A stretch of 64,000 bases of DNA, taken from Betaproteobacteria bacterium (GTDB taxonomy: Bacteria; Pseudomonadota; Gammaproteobacteria; Burkholderiales; Rhodocyclaceae). Position 1 is the first letter of the stretch. Each line of letters opens with the position of its first letter. The notes under the pieces were generated by a model. The model searched no databases and was not told the DNA's origin. It saw only the letters and a list, made by a program, of their open reading frames with translations. The translations under genes were made by a program, and so were the position numbers. This document shows positions 1 to 64,000 of this stretch, in pieces. Location of the stretch: positions 124,001 to 188,000 of the forward strand of contig WRIU01000001.1 in assembly GCA_009782565.1 (NCBI GenBank), in the 5' to 3' direction.

Positions 1-63
1 TGTCGACCGGAAAAAGCTACCGAAAACGAGGCGAATACGGGAAGTGATGACGATCTTATCCAT
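1..63 (-). CDS. 5' end of an unidentified gene, possibly tolB
   Basis: An open frame starts with ATG at 63 on the minus strand and runs off the window edge, giving 21 residues. It is 97 bp downstream of tolA, where tolB usually lies. The visible residues (MDKIVITSRIR...) are basic and could be the n-region of a signal peptide cut off before its hydrophobic core, but nothing in them identifies TolB. The gap from 64 to 159 is AT-rich and contains a good -10 hexamer (TATAAT on the minus strand, 89-94) without a clear -35. This might be a separate promoter for this gene. The identity is inferred from position only. Confidence 0.3.
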   Translation of the reverse strand, partial: MDKIVITSRIRLVFGSFFRST

Positions 64-159
64 AGCGCAATGTGTGAGAAATTGACGAATTATACTCAAA
101 ATATGTATTTTGAACACATGTCCGGGTTTTATCCCCCTGATAAATGATAAAAAAACATT

Positions 160-951
160 TCATTTTTCCATCGGATAGAAGGTAACGTCGAGCTTGCGTC
201 TGAACAGGGCAGGGTCATCAGGCGGCGGCAAGGGGTCGGATTTGCGAATTGCGCGTGAAATTGCTTCGTCGAGCGCGTGGTTGCCTGAGGATTGTTTGAG
301 CTTGATGCTGATGACTTCGCCGCCCCGGCTGCCCATGACCTGTTCGATTTCAAATACGGCCTTGGGGTTGCCGGATACCCCAAGGGGAGGGGTCAGGTTG
401 CGGTAAACCTTGTCGGAAATCGCTTTCCGGTAGGCGTCGAGTTCGCCGGGATTGCCGACGGCCTGACGGCCCGACCCCCGTCCGTCTGTCAGGAGATCAT
501 TGACCTTCTTGGCTTCGGCATTGCGCTTGATGTCCTGATCAAGTTTTCGGTCAAGGAGTTTCGTGAGGTCGATCGGCTTGAGGTCGGGAGGTTTGCGCTC
601 AGGCTTTTTTTCCGGCTTGGGCGGTTCCGGTTTGGGTTTTTCCGGTTTTGGTTTCTCCGGCTCCGGTTTTTTCGTGGCGATTTCAGGCTTGGGCTGCGGT
701 GGTGGTTCGGGTGGTGGAGGTTCGGGCTTTGGGGGCTCCGGCGGAGGTGCCGGAGGCGTGGGAGCAGGGGCAGGGCCGGAAGGTGCGCTGACCAGTCCGA
801 CTTCAAGCGACCCCAGGGGTTTGTTCTGCCAATTGACCCCAAAAAACAGGAATGTCAGCAATCCGATATGGACGGCGATGGTGAGGGTAAGCGACATGAA
901 TCTTCGCGGCGGCGCTTGGCGAGGGCGGCGGTCTGGCCGGAAATCGTTCAT
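160..951 (-). CDS. tolA: TolA, Tol-Pal envelope protein
   Basis: TolA spans the periplasm and links the TolQR motor in the inner membrane to TolB/Pal at the outer membrane during cell constriction. The 263 residues show a short basic cytoplasmic start and one transmembrane helix (about residues 20-40). A long Pro/Lys/Glu-rich stretch follows (about 55-130), then a TonB/TolA-type C-terminal domain (about 170-260). The Pro/Lys/Glu-rich part replaces the Ala-rich helical domain of the E. coli protein, which is longer, at about 420 residues. The start overlaps the tolR stop by 4 bp, which supports the first ATG. An internal ATG at codon 19 just before the membrane helix is possible. It is the last gene of the ybgC-tolQRA operon here. 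Confidence 0.9.
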   Translation of the reverse strand: MNDFRPDRRPRQAPPRRFMSLTLTIAVHIGLLTFLFFGVNWQNKPLGSLEVGLVSAPSGPAPAPTPPAPPPEPPKPEPPPPEPPPQPKPEIATKKPEPEKPKPEKPKPEPPKPEKKPERKPPDLKPIDLTKLLDRKLDQDIKRNAEAKKVNDLLTDGRGSGRQAVGNPGELDAYRKAISDKVYRNLTPPLGVSGNPKAVFEIEQVMGSRGGEVISIKLKQSSGNHALDEAISRAIRKSDPLPPPDDPALFRRKLDVTFYPMEK

Positions 952-1355
952 TTACCTGCGTTGCCTGATTTTGTTTGCAGGCTGATTTTCTTTACGCCCA
1001 TCTCACGCGCGGTTTCGAGCACGTCGATTACTCTTTGGTACGGCAACTCATTATGTGCGGCGACAAGGATGGGTCGGTCAGTTTTAATCAAGGCTTCCAG
1101 TTCGCGCTGAAAATCGAGTTGCGAGAGCGGGATTGCCTTGTCGTTGACAGTGCGTTTCAGGGCGAGTTTCCCGTCCTTGTCGACTTCGATGATCGCGGCT
1201 TCCACAGATGGCGTGGCCAGAGGCCCCGCCGAGGGCACGTCGATGCTGCCGGACTGCATCATCGGGGAAGTCACCATGAAAATGACCAGCAGCACCAGCA
1301 TGACGTCGATGTAGGGGACGACGTTGATCTCGTTTTTTTGTCGGCGTTGGCGCAT
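948..1355 (-). CDS. tolR: TolR, ExbD-family proton channel subunit
   Basis: TolR pairs with TolQ to form the proton-driven motor that energises TolA. The 135-residue protein has the family layout: a basic N-terminus (MRQRRQKNEIN), a single membrane helix beginning VVPYIDVMLVLL, and a periplasmic domain. Asp17 in that helix corresponds to the proton-carrying aspartate of ExbD/TolR. The open frame extends further upstream, but the upstream residues run into tolQ coding sequence and are not TolR-like, so the ATG at 1355 is chosen. That start lies 16 bp after the tolQ stop. Its own stop overlaps the tolA start by 4 bp, so translation is probably coupled. Confidence 0.92.
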   Translation of the reverse strand: MRQRRQKNEINVVPYIDVMLVLLVIFMVTSPMMQSGSIDVPSAGPLATPSVEAAIIEVDKDGKLALKRTVNDKAIPLSQLDFQRELEALIKTDRPILVAAHNELPYQRVIDVLETAREMGVKKISLQTKSGNAGK

Positions 1356-1371
1356 GGGGAGAAGACAAGTT

Positions 1372-2046
1372 TCAGCGCAGGTTGCGCTGGAGGATGTTGG
1401 AAAACTCTTCCATGAAGCTCTCGAAGCGGATGCCGAGCCGGTCGATGTCATGGGCGAAACGGTTGTAAGCCACCACGGCGGGAATGGCTGCGAACAGGCC
1501 GATTGCCGTGGCGATCAGCGCTTCGGCGATCCCTGGCGCGACCTGGGCCAATGTGGCCGCACCGACATTGGATAGTCCCCGGAAGGCGTTCATGATGCCC
1601 CATACTGTGCCGAGCAGGCCGATGTAGGGGGAGACCGAACCGACCGAGGCCAGGAAGGCGAGGTGGGAATCGAGGTCGTCGACCTCGCGTTGATAGGTGG
1701 CGCGCATCGCGCGGCGGGAACCGTCGATAGTGGCGGCGTGGTCGTGGCTCTTGCCGCGCAGCTTGGTGAACTCGCGGTATCCCGCCTCAAAGATGCGTTC
1801 CATGCCGCCGCTGCGGAAACGTCCGCCCGCCGCCGCCTGGTACATCAGGTCGAGGTCGCCGCCGCTCCAGAAATCGCGCTCGAAGCGGTTGGCTTTGGAT
1901 TGCGCGGAACTGATCTGAAACCACTTGCGGAATATCCAGTACCACGACATGAGAGAAAGCAGGGCCAGCAGTCCCATGACCAGCTTGACGAGGAGGCTGG
2001 CCTGCATGACCAGATGGATAATGGAAAGATCGTGGGTAATGCTCAT
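1372..2046 (-). CDS. tolQ: TolQ, ExbB-family proton channel subunit
   Basis: TolQ is the multi-helix inner-membrane subunit of the Tol motor. The 224 residues contain three hydrophobic segments. The first is at about 10-33. The other two, at about 140 and 175, include the SPYIGLLGTVWGIM and EALIATAIGLFAAIP stretches that are hallmarks of the TolQ/ExbB/MotA family. The ATG at 2046 overlaps the ybgC stop as ATGA, which is why the 19 extra upstream residues of the open frame are discarded. It sits in the conserved order ybgC-tolQ-tolR-tolA. Confidence 0.93.
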   Translation of the reverse strand: MSITHDLSIIHLVMQASLLVKLVMGLLALLSLMSWYWIFRKWFQISSAQSKANRFERDFWSGGDLDLMYQAAAGGRFRSGGMERIFEAGYREFTKLRGKSHDHAATIDGSRRAMRATYQREVDDLDSHLAFLASVGSVSPYIGLLGTVWGIMNAFRGLSNVGAATLAQVAPGIAEALIATAIGLFAAIPAVVAYNRFAHDIDRLGIRFESFMEEFSNILQRNLR

Positions 2047-2489
2047 CGGGATGGGGGGGGTGAGAGTTGGTCGTGGAGCCGGGCGCGGACCGCGTCCGGC
2101 CAAGGGACAGGGCGGCCAGTGCCAGACGAAACGGAAGCGATTTTGATCTCAGCGGTAAACAGCAGCGCATCTTCGCGGAAGATACGTTGAAAAAATAATG
2201 CACTGACATTTCGCACGTCATGGATCGTACTGACCACGGTCAATTCGTCGTCGAGACGGGCAGGGGCGAGGTAGTCTGCCTGTACGCTTCGCACAACGAA
2301 CAGCGGGCCACCCGCCGCGAGCAATTGCTGTTGCCCGAAACCAAGCGCTCTGAGCCAGTCACTGCGGGCACGCTCGCAAAAGCGCAGGTAGTTGGCGTAA
2401 TACACGACGCCGCCCGCATCGGTGTCTTCGTAGTAGATACGGATGGGAAGGATAAAGGCAGGCTTCGATGTCGGCGAATTCGTGCACAT
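2043..2489 (-). CDS. ybgC: YbgC, Tol-associated acyl-CoA thioesterase
   Basis: This is a 148-residue hotdog-fold thioesterase. The sequence IRIYYEDTDAGGVVYYANYL near residue 17 carries the family signature, with the catalytic Asp in DTDAGG. YbgC proteins hydrolyse acyl-CoA or acyl-ACP thioesters and are encoded first in tol-pal operons. Their link to phospholipid handling in Tol function is known but not fully explained. The stop overlaps the tolQ start by 4 bp. The 224-bp intergenic region 2490-2713 is AT-rich and must hold the divergent promoters for this operon and the STAS gene. I could not place the boxes confidently. Confidence 0.9.
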   Translation of the reverse strand: MCTNSPTSKPAFILPIRIYYEDTDAGGVVYYANYLRFCERARSDWLRALGFGQQQLLAAGGPLFVVRSVQADYLAPARLDDELTVVSTIHDVRNVSALFFQRIFREDALLFTAEIKIASVSSGTGRPVPWPDAVRARLHDQLSPPPSR

Positions 2490-2713
2490 CTTTTTATCCT
2501 AACAGAATTGTGTGCTGGATATTGGTTATTGTTAATTATTGAGTTTACAAAAAATTCAAAAAGTGTTTATGCGCTGTTTCGATAATGGAAGATGCGAAAC
2601 GTGACACGGGCGACACGAAGGCGCGCTGCAAAAATACGCCTCCAGTGCTATCCTTGATGGCCTCTTGGCGTGTCGGTGTCCAACGTAATAATTTGTTTTG
2701 ATGGTTTCCTGGC

Positions 2714-3871
2714 GTGGCCTTTAATCTCAACCCTTTCAAGAAAACTTCCTCGGATCAGCCGTCGCAACATAATCTTGCTCGCCAGTCCGGCGCGGGTGAT
2801 GGCGATGTGCCGCCAAAAACCGAACTTTCCGCGCTTGATTTTTCCAATACGCAGCAGGGCGCGATCGAGGTCACGGAAATCGCAACGGGTATCGGTGTGG
2901 TCTACGAGGAAGCAGCGGTGCTTTATGCCAACGGAAATGACCGCGACGCCGAGCAACTTCTCACGGCTGTTTTCGACGATCCCACAGCCACAGTAGGCGA
3001 AGGTCTCTGGATGATGCTGCTCGATCTCTACCGGCTGACCGGGCAGCGCGACCGTTTCGATGCCAGGGTGATCGACTATGCCCGTCGTTTCGAGCGATCT
3101 CCCCCTGCTTGGGAAGATTTGTCGATCCAGCCCGCGAAGCGGCGCGCCGATGCCTCTGCCCTGATCAATTTACCTGCTGCGTTGAGCGCGCAGACGGCCC
3201 AGCAGCTTCAGCAGATTTGCGTGATTGGCCGCAAGAGCGGCACGCTTCGCGTTGACCTCGGGCGGGTGCGCTCTGTCGACGGCCAAGGCTGTCTGCTGTT
3301 CAAGCAGATGCTGGAGCAGTTGGCTGTCAATCGGGTCAAGCTGTCCATCTTCAACGCATCCAGGCTTGTCGACCTGTTGTCGCCCAAGGTCAAACCCGGT
3401 CAGGCCGAGAACCGCGATTACTGGATGCTGATGCTGGAAATGCTGAAATATACCGGCGAGAGTTCGCGTTTCGAGGATTTGGCGGTCGATTACGCTGTAA
3501 CCTTTGAAGAATCTCCCCCGTCATGGGAGCCGAAGCAGCCTTTGCCGGGCGAGGAACAGCCCGCCGCCGATGAAGCCTCTCCCGGACATGGTGGAGAGGA
3601 AGAATTCTGTTTCGACAACGAACTGACCGGATCGAGCAGCGAGGCGATCCGCAAGCTGGATGAGTTTGCTTCCGTCCGGCAAATGGTCGTAGTTGATTGC
3701 GGTCAGTTGAGGCGGGTCGATTTCGTGGCGGCGGGAACGCTCTTCAATGCGCTCGCTTCGCTCCAGGCGCGCGGCAAGATCATCCAGTTGCACAAGGTCA
3801 ACGCAATGGTTGGCGCGTTGATGCGGGTCATGAGCATCGACCAGGTGGCACAGGTGATGCTGCGCGGCTGA
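2714..3871 (+). CDS. Protein with two STAS-like domains and a duplicated helical module
   Basis: This 385-residue cytoplasmic protein begins at a GTG (2714) and has no signal peptide. Two anti-sigma-factor-antagonist-like STAS domains are visible at about 148-225 and 303-385, each preceded by or linked to a helical segment. The helical segments repeat: WMMLLDLYRLTG...RF...SPPAWE at 98-133 and WMLMLEMLKYTG...RF...SPPSWE at 236-271. The protein therefore looks like a duplicated helix-STAS unit. Related proteins are common in betaproteobacteria near hslVU and are usually annotated only as STAS-domain proteins. No partner switch kinase or phosphatase lies nearby, so a role in partner switching is speculative. 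Confidence 0.75.
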   Translation: MAFNLNPFKKTSSDQPSQHNLARQSGAGDGDVPPKTELSALDFSNTQQGAIEVTEIATGIGVVYEEAAVLYANGNDRDAEQLLTAVFDDPTATVGEGLWMMLLDLYRLTGQRDRFDARVIDYARRFERSPPAWEDLSIQPAKRRADASALINLPAALSAQTAQQLQQICVIGRKSGTLRVDLGRVRSVDGQGCLLFKQMLEQLAVNRVKLSIFNASRLVDLLSPKVKPGQAENRDYWMLMLEMLKYTGESSRFEDLAVDYAVTFEESPPSWEPKQPLPGEEQPAADEASPGHGGEEEFCFDNELTGSSSEAIRKLDEFASVRQMVVVDCGQLRRVDFVAAGTLFNALASLQARGKIIQLHKVNAMVGALMRVMSIDQVAQVMLRG

Positions 3872-3917
3872 CATCAGCGCCGCCCCCTCCCTTATCCGGC
3901 TGACCCGGCCGATACGG

Positions 3918-3923
3918 TATAAT
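3918..3923 (+). promoter_or_regulatory. Probable -10 box upstream of hslV
   Basis: A perfect TATAAT lies 47 bp before the hslV ATG, preceded by TACGG. No convincing -35 is found 16-18 bp upstream, and no heat-shock-type sigma-32 sequence was recognised. It is offered as a possible vegetative promoter for hslVU. Confidence 0.4.
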
Positions 3924-3970
3924 CCTCTCCCTTTTTTCCAGGACGCGCGGGCATATCCCCGAAAACATTC

Positions 3971-4510
3971 ATGGAACAGTATCACGGCACGACCATTCTT
4001 TCGGTTCGCCGTGGCCGTCAGGTCGCGCTTGGTGGCGACGGGCAGGTCACGCTTGGCAACATTGTCATCAAGGCATCCGCGCGCAAGGTGCGAACGCTCT
4101 ATGACGGGCGCATTCTCGCCGGTTTTGCTGGAGGCACTGCGGATGCCTTTACCCTGTTCGAGCGGTTTGAGGCCAAACTCGAAAAACACCAGGGCAACCT
4201 GATGCGTAGCGCGGTGGAACTTGCCAAGGATTGGCGCACCGACCGCATGCTACGGCGGCTGGAAGCCATGCTTGCCGTAGCGGACCGTGAGCACTCGCTG
4301 GTGATTACCGGCAACGGCGACGTACTCGAACCGGAGCAGGGCATCGTCGCCATTGGCAGCGGCGGCCCTTACGCGCAAGCCGCTGCGCGCGCGCTGCTCG
4401 AAAATACCGAACTGATGCCGAAGGAGATCGTCTCGAAATCCCTGACGGTTGCCGCCGACCTCTGCATTTACACCAACCAGAATCATGTCATCGAGGAATT
4501 GGGCGAATGA
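3971..4510 (+). CDS. hslV: HslV, ATP-dependent protease proteolytic subunit
   Basis: HslV is the threonine-protease dodecamer that works with the HslU unfoldase in degrading unfolded and regulatory proteins. The 179-residue protein starts MEQYHG followed by TTILSVRRG. By comparison with E. coli HslV, the catalytic threonine is Thr7, exposed after removal of a six-residue propeptide. The [14 protein letters not shown] segment near 130 is a family landmark. The stop overlaps the hslU start by 4 bp (ATGA). Confidence 0.95.
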
Positions 4511-5844
4511 GTGAAGCCATGAATCGGATGACCCCGGCAGAGATCGTCTCCGAACTCGACAAGCACATCGTCGGTCAGCATAAAGCCAAGCGGGTCGTGG
4601 CGGTGGCGTTGCGTAGCCGTTGGCGTCGCGCGCAGGTGGCCGAGCCCTTGCGTAGCGAGATTACCCCCAAGAACATCCTGATGATCGGCCCCACTGGCGT
4701 GGGAAAGACCGAGATTGCCCGTCGCCTCGCCCGCCTGACGCAAGCCCCGTTCATCAAGGTCGAAGCGACCAAGTTCACGGAAGTGGGCTATGTTGGTCGC
4801 GATGTAGACACGATCATCCGCGATTTGGCAGAGATTGCCGTCAAGGACGGACGTGAGCGCGCCATGAGGCTCGTCCGGGACCGCGCACTCGATGCCGCCG
4901 AAGACCGGGTGCTCGACGCGCTCCTGCCCCCGGTGCGCGGAGTTGTCGAAGGTGACAACGCGCAGGATGGTGGCACACGGCAGAAATTCCGCAAGAAACT
5001 GCGCGAAGGCGAACTCGACGACAAGGAAATCGACCTCGAAGTCTCCGCTTCCTTCATGCACGCAGAGATTTTCGCCCCGCCGGGCATGGAAGAACTGACC
5101 CAACAGATTCAGGGCATGTTTCAGAACATGGGGAGCAACAAAAAGAAAATGCGGCGGCTGCGGATTGCCGAAGCCATGAGGCTCCTGACCGACGAAGAAG
5201 CCGCTAAACTCATCAACGACGATGAAATCAAGAGCGAGGCTCTGCGCGCGGTCGAGCAGAACGGGATCGTTTTCCTCGATGAAATCGACAAGATTGCCAC
5301 GCGCGGCGAAACGCACGGCGCGGACGTCTCCCGCCAGGGCGTACAGCGCGACCTGCTGCCGCTGGTCGAAGGCGCAACCGTTTCGACCAAGTACGGCATG
5401 GTCAAGACCGATCACATCCTGTTCATTGCCAGCGGGGCGTTCCACCTCTCGCGCCCAAGTGACTTGATCCCAGAATTGCAGGGGCGCTTCCCGATCCGCG
5501 TCGAACTCGATTCGCTGTCGGTTGAGGATTTTGAGCGCATCCTGACCAGTACCGACGCCTGCCTCACCCGCCAGTATGAAGCCCTGCTTGCGACAGATGG
5601 CGTGGCTCTGAATTTCACCAAGAATGGCATCCGCCGCTTGGCGGAGATTGCCTTTCAGGTCAATGAGAGGACGGAGAACATCGGCGCGCGCAGGCTCTAC
5701 ACAGTGATGGAAAAACTCCTCGAAGAAATCTCTTTCGAGGCCGGTAACGGCAAAGCGGGCGATCTCACCGTCGACACTGCCTATGTCGACGCCCGCCTCG
5801 AAGGCGTGGCGGGCCGTGAAGACCTCGCCAGGTACGTGCTCTGA
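4507..5844 (+). CDS. hslU: HslU, AAA+ unfoldase of the HslVU protease
   Basis: This is the ATPase that unfolds substrates and feeds them to HslV. The 445-residue protein has Walker A GPTGVGKT at 61-68, the pore loop GYVGRD around 95, a variable I-domain at about 110-240, Walker B FLDEIDKI and the C-terminal tail ending RYVL that docks into HslV. Length and domain order match the family (E. coli 443). It is translationally coupled to hslV. Confidence 0.96.
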
Positions 5845-5910
5845 GAGGGGAGAGCGTTAAGGTTGCGGGAGACGGTAAAATAAACCACTTTAACCTTGGG
5901 GTTACTTTTG

Positions 5911-6876
5911 ATGAAAACCACCTTTCTCGATTTTGAACAGCCGGTTGCCGAACTCGAAGAAAAGATCGAGCAACTGCGCTTCGTTCAGAACGATTCCGCC
6001 GTGGATATTTCAGAAGAAATCTCCCGCTTGGAAAACAAGAAGCAAACTCTTACGAAGGACATCTATTCCAAACTGACCCCTTGGCAGATTGCCCAGGTGG
6101 CGCGCCATCCGCAGCGCCCTTATACCCTGGACTACGTGCAGCACATTTTTACCGATTTCAACGAGCTTCACGGAGATCGCGCTTTCGCCGACGACCAAGC
6201 CATCATTGGGGGGCTGGCGCGTTTCAATGGGCAAAGCTGTGTCGTCATCGGTCACCAGAAAGGGCGCGATACCAAGGAAAAAATTGCCCGCAACTTTGGC
6301 ATGCCGCGCCCTGAAGGGTATCGTAAGGCTCTACGCCTGATGAAACTGGCCGAAAAATTCCATCTGCCCGTTTTTACCTTTATCGACACGCCCGGAGCCT
6401 ACCCTGGCATCGGAGCCGAGGAGCGAGGCCAGTCCGAGGCCATCGGCCACAACCTTTACGCAATGGCCGAACTGCGGACGCCGATCATCTGCACCATCAT
6501 CGGCGAAGGTGGCTCAGGAGGCGCGCTCGCCATTGCTGTTGGCGACCAGATCATCATGCTGCAATACTCCACTTATTCGGTCATCTCGCCCGAAGGTTGC
6601 GCTTCTATCCTCTGGAAGAGCGCGGAAAAAGCCTCGATAGCCGCTGAGGCGATGGGCATCACCGCATCGCGCCTTAAATCGCTCGGCCTCGTCGATAAAG
6701 TGGTCAATGAACCGGCGGGGGGCGCGCACCGGGATCACAAGGCTATGGCCAAGGGCCTGAAAAGCGCGCTAGTTGACGGTCTGCGCCAACATTCGGGACT
6801 CTCTCCCGACGAACTCATCGCGCAGCGCATGGAAAAACTCATGAGCTATGGCCGCTTCAAGGAGAGTGCTGCCTGA
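5911..6876 (+). CDS. accA: Acetyl-CoA carboxylase carboxyltransferase alpha subunit
   Basis: AccA, with AccD, transfers carboxyl from biotin-BCCP to acetyl-CoA, the first committed step in fatty acid synthesis. The 321 residues fit the family (E. coli 319). Recognisable stretches include [39 protein letters not shown] and [10 protein letters not shown], the last two lining the oxyanion/CoA region. The open frame could start at TTG 5896, but [11 protein letters not shown] is the usual AccA N-terminus, so ATG 5911 is chosen. tilS follows after 5 bp, so the two are probably co-transcribed. Confidence 0.95.
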
Positions 6877-6881
6877 GAGCC

Positions 6882-7916
6882 ATGCGCGCCGGGACGAAGC
6901 AAGTCATGGCAACCGTACCCGATGCCGTAGCCGCAGTGCTGGCCGCAGCGGGAGTCGACTCCCATCATCGCCTGTGCTGTGCGCTTTCGGGAGGGGTCGA
7001 TTCGGTCGCGCTGCTCGATGTGCTCGACACCCTGCGGCAACGTTTCGGGTACGCGCTGGAGGCCGCGCATGTCCATCATGGGCTTAATCCGGCGGCCGAT
7101 GAGTGGCAGGATTTTTGCGCCGCGCTCTGTGATCGGCGCGAGGTTCCGTTCAATGTGTTCAGGGTCGAAGTGTCCCGCGATCATCCGGGCGGGCTGGAAG
7201 AGGCTGCGCGCATCGCGCGCCATGCCGCACTTTCCCGCGTTGCTTGCGATTGGCTCGTCCTGGGGCATCACCGCGACGATCAGGCCGAAACCGTCCTTTT
7301 CCGCCTGTTGCGCGGCGCGGGCGTCCGGGGCGCGGCGGCGATGGCTGTCATCGAACCAACTCAGGCCGTTGAGCGGGCAGGGCGCTTGCGCCCCTTGCTG
7401 GAAACCGGGCGGGAAGAAATTCTCGCCTACGCGCGCGAAAAAAAACTCGACTGGATAGATGATGACAGTAACGCCGAATTGCGTTTTACCCGCAACGACC
7501 TGCGCCATCGCATCCTGCCCGCTATTGAAGCCCGTTTTCCGGCAGCCCGCCTTACCCTGGCCCGTGCCGCAGAGCACTTCCGCGAAGCTGCCGGGCTGCT
7601 CGACGAACTCGCCCAGGCCGATGCCGCGGCGGCTTTACTGCCTCCGTCATCCGCCTGTGGCGAATGCCACCTCCCTCAAGAGGGGGGCAGGGCATTCAGC
7701 CGGGCGTCTCTGCTGGGCTTGAGCCCTGCGCGGCTGGCCAATCTGTTGCGGTGGGAACTTCGGCGGCTCGGCGCGATGCCGCCGAGCACAGCCCGGCTTG
7801 CCGAGGCCATGCGCCAGTTGCGCGCGGCTCCGGGGCCGTTGTGCCTACCGTTAGGGGATTACGTCTGCCATAGCCGCCGGGGCTGCGTCTGGCTGGCCCC
7901 GGCGTGCTCGGATTGA
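6882..7916 (+). CDS. tilS: tRNA(Ile)-lysidine synthetase, short form
   Basis: TilS modifies C34 of the tRNA(Ile) CAU anticodon to lysidine, changing its reading from AUG to AUA. The PP-loop SGGVDS occurs at about residue 36. It is followed by HVHHGLNP, the HHRDDQAETVLFRLLRGAG block and the DDSN...RNDLRH motif, all characteristic of TilS. The protein is 344 residues against about 430 in E. coli. The second (TilS substrate-binding) domain is partly recognisable, but the usual C-terminal domain is missing. A later ATG at 6906 is an alternative start. No frame disruption is visible at the 3' end. Confidence 0.88.
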   Translation: MRAGTKQVMATVPDAVAAVLAAAGVDSHHRLCCALSGGVDSVALLDVLDTLRQRFGYALEAAHVHHGLNPAADEWQDFCAALCDRREVPFNVFRVEVSRDHPGGLEEAARIARHAALSRVACDWLVLGHHRDDQAETVLFRLLRGAGVRGAAAMAVIEPTQAVERAGRLRPLLETGREEILAYAREKKLDWIDDDSNAELRFTRNDLRHRILPAIEARFPAARLTLARAAEHFREAAGLLDELAQADAAAALLPPSSACGECHLPQEGGRAFSRASLLGLSPARLANLLRWELRRLGAMPPSTARLAEAMRQLRAAPGPLCLPLGDYVCHSRRGCVWLAPACSD

Positions 7917-7921
7917 ACGCC

Positions 7922-9316
<1,395 letters not shown>

Positions 9317-9414
9317 TAGATAATGATGAAGAGATATCGACTCCGGGGCTGGCTAACGAAAGAGGAGGGACTACAAGAGATAGAGGGCTTGAGGCTCGTA
9401 AGCCTGGGGAGGAG

Positions 9415-10266
9415 CTATGCCGCTTTGGGAAAGAACATGGCGGTGCATGAGCTAAGGTTCATTTCGACCGCTTCGCGGATACGTGGAAAAGTGACGGGGT
9501 TCAGGCCGATGTTGTTCCAGATGCGCGGGTCGATGTGCTGGAGCGCCCATTCGCTCGGCTCGTTGTAGCGGTCGGCCTTGCTGACCGCGATTGCGACATG
9601 GAGCAATTCCGCTTCGATGACATGTTTTCCAGCCAGACGGGGTGTGATTTGTGCGCCAATGGTCTCAGCGAAACTCGTGGGCAGTTTCCAGTTATCCATC
9701 AGCGCCGCGCCGACTTCTGCCGAATCGCAGCCGACAATACGGCGCTCGGCCTCGAAGAGCGGCTCCCCCCTGGCATCGGCGATAGCCTGGGCTTCAATGG
9801 TCCGTTCGGGTACGGTCTGATACATCACCAGATGCCCGGTATCGGCCAGAAGGCCGATGACGAATAAGCGGTTGGCGGAAGGGTTGCAGGTCAGGTATGC
9901 CAATTCGCGCGCGGTCAGCGCGGTCATCATGCACCCGATCCAGTATCGCCTCATGTCCATGTTCTGCGGGCGGATTCCCTCGAACACGTTGCTGACCGTG
10001 ATGGCCAGTACCAATTCGTGCGTCTGCCGCAGGCCGAGGACGGGAATGGCCTGCTCAACGCTCTCAATTTTGCGGCTCAAGCCGTAGAAGGCGCTATTAA
10101 CGAGCTTCAAAACCCCGGCTGTAAGCGCGGTGTCTGTTTCGATCAGGTTTGAGATTTCCTTGATGGAACCGTCCGGCGACTCGAGTTGTTCGCGAACGCG
10201 GTAATACACCGAAGGTAAGGCGGCAAGCGACTCGATGTAGGTGACAAGTTCTTGGGCGGAGTACAT
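9415..10266 (-). CDS. HDOD-domain signalling protein
   Basis: This 283-residue soluble protein consists of an HDOD domain over about residues 10-215 (LPSVYYRVREQL, DTALTAGVLKLVNSAFYGL, IPVLGLRQTHELVLAI), a relative of HD phosphohydrolases lacking the metal-binding HD pair. Such proteins act as output or adaptor domains in c-di-GMP, chemotaxis and stress signalling. No receiver or EAL domain is attached. It is monocistronic between gdhA and suhB. The specific role is unknown. Confidence 0.8.
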   Translation of the reverse strand: MYSAQELVTYIESLAALPSVYYRVREQLESPDGSIKEISNLIETDTALTAGVLKLVNSAFYGLSRKIESVEQAIPVLGLRQTHELVLAITVSNVFEGIRPQNMDMRRYWIGCMMTALTARELAYLTCNPSANRLFVIGLLADTGHLVMYQTVPERTIEAQAIADARGEPLFEAERRIVGCDSAEVGAALMDNWKLPTSFAETIGAQITPRLAGKHVIEAELLHVAIAVSKADRYNEPSEWALQHIDPRIWNNIGLNPVTFPRIREAVEMNLSSCTAMFFPKAA

Positions 10267-10380
10267 GGGGAAATTCCACGGATACCGCCTGAATTATCGG
10301 TCATCGCCAGAAAGAAGGGAGGATGCCACGTCGGGTAGCGTGACAAAATACCCTAATGCTTGCAATGGCAGCAGACGTGT

Positions 10381-11199
10381 TCAAACGCGGGCGTTCCAGC
10401 ACGATTGCACGGTAAGCAGCAGTTCGGTGAACACTTTTGGCGTTCCGGCGACGATGTTGCCGTTCTTCAAGTAGTCCCCTTCACCATTAAAATCCGCGAC
10501 GAATCCGCCCGCTTCCTGGATAAGCAGCGCGCCAGCAGCCATGTCCCAAGGCGAAAGGCCAATTTCCCAGAAACCGTCCAGCCGCCCGCAGGCGACGAAG
10601 GCGAGATCGAGCGTTGCCGCACCGGCTCGCCGCAGGCCGACGCTCTTTTGCGAAAGCTCGCGGAACATGGCGAGGTAAGCGTCGATGTGCGCGAACTGAC
10701 GGAACGGAAAGCCCGTGCCAAGCAGGGCGTCAGCCAGGCGTAGCCGCCGCGAGACGCGGATACGGCGGTCATTCATGTATGCGCCGCGCCCGCGCGAGGC
10801 GGTGAAAAGTTCGTTGGAAACCGGATTGAAGATGACCGCGTGTTCGGGCACGCCCTTGCGGGTGAGCGCGATGGAGACCGCGTACTGTGGGAAGCCGTGG
10901 ATGAAATTGGTTGTGCCGTCCAGCGGGTCGATTACCCAGACATACTCGGTTTCATGGCCGTCCCCCGCTCCAGAGCGGCCCGACTCCTCTGCTAGAATGC
11001 CGTGCTCCGGGAAGGCTTCGCGCAGGATATCGACGATGACGGCTTCGGCAGAGCGGTCGACTTCAGTGACGAAATCATTGTGCGCCTTGGTCTCTATATT
11101 GAGCAGTTCCAACTGATTGGCGGCCTGGTTGATGACGGACGCGGCACGGCGCGCGGCTTTGATGGCGATGTTGACGGCGGGGTCGAGATTGGGGCGCAT
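10381..11199 (-). CDS. suhB: SuhB, inositol-1-monophosphatase family protein
   Basis: This is a 272-residue Mg-dependent phosphatase that hydrolyses inositol monophosphate. In E. coli, SuhB is also part of ribosomal RNA transcription antitermination complexes. Motifs seen are EEsG (ILAEESG), DPLDGTTNFIHG and WDMAAGALLIQEAGG, which form the three-metal active site. The open frame continues about 270 codons upstream across trmJ, but the SuhB family starts at about MRPNLDPAVNIA, so ATG 11199 is chosen. An ATG at 11241 is an alternative. It is divergent from trmJ with under 50 bp between them, an arrangement common in betaproteobacteria. Confidence 0.93.
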   Translation of the reverse strand: MRPNLDPAVNIAIKAARRAASVINQAANQLELLNIETKAHNDFVTEVDRSAEAVIVDILREAFPEHGILAEESGRSGAGDGHETEYVWVIDPLDGTTNFIHGFPQYAVSIALTRKGVPEHAVIFNPVSNELFTASRGRGAYMNDRRIRVSRRLRLADALLGTGFPFRQFAHIDAYLAMFRELSQKSVGLRRAGAATLDLAFVACGRLDGFWEIGLSPWDMAAGALLIQEAGGFVADFNGEGDYLKNGNIVAGTPKVFTELLLTVQSCWNARV

Positions 11200-11247
11200 G
11201 CGTAAGGAGCCGTTCTTGGCGTTGGGCAGAAAACGGATCATTTTAAT

Positions 11248-12003
11248 ATGAATGGCCTCTCTACGCTCGATCGTGTTCGCGTGGTGCTCTCCCGCACCAG
11301 CCATCCCGGCAATATCGGCGCGGCGGCGCGGGCAATGAAAACGATGGGGCTGGCGCGTCTCTGGCTGGTTTCCCCGGCTTCCTTTCCCGACCCCGTGGCC
11401 GAGGCGCGCGCTTCCGGCGCGGGGGATGTGCTTGCCGGGGCGCGCGTGGTCGGTTCCCTGCAAGAGGCGCTTTCCGGAACCGTGCTTGCGGCGGCACTGA
11501 CGGCGCGGCGGCGGGACTTGTCGCTTGAGCGCTTGGAGCCTCGCGCCGCCGCCGCCGAACTCGTGCAATGCAGCCGGAACACATGCGGCGAAGTGGCGCT
11601 GGTGTTTGGCAACGAGGCGAGCGGCCTTTCCAACGAAGAGTTGGGGCTTTGCGCGCTCCCGGTGACGATTCCGGCCAATCCCGCCTATGCTTCGCTCAAT
11701 CTTGGCGCGGCGGTGCAGTTGATGTGCTACGAACTGCGCTTGGCCGCAATGGGGCAGGGCGGCGAGCCCTTTCTTCCTATCGCTCCGTTGCCGGAAGCGG
11801 CTACGCATGATGAGACCGAGCACTTTTTCGCGCACCTCGAATCGAGCATCGTGGCAAGCGGTTTCCTCGATCCCGCCAAACCTCGCCGCCTTATGGCAAG
11901 GTTGCGGCGGCTCTTCGCGCGCGCGCGGCTCGAAAAGGAGGAAGTCGCCATCCTGCGGGGCATTCTTTCCAGTTTCGACGCGGGCATGAAGAACAAGCAA
12001 TAG
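11248..12003 (+). CDS. trmJ: tRNA (cytidine/uridine-2'-O-)-methyltransferase TrmJ
   Basis: TrmJ is a SPOUT-fold enzyme that 2'-O-methylates nucleotide 32 of tRNAs using SAM. The 251-residue sequence has the knot-forming motifs VVLSRTSHPGNIGAAARAMK (near 12-31), LVFGNEASGLSNEEL (around 120) and IPANPAYASLNLGAAVQ, with a helical C-terminal extension. Its last 66 codons and the 14 bp after the stop are duplicated at 14287-14498. In many relatives the next gene is cysE. Here about 2.5 kb of repeat-rich DNA separates the two. Confidence 0.93.
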   Translation: MNGLSTLDRVRVVLSRTSHPGNIGAAARAMKTMGLARLWLVSPASFPDPVAEARASGAGDVLAGARVVGSLQEALSGTVLAAALTARRRDLSLERLEPRAAAAELVQCSRNTCGEVALVFGNEASGLSNEELGLCALPVTIPANPAYASLNLGAAVQLMCYELRLAAMGQGGEPFLPIAPLPEAATHDETEHFFAHLESSIVASGFLDPAKPRRLMARLRRLFARARLEKEEVAILRGILSSFDAGMKNKQ

Positions 12004-12017
12004 ATTCAGTAGAATAG
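11804..12017. repeat. Direct repeat copy 1 (3' end of intact trmJ)
   Basis: This 214-bp segment, starting CGCATGATGAGACCGAGC and ending TAGATTCAGTAGAATAG, recurs at 14287-14498 with a few substitutions and a 2-bp deletion in a CG run. Copy 1 is the functional trmJ end. Its right boundary coincides exactly with the left end of the MITE-like element at 12018. Confidence 0.93.
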
Positions 12018-12219
12018 CCCGCGTAGGATGGGTAGAGCGTAGCGAAACCCATCGCCTTTCGGCTTGTTGTAACGATGATTTTTGTGGAAGGATTCAACTT
12101 GGGATGACTATAAATATGGCAAAAAACGCTGATCGAAGAAATTGGGAAATGATGGGTTGATGGGTTTCGCTTTGCTCTACCCATCCTACACGTGCTTTGC
12201 TCTACCCATCCTACATGGG
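12018..12219. repeat. MITE-like inverted-repeat element, copy A
   Basis: The element starts CCCGCGTAGGATGGGTAGAG and ends with the near-perfect inverted match. The core (GCTTGTTGTAACGATGATTT onward) is the same as in copy B at 13487-13655. Copy A has an 8-bp internal duplication (TGATGGGT) and a tandem repetition of its right end (12186-12219). It carries no coding capacity that looks real. It fills most of the 357-bp gap between trmJ and the barrel gene. The remainder (12220-12360) contains the barrel gene's leader, with AAGGAG just before its ATG. Confidence 0.85.
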
Positions 12220-12360
12220 CTACGGAAACGTTAACCATTTGAGGAATTGCGTACGTGAATGAATTGCCAAAGCGCAACAAATGGGGTCTGACCCCAATGC
12301 CGCCACAATTGAATAACCCAAAAAACCCCTTCCACCTCACCTCTCACAAGGAGAACTGAA

Positions 12361-13074
12361 ATGCGAAAAACCCTCACCTCTTTGTTGCTCGTCACCGCCT
12401 TGTTCCCCCTGTCCGCCTTCGCACAGCAGCCGATAGGCGTTTATGTCGCCCCCCGGCTGGGCTACGGGACGTTGAAGGGCACTTTCACAGGGGTCGCCCC
12501 CGGCTACGAAGACGAAAAAATAGGTTCCCAGTCCAAAGGGGCCGCCATACTGGGCCTGGCGGTCGGGTATGACTTCAAGAGACAATTCTCGCTTCCGATC
12601 CGGGCGGAACTGGAATACGCCTACCTGGGCAGGGCCTCAAAAACCTACTATACAGACAGAGGTGAATATGGCGGTCTTCAAGCCTTGAAGATGACCCTTG
12701 GCGGTTCCACCCTGTTTGCAAACACCTACTTCGACCTGCATAACGATTCCGCTTTCACGCCCTATGTGAGTGTTGGGCTGGGGTACAGCTTCGTGTCGGC
12801 CAAAGGCAAATTCTCGTTTCCCGAATATTCCGGAGTCACCGTAGCGCAGTTTAAGGAAAAAACGTCCACCAATTTTGCCTGGAACCTGGGAATAGGCGCC
12901 GCCTGGAAGCTTACGGACAATATCGCGCTGGACATGGGCTATCGGTACGCCAACCTGGGTAAAGCCAAGACAGGTTACCTGTATGACTACTATGGCGCTT
13001 CTTATAACGCGTGGGCAAAAACGAACAATGTAACAAGCCACCAATTCCTTTTTGGCGCACGCTTCAGCTTCTAA
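12361..13074 (+). CDS. Opacity/OmpA-like outer-membrane beta-barrel protein
   Basis: This 237-residue protein has a clear signal peptide (MRKTLTSLLLVTALFPLSAFA, cleaved before QQ). The mature part has alternating short amphipathic strands with aromatic girdles, for example VYVAPRLGYG, LGLAVGYDF, ELEYAYLG, YVSVGLGYSF, LGIGAAWKL and DMGYRYANLG. It ends in FLFGARFSF, a typical C-terminal phenylalanine beta-signal recognised by BamA. These features fit an eight-stranded barrel of the Opa/OmpW/OmpA-like class. AAGGAG lies just upstream of the ATG. It lies inside the segment that separates trmJ from cysE, so it is probably an acquired gene. The function is unknown. Confidence 0.82.
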   Translation: MRKTLTSLLLVTALFPLSAFAQQPIGVYVAPRLGYGTLKGTFTGVAPGYEDEKIGSQSKGAAILGLAVGYDFKRQFSLPIRAELEYAYLGRASKTYYTDRGEYGGLQALKMTLGGSTLFANTYFDLHNDSAFTPYVSVGLGYSFVSAKGKFSFPEYSGVTVAQFKEKTSTNFAWNLGIGAAWKLTDNIALDMGYRYANLGKAKTGYLYDYYGASYNAWAKTNNVTSHQFLFGARFSF

Positions 13075-13096
13075 ACCTGCGTAGATCCCGATTGTT

Positions 13097-13163
13097 CGCG
13101 GGGCGATTGCCATCGCCCCCTACGTCGCGGCGGTTTTTGTAGGGGCGGATGGCAATCCGCCCG
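13097..13163. repeat. Short GTAGGGGCGG-type dispersed repeat
   Basis: Two back-to-back imperfect hairpins carry GGGGCGATTGCCATCGCCCC and GGGCGGATGGCAATCCGCCC. A related GGCGGCAAGATGCCGCCCC hairpin occurs at about 14528-14546, just upstream of cysE. Such short GC-rich palindromes are scattered in many proteobacterial chromosomes. No gene lies between 13075 and 13216. Confidence 0.55.
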
Positions 13164-13216
13164 GTGTTAGCAAATGGACGGTGGAGGCGTGTGATGATGT
13201 TTGGAAGTGAGCTGCG

Positions 13217-13495
13217 TTGAGGTTTGCAGGCTCACCCCATATTCACCGCCCCTGCGGCTTCACCCTGCTCGAACTCCTCGTCGTCATGGTCATCATCGGC
13301 CTGCTGGCGAGCTACGTCGCCCCCCGCTATTTCTCGCAGGTCGGCAAGTCCGAGGTCAAGGCGGCGCGCGCGCAGATCGACGCCTTCGAGAAGGCGATCG
13401 AGGCTTACCGCCTCGACGTCGGCCGCTATCCGAGCACCGAGCAGGGGCTGGAAGCCTTGATGACGGCCCCGGCCGGCGTTGCCAAGCCCGCGTAG
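13217..13495 (+). pseudogene. gspG: gspG 5' fragment (major pseudopilin), truncated by a repeat element
   Basis: The reading frame (TTG start, RFAGSPHIHRPC) contains a complete type II secretion pseudopilin N-terminus, GFTLLELLVVMVIIGLLASY, with the prepilin peptidase site before Phe and the conserved Glu5. The GspG-specific region follows (KAARAQIDAFEKAIEAYRLD, RYPSTEQGLEALM). Homology ends at about APAGVAK, exactly where copy B of the MITE-like element begins (13487). The C-terminal half that carries the calcium site is absent. No other gsp genes flank it. It is a non-functional remnant. Confidence 0.85.
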
Positions 13496-13655
13496 GATGG
13501 GTAGAGCGTAGCGAAACCCATCGCCTTTCGGCTTGTTGTAACGATGATTTTTGTGGAAGGATTCAACTTGGGATGACTATAAATATGGCAAAAAACGCTG
13601 ATCGAAGAAATTGGGAAATGATGGGTTTCGCTTTGCTCTACCCATCCTACACGGG
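13487..13655. repeat. MITE-like inverted-repeat element, copy B
   Basis: This is a 169-bp element. The left end CCCGCGTAGGATGGGTAGAG and the right end are inverted repeats of 36 bp with three mismatches. It interrupts gspG. No clear target-site duplication is visible. The frames through it give the RVGWVERSETH-type peptides often mis-annotated as proteins. The sequence 13656-13803 holds two further short hairpins (GCGATGC-TTC-GCATCG at 13690, and a CCCCGGATGGCGC stretch) and no gene. Confidence 0.87.
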
Positions 13656-13803
13656 CTTCCGATATGCCAAGCAACAAACCAAACATTAGCGATGCTTCGC
13701 ATCGTATAGAACGATCCCCGGATGGCGCTTCGCTTATCCAGGCTACGCTTGCTCGTCGTGAAGGTGGGCAGTTAAATTTCAATCGATATGAAGATTGGCG
13801 GAA

Positions 13804-14244
13804 ATGATGCGCTTAATTTTTCGATGGATAACTACCGTGAGCCTCCTTGGGTTCTTATGCGGATGCGATACAGAAGTACCATTAAAAGAGCTCCCTCCAA
13901 GGCTTACCTTGGAGATGTACGAGACTGAGCCAAACCTTGGGCATTTGATTTCAAAGCGAGTCGTAGATGCCAATGATCCTGTCTATCAGAGGCTGTCGAT
14001 ACTGCTCAATGAGCACCATGCCGGTTGGCAAAGGGGAATCTTCTATGGGCCAAGCCCATATGTCTTTCGTAGTGATATTTTCACTATTCGCATATATGCA
14101 GACAAGATGACTGCCGACTTTTATAGTCCAGGTGAATGGCGATCATCTATGAAGAAAGATATTCCGGAGCTTCTACAGCTACTTGGACTACCGGAACGGA
14201 ACGATGAGAACACCAAGCGTAGCCCGGAGCAACCCGACTTGTAG
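13804..14244 (+). CDS. Small putative lipoprotein of unknown function
   Basis: The 146-residue product begins MMRLIFRW with a hydrophobic segment ending FLCGC, which resembles a lipobox with Cys21 as the acylated residue (the Cys at -2 is unusual). The rest is soluble and mixed alpha/beta (LEMYETEPNLGHLISKRVVD, NEHHAGWQRG, DIPELLQLLGLP). I do not recognise a family. The first in-frame start is TTG 13795, and ATG 13804 or 13807 is more likely. The last residues (SPEQPDL) are encoded by what looks like another dispersed repeat running into 14286, so the original C-terminus may have been replaced. Confidence 0.5.
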   Translation: MMRLIFRWITTVSLLGFLCGCDTEVPLKELPPRLTLEMYETEPNLGHLISKRVVDANDPVYQRLSILLNEHHAGWQRGIFYGPSPYVFRSDIFTIRIYADKMTADFYSPGEWRSSMKKDIPELLQLLGLPERNDENTKRSPEQPDL

Positions 14245-14286
14245 GCTGGACGAAGTCCGGCGATCCTAACCTTCGACGCAAAGCGT

Positions 14287-14498
14287 CGCATGATGAGACC
14301 GAGCACTTTTTCGCGCACCTCGAATCGAGCATCGTGGCAAGCGGCTTCCTCGATCCTGCCAAACCCCGCCGCCTTATGGCAAGGTTGCGGCGGCTCTTCG
14401 CGCGCGCGGTTCGAAAAGGAGGAAGTCGCCATCCTGCGGGGTATTCTTTCCAGTTTCGACGCGGGTATGAAGAACAAGCAATAGATTCAGTAGAATAG
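14287..14498 (+). pseudogene. trmJ 3'-end fragment, frameshifted duplicate
   Basis: This 212-bp segment duplicates 11804-12017. A 2-bp deletion in the CGCGCG run near 14405 shifts the frame, so the early part reads out of frame while the last part gives the TrmJ C-terminus (EKEEVAILRGILSSFDAG...). It has no N-terminal SPOUT domain and cannot be functional. It sits 80 bp before cysE, the place where the real trmJ end would be if no insertion had happened. Confidence 0.92.
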
Positions 14499-14578
14499 GC
14501 GCTCTTGGGTGCCATTAGCCATCGGCGGGCGGCAAGATGCCGCCCCTACGGAATTTCAACATTTCAGGGAATACCTCC

Positions 14579-15340
14579 ATGTTCGAGCATTTGCGTGAAG
14601 ATTTAGCCAGCGTGCGAGAGCGCGACCCGGCGGCACGTTCGACTTGGGAGGTGCTGACCTGCTACCCCGGCATCCATGCCCTGATCCTTCACCGTCTCGC
14701 GCACGCGGCCTGGCGTCGCCGTTTTTTCTGGTTGGGACGTTTTATCAGCCATGTCGGGCGTTTTTTGACCGGCATCGAAATTCACCCGGCGGCAGTGATC
14801 GGGCGGCGTGTGTTCATTGACCACGGTATGGGCGTGGTGATTGGGGAAACCGCCGTCGTCGGCGACGACAGCACCATCTATCAGGGCGTGACCCTCGGCG
14901 GCACTTCGCTCTATCGCGGTATCAAGCGCCATCCTACGCTCGGGCGCGGCGTTGTGGTGGGCGCGGGGGCGAAAGTGCTTGGCGGTTTTGAAGTCGGCGA
15001 CGGCGCGCGGATCGGTTCCAACGCGGTAGTCATCAAGCCTGTACCCGCCGGGGCGACGGCAGTGGGAAACCCGGCGCATATCCTCGAACCCGGCCAAAAA
15101 CCGGATTCCGACCCCGGTTCTTCGGAGGAACATGACGGATTTTCGGCCTACGGCGTTACGCGCGACATGGATGACCCACTGGCCCGCGCCGTTCACGGCC
15201 TGCTCGAACACGCGACCGACACAGACCGCCGCTTTAATCTCTTCGTCGAACGGCTCGCGCAGGCGGGCATCCATCTTGGTTCGGCGGCAGAACCGAAGGA
15301 TGATTTCGACGCGGATGAATTGTCAAAGATGGTGGATTGA
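14579..15340 (+). CDS. cysE: Serine O-acetyltransferase
   Basis: CysE acetylates serine with acetyl-CoA, the first step of cysteine synthesis. The 253-residue protein has an N-terminal helical region ([34 protein letters not shown]) and a left-handed beta-helix of hexapeptide repeats ([60 protein letters not shown]). The His/Asp pair of the active site lies in IDHGMG. A C-terminal tail of about 70 residues follows the repeats. ATG 14579 is chosen over the upstream in-frame codon because [12 protein letters not shown] matches the family start. In relatives it is followed by iscR and the isc genes, which are not here. Confidence 0.92.
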
Positions 15341-15375
15341 CCGCTCTTCAAGACAACGGACTCTGAAATAAAATT

Positions 15376-15404
15376 GAGTCGCCCCTGCCTAAAGGCAGGG
15401 GATT
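15376..15404. mobile_element. Solo IS200/IS605-type end hairpin, copy 1
   Basis: A perfect 9-bp stem with a 2-nt loop (CCCCTGCCT-AA-AGGCAGGGG) is flanked by GAGTCG and ATT. The same 29 nt, with one mismatch and in the opposite orientation, occur at 56876-56904. Subterminal hairpins of this sequence type are familiar from the ends of tnpB-carrying IS200/IS605 elements, but no tnpA or tnpB is present. It is read as a relic or non-autonomous derivative. The relationship is from memory of the family and was not tested. Confidence 0.55.
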
Positions 15405-15419
15405 CCTCGATACGGTTTA

Positions 15420-15438
15420 GGGGAGCCTTCGGCTCCCC
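15420..15438. terminator. GC-rich hairpin downstream of cysE
   Basis: GGGGAGCC-TTC-GGCTCCCC is a perfect 8-bp stem with a 3-nt loop, followed by GTTACGCTTTGT with only a weak T tract. It may end cysE transcription or belong to the same relic as the hairpin at 15382. Confidence 0.5.
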
Positions 15439-15448
15439 GTTACGCTTT

Positions 15449-15490
15449 GTCTCGCTTGACTCCGCCATGAATGGCGGAGTCAAGCGAGAC
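15449..15490. repeat. 42-bp perfect palindrome
   Basis: Two 20-bp arms (GTCTCGCTTGACTCCGCCAT and its exact complement) are separated by GA. It would form a long hairpin in DNA or RNA. It lies between cysE and the Fic gene with no adjacent T tract. The remainder up to 15567 includes AT-rich sequence (ATGGTATGAAATAATCCATA) that could contain the Fic promoter. Confidence 0.8.
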
Positions 15491-15567
15491 ACGCGTTCAA
15501 TCTGTTTTTATATGACTCAGGCATCATGGTATGAAATAATCCATACCGTGATTCTTCCGGAGCCATC

Positions 15568-16698
15568 ATGAAGCAGACAGAAATTTCCCGGCACTGCGAG
15601 TTCATTGCTGGCGTGGTGTCGGAACACCCGGAAGGCATTGCCATTGCCGGGCTCCATCAGGCGTTTTTCGCTCGTTGCGGAAACATCAGTCGGCGCAGCT
15701 TGCGGCGTAGGCTGGAGCGCCTGGCGCGGGATGGGCGTGTCGTGGCCGAAGGGCGCAATGCCGCCCGTGTCTACAGGTACAAGGCAGTTACGCGCCCGCC
15801 CATCCAGCGCGTTGAAGAGCCCGGTGCGCGTTACGATGTTGAGACCATCCATGTGCCGCTGTCACGGGAAGGCGAAGAGATTCGCGCCCGGATACGGGAA
15901 CCTCTTTCGCTTCGCCCTCAGGTCGGGTTTGACCGGAAATTTCTCGAAAATTACAAACCCGGTAGCAGCCAATACCTCTCCGAGCCAATTTTGAGCCACC
16001 TGCATGAAATTGGCCGTACTCCGGAAACGGGAAGCGAGGTTGCCGGTGCCCATGCAAGGAACATTCTGAACCGTTTGCGGGTGGACTTCTCCTGGGCTTC
16101 ATCCCGGTTGGAAGGCAGCTCCTATACACAGGCCGAAGCCGAGGCTCTGATCGTCTCCGGCAAACCCGCGTCTGGCAAGCATGTGCTTGAGACCCAGATG
16201 ATTCTCAACCATGGGGCAGCCATCACAATGCTGGTTGGAAACGCGGGCAAGGTCGGCCTTGACGCTCCCACGCTCCAGAGTCTGCATGCCACGCTCTCGC
16301 CAGGCACACGCCGCCGTCCGATGGAAATTCCCTGCGCGGATTTAAGCCCTCCTTCGGTGTCACCATTCGTCGAAGAGCGATTTCTTCTTTTCCTCGAAAA
16401 AGCCGCTGCCATCTCCGACCCCTTCGAACAAGCGTTCTTCGTGATGGCGCAGCTCCCGTACCTGCAACCGTTCGCAGAGGCCAACAAGCCTGTCTCCCGC
16501 CTCGCCGCGAACATTCCGCTGTTCAGGCACAACCTTTGCCCGCTTTCTTTCGTCGATGTTCCTGCGCTGACCTACACGGAAGGCACGCTTGGCGTTTATG
16601 AACTCGGACGGATCGAACTCCTGCGCGATGTATTCGTATGGGCGTATGAGCGGTCATGCCGATGCTATTGGGCGAATGGTTTTTTCTCTTCTCGATGA
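15568..16698 (+). CDS. Fic-family protein with altered active-site motif and short C-terminus
   Basis: Residues 15-72 form a winged-helix-like DNA-binding segment (RRSLRRRLERLARDGRVV...RVYRY). A Fic core follows. SSRLEG at 178-183 matches the inhibitory-helix motif [S/T]xxxE[G/N], here placed N-terminal as in class II Fic proteins. The catalytic motif HxFx[D/E]GN[G/K]RxxR is represented by QPFAEANKPVSR (300-311). The general-base His is Gln, the Gly is Ala and the first Arg is Pro. A Fic subgroup with Q-P-F is known to me, but the NKP change is unexpected. The protein stops soon after FVWAYERS with an unusual tail (CRCYWANGFFSSR), suggesting frameshift truncation. AMP-transferase activity is doubtful. 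Confidence 0.72.
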   Translation: MKQTEISRHCEFIAGVVSEHPEGIAIAGLHQAFFARCGNISRRSLRRRLERLARDGRVVAEGRNAARVYRYKAVTRPPIQRVEEPGARYDVETIHVPLSREGEEIRARIREPLSLRPQVGFDRKFLENYKPGSSQYLSEPILSHLHEIGRTPETGSEVAGAHARNILNRLRVDFSWASSRLEGSSYTQAEAEALIVSGKPASGKHVLETQMILNHGAAITMLVGNAGKVGLDAPTLQSLHATLSPGTRRRPMEIPCADLSPPSVSPFVEERFLLFLEKAAAISDPFEQAFFVMAQLPYLQPFAEANKPVSRLAANIPLFRHNLCPLSFVDVPALTYTEGTLGVYELGRIELLRDVFVWAYERSCRCYWANGFFSSR

Positions 16699-16840
16699 AA
16701 ATCACTTTCCATTAAAACCGAATTAGATATTTTAATTTCATGTGTCGTCGATTAAAACACCCAGTCGCATAGCTAAAATGGAAATTGTATGTACATATTC
16801 TAGAATGAAATTTAATCGAAGATAAAATCGCATTAACATA

Positions 16841-16903
16841 ATTAAATTTCATTTAATTGCATTATTTTATGAAAAAAGATATTCCTCTATCTCGACGTTG
16901 ACA
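16841..16903 (+). promoter_or_regulatory. AT-rich upstream region with inverted repeat and -35-like box
   Basis: The 300-bp gap 16699-16998 is strongly AT-rich and has no gene. It contains ATTAAAT-TTC-ATTTAAT (16841-16857), a perfect 7-bp inverted repeat, plus related TTTAAT/TTTCAT motifs at about 16733 and 16808. A consensus TTGACA lies at 16898-16903, but the sequence 17 bp downstream (ATGTAT) is a poor -10. It is the likely promoter region of the four-gene envelope operon. Confidence 0.4.
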
Positions 16904-16998
16904 TAAACAGAGATGGACAAATGTATTCCCATCATGTATATAACGCGCGGATTTGTCATTTCATCTCACGGTTTTTTTCACAAGGGTACAGAAACATC

Positions 16999-18612
16999 AT
17001 GGCACACACTATTGCACGACCACGTCCCTCCCGGCGTTTGCTATTACCCGTCCTCGTTGCTTCGGCACTGTTGGCGGGTTGCGCCGGAAATCCCCTGCGT
17101 AGTTACGACAAGGAAATGGGAGATACCATGTCCTTGCTGAAGGCGGGCGACCTCAATAGCGCACTGACACAACTCGAATCGAATAATGCTTCTTCTGGTA
17201 AGACCAAAGAGGGTCAGGACAAGACGGCGCTTGATTCTCCATCTGGTAAGGATATTCTGTATTACTTTGAAAAAGGCGAATTGCTTCGCTTGGGAAGTGA
17301 ATACGAGCCAAGCAGCAATGCCTGGTTGCAGGCCGATGAAATCGTGCGTGTCTGGGAAGACGAGTACCGCATGAATCCAACCAAGGTTATCGGTGATATT
17401 GGATCTTTTCTGGTGAGTGACCGTGTGCGCCGTTATGACGGCCAGGATTACGAAAAAGTGTTTCTGTCCACGAAGTTGATGCTCAACCACATCATGCTGA
17501 GCAGTAACGAAAACGCCCGCATCGAGATGAAGAAGACCTTTGAGCGCGAAACACTCATCAAGAATTTCCGCGAGCAGGAATACGACAAGATCAACGAAGA
17601 AAAGGAAAAGCAGTCGATCTCGTTCAAGCCTGAGGATCTGCTTGGCAATGGGTATCCGATGGATCGGCTGGACAACCCGGAAGTGAATTCGCTCAAGAAC
17701 GGCTACCAGAATGCGTTCGCGCATTACCTTGCTGGCTATTTCTTTGAGATGACGGGGGAGACGTCGCTGGCTGCTCCCGGCTACCGCAATGCCTTGGAAC
17801 TGCGGCCCGACAGCTCGCTGGTTCGAGCCAAGGCCAACAGCAAGGGCAAACAGGCGAAGCCCGGCCCCAATGAGGCTGATGTGCTCTTCGTCGTGGAAAG
17901 CGGTCAGGCACCGGCGTGGAAATCCGTGATGATCCCCTTGCCGTTGCCGATCGACAATAAGCTGATCATCGTGCCCTTGTCGTTCCCGGTCGTTATCTCT
18001 TCCGGGGTTTATACGCCAGGCTCGCTTCGTGTTGCCGGAAAGAATCTGCCTGTTGAAACCCTCGTCAATGTCGACGCGATGGCGAAGCGGCAGTTGAAAG
18101 ACCAGATGCCCGGCATCATTGGCCGCACGGTTATCCGTGGTATCGCCAAGGGCGGCGCGCAATATGCGGCCGAGAAGAAAGGCGGGGTACTGGGAGGTTT
18201 TGCGGCGAAAGTAGCGACCGTCGCGACGGAACAAGCCGACGAGCGTTCATGGCGTACCTTGCCGGCGCGCCTGTCCATTGCCCGCGCCATCCTGCCCGTG
18301 GGAGAACAAACGATTGAATTCCGTACCGGCAGGGGCACCTATCGCGGCACAATCGAGGTTGGCGGCAAGGTCAACATTGTCCCCATCCGGATAATCGGCG
18401 ATTTTGTCTATGTCGGCCAGCAGGAAGCGAAAGGTTCAGTTGTTGAATTGCCTTCTTCCGAATGGGCTCAGTTTGAAGACGATGAGGGCGTCGAAGAGAT
18501 CCAGAAGAGAGTGGATGCGACCGCGCAGAAACAGCCTGCGTCTTCTCCGGCATCTCCGGCGGACAAGCCTGCCAAAAATGGTGTCAAGCTGCCGAAGAAG
18601 CTGCCTTTCTAA
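16999..18612 (+). CDS. COG3014-like lipoprotein, first gene of envelope operon
   Basis: This is a 537-residue exported lipoprotein: a basic start, hydrophobic segment LLLPVLVASALLAGC with lipobox LAGC, then a large periplasmic domain. The N-terminal half is helical and repeat-like, rich in Asp/Glu (KGELLRLGSEYEPSSNAWLQ and AHYLAGYFFEMTGETSLA resemble TPR-type helices). The C-terminal half is beta-rich (SVMIPLPLPIDNK, YTPGSLRVAGKNLP, TIEFRTGRGTYRG). It resembles the uncharacterised COG3014 lipoproteins that accompany YcfL and LpoB genes in other proteobacteria. ATG 16999 is chosen because the 26 upstream residues do not fit a signal peptide. Confidence 0.7.
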   Translation: MAHTIARPRPSRRLLLPVLVASALLAGCAGNPLRSYDKEMGDTMSLLKAGDLNSALTQLESNNASSGKTKEGQDKTALDSPSGKDILYYFEKGELLRLGSEYEPSSNAWLQADEIVRVWEDEYRMNPTKVIGDIGSFLVSDRVRRYDGQDYEKVFLSTKLMLNHIMLSSNENARIEMKKTFERETLIKNFREQEYDKINEEKEKQSISFKPEDLLGNGYPMDRLDNPEVNSLKNGYQNAFAHYLAGYFFEMTGETSLAAPGYRNALELRPDSSLVRAKANSKGKQAKPGPNEADVLFVVESGQAPAWKSVMIPLPLPIDNKLIIVPLSFPVVISSGVYTPGSLRVAGKNLPVETLVNVDAMAKRQLKDQMPGIIGRTVIRGIAKGGAQYAAEKKGGVLGGFAAKVATVATEQADERSWRTLPARLSIARAILPVGEQTIEFRTGRGTYRGTIEVGGKVNIVPIRIIGDFVYVGQQEAKGSVVELPSSEWAQFEDDEGVEEIQKRVDATAQKQPASSPASPADKPAKNGVKLPKKLPF

Positions 18613-18623
18613 AAAAGTTACAT

Positions 18624-18652
18624 GGGGGAACAGGCAAAATGTTTGTTCCCCC
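18624..18652 (+). terminator. Intra-operon hairpin
   Basis: GGGGGAACA and TGTTCCCCC form a perfect 9-bp stem around an 11-nt loop, directly after the first gene of the operon. The following sequence (GGTGCTTGTTTAAC) lacks a strong T tract. It may be a partial terminator or a stabilising hairpin that sets unequal expression of the first and later genes. Confidence 0.5.
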
Positions 18653-18704
18653 GGTGCTTGTTTAACGCAAGTGTTGCGTGAATACTTTTGACAGGAGTCG
18701 GAAC

Positions 18705-19133
18705 ATGAAGAAAATGGCTGTGATTCTTGCCATTGGAGCAGCATGCGTAGGCGTCTGCCTGCCTGTGCACGCCGCTGAAGGCGGCTCGATTGCCAGCAAG
18801 ATCGAAGAGCTTGGCGAGATGGACTACCTCTATGTGACCGATATGCGCGCTGTGCGTCGGGATAACCTGCTACGCATACAGTTTACGGTGACAAATTCGT
18901 CTTCCAGTAACGAGCGGTTGTACTACCGCTTCCGCTGGCTGGATGCTGATGGCTTTACAGTTTGGGAGGAAGAACCCTGGAAGCCTGAACTCATCTACGG
19001 AAAGCAGGACAAAGTCATCAGCGTTGTTGCGCCCACATTCAAGGCTGTCGATTTCAAACTCGAATTGCAAAGTCCCCACAATACGACTCCCTCCGAACGC
19101 ACTGGTACTGCCGATAACCCACCGTACCACTGA
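18705..19133 (+). CDS. YcfL-like periplasmic protein (DUF1425)
   Basis: The 142-residue protein has a signal peptide (MKKMAVILAIGAACVGVCLPVHA) without a lipobox, unlike E. coli YcfL, which is a lipoprotein. The mature domain matches the DUF1425 pattern: LRIQFTVTNSSSSNERLYYR, RWLDADGFTVWEEEPWKPE and a C-terminal APTFKAVDFKLELQSP. It is a beta-sandwich expected to reside in the periplasm. AGGAGT precedes ATG 18705, so the 9 upstream in-frame codons are not used. In E. coli, ycfL is adjacent to lpoB, as here. The function is not known. Confidence 0.78.
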   Translation: MKKMAVILAIGAACVGVCLPVHAAEGGSIASKIEELGEMDYLYVTDMRAVRRDNLLRIQFTVTNSSSSNERLYYRFRWLDADGFTVWEEEPWKPELIYGKQDKVISVVAPTFKAVDFKLELQSPHNTTPSERTGTADNPPYH

Positions 19134-19184
19134 GTTTTTCCAAAACGACGTGCTCAACGTTTTTTTCATACACAGGAGAATTTC

Positions 19185-19802
19185 ATGAAGTCCTGCCGTG
19201 TTTTGCTTTTGTCCGCTTTGTTATCTTTTTCCCTGTCCGCCTGTGTCTCGACGGGTTCGACAAGTTCGCCCACGTCCGGGGGGGGCAGCGGGGTCAGCTA
19301 TGGCGATTCCAAGGCCGTCGAAACGGTGACGACTGATCTGGGTTCCACCGACATCCAGATGACTGCCGAAAAGATGACCATTTCCATGCTGCAGCATCCG
19401 TTGCTGCAGGACATCATTCGTCGGCGCGGCTTGCTCATGGCTTCGCCAGTAGAGAACAAGACCAGCGAATACTTTGATACCAAGCTCATTACCGACACCA
19501 TCCTCACCCAGTTGCAAAAGAATGGGGTGCGCTATGTGATCGCGGGCGATGAGATGCAGAATCAGACCGACGAATTGATCCGCCAGAACCAAAGCGGCCT
19601 GTACAAAAAGAGTTCGACCGCGAAAGTGGGCAACATGCAGGGTGCACAATACCGGATCGACGGCAGTGTTTCTTCCATCGTCAAGAGGAGTGCCAGCGTC
19701 AAGGACGTCTATTACAAGATCAATATGCGCTTGATCGAAATCGAGAGCGGTATTGTGGAATGGTCGGATGAAAAGGAAATCCGCAAGACGCTCAATCGCT
19801 GA
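19185..19802 (+). CDS. lpoB: LpoB-like penicillin-binding-protein activator
   Basis: The 205-residue lipoprotein has signal peptide and lipobox SLSAC (Cys20), a short Ser/Gly-rich disordered linker at about 21-45, and a globular domain with MISML-type helix (AEKMTISMLQHPLLQDI), VENKTSEYFDTKLITDTILT, GAQYRIDGSVSSIVKR and LIEIESGIVEWSDEKEIRK. LpoB proteins reach from the outer membrane through the peptidoglycan to activate PBP1b. Its linker is shorter than in E. coli LpoB. CACAGGAG precedes the ATG. The neighbours (YcfL-like and COG3014-like) support the assignment. Confidence 0.85.
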   Translation: MKSCRVLLLSALLSFSLSACVSTGSTSSPTSGGGSGVSYGDSKAVETVTTDLGSTDIQMTAEKMTISMLQHPLLQDIIRRRGLLMASPVENKTSEYFDTKLITDTILTQLQKNGVRYVIAGDEMQNQTDELIRQNQSGLYKKSSTAKVGNMQGAQYRIDGSVSSIVKRSASVKDVYYKINMRLIEIESGIVEWSDEKEIRKTLNR

Positions 19803-19926
19803 TCTTCCGAGCGGGGGGAGATTCAAAATCGTTTCCCTCCCCTACGTTTGTCTGTGGCCCGCTCCTTTTTCGTGCTTTATCGCGCGCCGGAGTGGGCACA
19901 GCATATAACCTGGAGAGCCACATATC

Positions 19927-20733
19927 ATGACGAAAGTCCTGAAAACGCTGTTGGTTGGCGGTATGTTGACCATTTCGACGCTGGCTGTACCGCTCGCGCA
20001 GGCGCAGGTGAAGGTCGCTGTCACCAATCTCGCTTATGAAGAAAGGGTGCGGGAGTATTTCCGCGAGATCAGGTCTTCTTCCAAGGCGTCGATGCGCGCT
20101 TCATCGCGCGAAACCGACCACAGCTACCGCGATTCGATGAGTGCAAGCCGCTCATCGGAGTATTCCTATTCCGAAGGGACTTATTCCTATATCGACCGGG
20201 GCGAACTGCGTAAATTCACTGGCGACATCAAGGGTGAGATGCTGAAATCCGGATTTTTCCGCATCACGGAAGGCAAGCCCTACACCGCCAAGGACACGGA
20301 AAAGCTTTACGACATCATCGACCGCATCAAAAAAGGCATGTATCCAGGCGCAAATTACGTGCTGTTTGGTACAGTGAGCAGCATCCAGTTCCGGCAGGAA
20401 GCTAACCCGATCCAGAATACGGATACGGTATCCCACACACTGAGCTTGGAACTGGTGGGTGATTTCAGCCTGATCAACACTAAGACTTACGAGGTCAAGG
20501 CCGCGTTTTCCGCTGTTGGAGAAGGGCAGGATACGAAACTTCTTACCTCGCGTGGCGGAGAAGTCGTCATGAACCGTGGCAAGGTGATCTCCGAGGTCTC
20601 CAAGAGCCTTGGCGTCGACGTGATCCGTCAACTGGAAGAGCAGCTTGCCAGCCTCGAAGGCTATGCCCCGCCGGTGCGTGGGACTATCATTGAGGAGAGA
20701 CGGCAGGAGACCGAAGTCATTCATTTCCGCTGA
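19927..20733 (+). CDS. Exported protein of LpoB operon with Ser/Tyr-rich segment
   Basis: This 268-residue protein has a Sec signal peptide ending VPLAQAQ with no lipobox. The mature start (VKVAVTNLAYEERVREYF) leads into a low-complexity Ser/Arg/Tyr/Glu-rich stretch at about 49-88 (SSSKASMRASSRETDHSYRD and onward), followed by a folded domain (GELRKFTGDIKGEML, PGANYVLFGTVSSIQFRQE, LVGDFSLINTKTYEVKAAFS, KSLGVDVIRQLEEQL). The YVLFGTV...LINTKTYEVK pattern recalls the CsgG/LpoB fold, so it may be a distant relative of gene three. The Shine-Dalgarno before the ATG is weak (TGGAGA). A strong terminator follows, making it the last gene of the operon. Confidence 0.6.
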   Translation: MTKVLKTLLVGGMLTISTLAVPLAQAQVKVAVTNLAYEERVREYFREIRSSSKASMRASSRETDHSYRDSMSASRSSEYSYSEGTYSYIDRGELRKFTGDIKGEMLKSGFFRITEGKPYTAKDTEKLYDIIDRIKKGMYPGANYVLFGTVSSIQFRQEANPIQNTDTVSHTLSLELVGDFSLINTKTYEVKAAFSAVGEGQDTKLLTSRGGEVVMNRGKVISEVSKSLGVDVIRQLEEQLASLEGYAPPVRGTIIEERRQETEVIHFR

Positions 20734-20790
20734 ACACGTATCGGGGAGTTTTCAGCCGAAAGGCAGGGGCGATCCGGTACGAGTGCATGT

Positions 20791-20823
20791 AAAACGACGC
20801 GCTTGTGGCGCGTCGTTTTTTTT
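20791..20823. terminator. Bidirectional rho-independent terminator
   Basis: AAAACGACGCGC-TTGTG-GCGCGTCGTTTTTTTT has a 10-bp stem with a T run on the plus strand and an A run that serves the minus strand. It separates the envelope operon (plus) from the converging filament operon (minus). Confidence 0.9.
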
Positions 20824-20867
20824 AGAGTGGTTTTGCTCGCCTGTTTACGGGAGAGAGGCAAACGCCG

Positions 20868-21524
20868 CTAAAAACCCAGACAGGCGACGTAAACCGCGCT
20901 GTCGTCAATGGTGCTGATACTGACTGCCGGACCGGCGGTCGTGATTCCGGCGCGCATCGAGCCGGTTGAGGGGTCGCCATCGTCCAGTGTGCTGTCGAGT
21001 TGGCGGATGAGTTTGCCGGGGATGCCCGCCGAACAGATCACGTAACTGCCCTGTACGCCTAAAGGGGCTGCCGCGCCGCCGGATTGGATGCCGATACGCC
21101 CGCCTGTGCTGTTGAATGGCAGAAAATTGGGGTCGGCCGTGTCGGTTGGCCCGGTGGCAAGATTTGCGAACCGGACGTGCTGCCAGAAATAAATGCTTTC
21201 GACGCTTGCTGCTGCGGCAGCGTCCCAGTCGCCGTCGATGCTTCCGTTTGCGTCGCCGGCACTTACGCAGCCTGGGACGCTCGATGGGCAGACATGGGCT
21301 GGCGCGCGCCCGTCGTCGCCCGGTAGGGCGTGGAACTTGTCCTGGTAAGCGTAGAGGATGGTCTGCGTGTTGCGGAAATCCTGGGCAAGGTTCTTTACTT
21401 TAGCGCTGTTGATGAGTTCCTGGCCCTTGAGCACCCCGCCGATCAGCAGCCCGATGATGACAAGGACGATGGAAATCTCGACGAGGGTGAAACCGGCTTG
21501 TTTGGAGGATGAGATTGCTTTCAC
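20868..21524 (-). CDS. Prepilin-type protein, probable major subunit
   Basis: This 218-residue protein has a class III leader (MKAISSSKQAG) cleaved before Phe12, then FTLVEISIVLVIIGLLIGGV with Glu5, the standard type IV pilin helix. The region after it, KGQELINSAKVKNLAQDFRN and FHALPGDD, is typical of pilin-like proteins found in betaproteobacterial type IV filament operons. The globular domain contains four cysteines (CPSSVPGC, VICSAG, VACLGF), which could form two disulfides. It is the last gene of the eight-gene operon. Confidence 0.82.
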   Translation of the reverse strand: MKAISSSKQAGFTLVEISIVLVIIGLLIGGVLKGQELINSAKVKNLAQDFRNTQTILYAYQDKFHALPGDDGRAPAHVCPSSVPGCVSAGDANGSIDGDWDAAAAASVESIYFWQHVRFANLATGPTDTADPNFLPFNSTGGRIGIQSGGAAAPLGVQGSYVICSAGIPGKLIRQLDSTLDDGDPSTGSMRAGITTAGPAVSISTIDDSAVYVACLGF

Positions 21525-21566
21525 GGAGATGCTCCTTTTACGGTAGGGATGGGGTGCGTATTGGTG

Positions 21567-22235
21567 TTACAGGCGTCCGCTACGGGCGAGGCGGGCAATG
21601 AAAAGCGGATGCCCGATCCAGCGCAGCAGGTCATCGAAGCCGGGAGTCGGTTCCCCGGCTTCAAGGATGGGTGAGGCGGGCGAGTAAGCGGCGTTGAGCC
21701 CATCGGCCCGCAGGTTTGGCCCGGTCGAGAAAATGACGGCGACGACACGGGAATCCGATGTGCTGATCAGGTTGCCGTCGTGATCCTTGATTTGAATGAG
21801 GCCGCTTGGCAGGGTGGAAAGCGAGATCGTGCCATCGACGAAATTTTTGTCTGGCCGGTAGCGCCAATGCCCTGTCCACGGCTGGTTTGCGCTGGTGCGC
21901 GGGCTGCCCCAGGGGTCATGGGCGGGCAGACCGAGTGTGCGCCAGGGCAGGTAGCCGGGTACGTTCAGCGAGCAGGGAGGGCTTTGTTCCAGCCCGTAGG
22001 CAGTGCTTGTGGGGTTCGTCTCGATGCTTGGGCATGGCAGGCGGCCGTGAATCAGGGCGAAACCGATGAGCGCTTCAGTAATGTCGTCGAGCATGTCTTC
22101 GGCGGTGTGGCGTCGGCTGGCCTCAGAGCGCATGGCGAGTGGCGTGACGAGGAGGCTGCTGATCAGGCCAAACACGATGAGTACGACGGACATTTCGAGC
22201 AGGGTGAAACCGTGCTTGCCGACGTGTTTGCTCAT
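21567..22235 (-). CDS. Prepilin-type minor subunit with LPCP/TLGLP domain
   Basis: The 222-residue product has leader MSKHVGKHG, cleavage before FTLLEMSVVLIVFGLISSLL with Glu5. The globular part carries EALIGFALIHGRLPCP, GYLPWRTLGLPAHDPWG and a C-terminal beta region. The same landmarks occur in the preceding 426-residue protein, so the two are paralogues. ATG 22235 overlaps the previous stop as ATGA and is preferred to the codon three residues upstream. It is likely a minor or tip pilin. Confidence 0.78.
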   Translation of the reverse strand: MSKHVGKHGFTLLEMSVVLIVFGLISSLLVTPLAMRSEASRRHTAEDMLDDITEALIGFALIHGRLPCPSIETNPTSTAYGLEQSPPCSLNVPGYLPWRTLGLPAHDPWGSPRTSANQPWTGHWRYRPDKNFVDGTISLSTLPSGLIQIKDHDGNLISTSDSRVVAVIFSTGPNLRADGLNAAYSPASPILEAGEPTPGFDDLLRWIGHPLFIARLARSGRL

Positions 22236-23512
22236 GGGACGCATCGGATCAAGTCCTCGCTGGCGGGCTGCTGAGGGTCGGCGACCGCGTAATGGCGGTA
22301 GCCGTCATAGTCGCCCGTGCCGGTGACGAAGCTCACACGGTTCATTCCTTCAAGGTATTGGGCGGGGTCTGCGCGTTCGGCTGCGGTACTTCGCCGCTGA
22401 GGCGCGCTGCCCCGTAAGCGCTCGCCGCCAAACAGCACGAGGGCGCGGCAGGTTTCGGTGGAGGAGATGGGCGGGGAGAGAGCCGAGTCGGTTAGCGCCG
22501 CCGTCAGGCAGGCGCTGCCGTCCATGCAGGCGACGAAGCGTAATTGGTCGTGCCAGTTGTCATGATTTGCGGTCTGCGCTGGCGCAATGCCGAGCGTGGC
22601 GCTGTCGGGCAGACTGCCATGTGCGCGGTTGCCGATGATGGTTTCGGCCTGGGCGGTGAGGAATGCCGTGCCGCCGGGATCGTCCGGGTCGGTATTGGCA
22701 AGGCGCGCTTGCAGGGCTGAGGCCGCAGCGTCGAGAATGCCGTCGATCATGCCGGAGAAATCGGATCGCCTACGCAGGACGCCAAAGTGCTCGTCGACGG
22801 TGATCCAGGCGGCGATGTCGTTAACGTTTGTCCCCGGCTCTCCAAGGACGATGTCGATGTTGCCAAAAATGTCGTTGGCGTATGAGCGGTCGAGAAAGGC
22901 GGGCAGGTCGCTGGAGGCGTCCGCGCTACCTGGGCAGCGTTGCGTGGTTGTGTCGGCAGGAGGGCGAACCTGACCGGGTAGCGCAGCGCCGGGAGCCAGG
23001 ATTACTGCGATGACGTCGTGCTCTTCCGCGCTGATCGCGCGCCCGGATGGGGAGACGATTCTGAACTGTCCAGGGCTGTCCCAGTTGAGCATCAGCGGTT
23101 TGGGGTTGTGCTTGACGCTGCCCGCGACTGCGTACCACAGGCATTGCCCGTGGCCGTCGCGCAAAACCGGCAGCCCCAGGGTGCGGTATGGAAAGCGGCC
23201 AAAGGCTCCGTGGTCGCGGGCATTGCAGGCTCCGAGGGATACCGAGCCGTTGTTGGTTTTATCGGGGCATGGCAGGTAGCCGATGGCTTGCCCGTCGTGA
23301 TTCAATTCTGGATAGCTGAAGGCGTAACCGATGAGCGCATCCTTGGCTTGGGCAAGCGCGGCAATACTGCGTTTGCCGGTTTGCTGCCCGGTTTGGGTTG
23401 TGAGATGCCCGGCAATCGCCAGCGCGGCGGATGCTGCAATCAGCAGTAAAAGTACGCTGGAAAGCAACGCGCTGCCGCGTGAGTGGCGGATAGAGGGCGA
23501 ACGTTGTGTCAT
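22232..23512 (-). CDS. Large filament-associated protein with N-terminal helix (GspK/PilX position)
   Basis: The 426 residues start with a short basic leader and a hydrophobic helix GSALLSSVLLLLIAASAALA. It lacks the FTLxE prepilin signature and has Gly-Ser in place of Gly-Phe, as in some GspK/PilX proteins. The body contains DALIGYAFSYPEL, GYLPCPDKTNNG and YRTLGLPVLRDGHGQ, which align with the smaller pilin encoded next, plus a long second half with several cysteines. Gene position and length suggest a tip subunit or initiator of the filament. Start and stop overlap both neighbours by 4 bp. Confidence 0.65.
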   Translation of the reverse strand: MTQRSPSIRHSRGSALLSSVLLLLIAASAALAIAGHLTTQTGQQTGKRSIAALAQAKDALIGYAFSYPELNHDGQAIGYLPCPDKTNNGSVSLGACNARDHGAFGRFPYRTLGLPVLRDGHGQCLWYAVAGSVKHNPKPLMLNWDSPGQFRIVSPSGRAISAEEHDVIAVILAPGAALPGQVRPPADTTTQRCPGSADASSDLPAFLDRSYANDIFGNIDIVLGEPGTNVNDIAAWITVDEHFGVLRRRSDFSGMIDGILDAAASALQARLANTDPDDPGGTAFLTAQAETIIGNRAHGSLPDSATLGIAPAQTANHDNWHDQLRFVACMDGSACLTAALTDSALSPPISSTETCRALVLFGGERLRGSAPQRRSTAAERADPAQYLEGMNRVSFVTGTGDYDGYRHYAVADPQQPASEDLIRCVP

Positions 23513-23934
23513 GGTTCGGCCTTCTTGTCCTGGAGGGGCCAGCTTTGCCCCGGTAACAAGGTTTGGCGGCGTCCGGAAACCATCGTGACCGGGATGTCAT
23601 CACCGAGGCGGATGGCCGGTTCGGTAGCAGGGTCGACCGAATCGCCGTCGAACCACAGGGTCACGATGCGCCCATCGCACCATAGCATCCCGTCGAAGCG
23701 GCGTTTCACAGGTGGCGTTGCCACGGTGGCGGGAACGGCTGGCGCTACGGGTTTTGTTTCCAGCGCCCGCCGTTCGGTGGTGGAGAAGAAAATACGTCCG
23801 TTTAATGTTGCGGGCGCTTGCCGGGAGTGGGATGGCGGCGGTGAGGAAGCGCCCTGTTCCGAGGCAAACACTTGGCATGTTGTGGCAAGCGCGAATAACG
23901 GTAAAAGAAGGCGGTGGATGTCCGGTATGTTCAT
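23509..23934 (-). CDS. Small exported protein, MshK-like
   Basis: This 141-residue protein has a signal peptide (MNIPDIHRLLLPLFALATTC...FA) and a Pro/Ala-rich linker. A compact C-terminal domain follows (LNGRIFFSTTERRALE, RFDGMLWCDGRIVTLWFDGD, LLPGQSWPL). The RIFFS...TLWFDG...LPGQ pattern and its place after the PilO-like gene resemble MshK/PilP-type periplasmic proteins that couple the inner-membrane platform to a secretin. ATG 23934 is chosen. Sixty upstream in-frame codons overlap the previous gene and lack a signal. The assignment rests on weak similarity. Confidence 0.55.
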   Translation of the reverse strand: MNIPDIHRLLLPLFALATTCQVFASEQGASSPPPSHSRQAPATLNGRIFFSTTERRALETKPVAPAVPATVATPPVKRRFDGMLWCDGRIVTLWFDGDSVDPATEPAIRLGDDIPVTMVSGRRQTLLPGQSWPLQDKKAEP

Positions 23935-23953
23935 GTCGCCCGTATCTTCATGT

Positions 23954-24568
23954 TCATTTCTGGGAGGACACGAGAACGGCTCGCTCGAATTCGCAGCGCG
24001 CCCGTAGCGTGATGGGCGCGGTGTTGGCTTCCCGCCGCAAGGAACAGCCCGTTGGGATAAGGTGCATATTGAAGCCGGAAGCGATGGCATTGAGCGCGAG
24101 CAGCGCTTCTTCATGTAACAGCCCGGCTTCGATGCGAACGTTCTGGAGGGTGATGACTGGAAGGTTTTCGTGGCTTGAAAACGCGGGTTGGGCGGGCTGG
24201 GCGCTCATGGTGGGTTCGACGATATGAGGATGTGCTTCGATCTGGCTGGCGAGTTGTTCCCATTCGGATTCTTCGGCGGGCGTGTTTTCCAGTTCGGCTT
24301 TCACGAGGGCGAAACGCTTTGCACGTACCGTCCGCGCGGATTCGGCTTCGCGGGCGTTGGCTAACTGCATGGCGGTTTTTTGCGTGTCCGTGCGAGCATC
24401 GTTTCGTCCGGCTTCGGCGTCGGTGCGCCATGCGGCGAACAGAACCCAAAGCGACAGCGTGCCGACGAGCGCGGCTACGCAGCAAAGCAGGGCGCGGCGC
24501 AACACCGGCGGCACGGCAAAACCTTGTGATTGCGATAGCTGTAACGGGATTGGGATCGGCATGTTCAT
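23954..24568 (-). CDS. PilO/GspM-like inner-membrane platform protein
   Basis: This 204-residue bitopic protein has a cytoplasmic start of about 20 residues and one membrane helix (RALLCCVAALVGTLSLWVLF). A coiled-coil-prone segment follows (TQKTAMQLANAREAESARTV), then a small periplasmic alpha/beta domain (VITLQNVRIEAGLLHEEALL...). This is the layout of PilO/GspM/MshJ. It overlaps the GspL/PilM-like gene upstream by 4 bp. ATG 24568 fits that coupling. Confidence 0.6.
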   Translation of the reverse strand: MNMPIPIPLQLSQSQGFAVPPVLRRALLCCVAALVGTLSLWVLFAAWRTDAEAGRNDARTDTQKTAMQLANAREAESARTVRAKRFALVKAELENTPAEESEWEQLASQIEAHPHIVEPTMSAQPAQPAFSSHENLPVITLQNVRIEAGLLHEEALLALNAIASGFNMHLIPTGCSLRREANTAPITLRARCEFERAVLVSSQK

Positions 24569-26061
24569 GGCGCTTTTTCCAGTTTTTCCCGTGCTGGCAG
24601 GGCAAGCGCGGTATCGAGCCGTAGGCGGGCCATGCCGGAGTCGATGTTCGCCCTCATAGGGGAGTCGTACTGCTGTTGCCAAAGTGAAATCAGCTTGTCG
24701 GCAGCGGTTTGCGGCGGCTCGTTATTGGAGAGCGAAATTTCCAACTCGATGCTGGCCGATGGCGTGTCGGCAGGGGCATCCCCGGTGTTGCCGGTTTGAG
24801 GGGTTTGACGTTCGCTCTTGTCGGAGGGTTTGATTTCGTCCTTGTCCTGCGTGGTTTGTCTCTTCCAGGCCAGCGATTCCAGCCGCGCCCAGGTGGCTTT
24901 GTCGAGCAGTCCGGCGACGGCTTGCAGGATGTTAGCCGGGGCAATTCCCGTGTCGTTGGCGAGAGTTTCGGTTTTGTCGAGCCAGTCGTCGGGGACGTCT
25001 GCGCCTGGATCGGCGATGGTTTTCGCGTTCAGTTTTTCCAGTTCATTTTGCAGTTGTTGCCGTTCGGCGGTGAGTTGCCCGGTTTCCTGGCGCAAGCGGG
25101 TAGCGTCGATGAGTTCGGTTGCACTGGCGGCCAGACCAGCGGCAAGTACCGCTACGGTAACGATCCATACTGCATGGCGCACGGCGGTAAGTTGGCGCGC
25201 CCGGCGCAGCGATGGACAGTTGTAATGGCCGAGTACGCCGCCTTGATGTGTTTCCCGCAGAACCAGTGAAAGAACGTCCGCGCTGCCACCGGAACATCGG
25301 GCAACGTCGATGAAATCCATGATGCTGTTCTGGGATGGAGACAGTTCGCGCAAGAGGGGGAAATCGGTTTCAGGCGCGAGTACGAGTATCGGGGGCGATC
25401 CTTCGGCGAGGCGTTGCGAGGGCAGCCAGGCCAGCGTTTGCGTGAGTTCGTCGCAGTAGGTGGGCAGGTTTTCGGCGAGTGTGGCTGCTCTGGCGGGGAC
25501 AACGCGCGAAAAGGCAAGGTGGTGTTGCCGGAAAAAAATCTGACGCATGCCGCATGCCCCGAAGGTGAGCAACAAACTCTGCGGCGGTAGTGTGCGCTGT
25601 CGGCAATACCAGCGTTCGAGCAGAAAAGCTACGCTGGTAAGGAGCGGTGCGTCGATCTGGCCTTGCATGCCGGTTTCGCCCAATATGTCCAGCCAGAGGG
25701 GGATGGATGATGAACGGGAAATCGCCGAAAGCAGCACGGGTTTGAGCAAGCCGTCTTCCGGGCAGGCGGGCAGGGGAGTTGCGCTTGTGAACGCGGCGTC
25801 CGGAAAGCGTTGCGACAGCTTGCGGTCGATGAGTTGGAGGCGCTCGGTGCGTGAGGTATGCGGCAGGCGCTCGATGGCATGGCGCTCGTCGGCCAGATCG
25901 GCAATGAGGGTTGTGCGGCGGCGCGCGCCCGCCAGCCAATCCCGGAATTTCGCCCCGGCTTTTTTGTCGTTTGCGTCAATCCTTAACTCATGCTCGATGC
26001 CGCTTGCCGTGTACCGCCAGATGTCGAGTCCCTGCGAAGTAATGACGAGAGAATGTCTCAT
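24565..26061 (-). CDS. GspL-like protein fusing PilM-like and PilN-like parts
   Basis: This is a 498-residue protein. The first ~300 residues look like a cytoplasmic actin-like (PilM/GspL) fold (MRHSLVITSQGLDIWRY, LLLTFGACGMRQIFF, LAENLPTYCDELTQTL). A single membrane helix follows (HAVWIVTVAVLAAGLAASAT, about residue 300-320), then a coiled coil (LRQETGQLTAERQQLQNELE) and a periplasmic domain with an Asp/Lys/Thr-rich linker. The actin-like ATP-binding motifs are not obvious. TTG 26073 overlapping the platform gene's stop is an alternative start. The fusion is the architecture of type II secretion GspL and not of separate PilM/PilN. Confidence 0.62.
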   Translation of the reverse strand: MRHSLVITSQGLDIWRYTASGIEHELRIDANDKKAGAKFRDWLAGARRRTTLIADLADERHAIERLPHTSRTERLQLIDRKLSQRFPDAAFTSATPLPACPEDGLLKPVLLSAISRSSSIPLWLDILGETGMQGQIDAPLLTSVAFLLERWYCRQRTLPPQSLLLTFGACGMRQIFFRQHHLAFSRVVPARAATLAENLPTYCDELTQTLAWLPSQRLAEGSPPILVLAPETDFPLLRELSPSQNSIMDFIDVARCSGGSADVLSLVLRETHQGGVLGHYNCPSLRRARQLTAVRHAVWIVTVAVLAAGLAASATELIDATRLRQETGQLTAERQQLQNELEKLNAKTIADPGADVPDDWLDKTETLANDTGIAPANILQAVAGLLDKATWARLESLAWKRQTTQDKDEIKPSDKSERQTPQTGNTGDAPADTPSASIELEISLSNNEPPQTAADKLISLWQQQYDSPMRANIDSGMARLRLDTALALPAREKLEKAP

Positions 26062-26069
26062 GTTGCGTT

Positions 26070-27272
26070 TCAAACCGGCAGCTTGGTGATGATGTCGTAA
26101 ATCGGTCCGAGGACGGCGATGGCGATCCAGAGCATCAGCAGGCCCATGACGACGGTGAGCGCCGGTTCGATGCTGGCTTCCAGGCGCTCGATGGCTTCAC
26201 GGGAATCACGTTCGTAGAAGTAAACGAGTTGACTGAGGGCGCTGTCGAGCCGCCCGGTTTGTTCGCCTATCCTCAGCATCCGGATGACGAGCCTGGGGAA
26301 AAGCCCGGTGGACTCGAATGCACCGGCGATGCCTTGTCCGGCGGCAATGTGCACGCCAGCGGTTTCGATGCCGTGGCGAATTGCCAGATTTGGCGTCGCG
26401 CGCGCGGTGCTGGCAATCGCGTCGATCACGGTGATGCCGCTGGCGTAGAGCATGGCGATCAGGCTGGCGGTGCGGGCCAATGCCAGCCGTTGCGTGATGG
26501 AGCCAACGAGCGGCAGCCGTAGTGCGAAGGCATGCAGGCGGCGGCGCAGGAGCGGGCGGCGCATCGCGATCATGGAAAGCGCGATGGGCGGGATGATGAA
26601 TGCTGGCGGCAGCAGCCAGCCGTATTGCCTGAACCCGTTGGAAAGGCCGATCAACAGGCGTGTCGAGAGAGGCAAAACTTGCCCGTTGCCGCGAAACAGG
26701 GTGGCGACTTGCGGCACGACTTGCGTAAGCGCCACCACGATTGCTACGGAAAGGATGCTTCCGACGACGAGCGGGTAAATGGCAATTTTGCGGGCATTGG
26801 CCCTGAGTTCGTCGGCGCGGGTGAGGTCTGCGGCGACCTGGCGCAGCACGGGGGCGAGTTCGCCGGTTTCCTCGCCTGCGCGCAACATACATCGGAACAC
26901 TTCGTCGAAGACTTGCGGATGCTGGCTCATGGCGGCGGAAAGCGGCTGGCCGCGTTCGACTTCGGCGTACAGGTCGGAGGCGATGGATTTGATGCCGGGA
27001 TGTTTCTGCCCATCGGCGAAGTCGGCAAGGGCATCGAGTATCGGGACGCCCGCGCCGAGCATTTGCTCAAGGTGAAAGCAGAAATGAATCAGTTCGCGCC
27101 GAGGGATGCGTGGCCGGCCTGTCAGCCATGACGGCAGGGCCGGTTTGATGCGTATCGGCTCCAGCCTGCGTTCGCGCAGGCGTGTTTCGAGTTCGGCAAG
27201 GTTTGCTGCTTCGATTTCGCCTTGCAGAATTTGCCCGTGTGCGTCGCAGGCGCGGTAACGGTAGCGCTTCAT
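26070..27272 (-). CDS. GspF/PilC-family platform protein
   Basis: This 400-residue polytopic protein is the core inner-membrane platform of type IV filament machines. It has an N-terminal cytoplasmic segment (YRYRACDAHGQILQGEIEAA, the usual PilC start) and two repeated GspF domains at about 70-190 and 270-395. Membrane helices lie near 170, 220 and 380. Landmarks are FCFHLEQMLGAGVPILDAL and RMLRIGEQTGRLDSALSQL. It overlaps the ATPase gene by 4 bp. Confidence 0.9.
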   Translation of the reverse strand: MKRYRYRACDAHGQILQGEIEAANLAELETRLRERRLEPIRIKPALPSWLTGRPRIPRRELIHFCFHLEQMLGAGVPILDALADFADGQKHPGIKSIASDLYAEVERGQPLSAAMSQHPQVFDEVFRCMLRAGEETGELAPVLRQVAADLTRADELRANARKIAIYPLVVGSILSVAIVVALTQVVPQVATLFRGNGQVLPLSTRLLIGLSNGFRQYGWLLPPAFIIPPIALSMIAMRRPLLRRRLHAFALRLPLVGSITQRLALARTASLIAMLYASGITVIDAIASTARATPNLAIRHGIETAGVHIAAGQGIAGAFESTGLFPRLVIRMLRIGEQTGRLDSALSQLVYFYERDSREAIERLEASIEPALTVVMGLLMLWIAIAVLGPIYDIITKLPV

Positions 27273-29020
27273 CGCGCTTCCTTTGCGCTTTGTACGGCGG
27301 TGGGCGTTGCCGGAGGCGCGAGCGGCCCCAGGACGCGGAAAACTTCTTCGGGCGAGGTAGAGCCTTCCAGCGCCTTGCGCCGCCCGTCGTCGCTGAGGCC
27401 GAGATGCCCTGCTTGCGCGTGGGCGGCGTGGGCGATTTCGGCGGGGGAAGCTCCGGTAGCGACGAGTTCATCGAGCGCCTCATCCATATTCAATACCTCG
27501 AAGACCGGCAACCGGCCACAATAGCCCCGTCCGGCGCAGGACGGGCAAGCGCCCGCGTGGGCGAGGATGAGGCCGTCGCGGTTTCCCTCATCGGACAGGC
27601 CGAGGCGTTGGCATTCCACGGCGCTGGCCGGAGCCAGGTGGCGGCAATCCGGGCACAGGCGGCGCACGAGGCGCTGCGCGATGACGCCGCGCAGGTTGTC
27701 GGCCAGCAGCGCCGGACGGATGCCGAGATCGAGCAGACGCGCGATGGAACCGATAGCGGAATTGGTGTGGAGGGTGGCGAAAACGCGATGCCCGGTCATT
27801 GCGGCGCGGATGGCCATTTCAGCCGTCTCGGGGTCGCGTATTTCGCCGACGAGGATGATGTCGGGGTCTTGCCGCAACAAGGCGCGGATGCCGGTGGCAA
27901 AGCCGATTTTCGCCGCTTCGTTTACGGCGGTCTGACGGACGCGGGACATTGGGTATTCCACCGGGTCTTCCAGCGTCATGATGTTGACGGCCTCGTTATT
28001 GAGGTGGTCGAGCATGGCGTAGAGGGTGGTGGTCTTGCCGCTGCCGGTAGGGCCTGTGACGAGGATCAACCCTTCCGGGTAGGCCAGCATGCGTTCGATG
28101 GCGGCGAGCCGTGCTGGGTCGAATCCGATTTCGTTTAGCGGGACGATGCCGTGCCGGTAGTCGAGGATACGCAGTACGATGTTTTCGCCGTGCAGCGTCG
28201 GCAGGGACGAGACGCGGAAGTCGACCGGACGTCCGGCAACGGTGATCGAAACCCGCCCGTCCTGCGGCGCGCGCGTCTCCGCGATATTGAGTCCGGCCAT
28301 GACCTTGATCCGCACGGCCATGGCTGGCCAATGGTTGAGGTGCAGGGCGCGCGCCTGCTGGAGAATGCCGTCGATGCGGTAACGGATACGCAGAAAACCG
28401 CCTTCCGGCTCGAAGTGAATGTCCGAGGCCGCTGTTTTAACCGCGTCGACGAGCAGCGCGTCGACCAGCCGCGTGAGCGGATGCCCTGCTTCGTTCATGG
28501 CCGGGGCGCCGCTCGTTTCAAGCTCCTGGAGAATGTCGTCGATGGCAAGCCGGTATCCGTAATGCCGGTCGATGGCTTCGCGGATTTCGGATTCGGTGGC
28601 GAGCGTCGGGCGCATCCGCAGCCCTGTCCCGCAGTGCGCTGCCAGCGCGTCGAGCGCGATGAGGTCTTGCGGGTTGGTCATTGCTACCGTCAAGGTCGCT
28701 TCGGCTTCATCGAATGAGAGGGGCAGCATGGTATGGCGGCGGGCAAGCGCTTCGGGTACGAGCGCCAACGTTGCCGGGTCGATTACCGCTCCGCCGGTTC
28801 CGGTCAGTTCCACGGCCTGCCGCCCGAGCCGCTTCGATAACGCGTCGCGCAGCATGGTTTCGGTGATGAAACCGAGTTCTACGCACAGCCGCCCAAGGGG
28901 TCGGGCGTTGTAAGTTTGCTCGCGCAGGGCGATACGCAACTGGTCGTCACCGATCAGGCCAGCAGCGAGCAGGGTTTGGCCGATGGAGGCGGACGACGAG
29001 CCGGCTTCGGAAAAGGACAT
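27269..29020 (-). CDS. GspE/PilB-family assembly ATPase
   Basis: This is a 583-residue assembly ATPase. It has an N-terminal GspE/MshE-N domain (about 15-160). The core follows: SDIHFEPEGG (around 200), Walker A GPTGSGKT at 323-330, Asp box TLEDPVEYPM, Walker B DIILVGEIRD and the His box TGHRVFATLHTN. The zinc tetracysteine is present (CPDC...CPSC), as in GspE and PilB. A C-terminal extension of about 60 residues is Ala-rich. It is first in the operon. Nothing here tells type II secretion from MSHA-like pili. Confidence 0.92.
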   Translation of the reverse strand: MSFSEAGSSSASIGQTLLAAGLIGDDQLRIALREQTYNARPLGRLCVELGFITETMLRDALSKRLGRQAVELTGTGGAVIDPATLALVPEALARRHTMLPLSFDEAEATLTVAMTNPQDLIALDALAAHCGTGLRMRPTLATESEIREAIDRHYGYRLAIDDILQELETSGAPAMNEAGHPLTRLVDALLVDAVKTAASDIHFEPEGGFLRIRYRIDGILQQARALHLNHWPAMAVRIKVMAGLNIAETRAPQDGRVSITVAGRPVDFRVSSLPTLHGENIVLRILDYRHGIVPLNEIGFDPARLAAIERMLAYPEGLILVTGPTGSGKTTTLYAMLDHLNNEAVNIMTLEDPVEYPMSRVRQTAVNEAAKIGFATGIRALLRQDPDIILVGEIRDPETAEMAIRAAMTGHRVFATLHTNSAIGSIARLLDLGIRPALLADNLRGVIAQRLVRRLCPDCRHLAPASAVECQRLGLSDEGNRDGLILAHAGACPSCAGRGYCGRLPVFEVLNMDEALDELVATGASPAEIAHAAHAQAGHLGLSDDGRRKALEGSTSPEEVFRVLGPLAPPATPTAVQSAKEAR

Positions 29021-29039
29021 CAGTATATTCTTTATGACT

Positions 29040-29097
29040 TATTTAGAATGATGTAAACATATCTAAATAGGATTCTAAAGTCAACATGACATCTAAA
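29040..29097 (-). promoter_or_regulatory. Repeated TCTAAA boxes upstream of filament operon
   Basis: Directly before the ATPase gene, TATTTAGA (29040-29047) and TCTAAATA (29062-29069) form a perfect 8-bp inverted repeat with a 14-bp spacer. Two further TCTAAA copies lie at 29074 and 29092. The surrounding 80 bp are AT-rich in a GC-rich neighbourhood. They look like binding sites for a regulator. The gap 29021-29229 holds nothing else recognised. Confidence 0.4.
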
Positions 29098-29229
29098 AAC
29101 AATTTTCAAACGGAATTTTGACGTGCAGCAAGGCATTCCTGCCGCCGAGCCGCAGGTTGGCAATCACTTGCTATGTGTGATGCGGCCAAGCTCTTTTCGC
29201 GGTACTGGCCGACTACCTGGGTGTGATGT

Positions 29230-29919
29230 CTACACCGGGTCTTCTCTGCTCCGCCGACGTTTGCCACTCATCCAGAACATGCGCGCGACCGCGTTCCGGG
29301 TCTGTTCGGTGGCTTCTTCGCGGCTGCGGGCACTGACCTTGAGATCGTTCACCAGGCCGTTATGCAGCCCGTAGCACCACGCATGCACGGTGACATCCTG
29401 CCCGCGCAGCCAGGCATCCCGCAGAACCGTGGTCTGGCAGATATTGACGACCTGGTGGATAGCATTGAGTTCGCACAGTCGATCATGCTGCCACGAAAAG
29501 TCATCCTTCTGAGCGAGCTGTCTGGCGTAGTAATTACGCACGTCCTGTACATGGCGCAACCAGTTGTCGACGAGGCCATTCTTTTCATCACTGATCGCTG
29601 CCTTGACCCCCCCGCAGCCGTAATGGCCCACAACTAAAATATGCTTGACCCGCAGAATATCTACGGCGAACTGGATGACCGAGAGCGCGTTGAGGTCGCT
29701 ATGTACTATTACGTTAGCAACATTGCGGTGAACAAAAACCTCACCAGGGTCGAGGCCGATGATCTGGTTGGCGGGCACACGGCTATCGGAGCAGCCAATC
29801 CACAGATATTCCGGGGATTGTTGCCGTACCAAGCGCAGAAAATAAGCCGGGTCTTCGGCCTGCATGCGGTCGGCCCACACACGGTTATTGTTGAAAAGCT
29901 GGGCAATCGCATCGCTCAT
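29230..29919 (-). CDS. can: Beta-class carbonic anhydrase
   Basis: This is a zinc enzyme interconverting CO2 and bicarbonate, probably supplying bicarbonate for carboxylases such as AccA. The 229-residue protein has the zinc ligands Cys in IGCSDSRVPAN and the HYGCGG motif with His and Cys, together with HRNVANVIVHSDLN. It matches E. coli Can (220 residues). GGAGAACAC directly precedes ATG 29919, so the 7 upstream codons are not used. It is divergent from rfaE2 with about 250 bp between. Confidence 0.94.
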   Translation of the reverse strand: MSDAIAQLFNNNRVWADRMQAEDPAYFLRLVRQQSPEYLWIGCSDSRVPANQIIGLDPGEVFVHRNVANVIVHSDLNALSVIQFAVDILRVKHILVVGHYGCGGVKAAISDEKNGLVDNWLRHVQDVRNYYARQLAQKDDFSWQHDRLCELNAIHQVVNICQTTVLRDAWLRGQDVTVHAWCYGLHNGLVNDLKVSARSREEATEQTRNAVARMFWMSGKRRRSREDPV

Positions 29920-30167
29920 GTGTTCTCCAGATAACAGCATAGATCGGGACGGGCGCGATTATCGCCGATTCTTTCATGGAAACTTTGTTTTTTGTGCATC
30001 GCAGCCGTCTTTTCCCAAAGCCGTCTGCCGTTCCTTCTCCCGGCGCACGTATCCTTACATCATGTCAACGTGCGATACCTGCAAAAAAGGCGCGCATCCG
30101 GGGTTTTATTTTTGTCTTACAATGCGCTCTCTGCCCCTTGGCTCCCTTTTCCCCACATTCCATCCAC

Positions 30168-30671
30168 ATGCCCTACGAACGCCTGCCGTATGAAGCCAAA
30201 TTCTGCGCGCCACGGAATTTTGCCTCCCGTGTGGCAAACATGCCGCGCCCGTTGGTGTTTACCAACGGCTGCTTCGATATCCTCCATCGCGGGCATGTGA
30301 CGTATCTCGCGCGCGCGCGCGCGATGGGCGCGTCGCTCGTGGTAGCACTCAATAGCGACGAATCGGTGAGAAGGCTCGGCAAGGGAGTGGATCGGCCACT
30401 GAATCCACTGGAAGACCGCATAGCGGTCATCGCGGCGCTGGAGAGCGTCGATCTCGTGACCTGGTTCGAGGAGGAGACGCCGCTTGCCCGGATCATCGAG
30501 TCCCGCCCCGATGTGTTGACCAAAGGGGGGGACTGGGCGATCGACACCATCGTTGGCGCAATCGAGGTACGCGCCTGGGGCGGCAGCGTGCATTCGATCC
30601 CGTTCGAGGTCGAGCGTTCGACTACCACGCTCGTTGAGCGTATCCGCAGCACACCAGCTCGTTACGGATGA
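30168..30671 (+). CDS. rfaE2: D-glycero-beta-D-manno-heptose 1-phosphate adenylyltransferase
   Basis: It makes ADP-heptose precursor for lipopolysaccharide core. The 167 residues correspond to the C-terminal half of E. coli HldE and carry the nucleotidyltransferase signature [17 protein letters not shown] and the LTKGGDW motif. The kinase half is not fused, as is usual in betaproteobacteria. The open frame extends upstream, but [12 protein letters not shown] at 30168 is the family start. The stop overlaps the recQ start by 4 bp. Confidence 0.92.
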
Positions 30672-32515
30672 GCCGCGACGCTCACGACATCCTCGCGCGG
30701 GTTTTCGGTTTCAATGCTTTTCGCGGCGACCAGCAGGCCATCATCGGGCATGTCACTGCCGGGGGCGATGCGCTGGTGCTGATGCCCACAGGGGGCGGCA
30801 AGTCGCTGTGTTATCAGATTCCGGCCTTGATGCGGTCGGGAACGGCTATCGTGGTCTCCCCCTTGATCGCACTCATGCACAATCAGGTGAGCGCGCTCCG
30901 GGAAGCGGGAGTGGCGGCGGAATACCTCAATTCCAGTCTTGACCTGGAGTCCATGAGAGCTACCGAGCGGGCGCTGCGCGCGGGCAATCTCGACTTGCTT
31001 TATATCGCGCCTGAGCGCCTGATGACGCCCCGGTTCCTCGATTTACTCGATCATCTGCGCGACACTTCGCGCCTTGCGCTGTTTGCCATCGACGAAGCGC
31101 ATTGCGTCTCGCAATGGGGGCACGATTTTCGTCCCGAGTATCTGCAATTATCAATCCTGCCGGAACGCTACCCGGCCATTCCGCGCATTGCGCTTACGGC
31201 AACCGCCGACCGCCAGACCCGCGACGAGATCATCCAGCGGCTGCATCTGGGCGCGGCACAGTGTTTCATCTCCAGTTTCGACCGTCCGAACATCCATTAC
31301 ACAATCGTTGAGAAGGCCGATCCGCGCCGCCAGTTGCTCCATTTCATCCGCGATGAGATTCATTCCCGCTTCTCGCGCGCGGCGGGAATCGTCTATTGCC
31401 TGTCGAGGCGCAAGGTGGAGGAAACCGCCGCGTGGTTGCAGGAGCATGGCATCGCGGCACTACCCTATCACGCGGGTTTGCCCACGGAAATACGGTCGGC
31501 GCACCAAGGGCGCTTCCTGCGCGAAGACGGCCTGGTGATGGTGGCGACAATTGCGTTCGGCATGGGGATCGACAAGCCGGACGTGCGCTTCGTGGCGCAT
31601 CTCGACCTGCCGCGCTCGATCGAGGGCTATTATCAGGAAACGGGCAGGGCGGGCCGCGACGGTTTGCCCGCGCGGGCATGGATGGCCTGGAGCGCGGCTG
31701 ATGTGGCCCAGCAGCGCCGGATGATCGACTCCGGCGAAGGCGAAGCCGGGCTGGATTACGAGACTTACCGGCGGCTCGCCCGCAACCGGCTCGATGCTCT
31801 CGTGGGGCTGGCCGAAACGACGGCTTGCCGCCGCCAGCAGTTGCTCGCTTATTTCGGCGAGGAAACCGTTCCTTGCGGTAATTGTGACAACTGCATCGAC
31901 CCGCCCCAAACGTGGGACGCCACCGAGGCGGCGCGCAAGGCTTTATCCTGCGTGTATCGCGCTGGCCAGCGTTACGGGGCAGGCCATCTGATCAATGTGC
32001 TGCGTGGAGAACTGACCGAAAAGGTGCAGGAGAAGGGGCACGAGAACTTAAGCACTTTCGGTATCGGCAATGATCTCGATGAAAAACACTGGCGCATGGT
32101 CTTCCGGCAGCTTGTCGCATACGATTTCGTCTGTGTCGATCACGAACGCTATAACGCGCTGGCGCTTACCGACCTTGCCCGCCCCTTGCTGCGGGGCGAG
32201 GCCAACCTGCTCGTCAGGCTGCCGCCAGAAAAAACCCACAAACCGAAAAGGCAGCGCGGCAAAGCCGCGCGCGAGCGCGGCATCCCCGGCGGTGTACCCA
32301 CCACGCTCTTCGAGCGCCTGCGCCTTTGGCGCGCCAGCACCGCCCAAGCGCGCAACGTGCCCGCTTACGTCATTTTCCACGATGCCACCTTGCGCGACAT
32401 CGCCATCGCCCGTCCGGCGACGTCGGACGACCTGCGCCAGATCACGGGGATCGGCGAGCGCAAACTGGAAGCCTACGGCCAGGAAATACTGGAAATCGTA
32501 GCCGGAGCAAGTTAA
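30668..32515 (+). CDS. recQ: ATP-dependent DNA helicase RecQ
   Basis: This is a 3'-5' helicase for recombination and replication-fork repair. The 615 residues show Q/0 motif [10 protein letters not shown], Walker [28 protein letters not shown] box ([20 protein letters not shown]), helicase motifs V and VI ([23 protein letters not shown]), the zinc-binding [12 protein letters not shown]...CGNCDNC and a C-terminal HRDC domain ([17 protein letters not shown]). It is complete and translationally coupled to rfaE2. Confidence 0.95.
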
Positions 32516-32559
32516 AAATTCCCCTCCTTGGAGGGGTGGCGCAGCGCGTCGGGGTGGTT
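32516..32559. repeat. Half copy of AAATTCCCCTCC-type repeat
   Basis: AAATTCCCCTCCTTGGAGGG followed by a GTGGCGCAGCGCGTCGGGGT stretch matches one end of the longer element at 59008-59133. It begins right after the recQ stop and contains a CCCCTCC-TT-GGAGGGG stem that may help terminate transcription. Confidence 0.65.
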
Positions 32560-32577
32560 GGAGGGTGGTCGATGCCC

Positions 32578-33990
32578 TCAATCAGAAGTTTCCTGTTGCA
32601 GCGTCAATGTCCAGGATAATGCGTCCATGTAACAGGCCGATGCCTGCTCTGGATGGATATTGCAGGCTCGAGCGGCGGAAACGATGTGTTCCGAGTCCAT
32701 GCTTTCGCATGCCCGTGCCAGTGCCAGCGTTGCGGCATAGATGCCTTGGTTGTGGAGAACGGCATTACAGATGTCGTCGTCGATGGACAAGGATTGCAGC
32801 GCGTGTTCTATCGGTTGTTGCAGGATGACGTCGATCAGCGACAGGAGTCCGGTGAGGAAAAACGCTTCGCGTTCGTGCGCTGTTCGTGAACTGGAAACCA
32901 GTTCCATGAAGCGCGCCCGGATGAGCGCCGTTTCAAGCACGGCTGCTGCGCGCGGCTGATTGCGATTGCTCCCGCAGAGCAACAGCATGAACCAGCGCCG
33001 CAGTGGTTCGCGTCCCAGCAGGGTGATGGCGTGTTCGATTGAGGTGACGTGCTCCCGTAGGCCGTTGGCCGCTGAGTTGATGTAGCGCAGCAGGCGCAAA
33101 GTGATGGCCGCGTCCTGCTTGAGGATGGAAACGATTTCGCGTGTTTCGGCATCCTGCCGTAGTTTTTTCAGCAATATGGTCAGATGGGTGAAGTCAGGGC
33201 TGAGTTCAGCCTTCTGCCAGTGTTCGCGGCTGATGATGAAGGGACCCTGGAACAGGGTTGCCCCAATTTTGTGGAGGAAATTGAATTCCTCGATACCGGA
33301 TAGGTTGCTCACCAGGATCGATGCTTGTGGCGCTTTTTTGAAAATGAAACCGAAGAGCTTTTCCCCTTTTTCGATATCAACTTCGGAAGGCCGCGTTGAA
33401 ACCAGGTCAATTTCCGGCAAAAGATGAAAATATGCGGGTACCGCCAGTGGGTCGGGGATGCCGATGCGGTAGCCGAGTTTGCGTAACGCGCGTGTCTTGT
33501 CCTGCAAGTCGTTCTGCGTGGGTGCTCTGGAGTCCTGGACAGGTTTGAGGATGAAAAAGGTATTGGCCGCCGGGAGTTGCACGAGGCTTGGGTGGCCAAG
33601 AAAAGAATCCGGTATTTCGATGAAGATGGAGCGTTGCCCGAGTAACGGGAAAATATTGGCATGAACCAGGTTTTGTAGCAGGACTTCAGCGTAAAGATGG
33701 AAAACTCGCCGGTTATGGACACGGATGTGGTCGTAGGCGGCTTTCTGGAGCAGGAACTGGTATCCGATGATTTTCTGTTGGCGATCAAGGACAGCCTCGC
33801 GGCAGATGACGGAGCCCTCGATATCCTCGATGCTGGAGGTGTCTGTGAGCGGTGGTTCCTGCTGTAAGGCGGGGGAGGGAGCCTGTGTGCCGCCGCTTGC
33901 GGGGTCGGAGGCGAGCGTACAGGGATTCGCATCGCTTTCTTCAGGCGGCGGTGAATGGCGAAACAGGCGGCGGAGCAGGCTCGAAAGCAT
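32578..33990 (-). CDS. EAL-like/HDOD signalling protein
   Basis: This is a 470-residue soluble protein. After a disordered Pro-rich N-terminus (about 1-55) comes a degenerate EAL-like domain (60-250: CREAVLDRQQKIIGYQFLLQ, where the catalytic E-x-L is replaced by Q-F-L). An HDOD domain follows (265-450: LKQDAAITLRLLRYINSAAN, EHAITLLGREPLRRWFMLLL). The architecture is that of the YuxH/CdgJ-type proteins. Residues for c-di-GMP hydrolysis are missing, so it is likely a binding or adaptor protein. The 101-bp gap to 34092 shows no clear terminator. Confidence 0.8.
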   Translation of the reverse strand: MLSSLLRRLFRHSPPPEESDANPCTLASDPASGGTQAPSPALQQEPPLTDTSSIEDIEGSVICREAVLDRQQKIIGYQFLLQKAAYDHIRVHNRRVFHLYAEVLLQNLVHANIFPLLGQRSIFIEIPDSFLGHPSLVQLPAANTFFILKPVQDSRAPTQNDLQDKTRALRKLGYRIGIPDPLAVPAYFHLLPEIDLVSTRPSEVDIEKGEKLFGFIFKKAPQASILVSNLSGIEEFNFLHKIGATLFQGPFIISREHWQKAELSPDFTHLTILLKKLRQDAETREIVSILKQDAAITLRLLRYINSAANGLREHVTSIEHAITLLGREPLRRWFMLLLCGSNRNQPRAAAVLETALIRARFMELVSSSRTAHEREAFFLTGLLSLIDVILQQPIEHALQSLSIDDDICNAVLHNQGIYAATLALARACESMDSEHIVSAARACNIHPEQASACYMDALSWTLTLQQETSD

Positions 33991-34091
33991 GTCAGATACC
34001 CAAGGAAGGCATCCCGATTATAGGTACATGTGTGCACGGAAAACGTAGTACAGACACGGAAATACCAGGAATTGTTCCTGTTCTGCGTGGT

Positions 34092-34532
34092 TCAATCGGC
34101 AAGCGGCGGCATTCCGGCGCGGCGGCGGACGCTGTCGAGGTAAGCGATTCCATCGGGGGGGGCCTTGTCGCGCAACGCTTTGAACATCGTCTCTCCCAGG
34201 CAGTCGAGCACATCGTGCATGGCGTTGTGGCGGCCACGGAGCCTACGCAGCGTCTCAAAAGCGGCTCGAATGCCAGAAGGTTGGTCGATCGAGAGTTGTT
34301 CCTCGATGGCGAGATGCAGAGACAGGTGCAAAAAGGGATTGATTTGACCGTCTTCGGGAGGAAATTCCCGTGTCATGGCGTCCGAGCCAGAGAGCAGGGG
34401 ATGGTATTCGGGGTGCTCCAGCACGATGCCCGCAGCGATGGTCTCAAGGGCAGACAAAACTTCCTGGGCCTGGTACTTACGCCAGGCTTCGATGAAGAAT
34501 TCTCGGACTTGCTCGCGGGTGGGGTTGAACAT
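34092..34532 (-). CDS. DUF1841 family protein
   Basis: This 146-residue soluble protein matches the DUF1841 pattern (MFNPTREQVREFFIEAWRKY, INPFLHLSLHLAIEEQLSID, HNAMHDVLDCLGETMF...). Conserved His residues in LHLSLHLAIEE and RHNAMHDVL suggest a metal-binding four-helix arrangement, but no function is established. In betaproteobacteria it often lies next to nth, as here (57-bp gap). Confidence 0.85.
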   Translation of the reverse strand: MFNPTREQVREFFIEAWRKYQAQEVLSALETIAAGIVLEHPEYHPLLSGSDAMTREFPPEDGQINPFLHLSLHLAIEEQLSIDQPSGIRAAFETLRRLRGRHNAMHDVLDCLGETMFKALRDKAPPDGIAYLDSVRRRAGMPPLAD

Positions 34533-34589
34533 GCGTGGGGTGCGCCGGGAAAACGAGTTTGCGTTAAAAACCGTGTTTTTTTCTTGGAT

Positions 34590-35222
34590 TCAGCCTGTTT
34601 TTTCTGACCAGCTACATAGATCGTACACGCAACAGGCCGCGCAATGTGTTTTTTTTGCAGTGCAACGATAGCGGCCGTGAAGTATCAACCAGTGATGCGC
34701 GTCGAGCAGATATTCGGCAGGAATGATTTTCATGAGCGCGTCTTCGACCTCGCCGACGTTCTTGCCGGGCGCAAGCCCCGTGCGGTTGGCGACCCGGAAG
34801 ACGTGTGTATCGACGGCCATGACCGGCTGGCGGAAGATGGTATTGAGCACGACGTTGGCAGTTTTTCGCCCCACGCCGGGCAGGGCTTCGAGCGCAGCGC
34901 GATCAGGCGGGACTTCGCCCTTGTGGCGCTCGATCAGCAGGTGGGAAAGCGCGATGACGTTCTTTGCCTTGGCGCGGTAAAGGCCAATGGTTTTGACGCA
35001 TTCGGCCAGTTGTTCTTCTCCTAGCGCGACCATCGCCTGCGGTGTCGGAGCCAGGGCGAATAGACGATGGGTTGCCACGTTGACGCTCTTGTCGGTGGCT
35101 TGCGCCGAGAGCACGACCGCGACGAGAAGCTGGTAGGGGCTGCCGTATTCGAGCTCGGTGCGCGGTTCCGGGGTGCGTTCAGCCAGACGGCGGAAGAATT
35201 CGCGCGCTGCCTCCGGTTTCAT
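34590..35222 (-). CDS. nth: Endonuclease III
   Basis: This is a base-excision DNA glycosylase/AP lyase for oxidised pyrimidines. The 210 residues contain the helix-hairpin-helix LPGVGRKTANVV with the catalytic Lys, VDTHVFRV with the catalytic Asp, and the [4Fe-4S] ligands in the C-x6-C-x2-C-x5-C spacing (CTAKKTHCAACCVYDLC). ATG 35222 matches the family start and lies 10 bp after the rnfE stop, so it is the last gene of the rnf operon. Confidence 0.95.
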   Translation of the reverse strand: MKPEAAREFFRRLAERTPEPRTELEYGSPYQLLVAVVLSAQATDKSVNVATHRLFALAPTPQAMVALGEEQLAECVKTIGLYRAKAKNVIALSHLLIERHKGEVPPDRAALEALPGVGRKTANVVLNTIFRQPVMAVDTHVFRVANRTGLAPGKNVGEVEDALMKIIPAEYLLDAHHWLILHGRYRCTAKKTHCAACCVYDLCSWSEKTG

Positions 35223-35232
35223 GGAGCTGTTT

Positions 35233-35925
35233 TCAGGCAGCGGGCGGCACGGATGCTTGTACCGGCGGCGGATTTGGGCTGACGCGCGTCGCGTGGTGGG
35301 CATTGATTGCGTTGTAGGCGGCAATCAGTCCAGCGAGGATAAAGAACGCACCGGGCGGCAGGGCTGCAAGCAGGAAGCCGGGATAGGCGTCGCCAAAAAC
35401 ACTGATTGGTTCCAGGCCGGAAAAGACCATCTCAATGCCGGAAAACAACGTGCCGTTGCCGATCAGCTCGCGCAGCAAGCCGAGCAACGCCAGCACCCAA
35501 ACCAGGCCAAACCCCATCGCAATGCCGTCCACGGTCGATTCCAGCAAGCCGTTCTTGGCGGCGTAGGCTTCAGCGCGGGCGAGCACGATGCAGTTGGTGG
35601 TGATGAGCGGGATGAAGATGCCGAGCACCAGGTACAGGCTGTGAAAATAGGCGTTGAATGCCAGATCGAGCACCGTCACCAGTGCCGCGATGATGAGAAT
35701 GAACACGGGGATGCGAATCTCGTAGGCGATCCAGCGCCGCAGCCCGGAGACCACCAGGTTCGAGAGGGTCATTGCCATGACGGTAGCGAGCCCCAGGCTG
35801 ACGGCGTTTACCATATTGGTGCTGATGGCGAGAATCGGGCAGAGGCCGAGAATTTGAGCCAGTCCTGGGTTTTGCCGCCACAGGCCGTTGCGGATGCTTT
35901 CCCGGAGGTGTCTGCTTTCGCTCAT
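35233..35925 (-). CDS. rnfE: Rnf complex subunit RnfE
   Basis: RnfE is a six-helix membrane subunit of the Rnf ferredoxin:NAD+ oxidoreductase. The 230 residues show NPGLAQILGLCPILAISTNM and IFIPLITTNCIVLARAEAYA, the paired half-channel motifs with conserved Cys shared with RnfA and NqrD/E. A Pro-rich cytoplasmic tail of about 25 residues follows. The start overlaps rnfG by 4 bp. Confidence 0.94.
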   Translation of the reverse strand: MSESRHLRESIRNGLWRQNPGLAQILGLCPILAISTNMVNAVSLGLATVMAMTLSNLVVSGLRRWIAYEIRIPVFILIIAALVTVLDLAFNAYFHSLYLVLGIFIPLITTNCIVLARAEAYAAKNGLLESTVDGIAMGFGLVWVLALLGLLRELIGNGTLFSGIEMVFSGLEPISVFGDAYPGFLLAALPPGAFFILAGLIAAYNAINAHHATRVSPNPPPVQASVPPAA

Positions 35926-36650
35926 TGTTTATTTCCCTCCCCTTGCTCCGCACTGAAGCGGCTGCCCTCCGGAGCGGCGAAAAGCGCCTCCCGGCGCGCA
36001 TTGACCCAGGCGGCAGCGCGCCCCACTGCGCGCGTGACGGCACGGGCGCTGATCGTCGCGCCGGCGTGGTAGTCGAAATTGCCGCCATCCTTTTTCACTT
36101 CCCACCGCGTGGCGGACGCATCCGCCCCAGAGAACTGATGTATCCACGGGGCTTCTTTCTTTCGATCCTTGGCCGGGTCGATGTAGTCGCCCAGCCCTGG
36201 CGTTTCATGGTGCGAGGCGACCCGCACGCCACCAATTCGGCCTTCGTTGTCCAAGGAGACGATCAGGTTGATGCGCCCACCGTAGCCGTCCGGCGCGAAG
36301 GTCTCGAACACTAGCGCTACAGGCGCGCTACCGTTGCGGGCGCGCCAGATTTTGCCGACATGGTTTTCATTGCTGGTTTCGGCTTCGATCACGTCGGTGA
36401 GCAAGGCATTGTCGTAAGCGAGGTTCGGCAGCACTTCGCCGATGAGCAGCATTTGTTGCTGGTCAATGGCGGCTTGGATACGGTCGCGCGTCATCTCATA
36501 CGTGAACGCCATGAGGGAAGTGAAGGCCAGCGTGAAGGCAAACAGGCCGAAGGCCGAAATCAGCGCACGGGCGAGCGCGGGTGGCAGCTTTGCGAAAAAA
36601 CCTGGGCTGGAAGCAGACGATTCGGTGCGCGCGGGATCGGGGACAGTCAT
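35922..36650 (-). CDS. rnfG: Rnf complex subunit RnfG
   Basis: RnfG is a bitopic subunit carrying a covalently bound FMN. It has a membrane helix near residue 30-52 (LISAFGLFAFTLAFTSLMAF) and a periplasmic FMN-binding domain. The flavinylation motif lies in DYHAGATISARAVTRAV, where Thr is the expected attachment site. GVRVASHHETPGLGDYI is also conserved. The 242-residue length fits the family. It overlaps rnfD and rnfE by 4 bp. Confidence 0.93.
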   Translation of the reverse strand: MTVPDPARTESSASSPGFFAKLPPALARALISAFGLFAFTLAFTSLMAFTYEMTRDRIQAAIDQQQMLLIGEVLPNLAYDNALLTDVIEAETSNENHVGKIWRARNGSAPVALVFETFAPDGYGGRINLIVSLDNEGRIGGVRVASHHETPGLGDYIDPAKDRKKEAPWIHQFSGADASATRWEVKKDGGNFDYHAGATISARAVTRAVGRAAAWVNARREALFAAPEGSRFSAEQGEGNKQ

Positions 36651-37648
36651 GACCGAGGTTCCTTGCGCTGGCCGACAAGGGCAGGTTGGGTCGCGTGGTT
36701 GATGAGCGGAACGCAGATGTTCATCAACAGCACTGCGAAGGCGATGCCGTCAGGGTACATGCCGAAAGTGCGTATGACCCAGGCGATGATCCCGACCCCG
36801 GCGGCGAAAATGAATTTACCGAGCGGGGAACTTGCCCCCGTGACCGGGTCGGTGACGATGAAAAAAGCCGCGAGCATCGCCCCGCCACTGGCGAGATGGA
36901 AGAGCGGGGAGGGGAAACTGTCCGGCGCGAGGAGCCAGGCGACGCCAGCCGTGAATCCCATGCCAACGATGAAACCGATTGGCAAGTGCCAGGTGATGAC
37001 GCGGCGCGCGAGCAAAAAGAGGCCGCCGACAAAATAACCTGTCGCGATCCATTCCCATCCCCGCCCCCCGGCGAAGCCGAAAGTTTCGGAAGAGAGGATC
37101 GTGTGGACGTCGACCTGGTTGCGTAATCCGGTACGCATGGCATCCAGAGCCGTCGCGCCGGTGATACCGTCGATTTCGCGGCTGCCGCCGAGAATCAGAT
37201 GCAACTGGGTGGCGAAGTCGAGTCCGTCGATATGGGGCCATTGCGACATCAGCGCCGGATAGGCGACGATCACCGCGCAATAGGCGGCCATTGCCGGGTT
37301 GAACGGGTTTTGCCCGATGCCGCCATACAGGTGTTTGGCTCCGACGATGGCGACCAGCACGCCGATCACGGTGAGCCACCAGGGCGCGATGGAAGGCAGG
37401 ATGAGCGCGACGAGCCAGGCCGTGACGAGCGCCGAGCCATCGCTCAACGTAATCCACAGGGCGCGCTTTCGCAGCCGGAGCACCAGCGCCTCGGAGGCCA
37501 GCGCCGTCACGGAGGCGATGGCGATATTGACCAGGATGCCCGCACCGACCAGCCATACATAGGCGGCAATGCCGGGCAGGAGCGCGGCCAGCACGGTCAT
37601 CATCACGCGCTGTACGCTGGCAGGTTGTCGGATATGCGGAGAAGTCAT
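36647..37648 (-). CDS. rnfD: Rnf complex subunit RnfD
   Basis: RnfD is a polytopic NqrB-like subunit with covalent FMN. The 333 residues begin SPHIRQPASVQRVMMTVLAA, followed by about nine helices. The FMN attachment motif is in DGITGATALDAMRTG. GQNPFNPAMAAYCAVIVAYP and DPVTGASSPLGKFIFAAGVG are further family signatures. It lies in the fixed order rnfABCDGE. Confidence 0.94.
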   Translation of the reverse strand: MTSPHIRQPASVQRVMMTVLAALLPGIAAYVWLVGAGILVNIAIASVTALASEALVLRLRKRALWITLSDGSALVTAWLVALILPSIAPWWLTVIGVLVAIVGAKHLYGGIGQNPFNPAMAAYCAVIVAYPALMSQWPHIDGLDFATQLHLILGGSREIDGITGATALDAMRTGLRNQVDVHTILSSETFGFAGGRGWEWIATGYFVGGLFLLARRVITWHLPIGFIVGMGFTAGVAWLLAPDSFPSPLFHLASGGAMLAAFFIVTDPVTGASSPLGKFIFAAGVGIIAWVIRTFGMYPDGIAFAVLLMNICVPLINHATQPALVGQRKEPRS

Positions 37649-39207
37649 GTTTGTTGATCGTGCGAAGGCGCGGCATTGTCCTGAATGGAAGGCTGCATTT
37701 TGGCCTGTTCCACGGCGGCGGCGATTAGCGCGGAGTCGCCCTCGGAGGCAGCCTTGGCGCGGGTTTCGGCAGCCTTGGCGGCCAGGCGCGCCGCCTTCTC
37801 GGTTTTTTCGCGCTCCAGCCGGAAACTGCGAAATTCAAACCGCGTCCGGGCTTGTTCGGCGGTTTTCCGTTCTTCGTTGCGGGCGCGGATTTCGCTTTTG
37901 GCAAAGCGGAAGTAATCGACGAGCGGAATATGCGCCGGGCACACATAAGCGCAACAGCCGCACTCCATACAGGTGAAGAGATGATGCTGCTCGGCGCTAT
38001 CGAGATTCTTCGCGCGGCTGGCCCAGTACAGTTCAAACGGCTGCAATCCGATTGGGCAGGCGCTCGCGCAACTGCCGCAGCGGATACAAGGCTGTTCGGG
38101 CGGCGGCAGTGGGAAAAGTTCGTTTGAAGCGGCAATCAGGCAATTACAGCCTTTGGCGATGGGTGCGTCGAGACTGGGCAGGGTGAAGCCCATCATCGGC
38201 CCGCCCATCAGGACGCGGCTTGTGCCGGATTTTACCCCGCAGAATGCAAGCAGGTCGGAAACCGGCATGCCGAGCGGCGTTTCATAATTGCCCGGACGTT
38301 CGACATTGCCGGTCACGGTGACGATGCGCGAGACCATCGACTCGCCGTGCAGCAGGGCGCGGCACACCGCGTGCGCGGTCGCGACGTTGAAACATTGAAT
38401 GCCAAAATCTGTGATGCGTTTGTCGGGAGCAATCTCGATGCCGGTGAGCACACTGACGAGTTGCTTTTCCCCTCCGGTCGGGTAGAGCGTCGGTACGGCA
38501 ATGACGTTCATTTTGTCCGCGCCCAGGCATTTACGCGCGACAGGTTCCATGTCCTGTATGGCGGCGCGCATGGCGGCGATGGCTTCGGGCTTGTTGTCCT
38601 CGATACCGACCAATACCTGTCGCGCGCCGGTCAAATGCGCCAGGATTGCCGAACCCGTTACGATATGGGCGGCGCGTTCGCGCATCAGGCGGTCGTCGCA
38701 AGTGATCCATGGCTCGCATTCCGCGCCGTTGATGACCAGCGTTTCGATTTCACTGTCGGCCTTGAGGTGGCTCGGAAAAGTCGCACCGCCCATGCCGACG
38801 ATACCGCTTGCCTGGATGCGGAGAATCAAATCCTCGCGGCTCGCCGTGGCGGGGTCGAGCGGCTCATGCGTGATCCAGCGTTCCTCCCCGTCCGGTTCGA
38901 TCACGATGGCCGGTGAGGCCAGCCCGGATGGATGCGCCATCGGGTAACGCCCGATTTCCGTCACCGTGCCCGAAGTCGGTGCGTGAATGGCCGTACCTGC
39001 CACGCCCTCGGCCTCGCCGATACACTGGCCTTTCAATACTTTGTCGCCGACGGTGACGATGGTTCTAGCCGCGCCCTGGCTTCCCTGAGTGAGCAAGACC
39101 ACCAGCCGCGACGGTAGCGGCACATGACTGATCGGTGCCCCGGAGGATTCCGCTTTGTGGGAGTCGGGCTTGATGCCGCCCCGGAAGCTGAAAAGGCGCG
39201 AAATCAT
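37645..39207 (-). CDS. rnfC: Rnf complex subunit RnfC
   Basis: RnfC is the NADH- and FMN-binding soluble subunit docked to the membrane complex. The 520 residues start [20 protein letters not shown], the usual RnfC N-terminus, then the [10 protein letters not shown] and [15 protein letters not shown] blocks, an SLBB-like region and two ferredoxin motifs ([14 protein letters not shown] and [16 protein letters not shown]). The C-terminal Lys/Ala/Glu-rich coiled tail of about 70 residues is shorter than in E. coli RsxC. ATG 39207 overlaps the rnfB stop. Confidence 0.94.
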
Positions 39208-39749
39208 GCCACCACCTTGAGTCCTTTTACCGGGTACTTCCAGCGCCAGTTTTGCGGCGTGCGCGGCTCTTCCACCAGCGCGATGCAATCGACCGGGCAG
39301 GGCGGCAGGCACAACTCGCAACCCGTGCAATAGCGGCTCACCACCGTGTGCATCTGCTTGGCTGAACCAATGATGGCATCGACCGGGCACGCCTGAATGC
39401 ACAATGTGCAGCCGATGCAGGTTTGCTCATCGATGATTGCTACCGTTTTCAGCTTCTCGACCGGCGCCCCGTGCGGCTTGAACTCACGCCCAAGCATTTC
39501 CGCCAGTTTTTGCGCGCCATCGTCGCCGCCAGGCGTACACAGGTTGATTTCGGCTTCGCCGTTGGCAATGGCTTCGGCATAAGGCTTGCAGCCCGGATAA
39601 CCGCATTGGGCGCATTGGGTTTGTGGCAGGATGGCGTCGATCTGCTCGGCCAGCGGATTACCTTCGACCTTGAAGTAAACGGCGGCATAGCCTAGTGCCG
39701 TGCCGAGCACAAGGGCTATCCCTGTCATGACTAGAAGAGCGGAAAGCAT
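39204..39749 (-). CDS. rnfB: Rnf complex subunit RnfB
   Basis: RnfB is the membrane-anchored ferredoxin subunit that receives electrons from ferredoxin. The 181 residues have an N-terminal helix, a [16 protein letters not shown] four-Cys cluster domain and two [4Fe-4S] motifs, [16 protein letters not shown] and [16 protein letters not shown]. It starts 33 bp after the rnfA stop and overlaps rnfC. Confidence 0.95.
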
Positions 39750-39782
39750 TGATCTGGAAAAAGGCCGGGGGATATTGTGGTT

Positions 39783-40367
39783 TTAGTGGTGAAAACGATC
39801 CAATCCGGCAAAGCCCATGAAGGCAAGGCTCATGAAACCGGCAGTCATCATGGCGATAGGCACTCCCCGGAACGCCAATGGCACATCGGCCCCTTCGAGC
39901 CGTTCGCGGATACCGGCGAACAGAATCAGGGCAAAAGTGAAACCGACAGCGGAACCGAATCCGAACAGCAGGGATTCGAGCAGGCCGTAACCGAGGTTCG
40001 CGCTCAACAGAGGAACGCCGAGCACAGCGCAGTTCGTGGTAATCAGCGGCAGGTAAATGCCGAGTACTTGCTGCAATAACGGGCTGGTCTTGTGGATGAC
40101 GAGTTCCGTGATCTGCACGATGGCCGCAATGACCACAATGAAAGCCAGCGTACGCAGATAGGCGAGGTCGAACGGCATCAACAGATAGTGGTCGATCAGA
40201 TAACACGTCCCCGAAGCCAGCGTGAGCACGAAAGTTGTTGCCAATCCCATGCCAATGGCGGTTTCGAGCTTCTTCGACGTTCCCATGAACGGGCACAGCC
40301 CGAGGATACGGGCGAAAACCACGTTATTGACGAGGACAGCGCCGAGGACGACGAAGAGATAGCTCAT
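39783..40367 (-). CDS. rnfA: Rnf complex subunit RnfA
   Basis: This is a six-helix integral membrane subunit, homologous to RnfE. The 194 residues include [20 protein letters not shown] and [20 protein letters not shown] with the conserved Cys residues that are thought to bind an intramembrane iron-sulfur centre. It is the first gene of the rnfABCDGE-nth run. The direction of pumping and coupling ion cannot be told from sequence alone. Confidence 0.95.
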
Positions 40368-40419
40368 TTGGAGTGGTTGCAGGGCACGGATAAAGGGACA
40401 AAATTATACAAGTAAAGCC

Positions 40420-41427
40420 TTAGGCCGTCGTTGCCCGCACACATTCGCGGACGAGGCTGGGGCCGCGAAAGATCAGGCCGCTCAACAACTGTACCAGAGT
40501 TGCACCGGCATCGAGTTTCGCGCGCGCGTCCGCGCCGTCGAGCACGCCTCCTGCCGCGATGATCGGTATTTCCCCCGCCAATTCTTGCGCGAGCTGGCGT
40601 ATCACGGCAGTCGATGCCTCCAGCAGCGGAGCGCCCGACAGCCCTCCCTCCTGATCGGCGTGGCGCAGCCCCTCCACCTTGTCGCGGGCAAGCGTGGTAT
40701 TGGTGGCGATTACGGCGTCGATACGGTGGCGGCGCAGCGCGTCGGTAATATCCGAGACACCGACCGCGTCGAGGTCTGGCGCGATTTTCAGCGCCAGCGG
40801 CACATAGTGCCCGTGATGCTCGGCCAGGCGATGCTGGGCTTCCTTGAGGCGGGCGAGAAACTGGTCGAGTTCGGAAGCGTCCTGCAACTGGCGCAGGTTT
40901 TTTGTATTGGGCGATGAAATGTTGACCGTGACATAGCTTGCCACTTCGTACACCCTCTCCAGAGCCGTAAGATAATCTTCGACGGCGCGTTCCATGGGTG
41001 TACCAACATTCTTGCCGATATTGATGCCGAGAATCCCCTTGTATTTGGCCGCGCGCGCATTGGCTACGAGCGCGTCAACCCCGTGGTTGTTGAAACCCAT
41101 GCGGTTGATGATGGCGCGCGCTTCCGGCAACCTGAACATGCGCGGGCGCGGATTTCCCGGCTGCGCGCGCGGCGTGACCGTGCCAATTTCCAGAAAACCG
41201 AACCCCATCAACGCCAATCCGTCGATGGCCTCGCCATTTTTGTCGAGCCCGGCGGCAAGCCCGATACGATTGGGGAAGGTGAGCCCCATAACCTCGACCG
41301 GGGCGGCAGAGTGTGGCTGTCCGGCGGGCAGCAGGCGGCCGGCGGCATGCAGGGCGGCAATAGCGGCTTCGTGCGCGGTTTCAGGGTCAAACGAAAACAG
41401 GACAGGGCGAATCAGATCGTAAAGCAT
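40420..41427 (-). CDS. pyrD: Dihydroorotate dehydrogenase (quinone), class 2
   Basis: It oxidises dihydroorotate to orotate in pyrimidine synthesis, passing electrons to membrane quinone. The 335 residues start [20 protein letters not shown], the amphipathic membrane-binding helix of class 2 enzymes. They contain [40 protein letters not shown] with the catalytic Ser, and [20 protein letters not shown]. The open frame extends 46 codons upstream, but the family start is ATG 41427. Confidence 0.95.
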
Positions 41428-41638
41428 GGAGGCGATTGTAGCGACTCGTGCCTGGAGGCGCGACATGGAGTACCTTCCCCATAGTAGGCGTGAATTTTTA
41501 CATTTATACAGCTTTACCGATGGACTACTTTTGTTGGACGGTATGACGGTGCATATATACGACACATGTGCCCTCGTGAAGAAGTCGCCAAAGGAGGAAA
41601 AAGTAAGACTTTGTCATAATCAGGAGATGGGGATAAAA

Positions 41639-42760
41639 ATGAGCAATACCCGCGATCTGGTCATGCTGGTGGATGACAACCTTGCCAACCTGATGGTTGG
41701 CAAGGAGGCTCTGTCCGATACTTATAGCGTGATAACAGTCCCTTCAGCGTCAAAAATGTTTGATCTGCTGACAAGCTATACGCCGAAGCTGATTTTGTTG
41801 GATATTGATATGCCTGAGATGAGTGGATATGAGGCAATCAAAATTCTGAAAAACAATCCGAAGATGAAAAATATTCCGGTTATTTTTCTTACATCCATGA
41901 ATGATTCTGATAGCGAACTTCAAGGATTGAATTTGGGTGCTGTTGATTATATAGGTAAACCATTTTCAGCGCCTCTTTTGAAAAAACGTGTCGAAGTACA
42001 TATATTGGTAGAGAAACAGAAAAGATCGCTACAAGATTACAACAAAAATTTGCAGGAAATGGTAGCGAACAAAACACAAACTATACTTAAATTACAGAAT
42101 AAGGTTTTGCAGGCAATGGCAGAACTAGTGGAAGGACGAGATAACATGACAGGGAATCATATTGAACGAACGCAGCATTGTCTGGGGATATTATTGTCTA
42201 ACATGTTTGCGATGGGGGTCTACCAGGAAGAAACAAATGGGTGGGATATCGGTCTATTACTTCAGTCTTCTTTGCTGCATGATGTCGGGAAAATTGCTAT
42301 CCATGACAGTATTCTCAAAAAGCCTGGAAAATTGACGAAAGAAGAATTCGATGAAATGAAAAAACATGTTATGTATGGCGTCAAATTTATAGAAAAACTG
42401 GAAGAAGACCAAGAGGATAGCCTTTTTTTACAATATGCCAAAATTTTTATCAAATACCATCACGAAAGATGGGACGGTTCTGGTTATCCAGATAATCTTG
42501 TTGGTATGGAAATTCCATTACTGGGACGACTGATGGCAATAGTTGATGTCTACGAAGCTCTGACTTCTAAGCGTTGTTACAAATCGGCAATTGACCATAA
42601 AACAGCGGTAAATATTATTTTGCAAGGTAGAGGGACAGATTTTGATCCAGTTTTGATTGATTTGTTTGAACAGTGCTCAGAACAATTACCATTCTCCATG
42701 TTATATAATAAAAAATCAAATAATGAGAGTTTTTCTCTGCTTGATGTCGTTTCATTATGA
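41639..42760 (+). CDS. Response regulator with HD-GYP domain
   Basis: The 373-residue protein has a receiver domain (residues 6-125: VDDN at 11-14, phosphoacceptor Asp55 in LLDIDMPEMSG, and the Thr/Lys switch residues in LTSMND and GKPF). A coiled-coil linker follows, then an HD-GYP c-di-GMP phosphodiesterase domain: His214-Asp215 in LLHDVGKIAIHD, and HHERWDGSGYPDNL near 275-287. GGGGATAAAA precedes ATG 41639. The frame is open further upstream, but those codons are probably not translated. Codon use is AT-rich, unlike the pyrD and purD neighbours. It is first in an operon with the two next genes. Confidence 0.9.
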   Translation: MSNTRDLVMLVDDNLANLMVGKEALSDTYSVITVPSASKMFDLLTSYTPKLILLDIDMPEMSGYEAIKILKNNPKMKNIPVIFLTSMNDSDSELQGLNLGAVDYIGKPFSAPLLKKRVEVHILVEKQKRSLQDYNKNLQEMVANKTQTILKLQNKVLQAMAELVEGRDNMTGNHIERTQHCLGILLSNMFAMGVYQEETNGWDIGLLLQSSLLHDVGKIAIHDSILKKPGKLTKEEFDEMKKHVMYGVKFIEKLEEDQEDSLFLQYAKIFIKYHHERWDGSGYPDNLVGMEIPLLGRLMAIVDVYEALTSKRCYKSAIDHKTAVNIILQGRGTDFDPVLIDLFEQCSEQLPFSMLYNKKSNNESFSLLDVVSL

Positions 42761-42792
42761 TTTAATTAAACAAAATGAACGGAGAGCCTTTA

Positions 42793-43791
42793 ATGCCAGT
42801 ATCAATTTTCCAAACTAGGCACTTTTTTATAATAAATCCTATATGTTTCGACAGTCACCTGAAAATGGAGGCAATGATCACAGGAATACATCATTTTTTC
42901 AATGCTTTTAACAATTCGCCGGAGCAGACACCGCCGGACTATGCTGTTCATGTCTCGCGTTTTCCGCGTGATGCCATTTGTGCGATTCAGCGGTTTGCTG
43001 GTGCCGTTCCATCCGGCAACCCACTCAGGGTATATGCGGTGGGGGGCAGTGGGATTTTATTCGATTGCCTGAATGGTGTTGTTGGGTTGCCGAATGTGGA
43101 ATTAGGTATTATACCCTATGGAAAAAAGATTGATTTCTGTCGTGTTTTTGGAGAAGCGAATAAAGCGGCCTTCAATTCATTGGAAGCACAAGTTTACGCA
43201 CCTTCCGTTCCAATGGATGCGCTGTATTGCGGTAGCAATTACGCTCTGAGTCACTGCTTGATTGGCTTTGAGGCGTTGTGCCGTAGTAACACAGAGAGAG
43301 TACGTAAACAGCGTACTTTCATGAATCGGTGCATGTTAAATTTTTCAAAATTCTTGAACTTCAATTCTTTGTACTTTATGGGAGCTATCAATTCTGAAAT
43401 ACTCAGGCAAAACTACCGTATCTGGGTAGACGACGAAAATTTGAGTGGGGGACATGCTTTTATCAATATTGCTAACAGTCCGTATTATGCTAGAAATAAA
43501 AAGAATATTATCCTGGAGGCTGATCCAACTGATGGTAGGTTAGATGTATTGTTAAGTGATGAAATCAATTTATTAGAGAGTTATAATGTATTGAATAAAT
43601 ATGTAAATGGAAGTTATGAAAAATATCCACATCTCTTTACATATCGGCGCGCGAAAAAAGTTTTTTTGACATCCAATAGTCCATTGATACTCGATCTGGA
43701 CGGAGAGGTTTTTTATGATAAATACATTTCTGTTGAAATTAAGCCGGGGGTAGTGAGAATCATTGATCCGACTCAGGTGCGTCAGGAGTGA
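42793..43791 (+). CDS. Diacylglycerol-kinase-fold protein with degenerate catalytic motifs
   Basis: The 332-residue protein aligns in outline with YegS/DgkB lipid kinases. Equivalent motifs are FFIINP for the first strand, and [15 protein letters not shown] where catalytic enzymes have GGDGT...[20 protein letters not shown] stands where they have PxGTGNDFA, and [10 protein letters not shown] is the C-terminal DGE motif. Asp, Thr and the GTGND loop, which bind ATP and metal, are changed. It may be an inactive sensor of a lipid or nucleotide. GGAGAG 6 bp before ATG 42793 decides that start over 42775. The gene overlaps the kinase leader. It is AT-rich like its neighbours. Confidence 0.65.
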
Positions 43792-43793
43792 AA

Positions 43794-46700
43794 ATGAATT
43801 TCAAAAATAACTCTGAAAACGACTATTTTCGTTGGTCGCTGATGTTGGCAGTGTTGGGTAATATTAGTGCCATTTCTTTGTATTTGATTTTTGAAGTAAA
43901 ATCCAATTATTTTTTAATCTTATTTTCGATGCTTTGTATTTTTATATTGATGCTGCTCATCATTATTCCTACAATGCGGCGAGAGCGAAAAAGATTCAGT
44001 GGACGGCCTGAGTTAGGCTATATTCAGGCTGCAAATATTTTTGCTTTTTTCGGGGTCGTGGTTTTTACTAATATTAAAGTTGCGGGATATATTGAGGCTG
44101 GACAGTTTAATGATGCAATTATTGCGGCATTTTTATGTTTGCTGCTTGTTGTTATGATTGCGCTTTTAGTAACTTATATCAAAAATATTTCATTTTTATC
44201 TTGTCTGATGCCACTGCTTATTTTTCTGGCGTTTACCTTTCATAGTGGATATGTTGGTGGAGATCATTATTATTTTAGTGTGTGCTTGTATATATGTGGA
44301 GTTTGTGCGATATTTTGCCAATATAAACCCTTGTTGTGTTTAACTATTTTTGTAAATTTTACTATTTTGATATTAATACTCACAGGAGTGCCATTGGTTG
44401 GAAATATAGCTTATTTTGATGAAATGATAGTTCTATGGGGAAGTGCTGTTAATGTTATGGTTATAATCTTGTTGTTAGTCCGTTTTTCTTCTGATAAAAG
44501 TATGCGATCATCCAGGGCGGAAAATTCTTTTTCTGCGTTAATGACAACAACGCCTAATCTTGTTGCCTTGGTGGATGAGATGAATCGCGTAACCTATATC
44601 AGCGAACCTATGGCAAAACTGGCTCATATTGAAAATACTGAGATGGCTGTTGGCCGTCCATTAGTCGATCTCTTTCATCGAATGAATATGAAACTAATGA
44701 TAGGTGATATTTTTGACAAATCAGGCTCTTATGATAATACAGTTGAGGTACATGAGTATGGTAAGTCATGGTATTTCAAAATCGTTTCCAGTCAATTTAT
44801 GGAAAATTATTATGGCGATGCCAGCCAAAAACTGGAAGGAAGATTCATTGATATCAGCGATGTAACCTCCTTAGTTGAAGCTAGATTGGAAGCAGAACAA
44901 GCCAATCGGTCAAAGAGTATGTTTCTGGCACGAATGTCCCATGAAATTCGTACTCCGATGAATGCAATTATTGGAATGAGTGAATTGATTTTACGCCAAA
45001 AAAGCGTATCAAATACTGTGCGTTCCTATGCGGCAGATGTTAAACAGGCAGGAACCAATTTATTGGCTATTATCAATGATATTCTTGATTTTTCTAAGAT
45101 AGAGTCCGGTAAATTGGAGCTTGTTACGACAGAATATGAGTTGGGTTCTTTGTTGAATGATGTGACGACTATCACCAAGATGCGTTTGTTAGAAAAACCA
45201 GTACGATTTTCTATTTATGTTGATAGTCATTTGCCAGGTAAAATGATTGGTGATGAAGCACGCGTCCGTCAGATATTGTTAAATCTTCTGTCTAATTCCG
45301 TGAAGTATACAAAAGAAGGACATATTATTCTCTACATAAATGGTAAGACAACGGAGAATGGTAAATACGAAGTTCAGTGCAAGATAGAGGACACAGGGAT
45401 TGGCATCAAAAAAGAAGATATGAAAAACTTGTTCGATGATTTTGTACAGGTCAACTCTATCAATAACAAAGGTATAGAAGGAACAGGGTTGGGGCTTTCA
45501 ATTTCCCATAATCTCAGTAAACTGATGGGAGGGGGCATTAAGGTTGAAAGTGATTATGGCAAGGGGGCAACGTTTACTGTTACGTTCTTGCAGGATGTTT
45601 GTGAATATCATCGTTTTGCGGAAGTGATCGAGCCGGAGTCAAAAAACGTCATACTGTACGAACCGCATCGAAAATATGCGGATAGTGTTTTCATGTCTAT
45701 TGAAAATCTGGGTGTATTTTGTGTGCGAGTGCACTCTTTTGAAGACTTTTCCGATGAACTGTCGAAGCGTAAGTACAATTTTATTTTTCTGCCTCATTGC
45801 CTGATAGATAAAACTGCCGCCGAAGCACAGCGACTTGCTCCAGAAGCCATGATGGTGATTTTTGACGCGGAGTCTGGAGAGCATCTTCCCATTCCTCGTG
45901 CTCGTGCGCTAGTCATGCCAGCTTATGCTCCTACCATTGCTAACATCCTGAATGGCTTTTCAGACGAGAAACACTATGTTCGCGCCGCAGTGGATGGAAT
46001 CAGTTTCATTTTACCGGACGCGAAAGTCCTGATCGTGGATGACCTTGCCGTTAATCTACGTGTGGCACAGGGGTTAATGGCCGTCTATGAGATGCAGGTC
46101 GACTGTGCTGAAAGTGGGCATGAAGCCATCGAAAGGCTGCAAACAAAACACTATGACATTATTTTCATGGATCACATGATGCCGGCTATGGATGGCATTG
46201 AAGCAACTGCTGCTATTCGTGCATTGAATGGTGAATATTTTAAAAACGTGCCCATCGTTGCATTGACGGCCAATGCCATCTCCGGGATACGTGAAATGTT
46301 CCTTGAAAACGGCTTTGATGACTTTCTTTCTAAACCAATAGAAACGGCAAAATTAAATGAAATTCTGGAAAAATGGATTTCAAAGGAAAAACGCCAACCT
46401 GTGATGCCGGGGGCAAACAATTCAAAGAACCAGAGTGCCGCCGTGAGCTTGCCGGATATCGAAGGCGTGGATGTTTCTGCGGGTCTGTCGCGCGTTGGCG
46501 GTTCTGAAGAGCGTTATTTGAGCCTCCTTGAAGTTTTCCTGAATGATGTGAAACATCGTCTTGCCTTACTGGAAAAACCGACGTCAGATACCTTGAAAGC
46601 GTTTACAACGCATGTTCATGCTCTGAAAAGTGCATTGGCCAATATCGGTGCACTGGCGCTGTCAGAATCGTCAGGCTTGTTGGAAGCTGCCGGGCATCGG

Positions 46701-47033
46701 GGGGACACATCGTTCATTTATGAACATCTGGACAATTTCCGTACAGGGTTATTTTCCCTGAGCGCACAAATAGACGAAGCGATTACGAAAGAATATCCCC
46801 GCGAAACAATGTTGAAAGATGGGGAAAGAACGAATGATTCGCATTGGGATCAGGAAATTATCCGGTTGAAGGCAGCCTTGGAGACAGGAGACCTCGTTGG
46901 CATGGATGAGTCCATGGCGATCTTGCGATCCTTGCCTTTGTTGTCGGATCGGCGAGCCTTGATCTCGAAAGTGGCTGGATTGATCCTGGTCTCAGAATTC
47001 GGGCAAGCCTTGAGAGCGATCGAGGAGGCCTGA
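43794..47033 (+). CDS. Membrane hybrid histidine kinase with receiver and HPt domains
   Basis: This is a 1079-residue protein: about seven to eight membrane helices (residues 15-230), a PAS-like segment (about 245-355), and HisKA with phospho-His 383 in [14 protein letters not shown]. The HATPase domain follows ([36 protein letters not shown]). Next come a receiver-like domain without acidic pocket (about 615-725), a true receiver ([12 protein letters not shown], Asp near 793 in [14 protein letters not shown]-type SKPIE) and an HPt domain with [14 protein letters not shown] (about 940). This allows a full internal phosphorelay, presumably to the REC-HD-GYP protein. AGGAG 5 bp before ATG 43794 favours it over GTG 43788. 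Confidence 0.9.
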
Positions 47034-47039
47034 GATAAA

Positions 47040-48326
47040 TCATGTTTTGCGGTTGATTGCCCGGTAGCCGATGTCCTGGCGGTACTGCATGCCAGAAAAG
47101 GAAATCGTCTCGACAAGTTCATAGACCCGTTTCTGCGCGGCGCGGACATTGACACCCAGCGCCGTGACGCAAAGTATGCGCCCCCCTGAGGTGACGACCT
47201 TGCTGGCTTTGTTGAGCGCGGTCCCGGCATGGAAAACATGGGCATCCTCGCCGAAGGAGTTTTCTGGAGGCAGCCCGTTGATGATGTTGCCTGTGCGTGG
47301 AGTGCCCGGATATTTGGCGGAAGCCAGTACGACCCCGAGAGCAACGTTCAAATCCCATTCGGCCTCGACCTTGTCGAGTTGACCATCAACCGCGTGTTCC
47401 AAGAGTTTCAGGAAGTCGGTTTTCAGGCGCATCAGGATCGGCTGGGCTTCGGGGTCGCCCAGGCGGCAGTTGAATTCCAGGGTCTTGATGCTGCCATCCT
47501 TGCCGATCATCAGGCCGGCGTAAAGGAAGCCGGTGAAAGGCATGCTTTCGCGCGCCATGCCCTTGATGGTGGGGTTGATGACTTCACGCATGATCTTGGC
47601 GCGCACACCCGGTGTGACAGCCGGGGCAGGGGAGTAAGCGCCCATGCCGCCGGTGTTCGGCCCGATGTCGCCGTCGCCGATGCGTTTGTGATCCTGGCTG
47701 GAGGCAAGCGGCAGCGTGTTGGTGCCATCGGACATGACGATGAAGCTGACTTCTTCGCCTTCGAGGAATTCTTCAATCACAATCCGCGCGCCCGCGTCGC
47801 CGAGTTTGTTACCGGCAAGCATGTCGTCGATGGTGATGTGCGCTTCTTTCAATGTTTCTGCGACAACGACGCCCTTTCCAGCCGCGAGGCCGTCGGCCTT
47901 GATGACGATGGGCGCGCCCTGTTTTTCCACGTAGGCGTGCGCGCTTTCGGCATCCGTGAAGGTCTCGAACGCAGCAGTCGGTATGTTGTGCCGAATCATG
48001 AAACGCTTGGCGAAGTCCTTGGAGGATTCGAGCTGGGCGGCTGCCTTGGTGGGGCCGAATATCCTCAAGCCCCGGGCACGGAAAATATCGACGATACCGG
48101 CGGCCAACGGCGCTTCGGGGCCGACGATGGTCAGGAGTATCTTGTTGTCGGCGGCAAAATCCGCGAGTTCTTGCGGGTCGGTGATCGGCAGGTTCTCTAG
48201 TTCGCGTTCAGCGGCAGTACCGGCATTGCCGGGGGCGACATAGATTTTCTGCAAGCCGCGCGTCCGTGCCAGGCACCATGCAATGGCGTGTTCACGTCCG
48301 CCGGAACCGATGACGAGGAGTTTCAT
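47040..48326 (-). CDS. purD: Phosphoribosylamine-glycine ligase
   Basis: This is the second step of purine synthesis, joining glycine to phosphoribosylamine with ATP. The 428 residues begin MKLLVIGSGGREHAIAWCLA and have the ATP-grasp fold with IVIKADGLAAGKGVVVAETL, EEFLEGEEVSFIVMSDGTN, HKRIGDGDIGPNTGGMGAYS and EFNCRLGDPEAQPIL. It converges on the hybrid kinase with 6 bp between stops. It follows purH, as in many betaproteobacteria. Confidence 0.96.
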   Translation of the reverse strand: MKLLVIGSGGREHAIAWCLARTRGLQKIYVAPGNAGTAAERELENLPITDPQELADFAADNKILLTIVGPEAPLAAGIVDIFRARGLRIFGPTKAAAQLESSKDFAKRFMIRHNIPTAAFETFTDAESAHAYVEKQGAPIVIKADGLAAGKGVVVAETLKEAHITIDDMLAGNKLGDAGARIVIEEFLEGEEVSFIVMSDGTNTLPLASSQDHKRIGDGDIGPNTGGMGAYSPAPAVTPGVRAKIMREVINPTIKGMARESMPFTGFLYAGLMIGKDGSIKTLEFNCRLGDPEAQPILMRLKTDFLKLLEHAVDGQLDKVEAEWDLNVALGVVLASAKYPGTPRTGNIINGLPPENSFGEDAHVFHAGTALNKASKVVTSGGRILCVTALGVNVRAAQKRVYELVETISFSGMQYRQDIGYRAINRKT

Positions 48327-48372
48327 TATTTTTTCCGTTGTTTGAGGATGAATATGTCAAGGTGCAGGGTCT

Positions 48373-49965
<1,593 letters not shown>

Positions 49966-50033
49966 CTTTGTAAGACGCGAAGGAAAAAATGAGAACCTGT
50001 CCGGGCATGGAAGCCGGGCAGGGCCGGTGGAGT

Positions 50034-50276
50034 TTACAGCAGGTCGTATTCGGTCAGTTTGCGGCGCAAGGTATTGCGGTTGATGCCCAGCAATTTGGCG
50101 GCAGTGCTCTGGTTGCCGCCGGCGCGTTCGAGTACGAATTGGAGCATGGGTTTTTCAACGCATTTCATGACCATGTCGTAGACTGGTACGGGATTTTCGC
50201 CATCAAGGTCGTTGAAATACTGTTCCAGGGTACGCGCTACGGCGTCGGCGATTCCGTTGTTGTTGCAAGAGTTCAT
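50034..50276 (-). CDS. fis: Fis-family DNA-binding protein
   Basis: The 80-residue protein is almost only the Fis fold: a four-helix core with [20 protein letters not shown] and a C-terminal helix-turn-helix [20 protein letters not shown]. It lacks part of the N-terminal beta-hairpin arms of E. coli Fis (98 residues) that contact Hin/Gin invertases, as is typical for betaproteobacterial homologues. It overlaps the dusB stop by 4 bp, the same dusB-fis pairing as in E. coli. Confidence 0.93.
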
Positions 50277-51307
50277 GCGGCCAGTTCTCGTAATGTTTCG
50301 GTGGTTTCGTCTATTGCGCGATTGAAGCTCCCGCCTGCTTCGGCCAGGCGGTCAAAGAACTCGTCGATAGCCGCGCCTTGGGCATCAGGGTCGCAAAGCT
50401 GGTTCATGGCGCGGCGGAAAGCCGATGATCCGGCAAGACCACGGGTGTACCAACCAATGTGCTTGCGCGCGATTTTCACGCCGGTCTCCGCACCGTAAAA
50501 GGCGTGGATGTCGGCCAGGTGTGCGCGGCAGATTTGGTGGATTTCGCTCAAAGGCGACGCGGGCAGGCGTTCGCCGGTCGAGAGGAAATGTTCGATTTCG
50601 CGGAAAATCCAAGGCCGCCCCTGGGCAGCGCGCCCGATCATCAGGCCGTCCGCGCCAGTATGGTCGAGGACGTCACGGGCCTTTTCAGGCGAATGGATGT
50701 CACCGTTGGCAATGACCGGGATGCCGACCTGGCGGACGACCTCGGCGATGGTGTCGTATTCGGCTTCGCCCATGTATTGATCGGCGCGGGTGCGGCCATG
50801 AATGGCGAGCGCGCGCACACCGCAATCCTCGGCGATGCGGGCGATGGCGGCGGCGTTTTTGTTGACGCGGTTCCAGCCGGTGCGGATTTTGAGCGTGACT
50901 GGCGTATCTGGCACGGCGCGCACGACGGCGGCGAGAATATGGGCAACAAGCGCCTCGTCCTGCATGAGAGCCGAACCCGCCATGACGTTGCAGATTTTTT
51001 TGGCAGGGCAGCCCATGTTGATGTCGATAATCTGTGCGCCGCGCTCGGCGTTGTAGCGCGCGGCCTCAGCCAGCATCGCGGGATCGGCTCCGGCAATTTG
51101 CACTGCGACGGGCCCTGGTTCGCCTGTGTGGTCAGCGCGGCGGCGGGTCTTGGCGCTGCCGTAGAGCAGGGAATTGGAAGTCACCATTTCGGAGACCGCC
51201 AATCCCGCACCCATACGTTTGCACAGTATACGGAAGGGACGGTCGGTGACCCCAGCCATGGGGGCGACGAAGAGGTTGTTTCGCAGGGTAAAACCGACGT
51301 ACTGCAT
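50273..51307 (-). CDS. dusB: tRNA-dihydrouridine synthase B
   Basis: This FMN enzyme reduces uridine at position 17 of tRNA. The 344 residues form a TIM barrel with LFVAPMAGVTDRPFRILCKR, INMGCPAKKICNVMAGSALM (catalytic Cys region), LAIHGRTRADQYMGEAEY and GADGLMIGRAAQGRPWIFRE, and a C-terminal helical tRNA-binding domain. ATG 51307 is preferred to TTG 51322. No good Shine-Dalgarno is seen for either. It is operonic with fis. Confidence 0.94.
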   Translation of the reverse strand: MQYVGFTLRNNLFVAPMAGVTDRPFRILCKRMGAGLAVSEMVTSNSLLYGSAKTRRRADHTGEPGPVAVQIAGADPAMLAEAARYNAERGAQIIDINMGCPAKKICNVMAGSALMQDEALVAHILAAVVRAVPDTPVTLKIRTGWNRVNKNAAAIARIAEDCGVRALAIHGRTRADQYMGEAEYDTIAEVVRQVGIPVIANGDIHSPEKARDVLDHTGADGLMIGRAAQGRPWIFREIEHFLSTGERLPASPLSEIHQICRAHLADIHAFYGAETGVKIARKHIGWYTRGLAGSSAFRRAMNQLCDPDAQGAAIDEFFDRLAEAGGSFNRAIDETTETLRELAA

Positions 51308-51378
51308 GGGGAGGTGCCGCAAAAGGGGCGCACATTTTACCCTATGCGCCCCGTGGGGAGCGCGTCAGGCAGGGAATA

Positions 51379-51422
51379 AAAACTTTCGGGGTCTTGGACG
51401 GAACCGTCCAGACCCCGAAAGG
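51379..51422 (-). terminator. Rho-independent terminator of first PEP-CTERM gene
   Basis: On the minus strand CTTTCGGGGTC...GACCCCGAAAG forms a nearly perfect stem of about 18 bp closed by GGACGG-TT-CCGTCC, followed by TTTTTATT. It lies about 50 bp after the gene's stop. Confidence 0.88.
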
Positions 51423-51467
51423 CAATCAGAATGACGCGCCATCTGTGAGACGGCGCTACGTCGTCGT

Positions 51468-52298
51468 TTAGCGGCGAATCGTATTGCGCCGACGGCGAAC
51501 TACGAAACCGACCATGCCCAGACCTGCCAGCAGCATCGCGTAGGTTTCGGGCTCAGGAACCGCCGTGATCGAAATGCCGAACTGAATCGTAGTCTGGGCA
51601 GACTCTGCTGTCTTGAAGCCGTAGCAGGAAGTCGTCATTTTCCCACCGCTGATTTCGCTGCATATGTCCGCGCTAAACTGCGTGATGGCGTCGGGGCCAC
51701 TGGTCTGGAAGTAGTTGAACTGGTAGGTCTGACCATCGTATGTGAACGTATCGTAGATCGTAGGCATTGCGACAAACGCGAAAAGGTCGTCGTCGCAGTT
51801 ACCCCAGGCGCAGGTCCCACCGACGTTGGGCGTTTCGTAGAAGAATATCTTGAAGTCCTTCGTCAAGGTTTCTATGGGAAGCGCGTCGTTATACCAATCC
51901 CTCAGATCGACGGATACGCTCAACGTGGCTTCCAGGAGGTGATGGTAGGTCGCGTTGATCTCGTTATTGGTGTGCCTGAATATATTGACCTGGTCCACGG
52001 TTCCGCCGGACTTGATCCATCCATCACGATGCGGTTGGATGATTTTCAGGCTGCTACGTGCGTTGTTCGGGTTATAACCGATAATCGAGTCATCGACGCC
52101 GCCTTTATACCCCCAACTCAGGACGTCATCCGTGAACTTGGTAGATGAGTTTATGTTTGTGCTGGTGTCGAAAACGGCATCAGTCCACTTCATGTTGATG
52201 TCGTATTTCCAGTATTCGACAACAGCGGCTTGCGAAACCGAAGCCGCACAAGACAGAACGCTGGCAGCGAACAACTTGCAAATAGCTTTCTTGTTCAT
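51468..52298 (-). CDS. PEP-CTERM exported protein, THxN-like, paralogue 1
   Basis: The 276-residue protein has a signal peptide (KLFAASVLSCAASVSQA) and a C-terminal sorting tail: VPEPETYAMLLAGLG, membrane helix, then RRRR. That tail is recognised and cut by an exosortase/EpsH-type system. The body has VLSWGYKGG and NIFRHTNNEINATYHH, corresponding to the LSWG and T-H-x-N landmarks of THxN-family PEP-CTERM proteins (here R-H-T-N), plus Cys pairs CAWGNCDDD and CYGF. The exosortase is not in the window. The 13-nt leader GGAAGGTTTCACC before the ATG is identical to that of paralogue 2. Confidence 0.85.
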   Translation of the reverse strand: MNKKAICKLFAASVLSCAASVSQAAVVEYWKYDINMKWTDAVFDTSTNINSSTKFTDDVLSWGYKGGVDDSIIGYNPNNARSSLKIIQPHRDGWIKSGGTVDQVNIFRHTNNEINATYHHLLEATLSVSVDLRDWYNDALPIETLTKDFKIFFYETPNVGGTCAWGNCDDDLFAFVAMPTIYDTFTYDGQTYQFNYFQTSGPDAITQFSADICSEISGGKMTTSCYGFKTAESAQTTIQFGISITAVPEPETYAMLLAGLGMVGFVVRRRRNTIRR

Positions 52299-52508
52299 GG
52301 TGAAACCTTCCTCTAGGTTGCAGTCTGAAAAATTACGTATAACCACTATTAGCAAAAACCGAGCCTATTTGCAGGATATTGATTTTATTAAATAAAATTA
52401 TGTAGTGGCTTTAATGTGTAAAAAAAAGCGACGATTTTTTGTGTTTTTACCTATTTTTAGGCGAGTTGGGCCGCTATGAGTTCCAGCGTGAAGGGAAGTG
52501 GGCAGGAA

Positions 52509-52547
52509 CGAAAAAGCCTCCGGGGCTTTTCAGACCCCGAAGGCTTC
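52509..52547 (-). terminator. Rho-independent terminator of second PEP-CTERM gene
   Basis: On the minus strand AAGCCTTCGGGG...CCCCGGAGGCTTTTTCG is a long stem with one bulged or mismatched base and a T tract. It shares the CGGGGTCTG core with the terminator at 51379, consistent with duplication of the whole transcription unit. The AT-rich remainder of 52299-52508 presumably holds the promoter of paralogue 1. Confidence 0.83.
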
Positions 52548-52594
52548 AGTTACTTCGCGACGCGGTGCTTGGCGTCGCTATCCGTTCATTGTTC

Positions 52595-53443
52595 TCAGCG
52601 GCGAATCGCGTTGCGCCGACGGCGAGCAACGACACCGATCATGCCCAAGCCTGCCAACAGCATCGCGTAAGTTTCAGGCTCCGGAACCGCCGTCGCCGTC
52701 ATCGAGAAAGCGAAATTCACTGTGGTAGCGGCTGCTTCGGGCGTTGTGAAGCCATAGCATGCAAAACCCCCCGGTACGCCAGCCTCATTACAGGCAGCCG
52801 CCGAGAGTGGCTTGAGGAAATTGGAGGTTTCAAAGTAGTTGAACGTGTACTCGTACCCATTGAAGACGAATGAGTCAGAGAAATCGTTGAGCGTGGGTGA
52901 GACGGTAAGAATCGCGAAAATATCGTCGTCGCACAAACCCCATGCACACTGTTCTCCGGTGTTGGGCGTTTCCTTGAAATACACCTCGAAGGTTCGCTGA
53001 AGATTGAATACGTTAGCGGAGCCGGGCAGCCCCAGATTGACCGTTACAGCCAACTGAGCGTGTGCGAGGGTTGGGTAAGTGTCATAGATGGGGCTGTTGT
53101 AGTGCGTAAACATATTGGCTTCAACCGAGACGCCATCGGTGTTGATCGTTCCATGAGCCTGCGGAACAGAAATTTCCAAGGCGCTACGGTTATAGCCGCT
53201 ATTCATGTCGACGTTTTTGTAGTTGGCACCAGTCTTGCCCCAACTCAACACGGTTTTGCTCTTGGCTCCGTCTCCGACATAACCAGGTAATGGGTTTGTA
53301 GCCGCATTGAACACAACGGAGTCGACGACCCACTCCAAGTTAAGCGTGTACTCCCAAGTATCGACAGAAGCTGCTTGCGACGCTGAAGCTGCAAACGCCA
53401 AGGCACTGGTGGCGATCAACTTGCTGATTGTTCCTCTTTTCAT
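52595..53443 (-). CDS. PEP-CTERM exported protein, THxN family, paralogue 2
   Basis: The 282-residue protein has the same design as paralogue 1: signal peptide (KLIATSALAFAASASQA), VLSWGKTGANYK, the diagnostic NMFTHYNSPIYD with T-H-Y-N, KETPNTGEQCAWGLCDDDIF, and the PEP-CTERM tail VPEPETYAMLLAGLGMIGVV plus RRRR. Sequence identity between the two is moderate in the body and high in the tail, so they are an old tandem duplication. Such proteins are often secreted to the cell surface or the extracellular matrix. The specific role is unknown. The 144-bp region before ruvA (53444-53587) is AT-rich and contains its promoter. Confidence 0.88.
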   Translation of the reverse strand: MKRGTISKLIATSALAFAASASQAASVDTWEYTLNLEWVVDSVVFNAATNPLPGYVGDGAKSKTVLSWGKTGANYKNVDMNSGYNRSALEISVPQAHGTINTDGVSVEANMFTHYNSPIYDTYPTLAHAQLAVTVNLGLPGSANVFNLQRTFEVYFKETPNTGEQCAWGLCDDDIFAILTVSPTLNDFSDSFVFNGYEYTFNYFETSNFLKPLSAAACNEAGVPGGFACYGFTTPEAAATTVNFAFSMTATAVPEPETYAMLLAGLGMIGVVARRRRNAIRR

Positions 53444-53587
53444 GGTGAAACCTTCCTTTGCGTGTTACAAACGATTAGTAAAAACCACACGCCACGAAAG
53501 CAAGAAACGAGCCGCATTTTATGTTATTGATTTATATAGTCAAAACTTTTTACTGATAATAACGTGTAAAGGAAACTGACAAATATT

Positions 53588-54181
53588 TCACGCTTTCGCC
53601 AGTTGCCTGAGCGCCAGCCGGATACCCTCGGCAACTTCTACGTCATCGGTAAGCCCCTTCGTGGCAGCGAGCGCCTCCCGCTCGTTGTAACCCAGGGCGA
53701 GCAGGGCATCGAGGATGTCGCCCCGGTTGCCGGGAGTTGATGCGTTGGCTCGAAATGACTGCTCTGGCATGCCGGGGGGGGCGTCGAGTTTGCCGCGCAA
53801 TTCCAGGAGCAGGCGCTCGGCGGTTTTTTTGCCGATACCGGGGATTCTCACCAGGCGGCCGGTTTCCTGGAGCGCGACGGCCTGAGCCAGTTCGCAGATC
53901 GGCATGCCGGAGAGCACTGCCAGGGCCATGCGCGCGCCGATGCCGGAAATTTTGATGAGTTGGCGGAAAACCGCGCGTTCCTCGCTGGTGGCAAAACCAT
54001 AGAGGAAATGGCCGTCCTCGCGCACGGCGAAATGGGTATGGAGCCTTACTTTTTCGCCGCAAGCGGGCAGGTCGCAAAAGGTGCTCATCGGCACGTCGAT
54101 CTCATAGCCGACGCCCCCGACTTCAACGAGGATTTGCGGTGGTTTTTTTTCCAGCAGGAGGCCTGAAATGCGACCGATCAT
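53588..54181 (-). CDS. ruvA: Holliday junction helicase subunit RuvA
   Basis: RuvA binds four-way junctions and loads RuvB. The 197 residues start [20 protein letters not shown] (OB-fold), followed by two helix-hairpin-helix motifs ([18 protein letters not shown] and [20 protein letters not shown]) and a C-terminal RuvB-contacting domain ([20 protein letters not shown]). Complete length. ruvB and ruvC are not next to it in this window. Confidence 0.95.
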
Positions 54182-54250
54182 GACAATCTTCTTCCATTTT
54201 TGTGCCCTTCTCCCGACAGCGGGAAAGGGAGGAGAGAAGAATGATAAACC

Positions 54251-56419
54251 CTACTGCCATTGAGTGAAGGACAGGTTTTCGTTCAGCCAGTTCTCCAGTT
54301 CCTCCGGCGGCAGTGGGGGGGAGAACAGGTTGCCCTGAACGATCTGGTAGCCCTGAGCCTTGAGCAGATTACGCTGTGTCGAGTGTTCGACGCCCTCGGC
54401 GACAACCAGTAGCCCCATGCTGTCGCCGATGTGCATGATGGCGTTGGTCAGCGCCCGCGTGGATCGGTCGCGACCGAGGTCGTGCACGAAGGATTGATCG
54501 AGTTTGAGTTCATTGACGGGCAAATTTCGCAAGTAGGCGAGGCTGGAATAGCCGGTTCCGAAATCGTCGATCGACAGGCGCACGCCGAGGGCGCGAATTT
54601 CGTTGATGGTTCGTATTACGTTTGGATTGGAATCCATCAACACGCCTTCGGTGATCTCGATCAGGATGTCATTGGGAAGCAGTCCATGCGAACGGAGTAT
54701 GGCTTCGAGATATTGCGGCAGTTTCAGGTTGTGAAAATCGGTGGGTGACAGATTGACCGATATGGACGGGATAGTGAAGCCATGCTGGCGCCATTGTGCA
54801 AGCTGGCGGCAGGCTTCGTTCAATACCCACTGGCTCAGGTAAGTCATTAAGCCGCTTTTTTCGGCCAACGGGATGAAGCGGGACGGGGCAACATAGCCAA
54901 GCTGAGGGTCGTTCCAGCGCACGAGAGCTTCGATGCCATGTAACTGATGGGTTTCGATATTGATCTGGGGCTGGTAGTAGAGCCTGAGTTGGTTGGTTTC
55001 GAGCGCCCCGCGCAGGGACGATTCGAGTGTAAAGCGCTCCTTGGCGAGCAGGTTCAACTGGCCGCTGAAAAAGCTGAAACAGCCCCGGCCTTTTTGTTTG
55101 GCCTGGTACATGGCCATGTCGGCTGCATGAATCAGGGTGTCTATGTCGTTCCCGTTTTCCGGGAACAGGCTGATGCCGATGCTGGCTGCCGGGGACAGTG
55201 GAATTTCGCCGATCTGGCATGGTGCGGAGAGTACGGCGAGCAGACGGCCGGCGAGGTCGGTGGCGTGTACGCTGTCGCATTGGGTGAGGACGATGACGAA
55301 CTCGTCCCCCGAATAACGGCAAAGGATGTCGACTTCGCGTATCGCTTCGCGCAGGCGCTCGGCGACGATACGCAGCAGGGCGTCTCCGGCGGGATGCCCA
55401 AGAGAATCATTGACCTGCTTGAAACGGTCGACATCGAGGAACAGTACCGCCAGTTGCGTATTGTCGCGGATGGCTTGTGCAATGGCTTGGTTGGCCTGGA
55501 TGTGCAACATGCTGCGGTTGGGCAGGCTGGTGAGATTGTCGAAAAAGGCCAGATGATGGATACGCGCCCGCGATTGAGCCTGTTCCATTGCCAACGTGCA
55601 CAGAGAGGTCGCAACCTCGGCCAGTTGCGTGTGCAATTTGTTCGGCCGTCGGCATACGCGGTAGTAGAAGGCCAGGACGCCGACCACATGGCCGTCGCGC
55701 GCCTTGACCGGAACCGCCCAGCACGCCTTGTAGCCCAGTTCCAGCGTTTCATGTTTAGCGACCGTCCAGCCGGGATCGTTCTCGATGTCCCTGACGAGCA
55801 CGGGTTCGCCATGAAAAGCGGCGAGCCCAAGGCAGGAAGACTGGGAACCGGGATCGATGCCGTCGGTTTGGCTTATGTATTCGGTGGGGAAATCCGGCGC
55901 GGCCAGCGTGTGTAAACGGCCGTCGTTGCTAATTTGGGCAATAGTGACGGAAATTTCCGGCGCAATGCGGCTGATTTCCTGGCAGAGCAGGTTTAGCACC
56001 TCTTGCAGCGACTCCGTTTTCGCCATGATCTGAAGGACATGGTAGCGCAGCGCCTTATGTACCTTATTGAGCGTAATGTTTCGGGCAGTGATCAGGTACA
56101 GGGTTTGAGTAGTGATTTCAATACGTGAAACGGATATTTCAGCCCACACCCGCGTCTGATTTGGGCGCTCAATGGGCAATTCCACATGATGGCCGACGAG
56201 AAGGCCGATGCCAGACTGACCGGGGGATTGGGTTTGTTGATCGTTTTTAAGGGGAGGCATCAGAAGAGAGATATTGGCTCCCTGTACGGTTTCCCGGCTA
56301 CGTCCCCATAACCGCTCGGCATTGCTATTGAAAAAAACGATGTCGTCGTCCTTATTGACCACAATAATGGCGTTTTCCGCCTGTTCGAGAATTTGAGGAT
56401 AAAACTGTGAAATCGACAT
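54251..56419 (-). CDS. PAS-GAF-GGDEF-EAL c-di-GMP enzyme, DosP-like
   Basis: This is a 722-residue soluble protein. PAS (1-118: PQILEQAENAIIVVNKDDDI, FFNSNAERLWGRSRETVQG) resembles E. coli DosP, but the region that would carry the haem-ligand His has no suitable residue. GAF follows at about 150-290. The GGDEF domain (300-460) has RYSGDEF as its signature, with S in place of the first G. The EAL domain (470-715) is well preserved: GIEALVRW, SVNLSPTDF, EITEGVLM, DDFGTGYSSLAYL, KLDQSFV and VAEGVE. It probably hydrolyses c-di-GMP, with synthesis uncertain. ATG 56419 begins the PAS domain. Confidence 0.9.
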   Translation of the reverse strand: MSISQFYPQILEQAENAIIVVNKDDDIVFFNSNAERLWGRSRETVQGANISLLMPPLKNDQQTQSPGQSGIGLLVGHHVELPIERPNQTRVWAEISVSRIEITTQTLYLITARNITLNKVHKALRYHVLQIMAKTESLQEVLNLLCQEISRIAPEISVTIAQISNDGRLHTLAAPDFPTEYISQTDGIDPGSQSSCLGLAAFHGEPVLVRDIENDPGWTVAKHETLELGYKACWAVPVKARDGHVVGVLAFYYRVCRRPNKLHTQLAEVATSLCTLAMEQAQSRARIHHLAFFDNLTSLPNRSMLHIQANQAIAQAIRDNTQLAVLFLDVDRFKQVNDSLGHPAGDALLRIVAERLREAIREVDILCRYSGDEFVIVLTQCDSVHATDLAGRLLAVLSAPCQIGEIPLSPAASIGISLFPENGNDIDTLIHAADMAMYQAKQKGRGCFSFFSGQLNLLAKERFTLESSLRGALETNQLRLYYQPQINIETHQLHGIEALVRWNDPQLGYVAPSRFIPLAEKSGLMTYLSQWVLNEACRQLAQWRQHGFTIPSISVNLSPTDFHNLKLPQYLEAILRSHGLLPNDILIEITEGVLMDSNPNVIRTINEIRALGVRLSIDDFGTGYSSLAYLRNLPVNELKLDQSFVHDLGRDRSTRALTNAIMHIGDSMGLLVVAEGVEHSTQRNLLKAQGYQIVQGNLFSPPLPPEELENWLNENLSFTQWQ

Positions 56420-56671
56420 ATAAGCTGCTGCCAACAAACATTTTAGATGGCAGCAGATTCGAATGGTTCCCGTTCTCAAACTGCTGCCGAGGCTCAACTG
56501 CTAGTATCCTCTTTTTTATTTTGTCAAGCAGTGACGATGTACCTGAAGAAAGATAGATTTTGAGTCGATCCGGGATTGAGGTCAGGGATTTCTCGATTTA
56601 ATCCTTTCGTTACGTCTTCGGCGTAAAGGATATACTCTATGGATGTTAAAAACTGCTAAATAAGAGGTCAC

Positions 56672-56990
56672 ATGCTAATTGCTGTGGTTATTTCTTTTGG
56701 AAAAACATGGATTCACTTCCGCATTCGGCGTCACTATCGCCGGATGCCGTTAGTGATAGGGTTTTTCTTTGTTTATATGGTTTGCCGAGAATATCGGTAC
56801 GGCGACACACGCATGGGTTTACCCGAACCAACACAAAGAGTGGATCATGATTCCTTTTGAACACGTGTCTCGCGCAATCCCCTGCCTTTAGGCAGGGGTG
56901 ACTCAAAAATTGATTGCTTGGTATCTGTTGATGATTATCAGTTACGTATTGGTTGCTTTCGTCAATAAACCACAGAGCTATCGTGGATAA
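56672..56990 (+). pseudogene. DUF817 membrane protein remnant, frameshifted and interrupted
   Basis: The plus-strand frames give, in order, FGKTWIHFRIRRHYRRMPLV, then after a shift near 56766-56772 in a T-rich run FIWFAENIGTATHAWVYPNQ followed by HKEWIMIPFEHVS. After a 36-bp insert they give KLIAWYLLMIISYVLVAFVN and a stop at 56990. These pieces line up with the C-terminal half of DUF817/YoaT membrane proteins (RRMPL, FIW-AENIGT, YPNQ, SWYLLMIISY). The insert is in frame but brings a TAG and contains the IS200/IS605-type hairpin. The N-terminal part is missing. The family match is from memory. Confidence 0.65.
56876..56904. mobile_element. Solo IS200/IS605-type end hairpin, copy 2
   Basis: CCCCTGCCT-TT-AGGCAGGGG with flanks AAT and GTGACTC is the inverse of 15376-15404 with one difference. 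It interrupts the DUF817 remnant without changing its frame. No transposase lies beside it. Confidence 0.6.
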
Positions 56991-57023
56991 GACTGAAGAA
57001 GTACGCCCATGAAAGGAGAAACC

Positions 57024-57047
57024 GTGGGGAACGCTCCTGTTCCCCAC
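57024..57047. terminator. Hairpin between DUF817 remnant and slyB
   Basis: GTGGGGAAC-GCTCCT-GTTCCCCAC is a perfect 9-bp stem. It lies downstream of slyB (minus) and of the DUF817 remnant (plus). There is no T tract on either side, so a terminator function is uncertain. Confidence 0.4.
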
Positions 57048-57135
57048 ACAAAAGGCCACAATCGGCTCCGTTTTGCTGCTTGGGCAATCTCAAAATACTC
57101 CCGCACCGAAAACTCCCGGGTCGTTCAAAGAATGC

Positions 57136-57606
57136 CTAACGCGTAACCCGTGTCGTCTCCCCATCTTCGACCAGCCTCACCTGCTCGCCGGGCTGGAAGT
57201 CTTCGCCATTGTCCTCCTGTACGATCGCCAGGTATCCAGCTCTGTCGAGTTGGACTGTGATTTCTACCCCCTGCCTACGGGTAGCGGTCTCTTCCAGTGC
57301 TGCGCCGCCCACGCCGCCCGCGACAGCGCCTATCACAGTTCCAACGGCTGAAGATGCTGAACCCCTGCCACCGAGAGAACTGCCAATCACCCCTCCTACG
57401 ACAGCGCCTGCCATCGAACCGACGGGACTTCTTGTACCCCCCAGATTCACCGGACGCACGCTCTCGATGGTGGCGAACCGGACTCTCATGACCCTGCGCG
57501 CTTCCCCGCGTGAATAGTCGTCTCCGCCAAGGTTGGAAGCACAGCCGCCGACGAGAAGCGGCGTAACGCACAGCAAGGTAACTGCCAGAATTGATCGTTT
57601 TTTCAT
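57136..57606 (-). CDS. slyB: SlyB-type outer-membrane lipoprotein
   Basis: The 156-residue lipoprotein has lipobox VGGC (Cys22) and DDYSRGEARRVMRVRFATIE, VRPVNLGG, then a glycine-zipper pair of helices (GAVVGGVIGSSLGGRG and VGTVIGAVAGGVGGAALEE). It ends with a small beta domain (GVEITVQLDRAGYLAIVQED, FQPGEQVRLV). This is the full pattern of E. coli SlyB (155 residues), which helps stabilise the outer membrane under stress. Its leader (57607-57700) carries GGAGGTCTCAC before the ATG. The gap to gap (57607-57911) holds no other gene. Confidence 0.88.
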   Translation of the reverse strand: MKKRSILAVTLLCVTPLLVGGCASNLGGDDYSRGEARRVMRVRFATIESVRPVNLGGTRSPVGSMAGAVVGGVIGSSLGGRGSASSAVGTVIGAVAGGVGGAALEETATRRQGVEITVQLDRAGYLAIVQEDNGEDFQPGEQVRLVEDGETTRVTR

Positions 57607-57911
57607 GTGAGACCTCCATGAGTGCGTGGTTATGGCAACTGGACACTCGACCGGTTCTACCTCACAAGTTCTGCGTATGCCCCTGCGCGTGCCCCAATCA
57701 GCATGCCATGTATCCCCCGATAACCTTTACAGTATAGTCAGATAAGAGGATCAACAGTCGCCTTTCCGGAAAAGCGGAACAAAAATCGCACATCCAGATA
57801 CGGCAAGGTTCTGCTTTGGACATTTGCCTTTTACCGCTAAAATCTTTTTTTTCGGCAGCGGCGATTCCGCTATTCCGTTGCTGATCAGGCACAACCCACA
57901 AGGAGAATTTC

Positions 57912-58940
57912 ATGCCCATCAAGGTCGCCATCAACGGTTTTGGCCGTATTGGCCGCTGTGTCTTTCGCGCCATTTATGAGCGAGGGTTACAGGACGAACT
58001 CGATGTAGTCGCCATCAACGCCCCCGGTGATTTTTCCACTCATGTCCACCTGCTGAAATACGACACCACGCATGGGCGCTTCAATGCAACGGTCGAAGCC
58101 GAAGGCGATAGCACATTGATCGTCAATGGCAAGAAAATCCCTTTCCGTTTCACTATGGTTCCCAAAGACATCGACTGGACGCAATATGGCGTGGACGTAT
58201 TGCTGGAATGCACCGGCGCTTACACGAGCAAGGGAAAAGCACAAGCCTTGCTGGCGCAGGGCGCGAAAAAGGTGCTCATCTCAGCGCCAGGCGGCGATGA
58301 TGTAGATGCCACGATCGTCTATGGCGTCAATGAAGACGTGCTCACGTCCGCAATGACGGTTGTCTCCAACGCTTCCTGCACCACCAATTGCCTCGCGCCG
58401 GTCGCCAAGGTGCTCTTCGAGTCCGTCGGCATCCGGCAGGGGCTGATGACCACCGTACATGCTTACACGAACGATCAGGTGTCGGTCGATGCGTATCACT
58501 CGGATTTGCGTCGCGCGCGCGCCGCAGCGGCCAACATCATTCCGACCAAAACCGGCGCGGCCCAGGCAGTCGGATTGGTATTGCCACAACTCAAGGGGAA
58601 ATTCGACGGTTTCGCGCTACGGGTTCCGACGCTGAATGTCTCGCTCGTCGACCTGACCTTCACCCCGGAGCGCGCCACGACGAAAGAAGAAATCAACGCG
58701 CTCATGACCGCCGCCGCCGATGGCCCGCTGAAAGGCATCCTCGCGGTCAACAACGATCCACTGGTGTCGTCCGACTTCAACCACACCACGGTTTCCTCCA
58801 CGTTCGATGCCACGCAAACGCGCATATTGTCTGGCCCGGACGGCGAAACGCTGGTCAAGATACTGTCTTGGTATGACAACGAGTGGGGCTACTCCTGCCG
58901 GATGCTGGATACAGCGCGGGCATGGATGCGTGCAAAATGA
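57912..58940 (+). CDS. gap: Type I glyceraldehyde-3-phosphate dehydrogenase
   Basis: This is a glycolytic/gluconeogenic enzyme. The 342 residues have Rossmann start [20 protein letters not shown], the catalytic Cys in [43 protein letters not shown] and the C-terminal [13 protein letters not shown]. After the second strand it reads AINAPGDF. The usual NAD-specificity Asp is absent at that turn, so use of NADP is possible. Erythrose-4-phosphate dehydrogenase activity (Epd) is a less likely alternative. AAGGAG precedes the ATG. Confidence 0.92.
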
Positions 58941-59007
58941 CTTGCCGGGCAGCGGAGAAAACGCTGCCCTAAAATTCCCCTTCCGGGAGGTGAATAAGCT
59001 CCGCACT

Positions 59008-59133
59008 AAATTCCCCTCCAAGGAGGGGTGGCGCGTAGCGCCGGGGTGGTGCGGTGGTCGAGAAGCCTATAGTGGTTCTCATACGCTGCTACCACCCCAC
59101 CCCTTCGGGGCACCCCTCCAAGGAGGGGAATTT
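59008..59133. repeat. MITE-like AAATTCCCCTCC element
   Basis: The left end (AAATTCCCCTCCAAGGAGGG...) and right end (...CCCTCCAAGGAGGGGAATTT) are imperfect inverted repeats of about 43 bp around a short centre. A half copy is at 32516-32559 and a smaller fragment at about 58975-58990. It accounts for most of the 322-bp gap between gap and minC. No gene is seen in 58941-59262. Confidence 0.75.
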
Positions 59134-59262
59134 AACCCAAAGCGTCGGGGCAGTTCCCCAACATGTGTTCACTCCAAAAAGTCTCTTGCGATTGTCTTGA
59201 GCCTTGCCGGAAAACTGCCTCGCCGTTAGACTTGCGAAGTTCAATCGGTTATTGTCGCGTTC

Positions 59263-60030
59263 ATGCCACGTTCAGCCCCCACCCGGCCAGTCGAGTTCCA
59301 TAACATGAATCTGGACGCGGTTCTTGTTTTGCTGAACCGCGCCGATCCTGCCGGGCTGGCCGATGAAATGCACAGGATGCTCGGCGGCCGGCCGGATACT
59401 TTCAATCAGGAACCGGCCATCCTCGATTTTTCGGCTCTCGATGTATGCGAAGGCATTGACTGGAACGGACTGACATCACTGTTGCGGCGTTACCGGCTGC
59501 AACCAGCGGGAGTATGCGGATTGGCCGATGAGGCGCTTCTTGCGGGAGCGCGGCGCGTCGGTTTGGCGGTGCTCGGCAATGCGCCGACAGCGACAAGCAA
59601 ACGCCCCCAGGTACAAGCAACAACGGCACCACCAGCCAGTACCGAAACATCGGGTGCTGCCACGGCTTCCAGTTCGTCAGCCAACACTCTGTACATCGAC
59701 CGGGTCGTAAGGTCAGGGCAGCAAATCTACGCGCAGGGGGGTGATCTCGTGTTGCTCGCCGGCGTCAGCCCCGGATCGGAAGTCATCGCCGACGGCAACA
59801 TCCATTGCTTTGGCCCTCTGGCTGGTCGGGCGCTGGCCGGTGCGCGCGGCGATGCCAACGCGCGTATCATTGCAACCTGCTTCGGCCCGGAACTGGTTGC
59901 AGTCGCCGGCATTTACCGTACTTTTGAACGCGGCGTACCTGAAAGCATTGCAGGCCGTGCGGCCGTCGTTCGCATGAAATCTTCGGCCAAGAATCAATCT
60001 ATCGTTATCGAACCGCTCCAGATCAACTAG
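59263..60030 (+). CDS. minC: Septum site-determining protein MinC
   Basis: MinC inhibits FtsZ ring formation away from midcell. The 255 residues have an N-terminal domain ([52 protein letters not shown]) and a Ser/Thr/Ala-rich linker (about 105-145). The C-terminal right-handed beta-helix follows ([60 protein letters not shown]) that binds MinD. First gene of minCDE. Confidence 0.93.
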
Positions 60031-60058
60031 AAGCAGCCTAACCATACAAGGGGAAAAA

Positions 60059-60877
60059 GTGAGAGTCATCGTCGTTACTTCCGGCAAAGGTGGGGTAGGC
60101 AAGACCACCACCAGCGCGGCATTCGCATCAGGGCTGGCCTTGCGCGGTTTCAAAACAGCGGTTATCGACTTCGACGTCGGCCTACGCAATCTCGATCTCA
60201 TCATGGGGTGCGAGCGGCGCGTGGTCTATGACCTCATCAACGTCATCCACGGCGAGGCCAAGCTCCATCAGGCACTCATCAAGGACAAGCACTGCGATAA
60301 CGACAATCTTTTCATCCTGCCCGCCTCCCAGACGCGCGACAAGGAAGCCCTCTCCGAAGAAGGCATCGAGTCCATCTTCAAGGAACTCGACAGCATGGGC
60401 TTCGATTACGCGGTCTGCGACTCGCCCGCCGGGATCGAGCACGGCGCAGTCATGGCGCTCACCTTCGCCGATGAAGCCATCATCGCCACCAACCCCGAAG
60501 TTTCCTCGGTGCGCGATTCCGACCGCATCCTCGGCATCCTGCAATCGAAATCCCGGCGCGCACGCGAGGGCAACGAACCGGTCAAGGAACACCTGCTGCT
60601 CACCCGCTACGCCCCCAAGCGTGTTGAAAACGGTGAAATGCTTTCATACAAGGACGTACAGGAGCTTTTACGCATTCCGCTGCTCGGGGTCATCCCCGAG
60701 TCTGAATCCGTGCTCCACGCGTCCAACCAAGGCATTCCCGCCATCCATCTCACGAATTCGGACGTAGCGGAATCCTACAGCGATATTGTTTCCCGCTTCC
60801 TTGGCGAACAGCGCCCGCTGCGTTTCGTCAATTTCGAGAGACCCAGCTTTATCAAGCGCCTGTTCGGAGGCAAGTAA
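60059..60877 (+). CDS. minD: Septum site-determining ATPase MinD
   Basis: This membrane-cycling ParA-family ATPase recruits MinC and MinE. The 272 residues start at GTG 60059 with AAGGGG upstream. They contain the deviant Walker A GKGGVGKTTT, VIDFDVGLRNLDL, DSPAGIEHGAVMAL, and the C-terminal amphipathic membrane-targeting helix PSFIKRLFGGK. It ends 1 bp before minE. Confidence 0.97.
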   Translation: MRVIVVTSGKGGVGKTTTSAAFASGLALRGFKTAVIDFDVGLRNLDLIMGCERRVVYDLINVIHGEAKLHQALIKDKHCDNDNLFILPASQTRDKEALSEEGIESIFKELDSMGFDYAVCDSPAGIEHGAVMALTFADEAIIATNPEVSSVRDSDRILGILQSKSRRAREGNEPVKEHLLLTRYAPKRVENGEMLSYKDVQELLRIPLLGVIPESESVLHASNQGIPAIHLTNSDVAESYSDIVSRFLGEQRPLRFVNFERPSFIKRLFGGK

Positions 60878-60878
60878 C

Positions 60879-61205
60879 ATGTCATTTCTTGCCCGTCTTT
60901 TCGGCGAAAGAAAGAAAACGGCTGCCATTGCCAAGAACCGGCTGGCAATTCTGATCGCACATGAACACACATCGGATTCCGGACGGACAACGGATTACAT
61001 CCCGGCCATGAAGGATGAACTGCTCAAGGTCATCTCGAAGTACGTCAAAGTCGATCCCGAGGCCATCAATATCCAGTTCAGCAGACAGGAAAATTACGAT
61101 GTGATGGAGGTCAACGTCGTCCTGCCCGAAGACTCGGAACCCCGACCCTTGCGGGCCACCCCGCCGCCCCGCATTTTCAATTCCCGGCGGCCACACAAAT
61201 CCTGA
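60879..61205 (+). CDS. minE: Cell division topological factor MinE, C-terminally extended
   Basis: MinE stimulates MinD ATPase and drives pole-to-pole oscillation. The 108-residue product matches MinE over its first ~88 residues (MSFLARLFGERKKTAAIAKN, LAILIAHEHTSDSGRTTDYI, LLKVISKYVKVDPEAINIQF, VMEVNVVLPED). It then carries an extra tail of about 20 residues rich in Pro and Arg (PRPLRATPPPRIFNSRRP), which the E. coli protein lacks. ATG 60879 follows the minD stop directly. Confidence 0.94.
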   Translation: MSFLARLFGERKKTAAIAKNRLAILIAHEHTSDSGRTTDYIPAMKDELLKVISKYVKVDPEAINIQFSRQENYDVMEVNVVLPEDSEPRPLRATPPPRIFNSRRPHKS

Positions 61206-61311
61206 ATCTTGGGCGTAACGCCGGGCTTTAATTCCCGGCTTCCCTCCTGCAAGCCAGAGCGACGCCAAACTCGCGGCTCAAATCCGAACCGCGAGTTATG
61301 GGTGAAGCAAA

Positions 61312-61890
61312 CTAGCCTGGGTCAGTGTCTTTCGTCGACCCGGCCATGGCACGGTGAAGGTAGTAGCCCATCGACCAAAGCGTAAGGGCGGCCGCAACAT
61401 AGATCAGGATGCTGCCTACGATTCGCATGTCCACGCCCAGCAAGGGCGCATGGAGCAACAGCATCGGAATAGCCGTCATCTGCGCCGCCGTCTTGAACTT
61501 GCCGACGGTAGCAACTGCCACGCTCGCGGATTGACCTTCCCTCGCCATCCATTCGCGTAGCGCCGAGATCGTAATTTCGCGCCCGATGATGATGATGGAC
61601 ACAATCATATCCACTCGCCCAAGCTGAACCAGCATGATGAGCGAAGCGGCTACCATCAGCTTGTCCGCAACCGGGTCGAGGAACGCACCGAAAGCCGAAG
61701 CCTGTTTCAGGACGCGAGCCAGATAGCCGTCCAGCCAATCGGTAACGGCAGCGGCGGTAAAGATGATGGTGGCAAGCACATTTTTCTGTGCCATGCCCAC
61801 CCAGGCATCCGGCAAATAGAAAACGCCGATGAAGACCGGTATCAGGGCAATTCGCCCCCAGGTCAATATGTTGGGAATGTTGATGTGCAT
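61312..61890 (-). CDS. pgsA: CDP-diacylglycerol-glycerol-3-phosphate 3-phosphatidyltransferase
   Basis: This membrane enzyme makes phosphatidylglycerol phosphate. The 192-residue protein carries the CDP-alcohol phosphotransferase motif D-G-x2-A-R-x8-G-x3-D-x3-D in DGYLARVLKQASAFGAFLDP and the following VAD, with about five membrane helices (including LTWGRIALIPVFIGVFYL). It converges on minE. The gap 61206-61311 contains a stem AACTCGCGG...CCGCGAGTT (61270-61299) that may end both transcripts. It follows uvrC, as in E. coli and many proteobacteria. Confidence 0.94.
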   Translation of the reverse strand: MHINIPNILTWGRIALIPVFIGVFYLPDAWVGMAQKNVLATIIFTAAAVTDWLDGYLARVLKQASAFGAFLDPVADKLMVAASLIMLVQLGRVDMIVSIIIIGREITISALREWMAREGQSASVAVATVGKFKTAAQMTAIPMLLLHAPLLGVDMRIVGSILIYVAAALTLWSMGYYLHRAMAGSTKDTDPG

Positions 61891-61926
61891 ACCAGAACGC
61901 GATGTGCTCGCTCCCGCTTTGACGGT

Positions 61927-63753
61927 TCAATGCAGCGCGGAGTATATCTGTTCGGCCAGTTTACGGTTAATTCCTTCGGCACGGCACAGGTCTTCGATAG
62001 CGGCGGCGCGCACACCATCCAACCCGCCGAAGGCGGATAGAAGCGCCCGACGGCGTGCGGGGCCGATGCCGGGGATGTCTTCCAGCTTCGACCCAAGCCT
62101 CGCTTTGCCGCGCCGGGCGCGGTGGCCGGTAATGGCAAAACGGTGCGCCTCGTCGCGTATCTCGATCACCAGATGCAGCGCCGGTGATTGCCCGCCAAGT
62201 GCCACACTTTCGCGCCCATCCGGAAAAACAAGCGTTTCCAGCCCCGGCTTGCGCCCTTCTGCCTTGGCAACGCCCACGATGTTGACCGCATCCAACCCAA
62301 GTTCGGACAGAACGGCCAGCGCCGCGCCCACCTGCCCACGCCCGCCGTCGATGAGAATGAGGTCGGGACAAATGCCCTCTCCGTCCGCAACCCGGCCATA
62401 GCGGCGGTCGAGCGCCTGGCGCATGGCGGCGAAATCGTCGCCTGGCGTAATACCGCCGATGTTGTAACGCCGGTATTCGCCGTGCTTCATCGCGCCGTCG
62501 ATACAGACTACGCAAGAAGCCACGGGGGCTTCCCCCATCGTGTGGCTGATGTCGAAACACTCGATACGCGCCGGAATATCGGGCAAATCAAGCGCCTCTC
62601 GCAAGGCATGCAGCCGTTCTCCGGCGCGGCTCGTGTCACGCAGGCGGGCTTCGATAGCCAGCCTTGCGTTTTTCTCTGCCATCTCCATCCAGGCTTTTTC
62701 GGCGGCATGGCGAGGCCGAGCCAGAATCGGCGGGTGTTCGGAGACCTCGGAAAGCGCCTCGCGCACCAGACCGGGATCGAGCGCGACCAGCAAGCGCGTC
62801 GGCAGCGGGTGCACGGCGTAATGCTGTTCGACGAAAGCCGCCAACCCGTCGCCAGCGTCCAGCACCGCTGCGCCACTGGGGAACTGAGGCCGATCTCCGA
62901 GATGGCGTCCACCGCGCACCATCGCGATGTTGACGCAGACCATCCCGGCCTCCGCCACGGAAGCAATGATGTCGACGTCCTCGTCCTTGCGGCTATCCGC
63001 AAACTGGCGATGCAGCACCGTCTGTAACACCCTGATCCGGTCGCGGCAAGCCGCCGCTTCCTCAAAGGCCAAGCGCCCTGCGGCAGCCTGCATGCACGCG
63101 CCCAGGTCATCAATGACTTCGCTGGCCTGCCCATCGAGAAAACGGCTTGCCAGATGCACATCGGCGGCATAAGCGCCACGCTCTATTTCCGCCACGCAGG
63201 GCGCGCTGCAACGCTTGATCTGCGCCAACAGGCAAGGCCGGGAGCGGTTCTGGAAAACACTATTCTCGCAGGTACGCAACCGGAATGTCTTTTGCAATAG
63301 TTGGATGCTTTCACGCACTGCGTGGGCGCTGGGAAACGGGCCAAAATAACGCGCCCCCCTGGCGAAAGCCCCACGATGGAAAGCCAACCGGGGAAATTCA
63401 TCCCCCGATAACTCGACATAGGGATAGCTCTTGTCGTCCCGAAACAGGATGTTGTAGCGCGGCGCGAGACTCTTGATGAGATTGTTTTCGAGAATCAGCG
63501 CCTCGGCTTCCGAACGCGTCGGGGTGATGTCCACGCGCGCGATTTTCTCCACCATCATGGCGATGCGCGGGCTGGATTGCCTCACCCGGAAATAACTCGA
63601 CACCCGGCGTTTGAGGTTCTTGGCCTTGCCAACGTAGAGCACATGCTCATCGCCGTCAATCATGCGATAGACGCCCGGCGTATCAGGGACGGTACGCAGG
63701 AAGGCGCGCGCGTCGAACGGCACAGGCGTAGCAGACGTAACGCAATCACCCAT
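61927..63753 (-). CDS. uvrC: UvrABC excinuclease subunit C
   Basis: UvrC makes both incisions in nucleotide excision repair. The 608 residues have an N-terminal GIY-YIG nuclease (PGVYRMIDGDEHVLYVGKAK, NLKRRVSSYF), a Cys-containing region (CARPCL-type: RPCLLAQIKRCSAPCV), a UVR domain (FEEAAACRDRIRVLQ) and an RNase H-like endonuclease core (ARIECFDISHTMGEAPVASC, DLILIDGGRGQVGAALAVL). Helix-hairpin-helix motifs follow (LEDIPGIGPARRRALLSAFG). The open frame extends 75 codons upstream, but MGDCVTSATPVPFDARAF at 63753 gives the family length (E. coli 610). Confidence 0.94.
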   Translation of the reverse strand: MGDCVTSATPVPFDARAFLRTVPDTPGVYRMIDGDEHVLYVGKAKNLKRRVSSYFRVRQSSPRIAMMVEKIARVDITPTRSEAEALILENNLIKSLAPRYNILFRDDKSYPYVELSGDEFPRLAFHRGAFARGARYFGPFPSAHAVRESIQLLQKTFRLRTCENSVFQNRSRPCLLAQIKRCSAPCVAEIERGAYAADVHLASRFLDGQASEVIDDLGACMQAAAGRLAFEEAAACRDRIRVLQTVLHRQFADSRKDEDVDIIASVAEAGMVCVNIAMVRGGRHLGDRPQFPSGAAVLDAGDGLAAFVEQHYAVHPLPTRLLVALDPGLVREALSEVSEHPPILARPRHAAEKAWMEMAEKNARLAIEARLRDTSRAGERLHALREALDLPDIPARIECFDISHTMGEAPVASCVVCIDGAMKHGEYRRYNIGGITPGDDFAAMRQALDRRYGRVADGEGICPDLILIDGGRGQVGAALAVLSELGLDAVNIVGVAKAEGRKPGLETLVFPDGRESVALGGQSPALHLVIEIRDEAHRFAITGHRARRGKARLGSKLEDIPGIGPARRRALLSAFGGLDGVRAAAIEDLCRAEGINRKLAEQIYSALH

Positions 63754-64000
63754 CTGGCCGCGCGGCACCGCTGAGTGCCGCAGCCATGACCGGATCATTG
63801 GCACTTTCCATGGGCAGCACGGCCAGCACCTTCTCGCGCGCCTGGTGATAAGGCGGATGCTGTGCAAGCGCAAGCGGGTCGGCCAGCCACGGATGCGGCG
63901 CGGGTACGGGGAACGCGGCCAAGCGGGCGCGGGTAGCACGATCAATTTTAGGCATCCTGCGCGCCAGTAGCTCGGCAACGAGATCGGGGCGGTTGCACAC
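63746..64000 (-). CDS. 3' end of an unidentified gene
   Basis: An open frame enters from the right edge and ends at 63746, overlapping the uvrC start by 8 bp, which is consistent with an operon. The 84 visible residues (ending VMAAALSGAARPDG) are Ala/Pro/Arg-rich and soluble, with LARRMPKIDRATRARLAAFP as the most regular part. I recognise no domain. The true start is outside the window or is the GTG at the edge. Confidence 0.5.
   Translation of the reverse strand: MCNRPDLVAELLARRMPKIDRATRARLAAFPVPAPHPWLADPLALAQHPPYHQAREKVLAVLPMESANDPVMAAALSGAARPDG

Follow-up and report, generated by a model that had tools for sequence, protein, structure and literature searches.

A lipid-kinase-fold gene that stays beside a six-TM-PAS sensor kinase in bacterial signalling operons

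Why is a protein with the fold of a lipid kinase encoded between a response regulator and a membrane histidine kinase? The question is raised by three packed plus-strand open reading frames at positions 41639-47033 of a 64,000-nucleotide stretch of betaproteobacterial DNA, below called the window. An earlier note on this DNA had described them as tightly packed signalling genes, and both the reading frames and the Pfam domains confirm this.

Three genes in an AT-rich operon

The first gene, P0001 (41639..42760, plus strand, 373 aa), encodes a REC-HD-GYP response regulator with Pfam matches to Response_reg (4.5e-22) and HD_5 (1.3e-28). Its motifs are intact: the receiver Asp55, HDVGK at 214 and HHERWDGSGYP at 274. 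The best solved relative, 4r8z (1.5e-37), is deposited as a cyclic di-GMP phosphodiesterase, and judging from its sequence P0001 is likely to be such an enzyme at the end of the relay. The genome contains 14 GGDEF matches, which rules out a genome devoid of c-di-GMP; signalling by this molecule is available, so the proposed substrate is plausible.

The third gene, P0003 (43794..47033, plus strand, 1079 aa), encodes a membrane hybrid histidine kinase according to Pfam, NCBIfam and motifs. The order of its parts is a TM region, PAS, HisKA, HATPase_c, a stretch lacking a Pfam match that we read as a degenerate receiver, REC and HPt. HisKA, HATPase_c and Response_reg score above the Pfam cut-offs, and Hpt (23.6 bits, cut-off 24.6) and PAS (19.2, cut-off 22.6) below. 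The kinase motifs are SHEIRTP at 382 (His382), NLLSNS at 497, DTGIG at 533 and GTGLGL at 563, and the relay motifs are FMDHMMP at 791 (Asp793) and HVHALKSA at 940 (His942). Apart from the one bit missing for Hpt, this agrees with the kinase carrying its own receiver and HPt that had been noted before.

P0003 has eight hydrophobic segments. The part common to sensors adjoining YegS-fold genes is a conserved six-helix membrane domain at aa 75-234 (44016..44495, plus strand), followed by the PAS domain (44508..44880, plus strand, approximate borders). When searched in Pfam, the membrane domain matched 19 families at E-values up to 1, each in at most 2 of 34 members, and a profile search among solved structures found weak similarity to calcium pumps, among others. 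This genome contains one place with the domain.

Between the two lies the gene for P0002 (42775..43791, plus strand), a degenerate YegS/DgkB-fold protein of 338 aa. An in-frame ATG at 42793, preceded by GGAG, may be the true start; the protein would then have 332 aa, in agreement with a previously given gap of 32 bp. The ATG of P0003 is located 2 bp past the stop of P0002, and a GTG is found further upstream at 43788.

The GC of the trio is far lower than that of its surroundings: 0.378 for P0001, 0.405 for P0002 and 0.410 for P0003, or about 40% against 58.5% in the remainder of the window. An average base composition, which had been named as evidence against horizontal acquisition, is thus not what we find. 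Among stretches of 5395 bases in the window, GC is at its minimum in the one beginning at 41465 (0.397); for those without overlap with the trio the minimum is 0.528. Within the P0003 gene the GC is uneven, 0.326 in the TM part and 0.507 in the HPt and C-terminal part.

The trio, or whatever part of it the contig spans (two of the three genes in L008), is present at each of the 11 named beta loci, and it is AT-richer than its flanks by 4.7 to 20.5 points. This supports horizontal acquisition as an old event. With a deficit that varies so much between loci, a recent transfer from one low-GC donor is not supported, and the data do not point to a specific donor of low GC, as had been proposed earlier.

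Decay of the lipid kinase motifs

P0002 has the two-domain DAGK/YegS fold and matches the structure of DgkB solved with ADP and Mg. YegS_C is found above the cut-off (1.5e-13), DAGK_cat (4.6e-5) reaches 23.4 bits against a cut-off of 23.6, or 25.6 bits in a genome-wide search, and TIGR00147 scores 59.4 against a cut-off of 118.65. At residues 90-93 GGSG replaces GGDG, both in the window and at locus L005, with Ser92 in the position of an aspartate that we take to be the catalytic Asp68 of DgkB. The NDF motif reads IDF (GKKIDF at 116-121), so that Asn-Asp is not kept, and the DGE motif of the C-terminal domain is retained as LDGE at 308-311. Despite this motif loss P0002 is under purifying selection: dN/dS between the window and L005 copies is 0.168, and the neighbouring genes have 0.114 and 0.223.

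A housekeeping role as lipid kinase was rejected, as the genome encodes a separate integral DgkA. The second DAGK_cat match in the genome is by reading an NAD kinase; it adjoins putative hrcA and recN genes, named by eye.

We followed the motifs over 78 family rows: that of the window, those of loci L003-L023, and those of the loci fetched between L054 and L133. The rows leave out the genus loci L025-L040 as such, L134-L148, family places without a fetched locus, near-identical copies, and two fragments in L073 with a stop inside. In a quick tree with several long branches (L123, L094, L091, L079), the P0002 clade stands apart from ordinary lipid kinases. Of the 78 members, 51 keep the GGDG aspartate and 27 have lost it, with at least seven changes on the tree; ND is kept in 39 members but in none of the 12 beta rows, with at least ten changes. 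Both are kept in 31/78, so the family is not uniformly degenerate, and in 6/6 ordinary kinases. DGE is whole in 63/78 members compared with 3/6 ordinary kinases; its aspartate (Asp309 of P0002) is present in 78/78 rows, and the one aligned with Asp148 in 84/84.

The label pseudo-lipid-kinase, given to P0002 in the earlier note, consequently suits the window copy but not the 31 members with both scored motifs. The ancestral protein of this fold probably had kinase activity, and the catalytic site probably decayed in several branches, including that of the window, with the gene and its pairing retained.

Recurrent pairing with a six-TM sensor

A neighbourhood search finds the trio linked elsewhere, so the lack of linkage that the earlier note named as counter-evidence is not what we observe. 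Among 21 genomes of the same genus, the middle gene is present in 16, with the HD-GYP gene upstream in 16/16. Over the 77 non-window members a motif search finds an HD-GYP gene in 23 loci; this is a floor, as numerous loci are short and tblastn matches P0001 in two that the motif missed, L011 and L014.

The pairing with the sensor extends further. A TM-domain protein is found within 600 bases and on the same strand for 66 of these 77 members (61 downstream, 5 upstream) and for 0/6 ordinary lipid kinases in the same scan; for the other 11 no TM domain was detected within this distance. The identity matrices of 64 pairs correlate at r 0.885 (maximum of 2000 permutations 0.112), which would be expected of any operon whose genes are inherited together. 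Across 241 Treponematales genomes, searched with a TM profile built from proteins adjoining family members, the YegS-fold family is present in 53, the TM domain in 51 and both in 50. The Fisher p-value of 6.7e-47 ignores kinship between genomes and is taken as a description. The 241 genomes contain 77 TM-domain places, two of which lie in one protein (G151:C279), and 57 of the 77 start 27-248 bases after a family match. Sixteen have no family match on their own strand of the contig up to a distance of 5 kb, nor was one found in the stretches fetched for eight of these; the TM domain does not always have a YegS-fold gene beside it.

The kinase core is variable. A HisKA motif is found in 46 of the 66 partners, a match to the CheA-like part of the L095 kinase in 16, and 4 are undecided. 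In L095 the operon runs REC, CheX, YegS-fold protein and a kinase with HATPase_c and Hpt (17.3 bits, under the cut-off). Fusions occur at two loci, L102 (seen by Pfam) and L103 (seen by motif and profile): there a hybrid kinase continues into the YegS-fold domain, and a gene for a TM-domain kinase comes next. Through changes of kinase type and output, the lipid-kinase-fold gene keeps its sensor: the conserved unit is this gene with its six-TM-PAS sensor kinase, not the trio.

The pairing is found in loci of four phyla. Some of these placements rest on short MAG contigs (L014, 8.9 kb) and could reflect misbinning; the longer contigs of L022 (98.6 kb) and G219 (4.06 Mb) make for firmer placements. 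It appears that the genes passed from lineage to lineage in blocks. Plasmid-borne spread was rejected: a tblastn search of 72,556 plasmid records with P0002 found two distant matches of 23-25% identity, one being a Vescimonas record without a kinase gene beside the match in its gene table, which is incomplete by design. Termite origin is confirmed for L004 and L005 (sample codes Lab288 and Nt197); isolate codes suggest it for the remaining named loci except L023.

A possible accessory of sensing

The recurrent pairing across several phyla suggests a dedicated accessory part of bacterial sensing. We give about even chances to P0002 being a soluble accessory on the input side of a P0003 phosphorelay that ends on P0001. 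P0003 would sense through its six-helix membrane domain and PAS, autophosphorylate on His382 and pass the phosphate to Asp793 of REC and then to His942 of HPt. From there it may reach Asp55 of P0001, whose c-di-GMP phosphodiesterase activity would change. P0002, instead of acting as a housekeeping lipid kinase, would most likely bind a nucleotide and/or lipid-like ligand through its retained fold and gate the TM-PAS input, the direct contact and the direction of regulation being presumed.

It is unlikely, yet worth considering, that P0002 is still an active lipid kinase, perhaps on an uncommon substrate, and that TM-PAS binds its product as ligand in an enzyme-receptor module, GGSG being a tolerated variant or one of altered specificity. 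The 31 members with both motifs, the invariant Asp309 and Asp148 columns, a DGE motif more often whole than in ordinary kinases and the fold match to DgkB with ADP and Mg agree with this, but the aspartate of GGDG, kept by all six ordinary relatives, is lost in 27 members through at least seven changes. It is a serine in both the window and its nearest relative, and the genome has its own DgkA.

P0002 could instead be a scaffold or phosphotransfer modulator on the kinase core, the HPt or the HD-GYP protein. The position of the L102 domain behind REC fits this, as does L106: the match of its adjacent PAS-kinase to P0003 begins only at aa 230 and no TM part was detected in it, so that contact may be made outside the TM part. 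As the core is swapped between HisKA and CheA-like types while the TM-PAS part is retained, we regard this as rather improbable. Adjacency and co-inheritance can also reflect transfer as one operon. The apparent block transfer and the lone TM-domain kinases could then mean that a lipid enzyme gene rides in signalling operons without any functional tie to the kinase. Against a pairing in four phyla, at short spacing, with fusions and despite the change of kinase type, this seems very improbable.

Beyond the input-side role of P0002, we suggest tentatively, and with somewhat less confidence, an undescribed class of three-component phosphorelays. The lipid-kinase-fold protein, a dead pseudokinase in several branches, would be an essential co-sensor of a six-TM-PAS module. 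This module would serve kinases of the HisKA or the CheA-like type and outputs of the HD-GYP or the CheY/CheX kind, would have spread across phyla, and would be common in termite-gut bacteria. Among the literature matches listed, mostly outside subscription journals, none describes a signalling role for the YegS/DgkB fold beside sensor kinases, and in a survey of CheA architecture (PMC10782961) the word "transmembrane" is absent from the main text. If true, this would mean that bacterial sensor kinases have recruited a fold of lipid metabolism as a signalling subunit, in a bacterial parallel to protein pseudokinases. Lipid or nucleotide state would then be linked with c-di-GMP and CheY-type outputs, and there would be a way into what is sensed by a recurrent six-TM domain that has no Pfam name.

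AGK has a structural role in the TIM22 complex that is independent of its kinase activity. A search of PMC7523481 found no statement of this independence. In the human complex (7cgp_B) AGK serves mitochondrial import, unlike P0002 with its signalling context. Soluble lipid kinases of the YegS/DgkB type share DAGK_cat and YegS_C with P0002, which differs by GGSG, IDF and a TIGR00147 score under the cut-off, and whose clade members sit in sensor-kinase operons. P0001 resembles the REC-HD-GYP c-di-GMP phosphodiesterases (4r8z; 4mcw) in its REC and intact HD and GYP motifs but has a YegS-fold gene as operon mate. The HisKA-HATPase_c-REC-HPt order of P0003 is that of BarA/TorS-type hybrid kinases; its score for BarA in NCBIfam (2e-108) is 363.7 bits against a cut-off of 890, and it is under the TorS cut-off too. 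In contrast to these, P0003 has eight hydrophobic segments with a six-helix core outside Pfam families, and a YegS-fold gene is the usual neighbour of its type of sensor. Another known system close to this one is ImcA of Pseudomonas aeruginosa, a six-TM diguanylate cyclase regulated by IsmP.

Composition and conservation of the trio

The trio at 41639-47033 (+) consists of the REC-HD-GYP gene P0001 (41639-42760), the YegS/DgkB-fold gene P0002 (42775-43791) and the membrane hybrid histidine kinase gene P0003 (43794-47033). It is the lowest-GC 5.4 kb in the window, and the computed minimum of 0.397, against 0.585 elsewhere, bears out the low GC claimed in the earlier note. In all 11 named betaproteobacterial relatives (L003-L013), the GC of the trio, or of as many of its genes as the contig contains, is between 4.7 and 20.5 points lower than that of its own flanks. 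It is surrounded by pyrD, purD and rnfA in L003, L004 and L005, and purD is found around it in 5 of the 11 loci.

Relatives of both P0001 and P0002 are present in all 11 loci, and of P0003 in 10; the exception is L008, where the sequence stops after the middle gene. Among 149 relatives' genomes, the middle gene is found in 16 of the 21 from the window's genus (its own included) and, outside the genus but within the bacterial family, in one more, G080. At the order level there are weak matches in two genomes, G147 (67 bits) and G115 (50 bits), and none of the neighbours checked there resembles P0001 or P0003. The earlier note proposed a neighbourhood check of the three proteins, and they do co-occur: in the genus a P0001 relative lies upstream of the middle gene in 16 of 16 genomes and P0003 downstream in 14, the remaining two being interrupted by a contig end. 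The trio was therefore acquired before these species diverged.

Near the trio in the window are two adjacent, similar-looking exported proteins (51468-52355 and 52595-53443, both -), whose VPEPETYAMLLAGLG...RRRR tails we read as probable PEP-CTERM sorting signals. At 54251-56497 (-), about 7 kb from the trio, inspection by eye of a 748-aa protein suggests stretches resembling PAS, GAF, GGDEF and EAL domains; its GGDEF is among the 14 matches to that domain in the genome.

The family in other lineages

The first search for the P0002 family gave 21 named loci: 11 betaproteobacterial (by title 9 Azoarcus, 1 Betaproteobacteria and 1 Proteobacteria) and 10 others, four each from Bacillota and "Deltaproteobacteria" and two from Spirochaetota. 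In Treponematales the family occurs in 53 of 241 genomes, at 72 places, the weakest with 132 bits (E up to 1e-35). At E up to 1e-50 it is found in 7 of 63 genomes of the class of genome G157 and in 5 of 391 of the class of G154; in the latter, four of the five carriers have the six-helix membrane (TM) domain of P0003 (aa 75-234) downstream, and none was seen downstream of the weakest match (176 bits). The class of G149 has matches in 7 of 46 genomes (E up to 1e-35), with places above 300 bits in G149 and G174; the others score no higher than 151 bits, and both this and their neighbours suggest ordinary lipid kinases. Three consecutive family genes are seen in one genome of G157's class (L143, G475:C373), and a tandem pair in Treponematales (L078, G234:C77).

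In the tree, built with the GGDG and ND columns blanked, the split between the family and ordinary kinases is starred, as is the clade of 12 betaproteobacterial rows. A Peptococcaceae MAG (L014) and two Treponematales (L016, L065) form another starred clade, sister to the four "Deltaproteobacteria" rows inside a starred group. Misbinned short contigs could be the source of part of this cross-lineage pattern. Contigs of 4,059,867 and 3,855,671 bases belong to two of the Treponematales genomes, which we take to be the termite-gut strains Treponema primitia ZAS-2 and T. azotonutricia ZAS-9. G080 sits in the other main branch, on a long branch with group support of 89-91, and this placement would mean an acquisition separate from that of the window.

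In Herve et al. 2020, the sample codes Lab288 (L004) and Nt197 (L005) stand for termite species, and the termite-gut lineages named in Arora et al. 2023 include a Rhodocyclaceae clade, to which the window probably belongs.

A conserved pair

Four gene layouts are seen around family members. Layout A, that of the window, is REC-HD-GYP, YegS-fold and a TM-PAS hybrid kinase. Layout B has a CheY-like REC, CheX, the YegS-fold gene and a TM-PAS kinase whose HATPase is CheA-like and whose Hpt match falls below threshold. In C, REC-HD-GYP is followed by a large HAMP membrane protein, with an HPt-like tail by eye, then the YegS-fold gene and a TM hybrid kinase; G080 (L094) resembles it, plus one extra membrane-protein gene. 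Layout D is a HisKA-HATPase_c-REC-YegS-fold fusion with a sub-threshold Cache match, then a TM-PAS hybrid kinase, assigned by Pfam for L102 and by motifs and profile for L103. Constant across all four is the YegS-fold gene with the TM-PAS part. In the layout D fusions (L102:2180-5560, L103:4006-7326) the YegS-fold domain is C-terminal to the hybrid kinase and has GGEG in place of GGDG; the Pfam evidence for them, the weak Cache match included, covers L102.

Among the 77 non-window members, a TM-domain protein lies within 600 bases downstream in 61 and upstream in 5; in L108 a REC gene separates the two. These 66 partners comprise 46 with a HisKA motif, 16 that match the L095 kinase in its CheA-like part and 4 undecided, mostly cut. 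In the other 11 no TM domain was detected within that distance. The sequence ends beside the family gene in L008 and L083; L068 is at a contig start, and its following genes have no TM domain; the L003 kinase has no match to P0003 aa 1-163; in L018 a TM-domain kinase overlapping the family gene was masked by ORF calling; for the two tandem copies of L078 the TM domain is 1.3 kb downstream; the kinases of L106 and L091 match P0003 only from about aa 230; and those of L129 and L094 have six hydrophobic segments missed by the TM profile. At L106:4328-7604, on the 4.06-Mb Treponematales contig, the kinase has no detected TM domain though it adjoins the YegS-fold gene, and the locus offers a natural test of which kinase part contacts this partner.

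Searching in reverse, the TM profile matches in 51 of the same 241 Treponematales genomes, 50 of which also hold the family; G398 has the domain without the family, and G208, G219 and G334 the family without the domain. There are 77 TM places. A family match precedes 57 of them by 27-248 bases and is no more than 5 kb away from another 4; around the remaining 16, none lies inside that distance on the same strand of the contig. Eight of these 16 were fetched with flanks, only L159 starting less than 600 bases from a contig end, and the stretches hold no family gene; the TM domain can therefore also stand without an adjacent YegS-fold gene. These eight (L159-L166) are hybrid kinases from 7 genomes, 6 of which carry the family elsewhere. 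Across 64 pairs, the identity matrices of the two proteins show a correlation of r 0.885, as expected for a block inherited as one.

The catalytic site and the role of the middle gene

Of the 78 family rows, 51 keep the GGDG aspartate, 39 the ND of the NDF motif and 31 both, while all six ordinary relatives have both. The fewest changes on the tree are 7 for the aspartate and 10 for ND. Among betaproteobacterial rows the GGDG position reads GGSG in the window and L005, GGGG in L013 and GGDS in L004, and ND is kept by none of the 12. The pocket has not been given up: the DGE aspartate is kept in 78 of 78 family rows, full DGE in 63 (3 of 6 ordinary relatives), and the aspartate aligned with Asp148 of P0002 in all 84 rows.

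Despite the loss of the GGDG aspartate, dN/dS is low: 0.168 for the middle gene against L005 (HD-GYP gene 0.114, kinase 0.223) and 0.235 against L004 (0.172 and 0.237). The middle gene is therefore maintained for something independent of the canonical aspartate.

The trio system is real, conserved and under selection. The literature matches listed include no description of the YegS/DgkB fold as a two-component accessory; judged from context and sequence, the trio would be two-component signalling plus an accessory protein of this fold.
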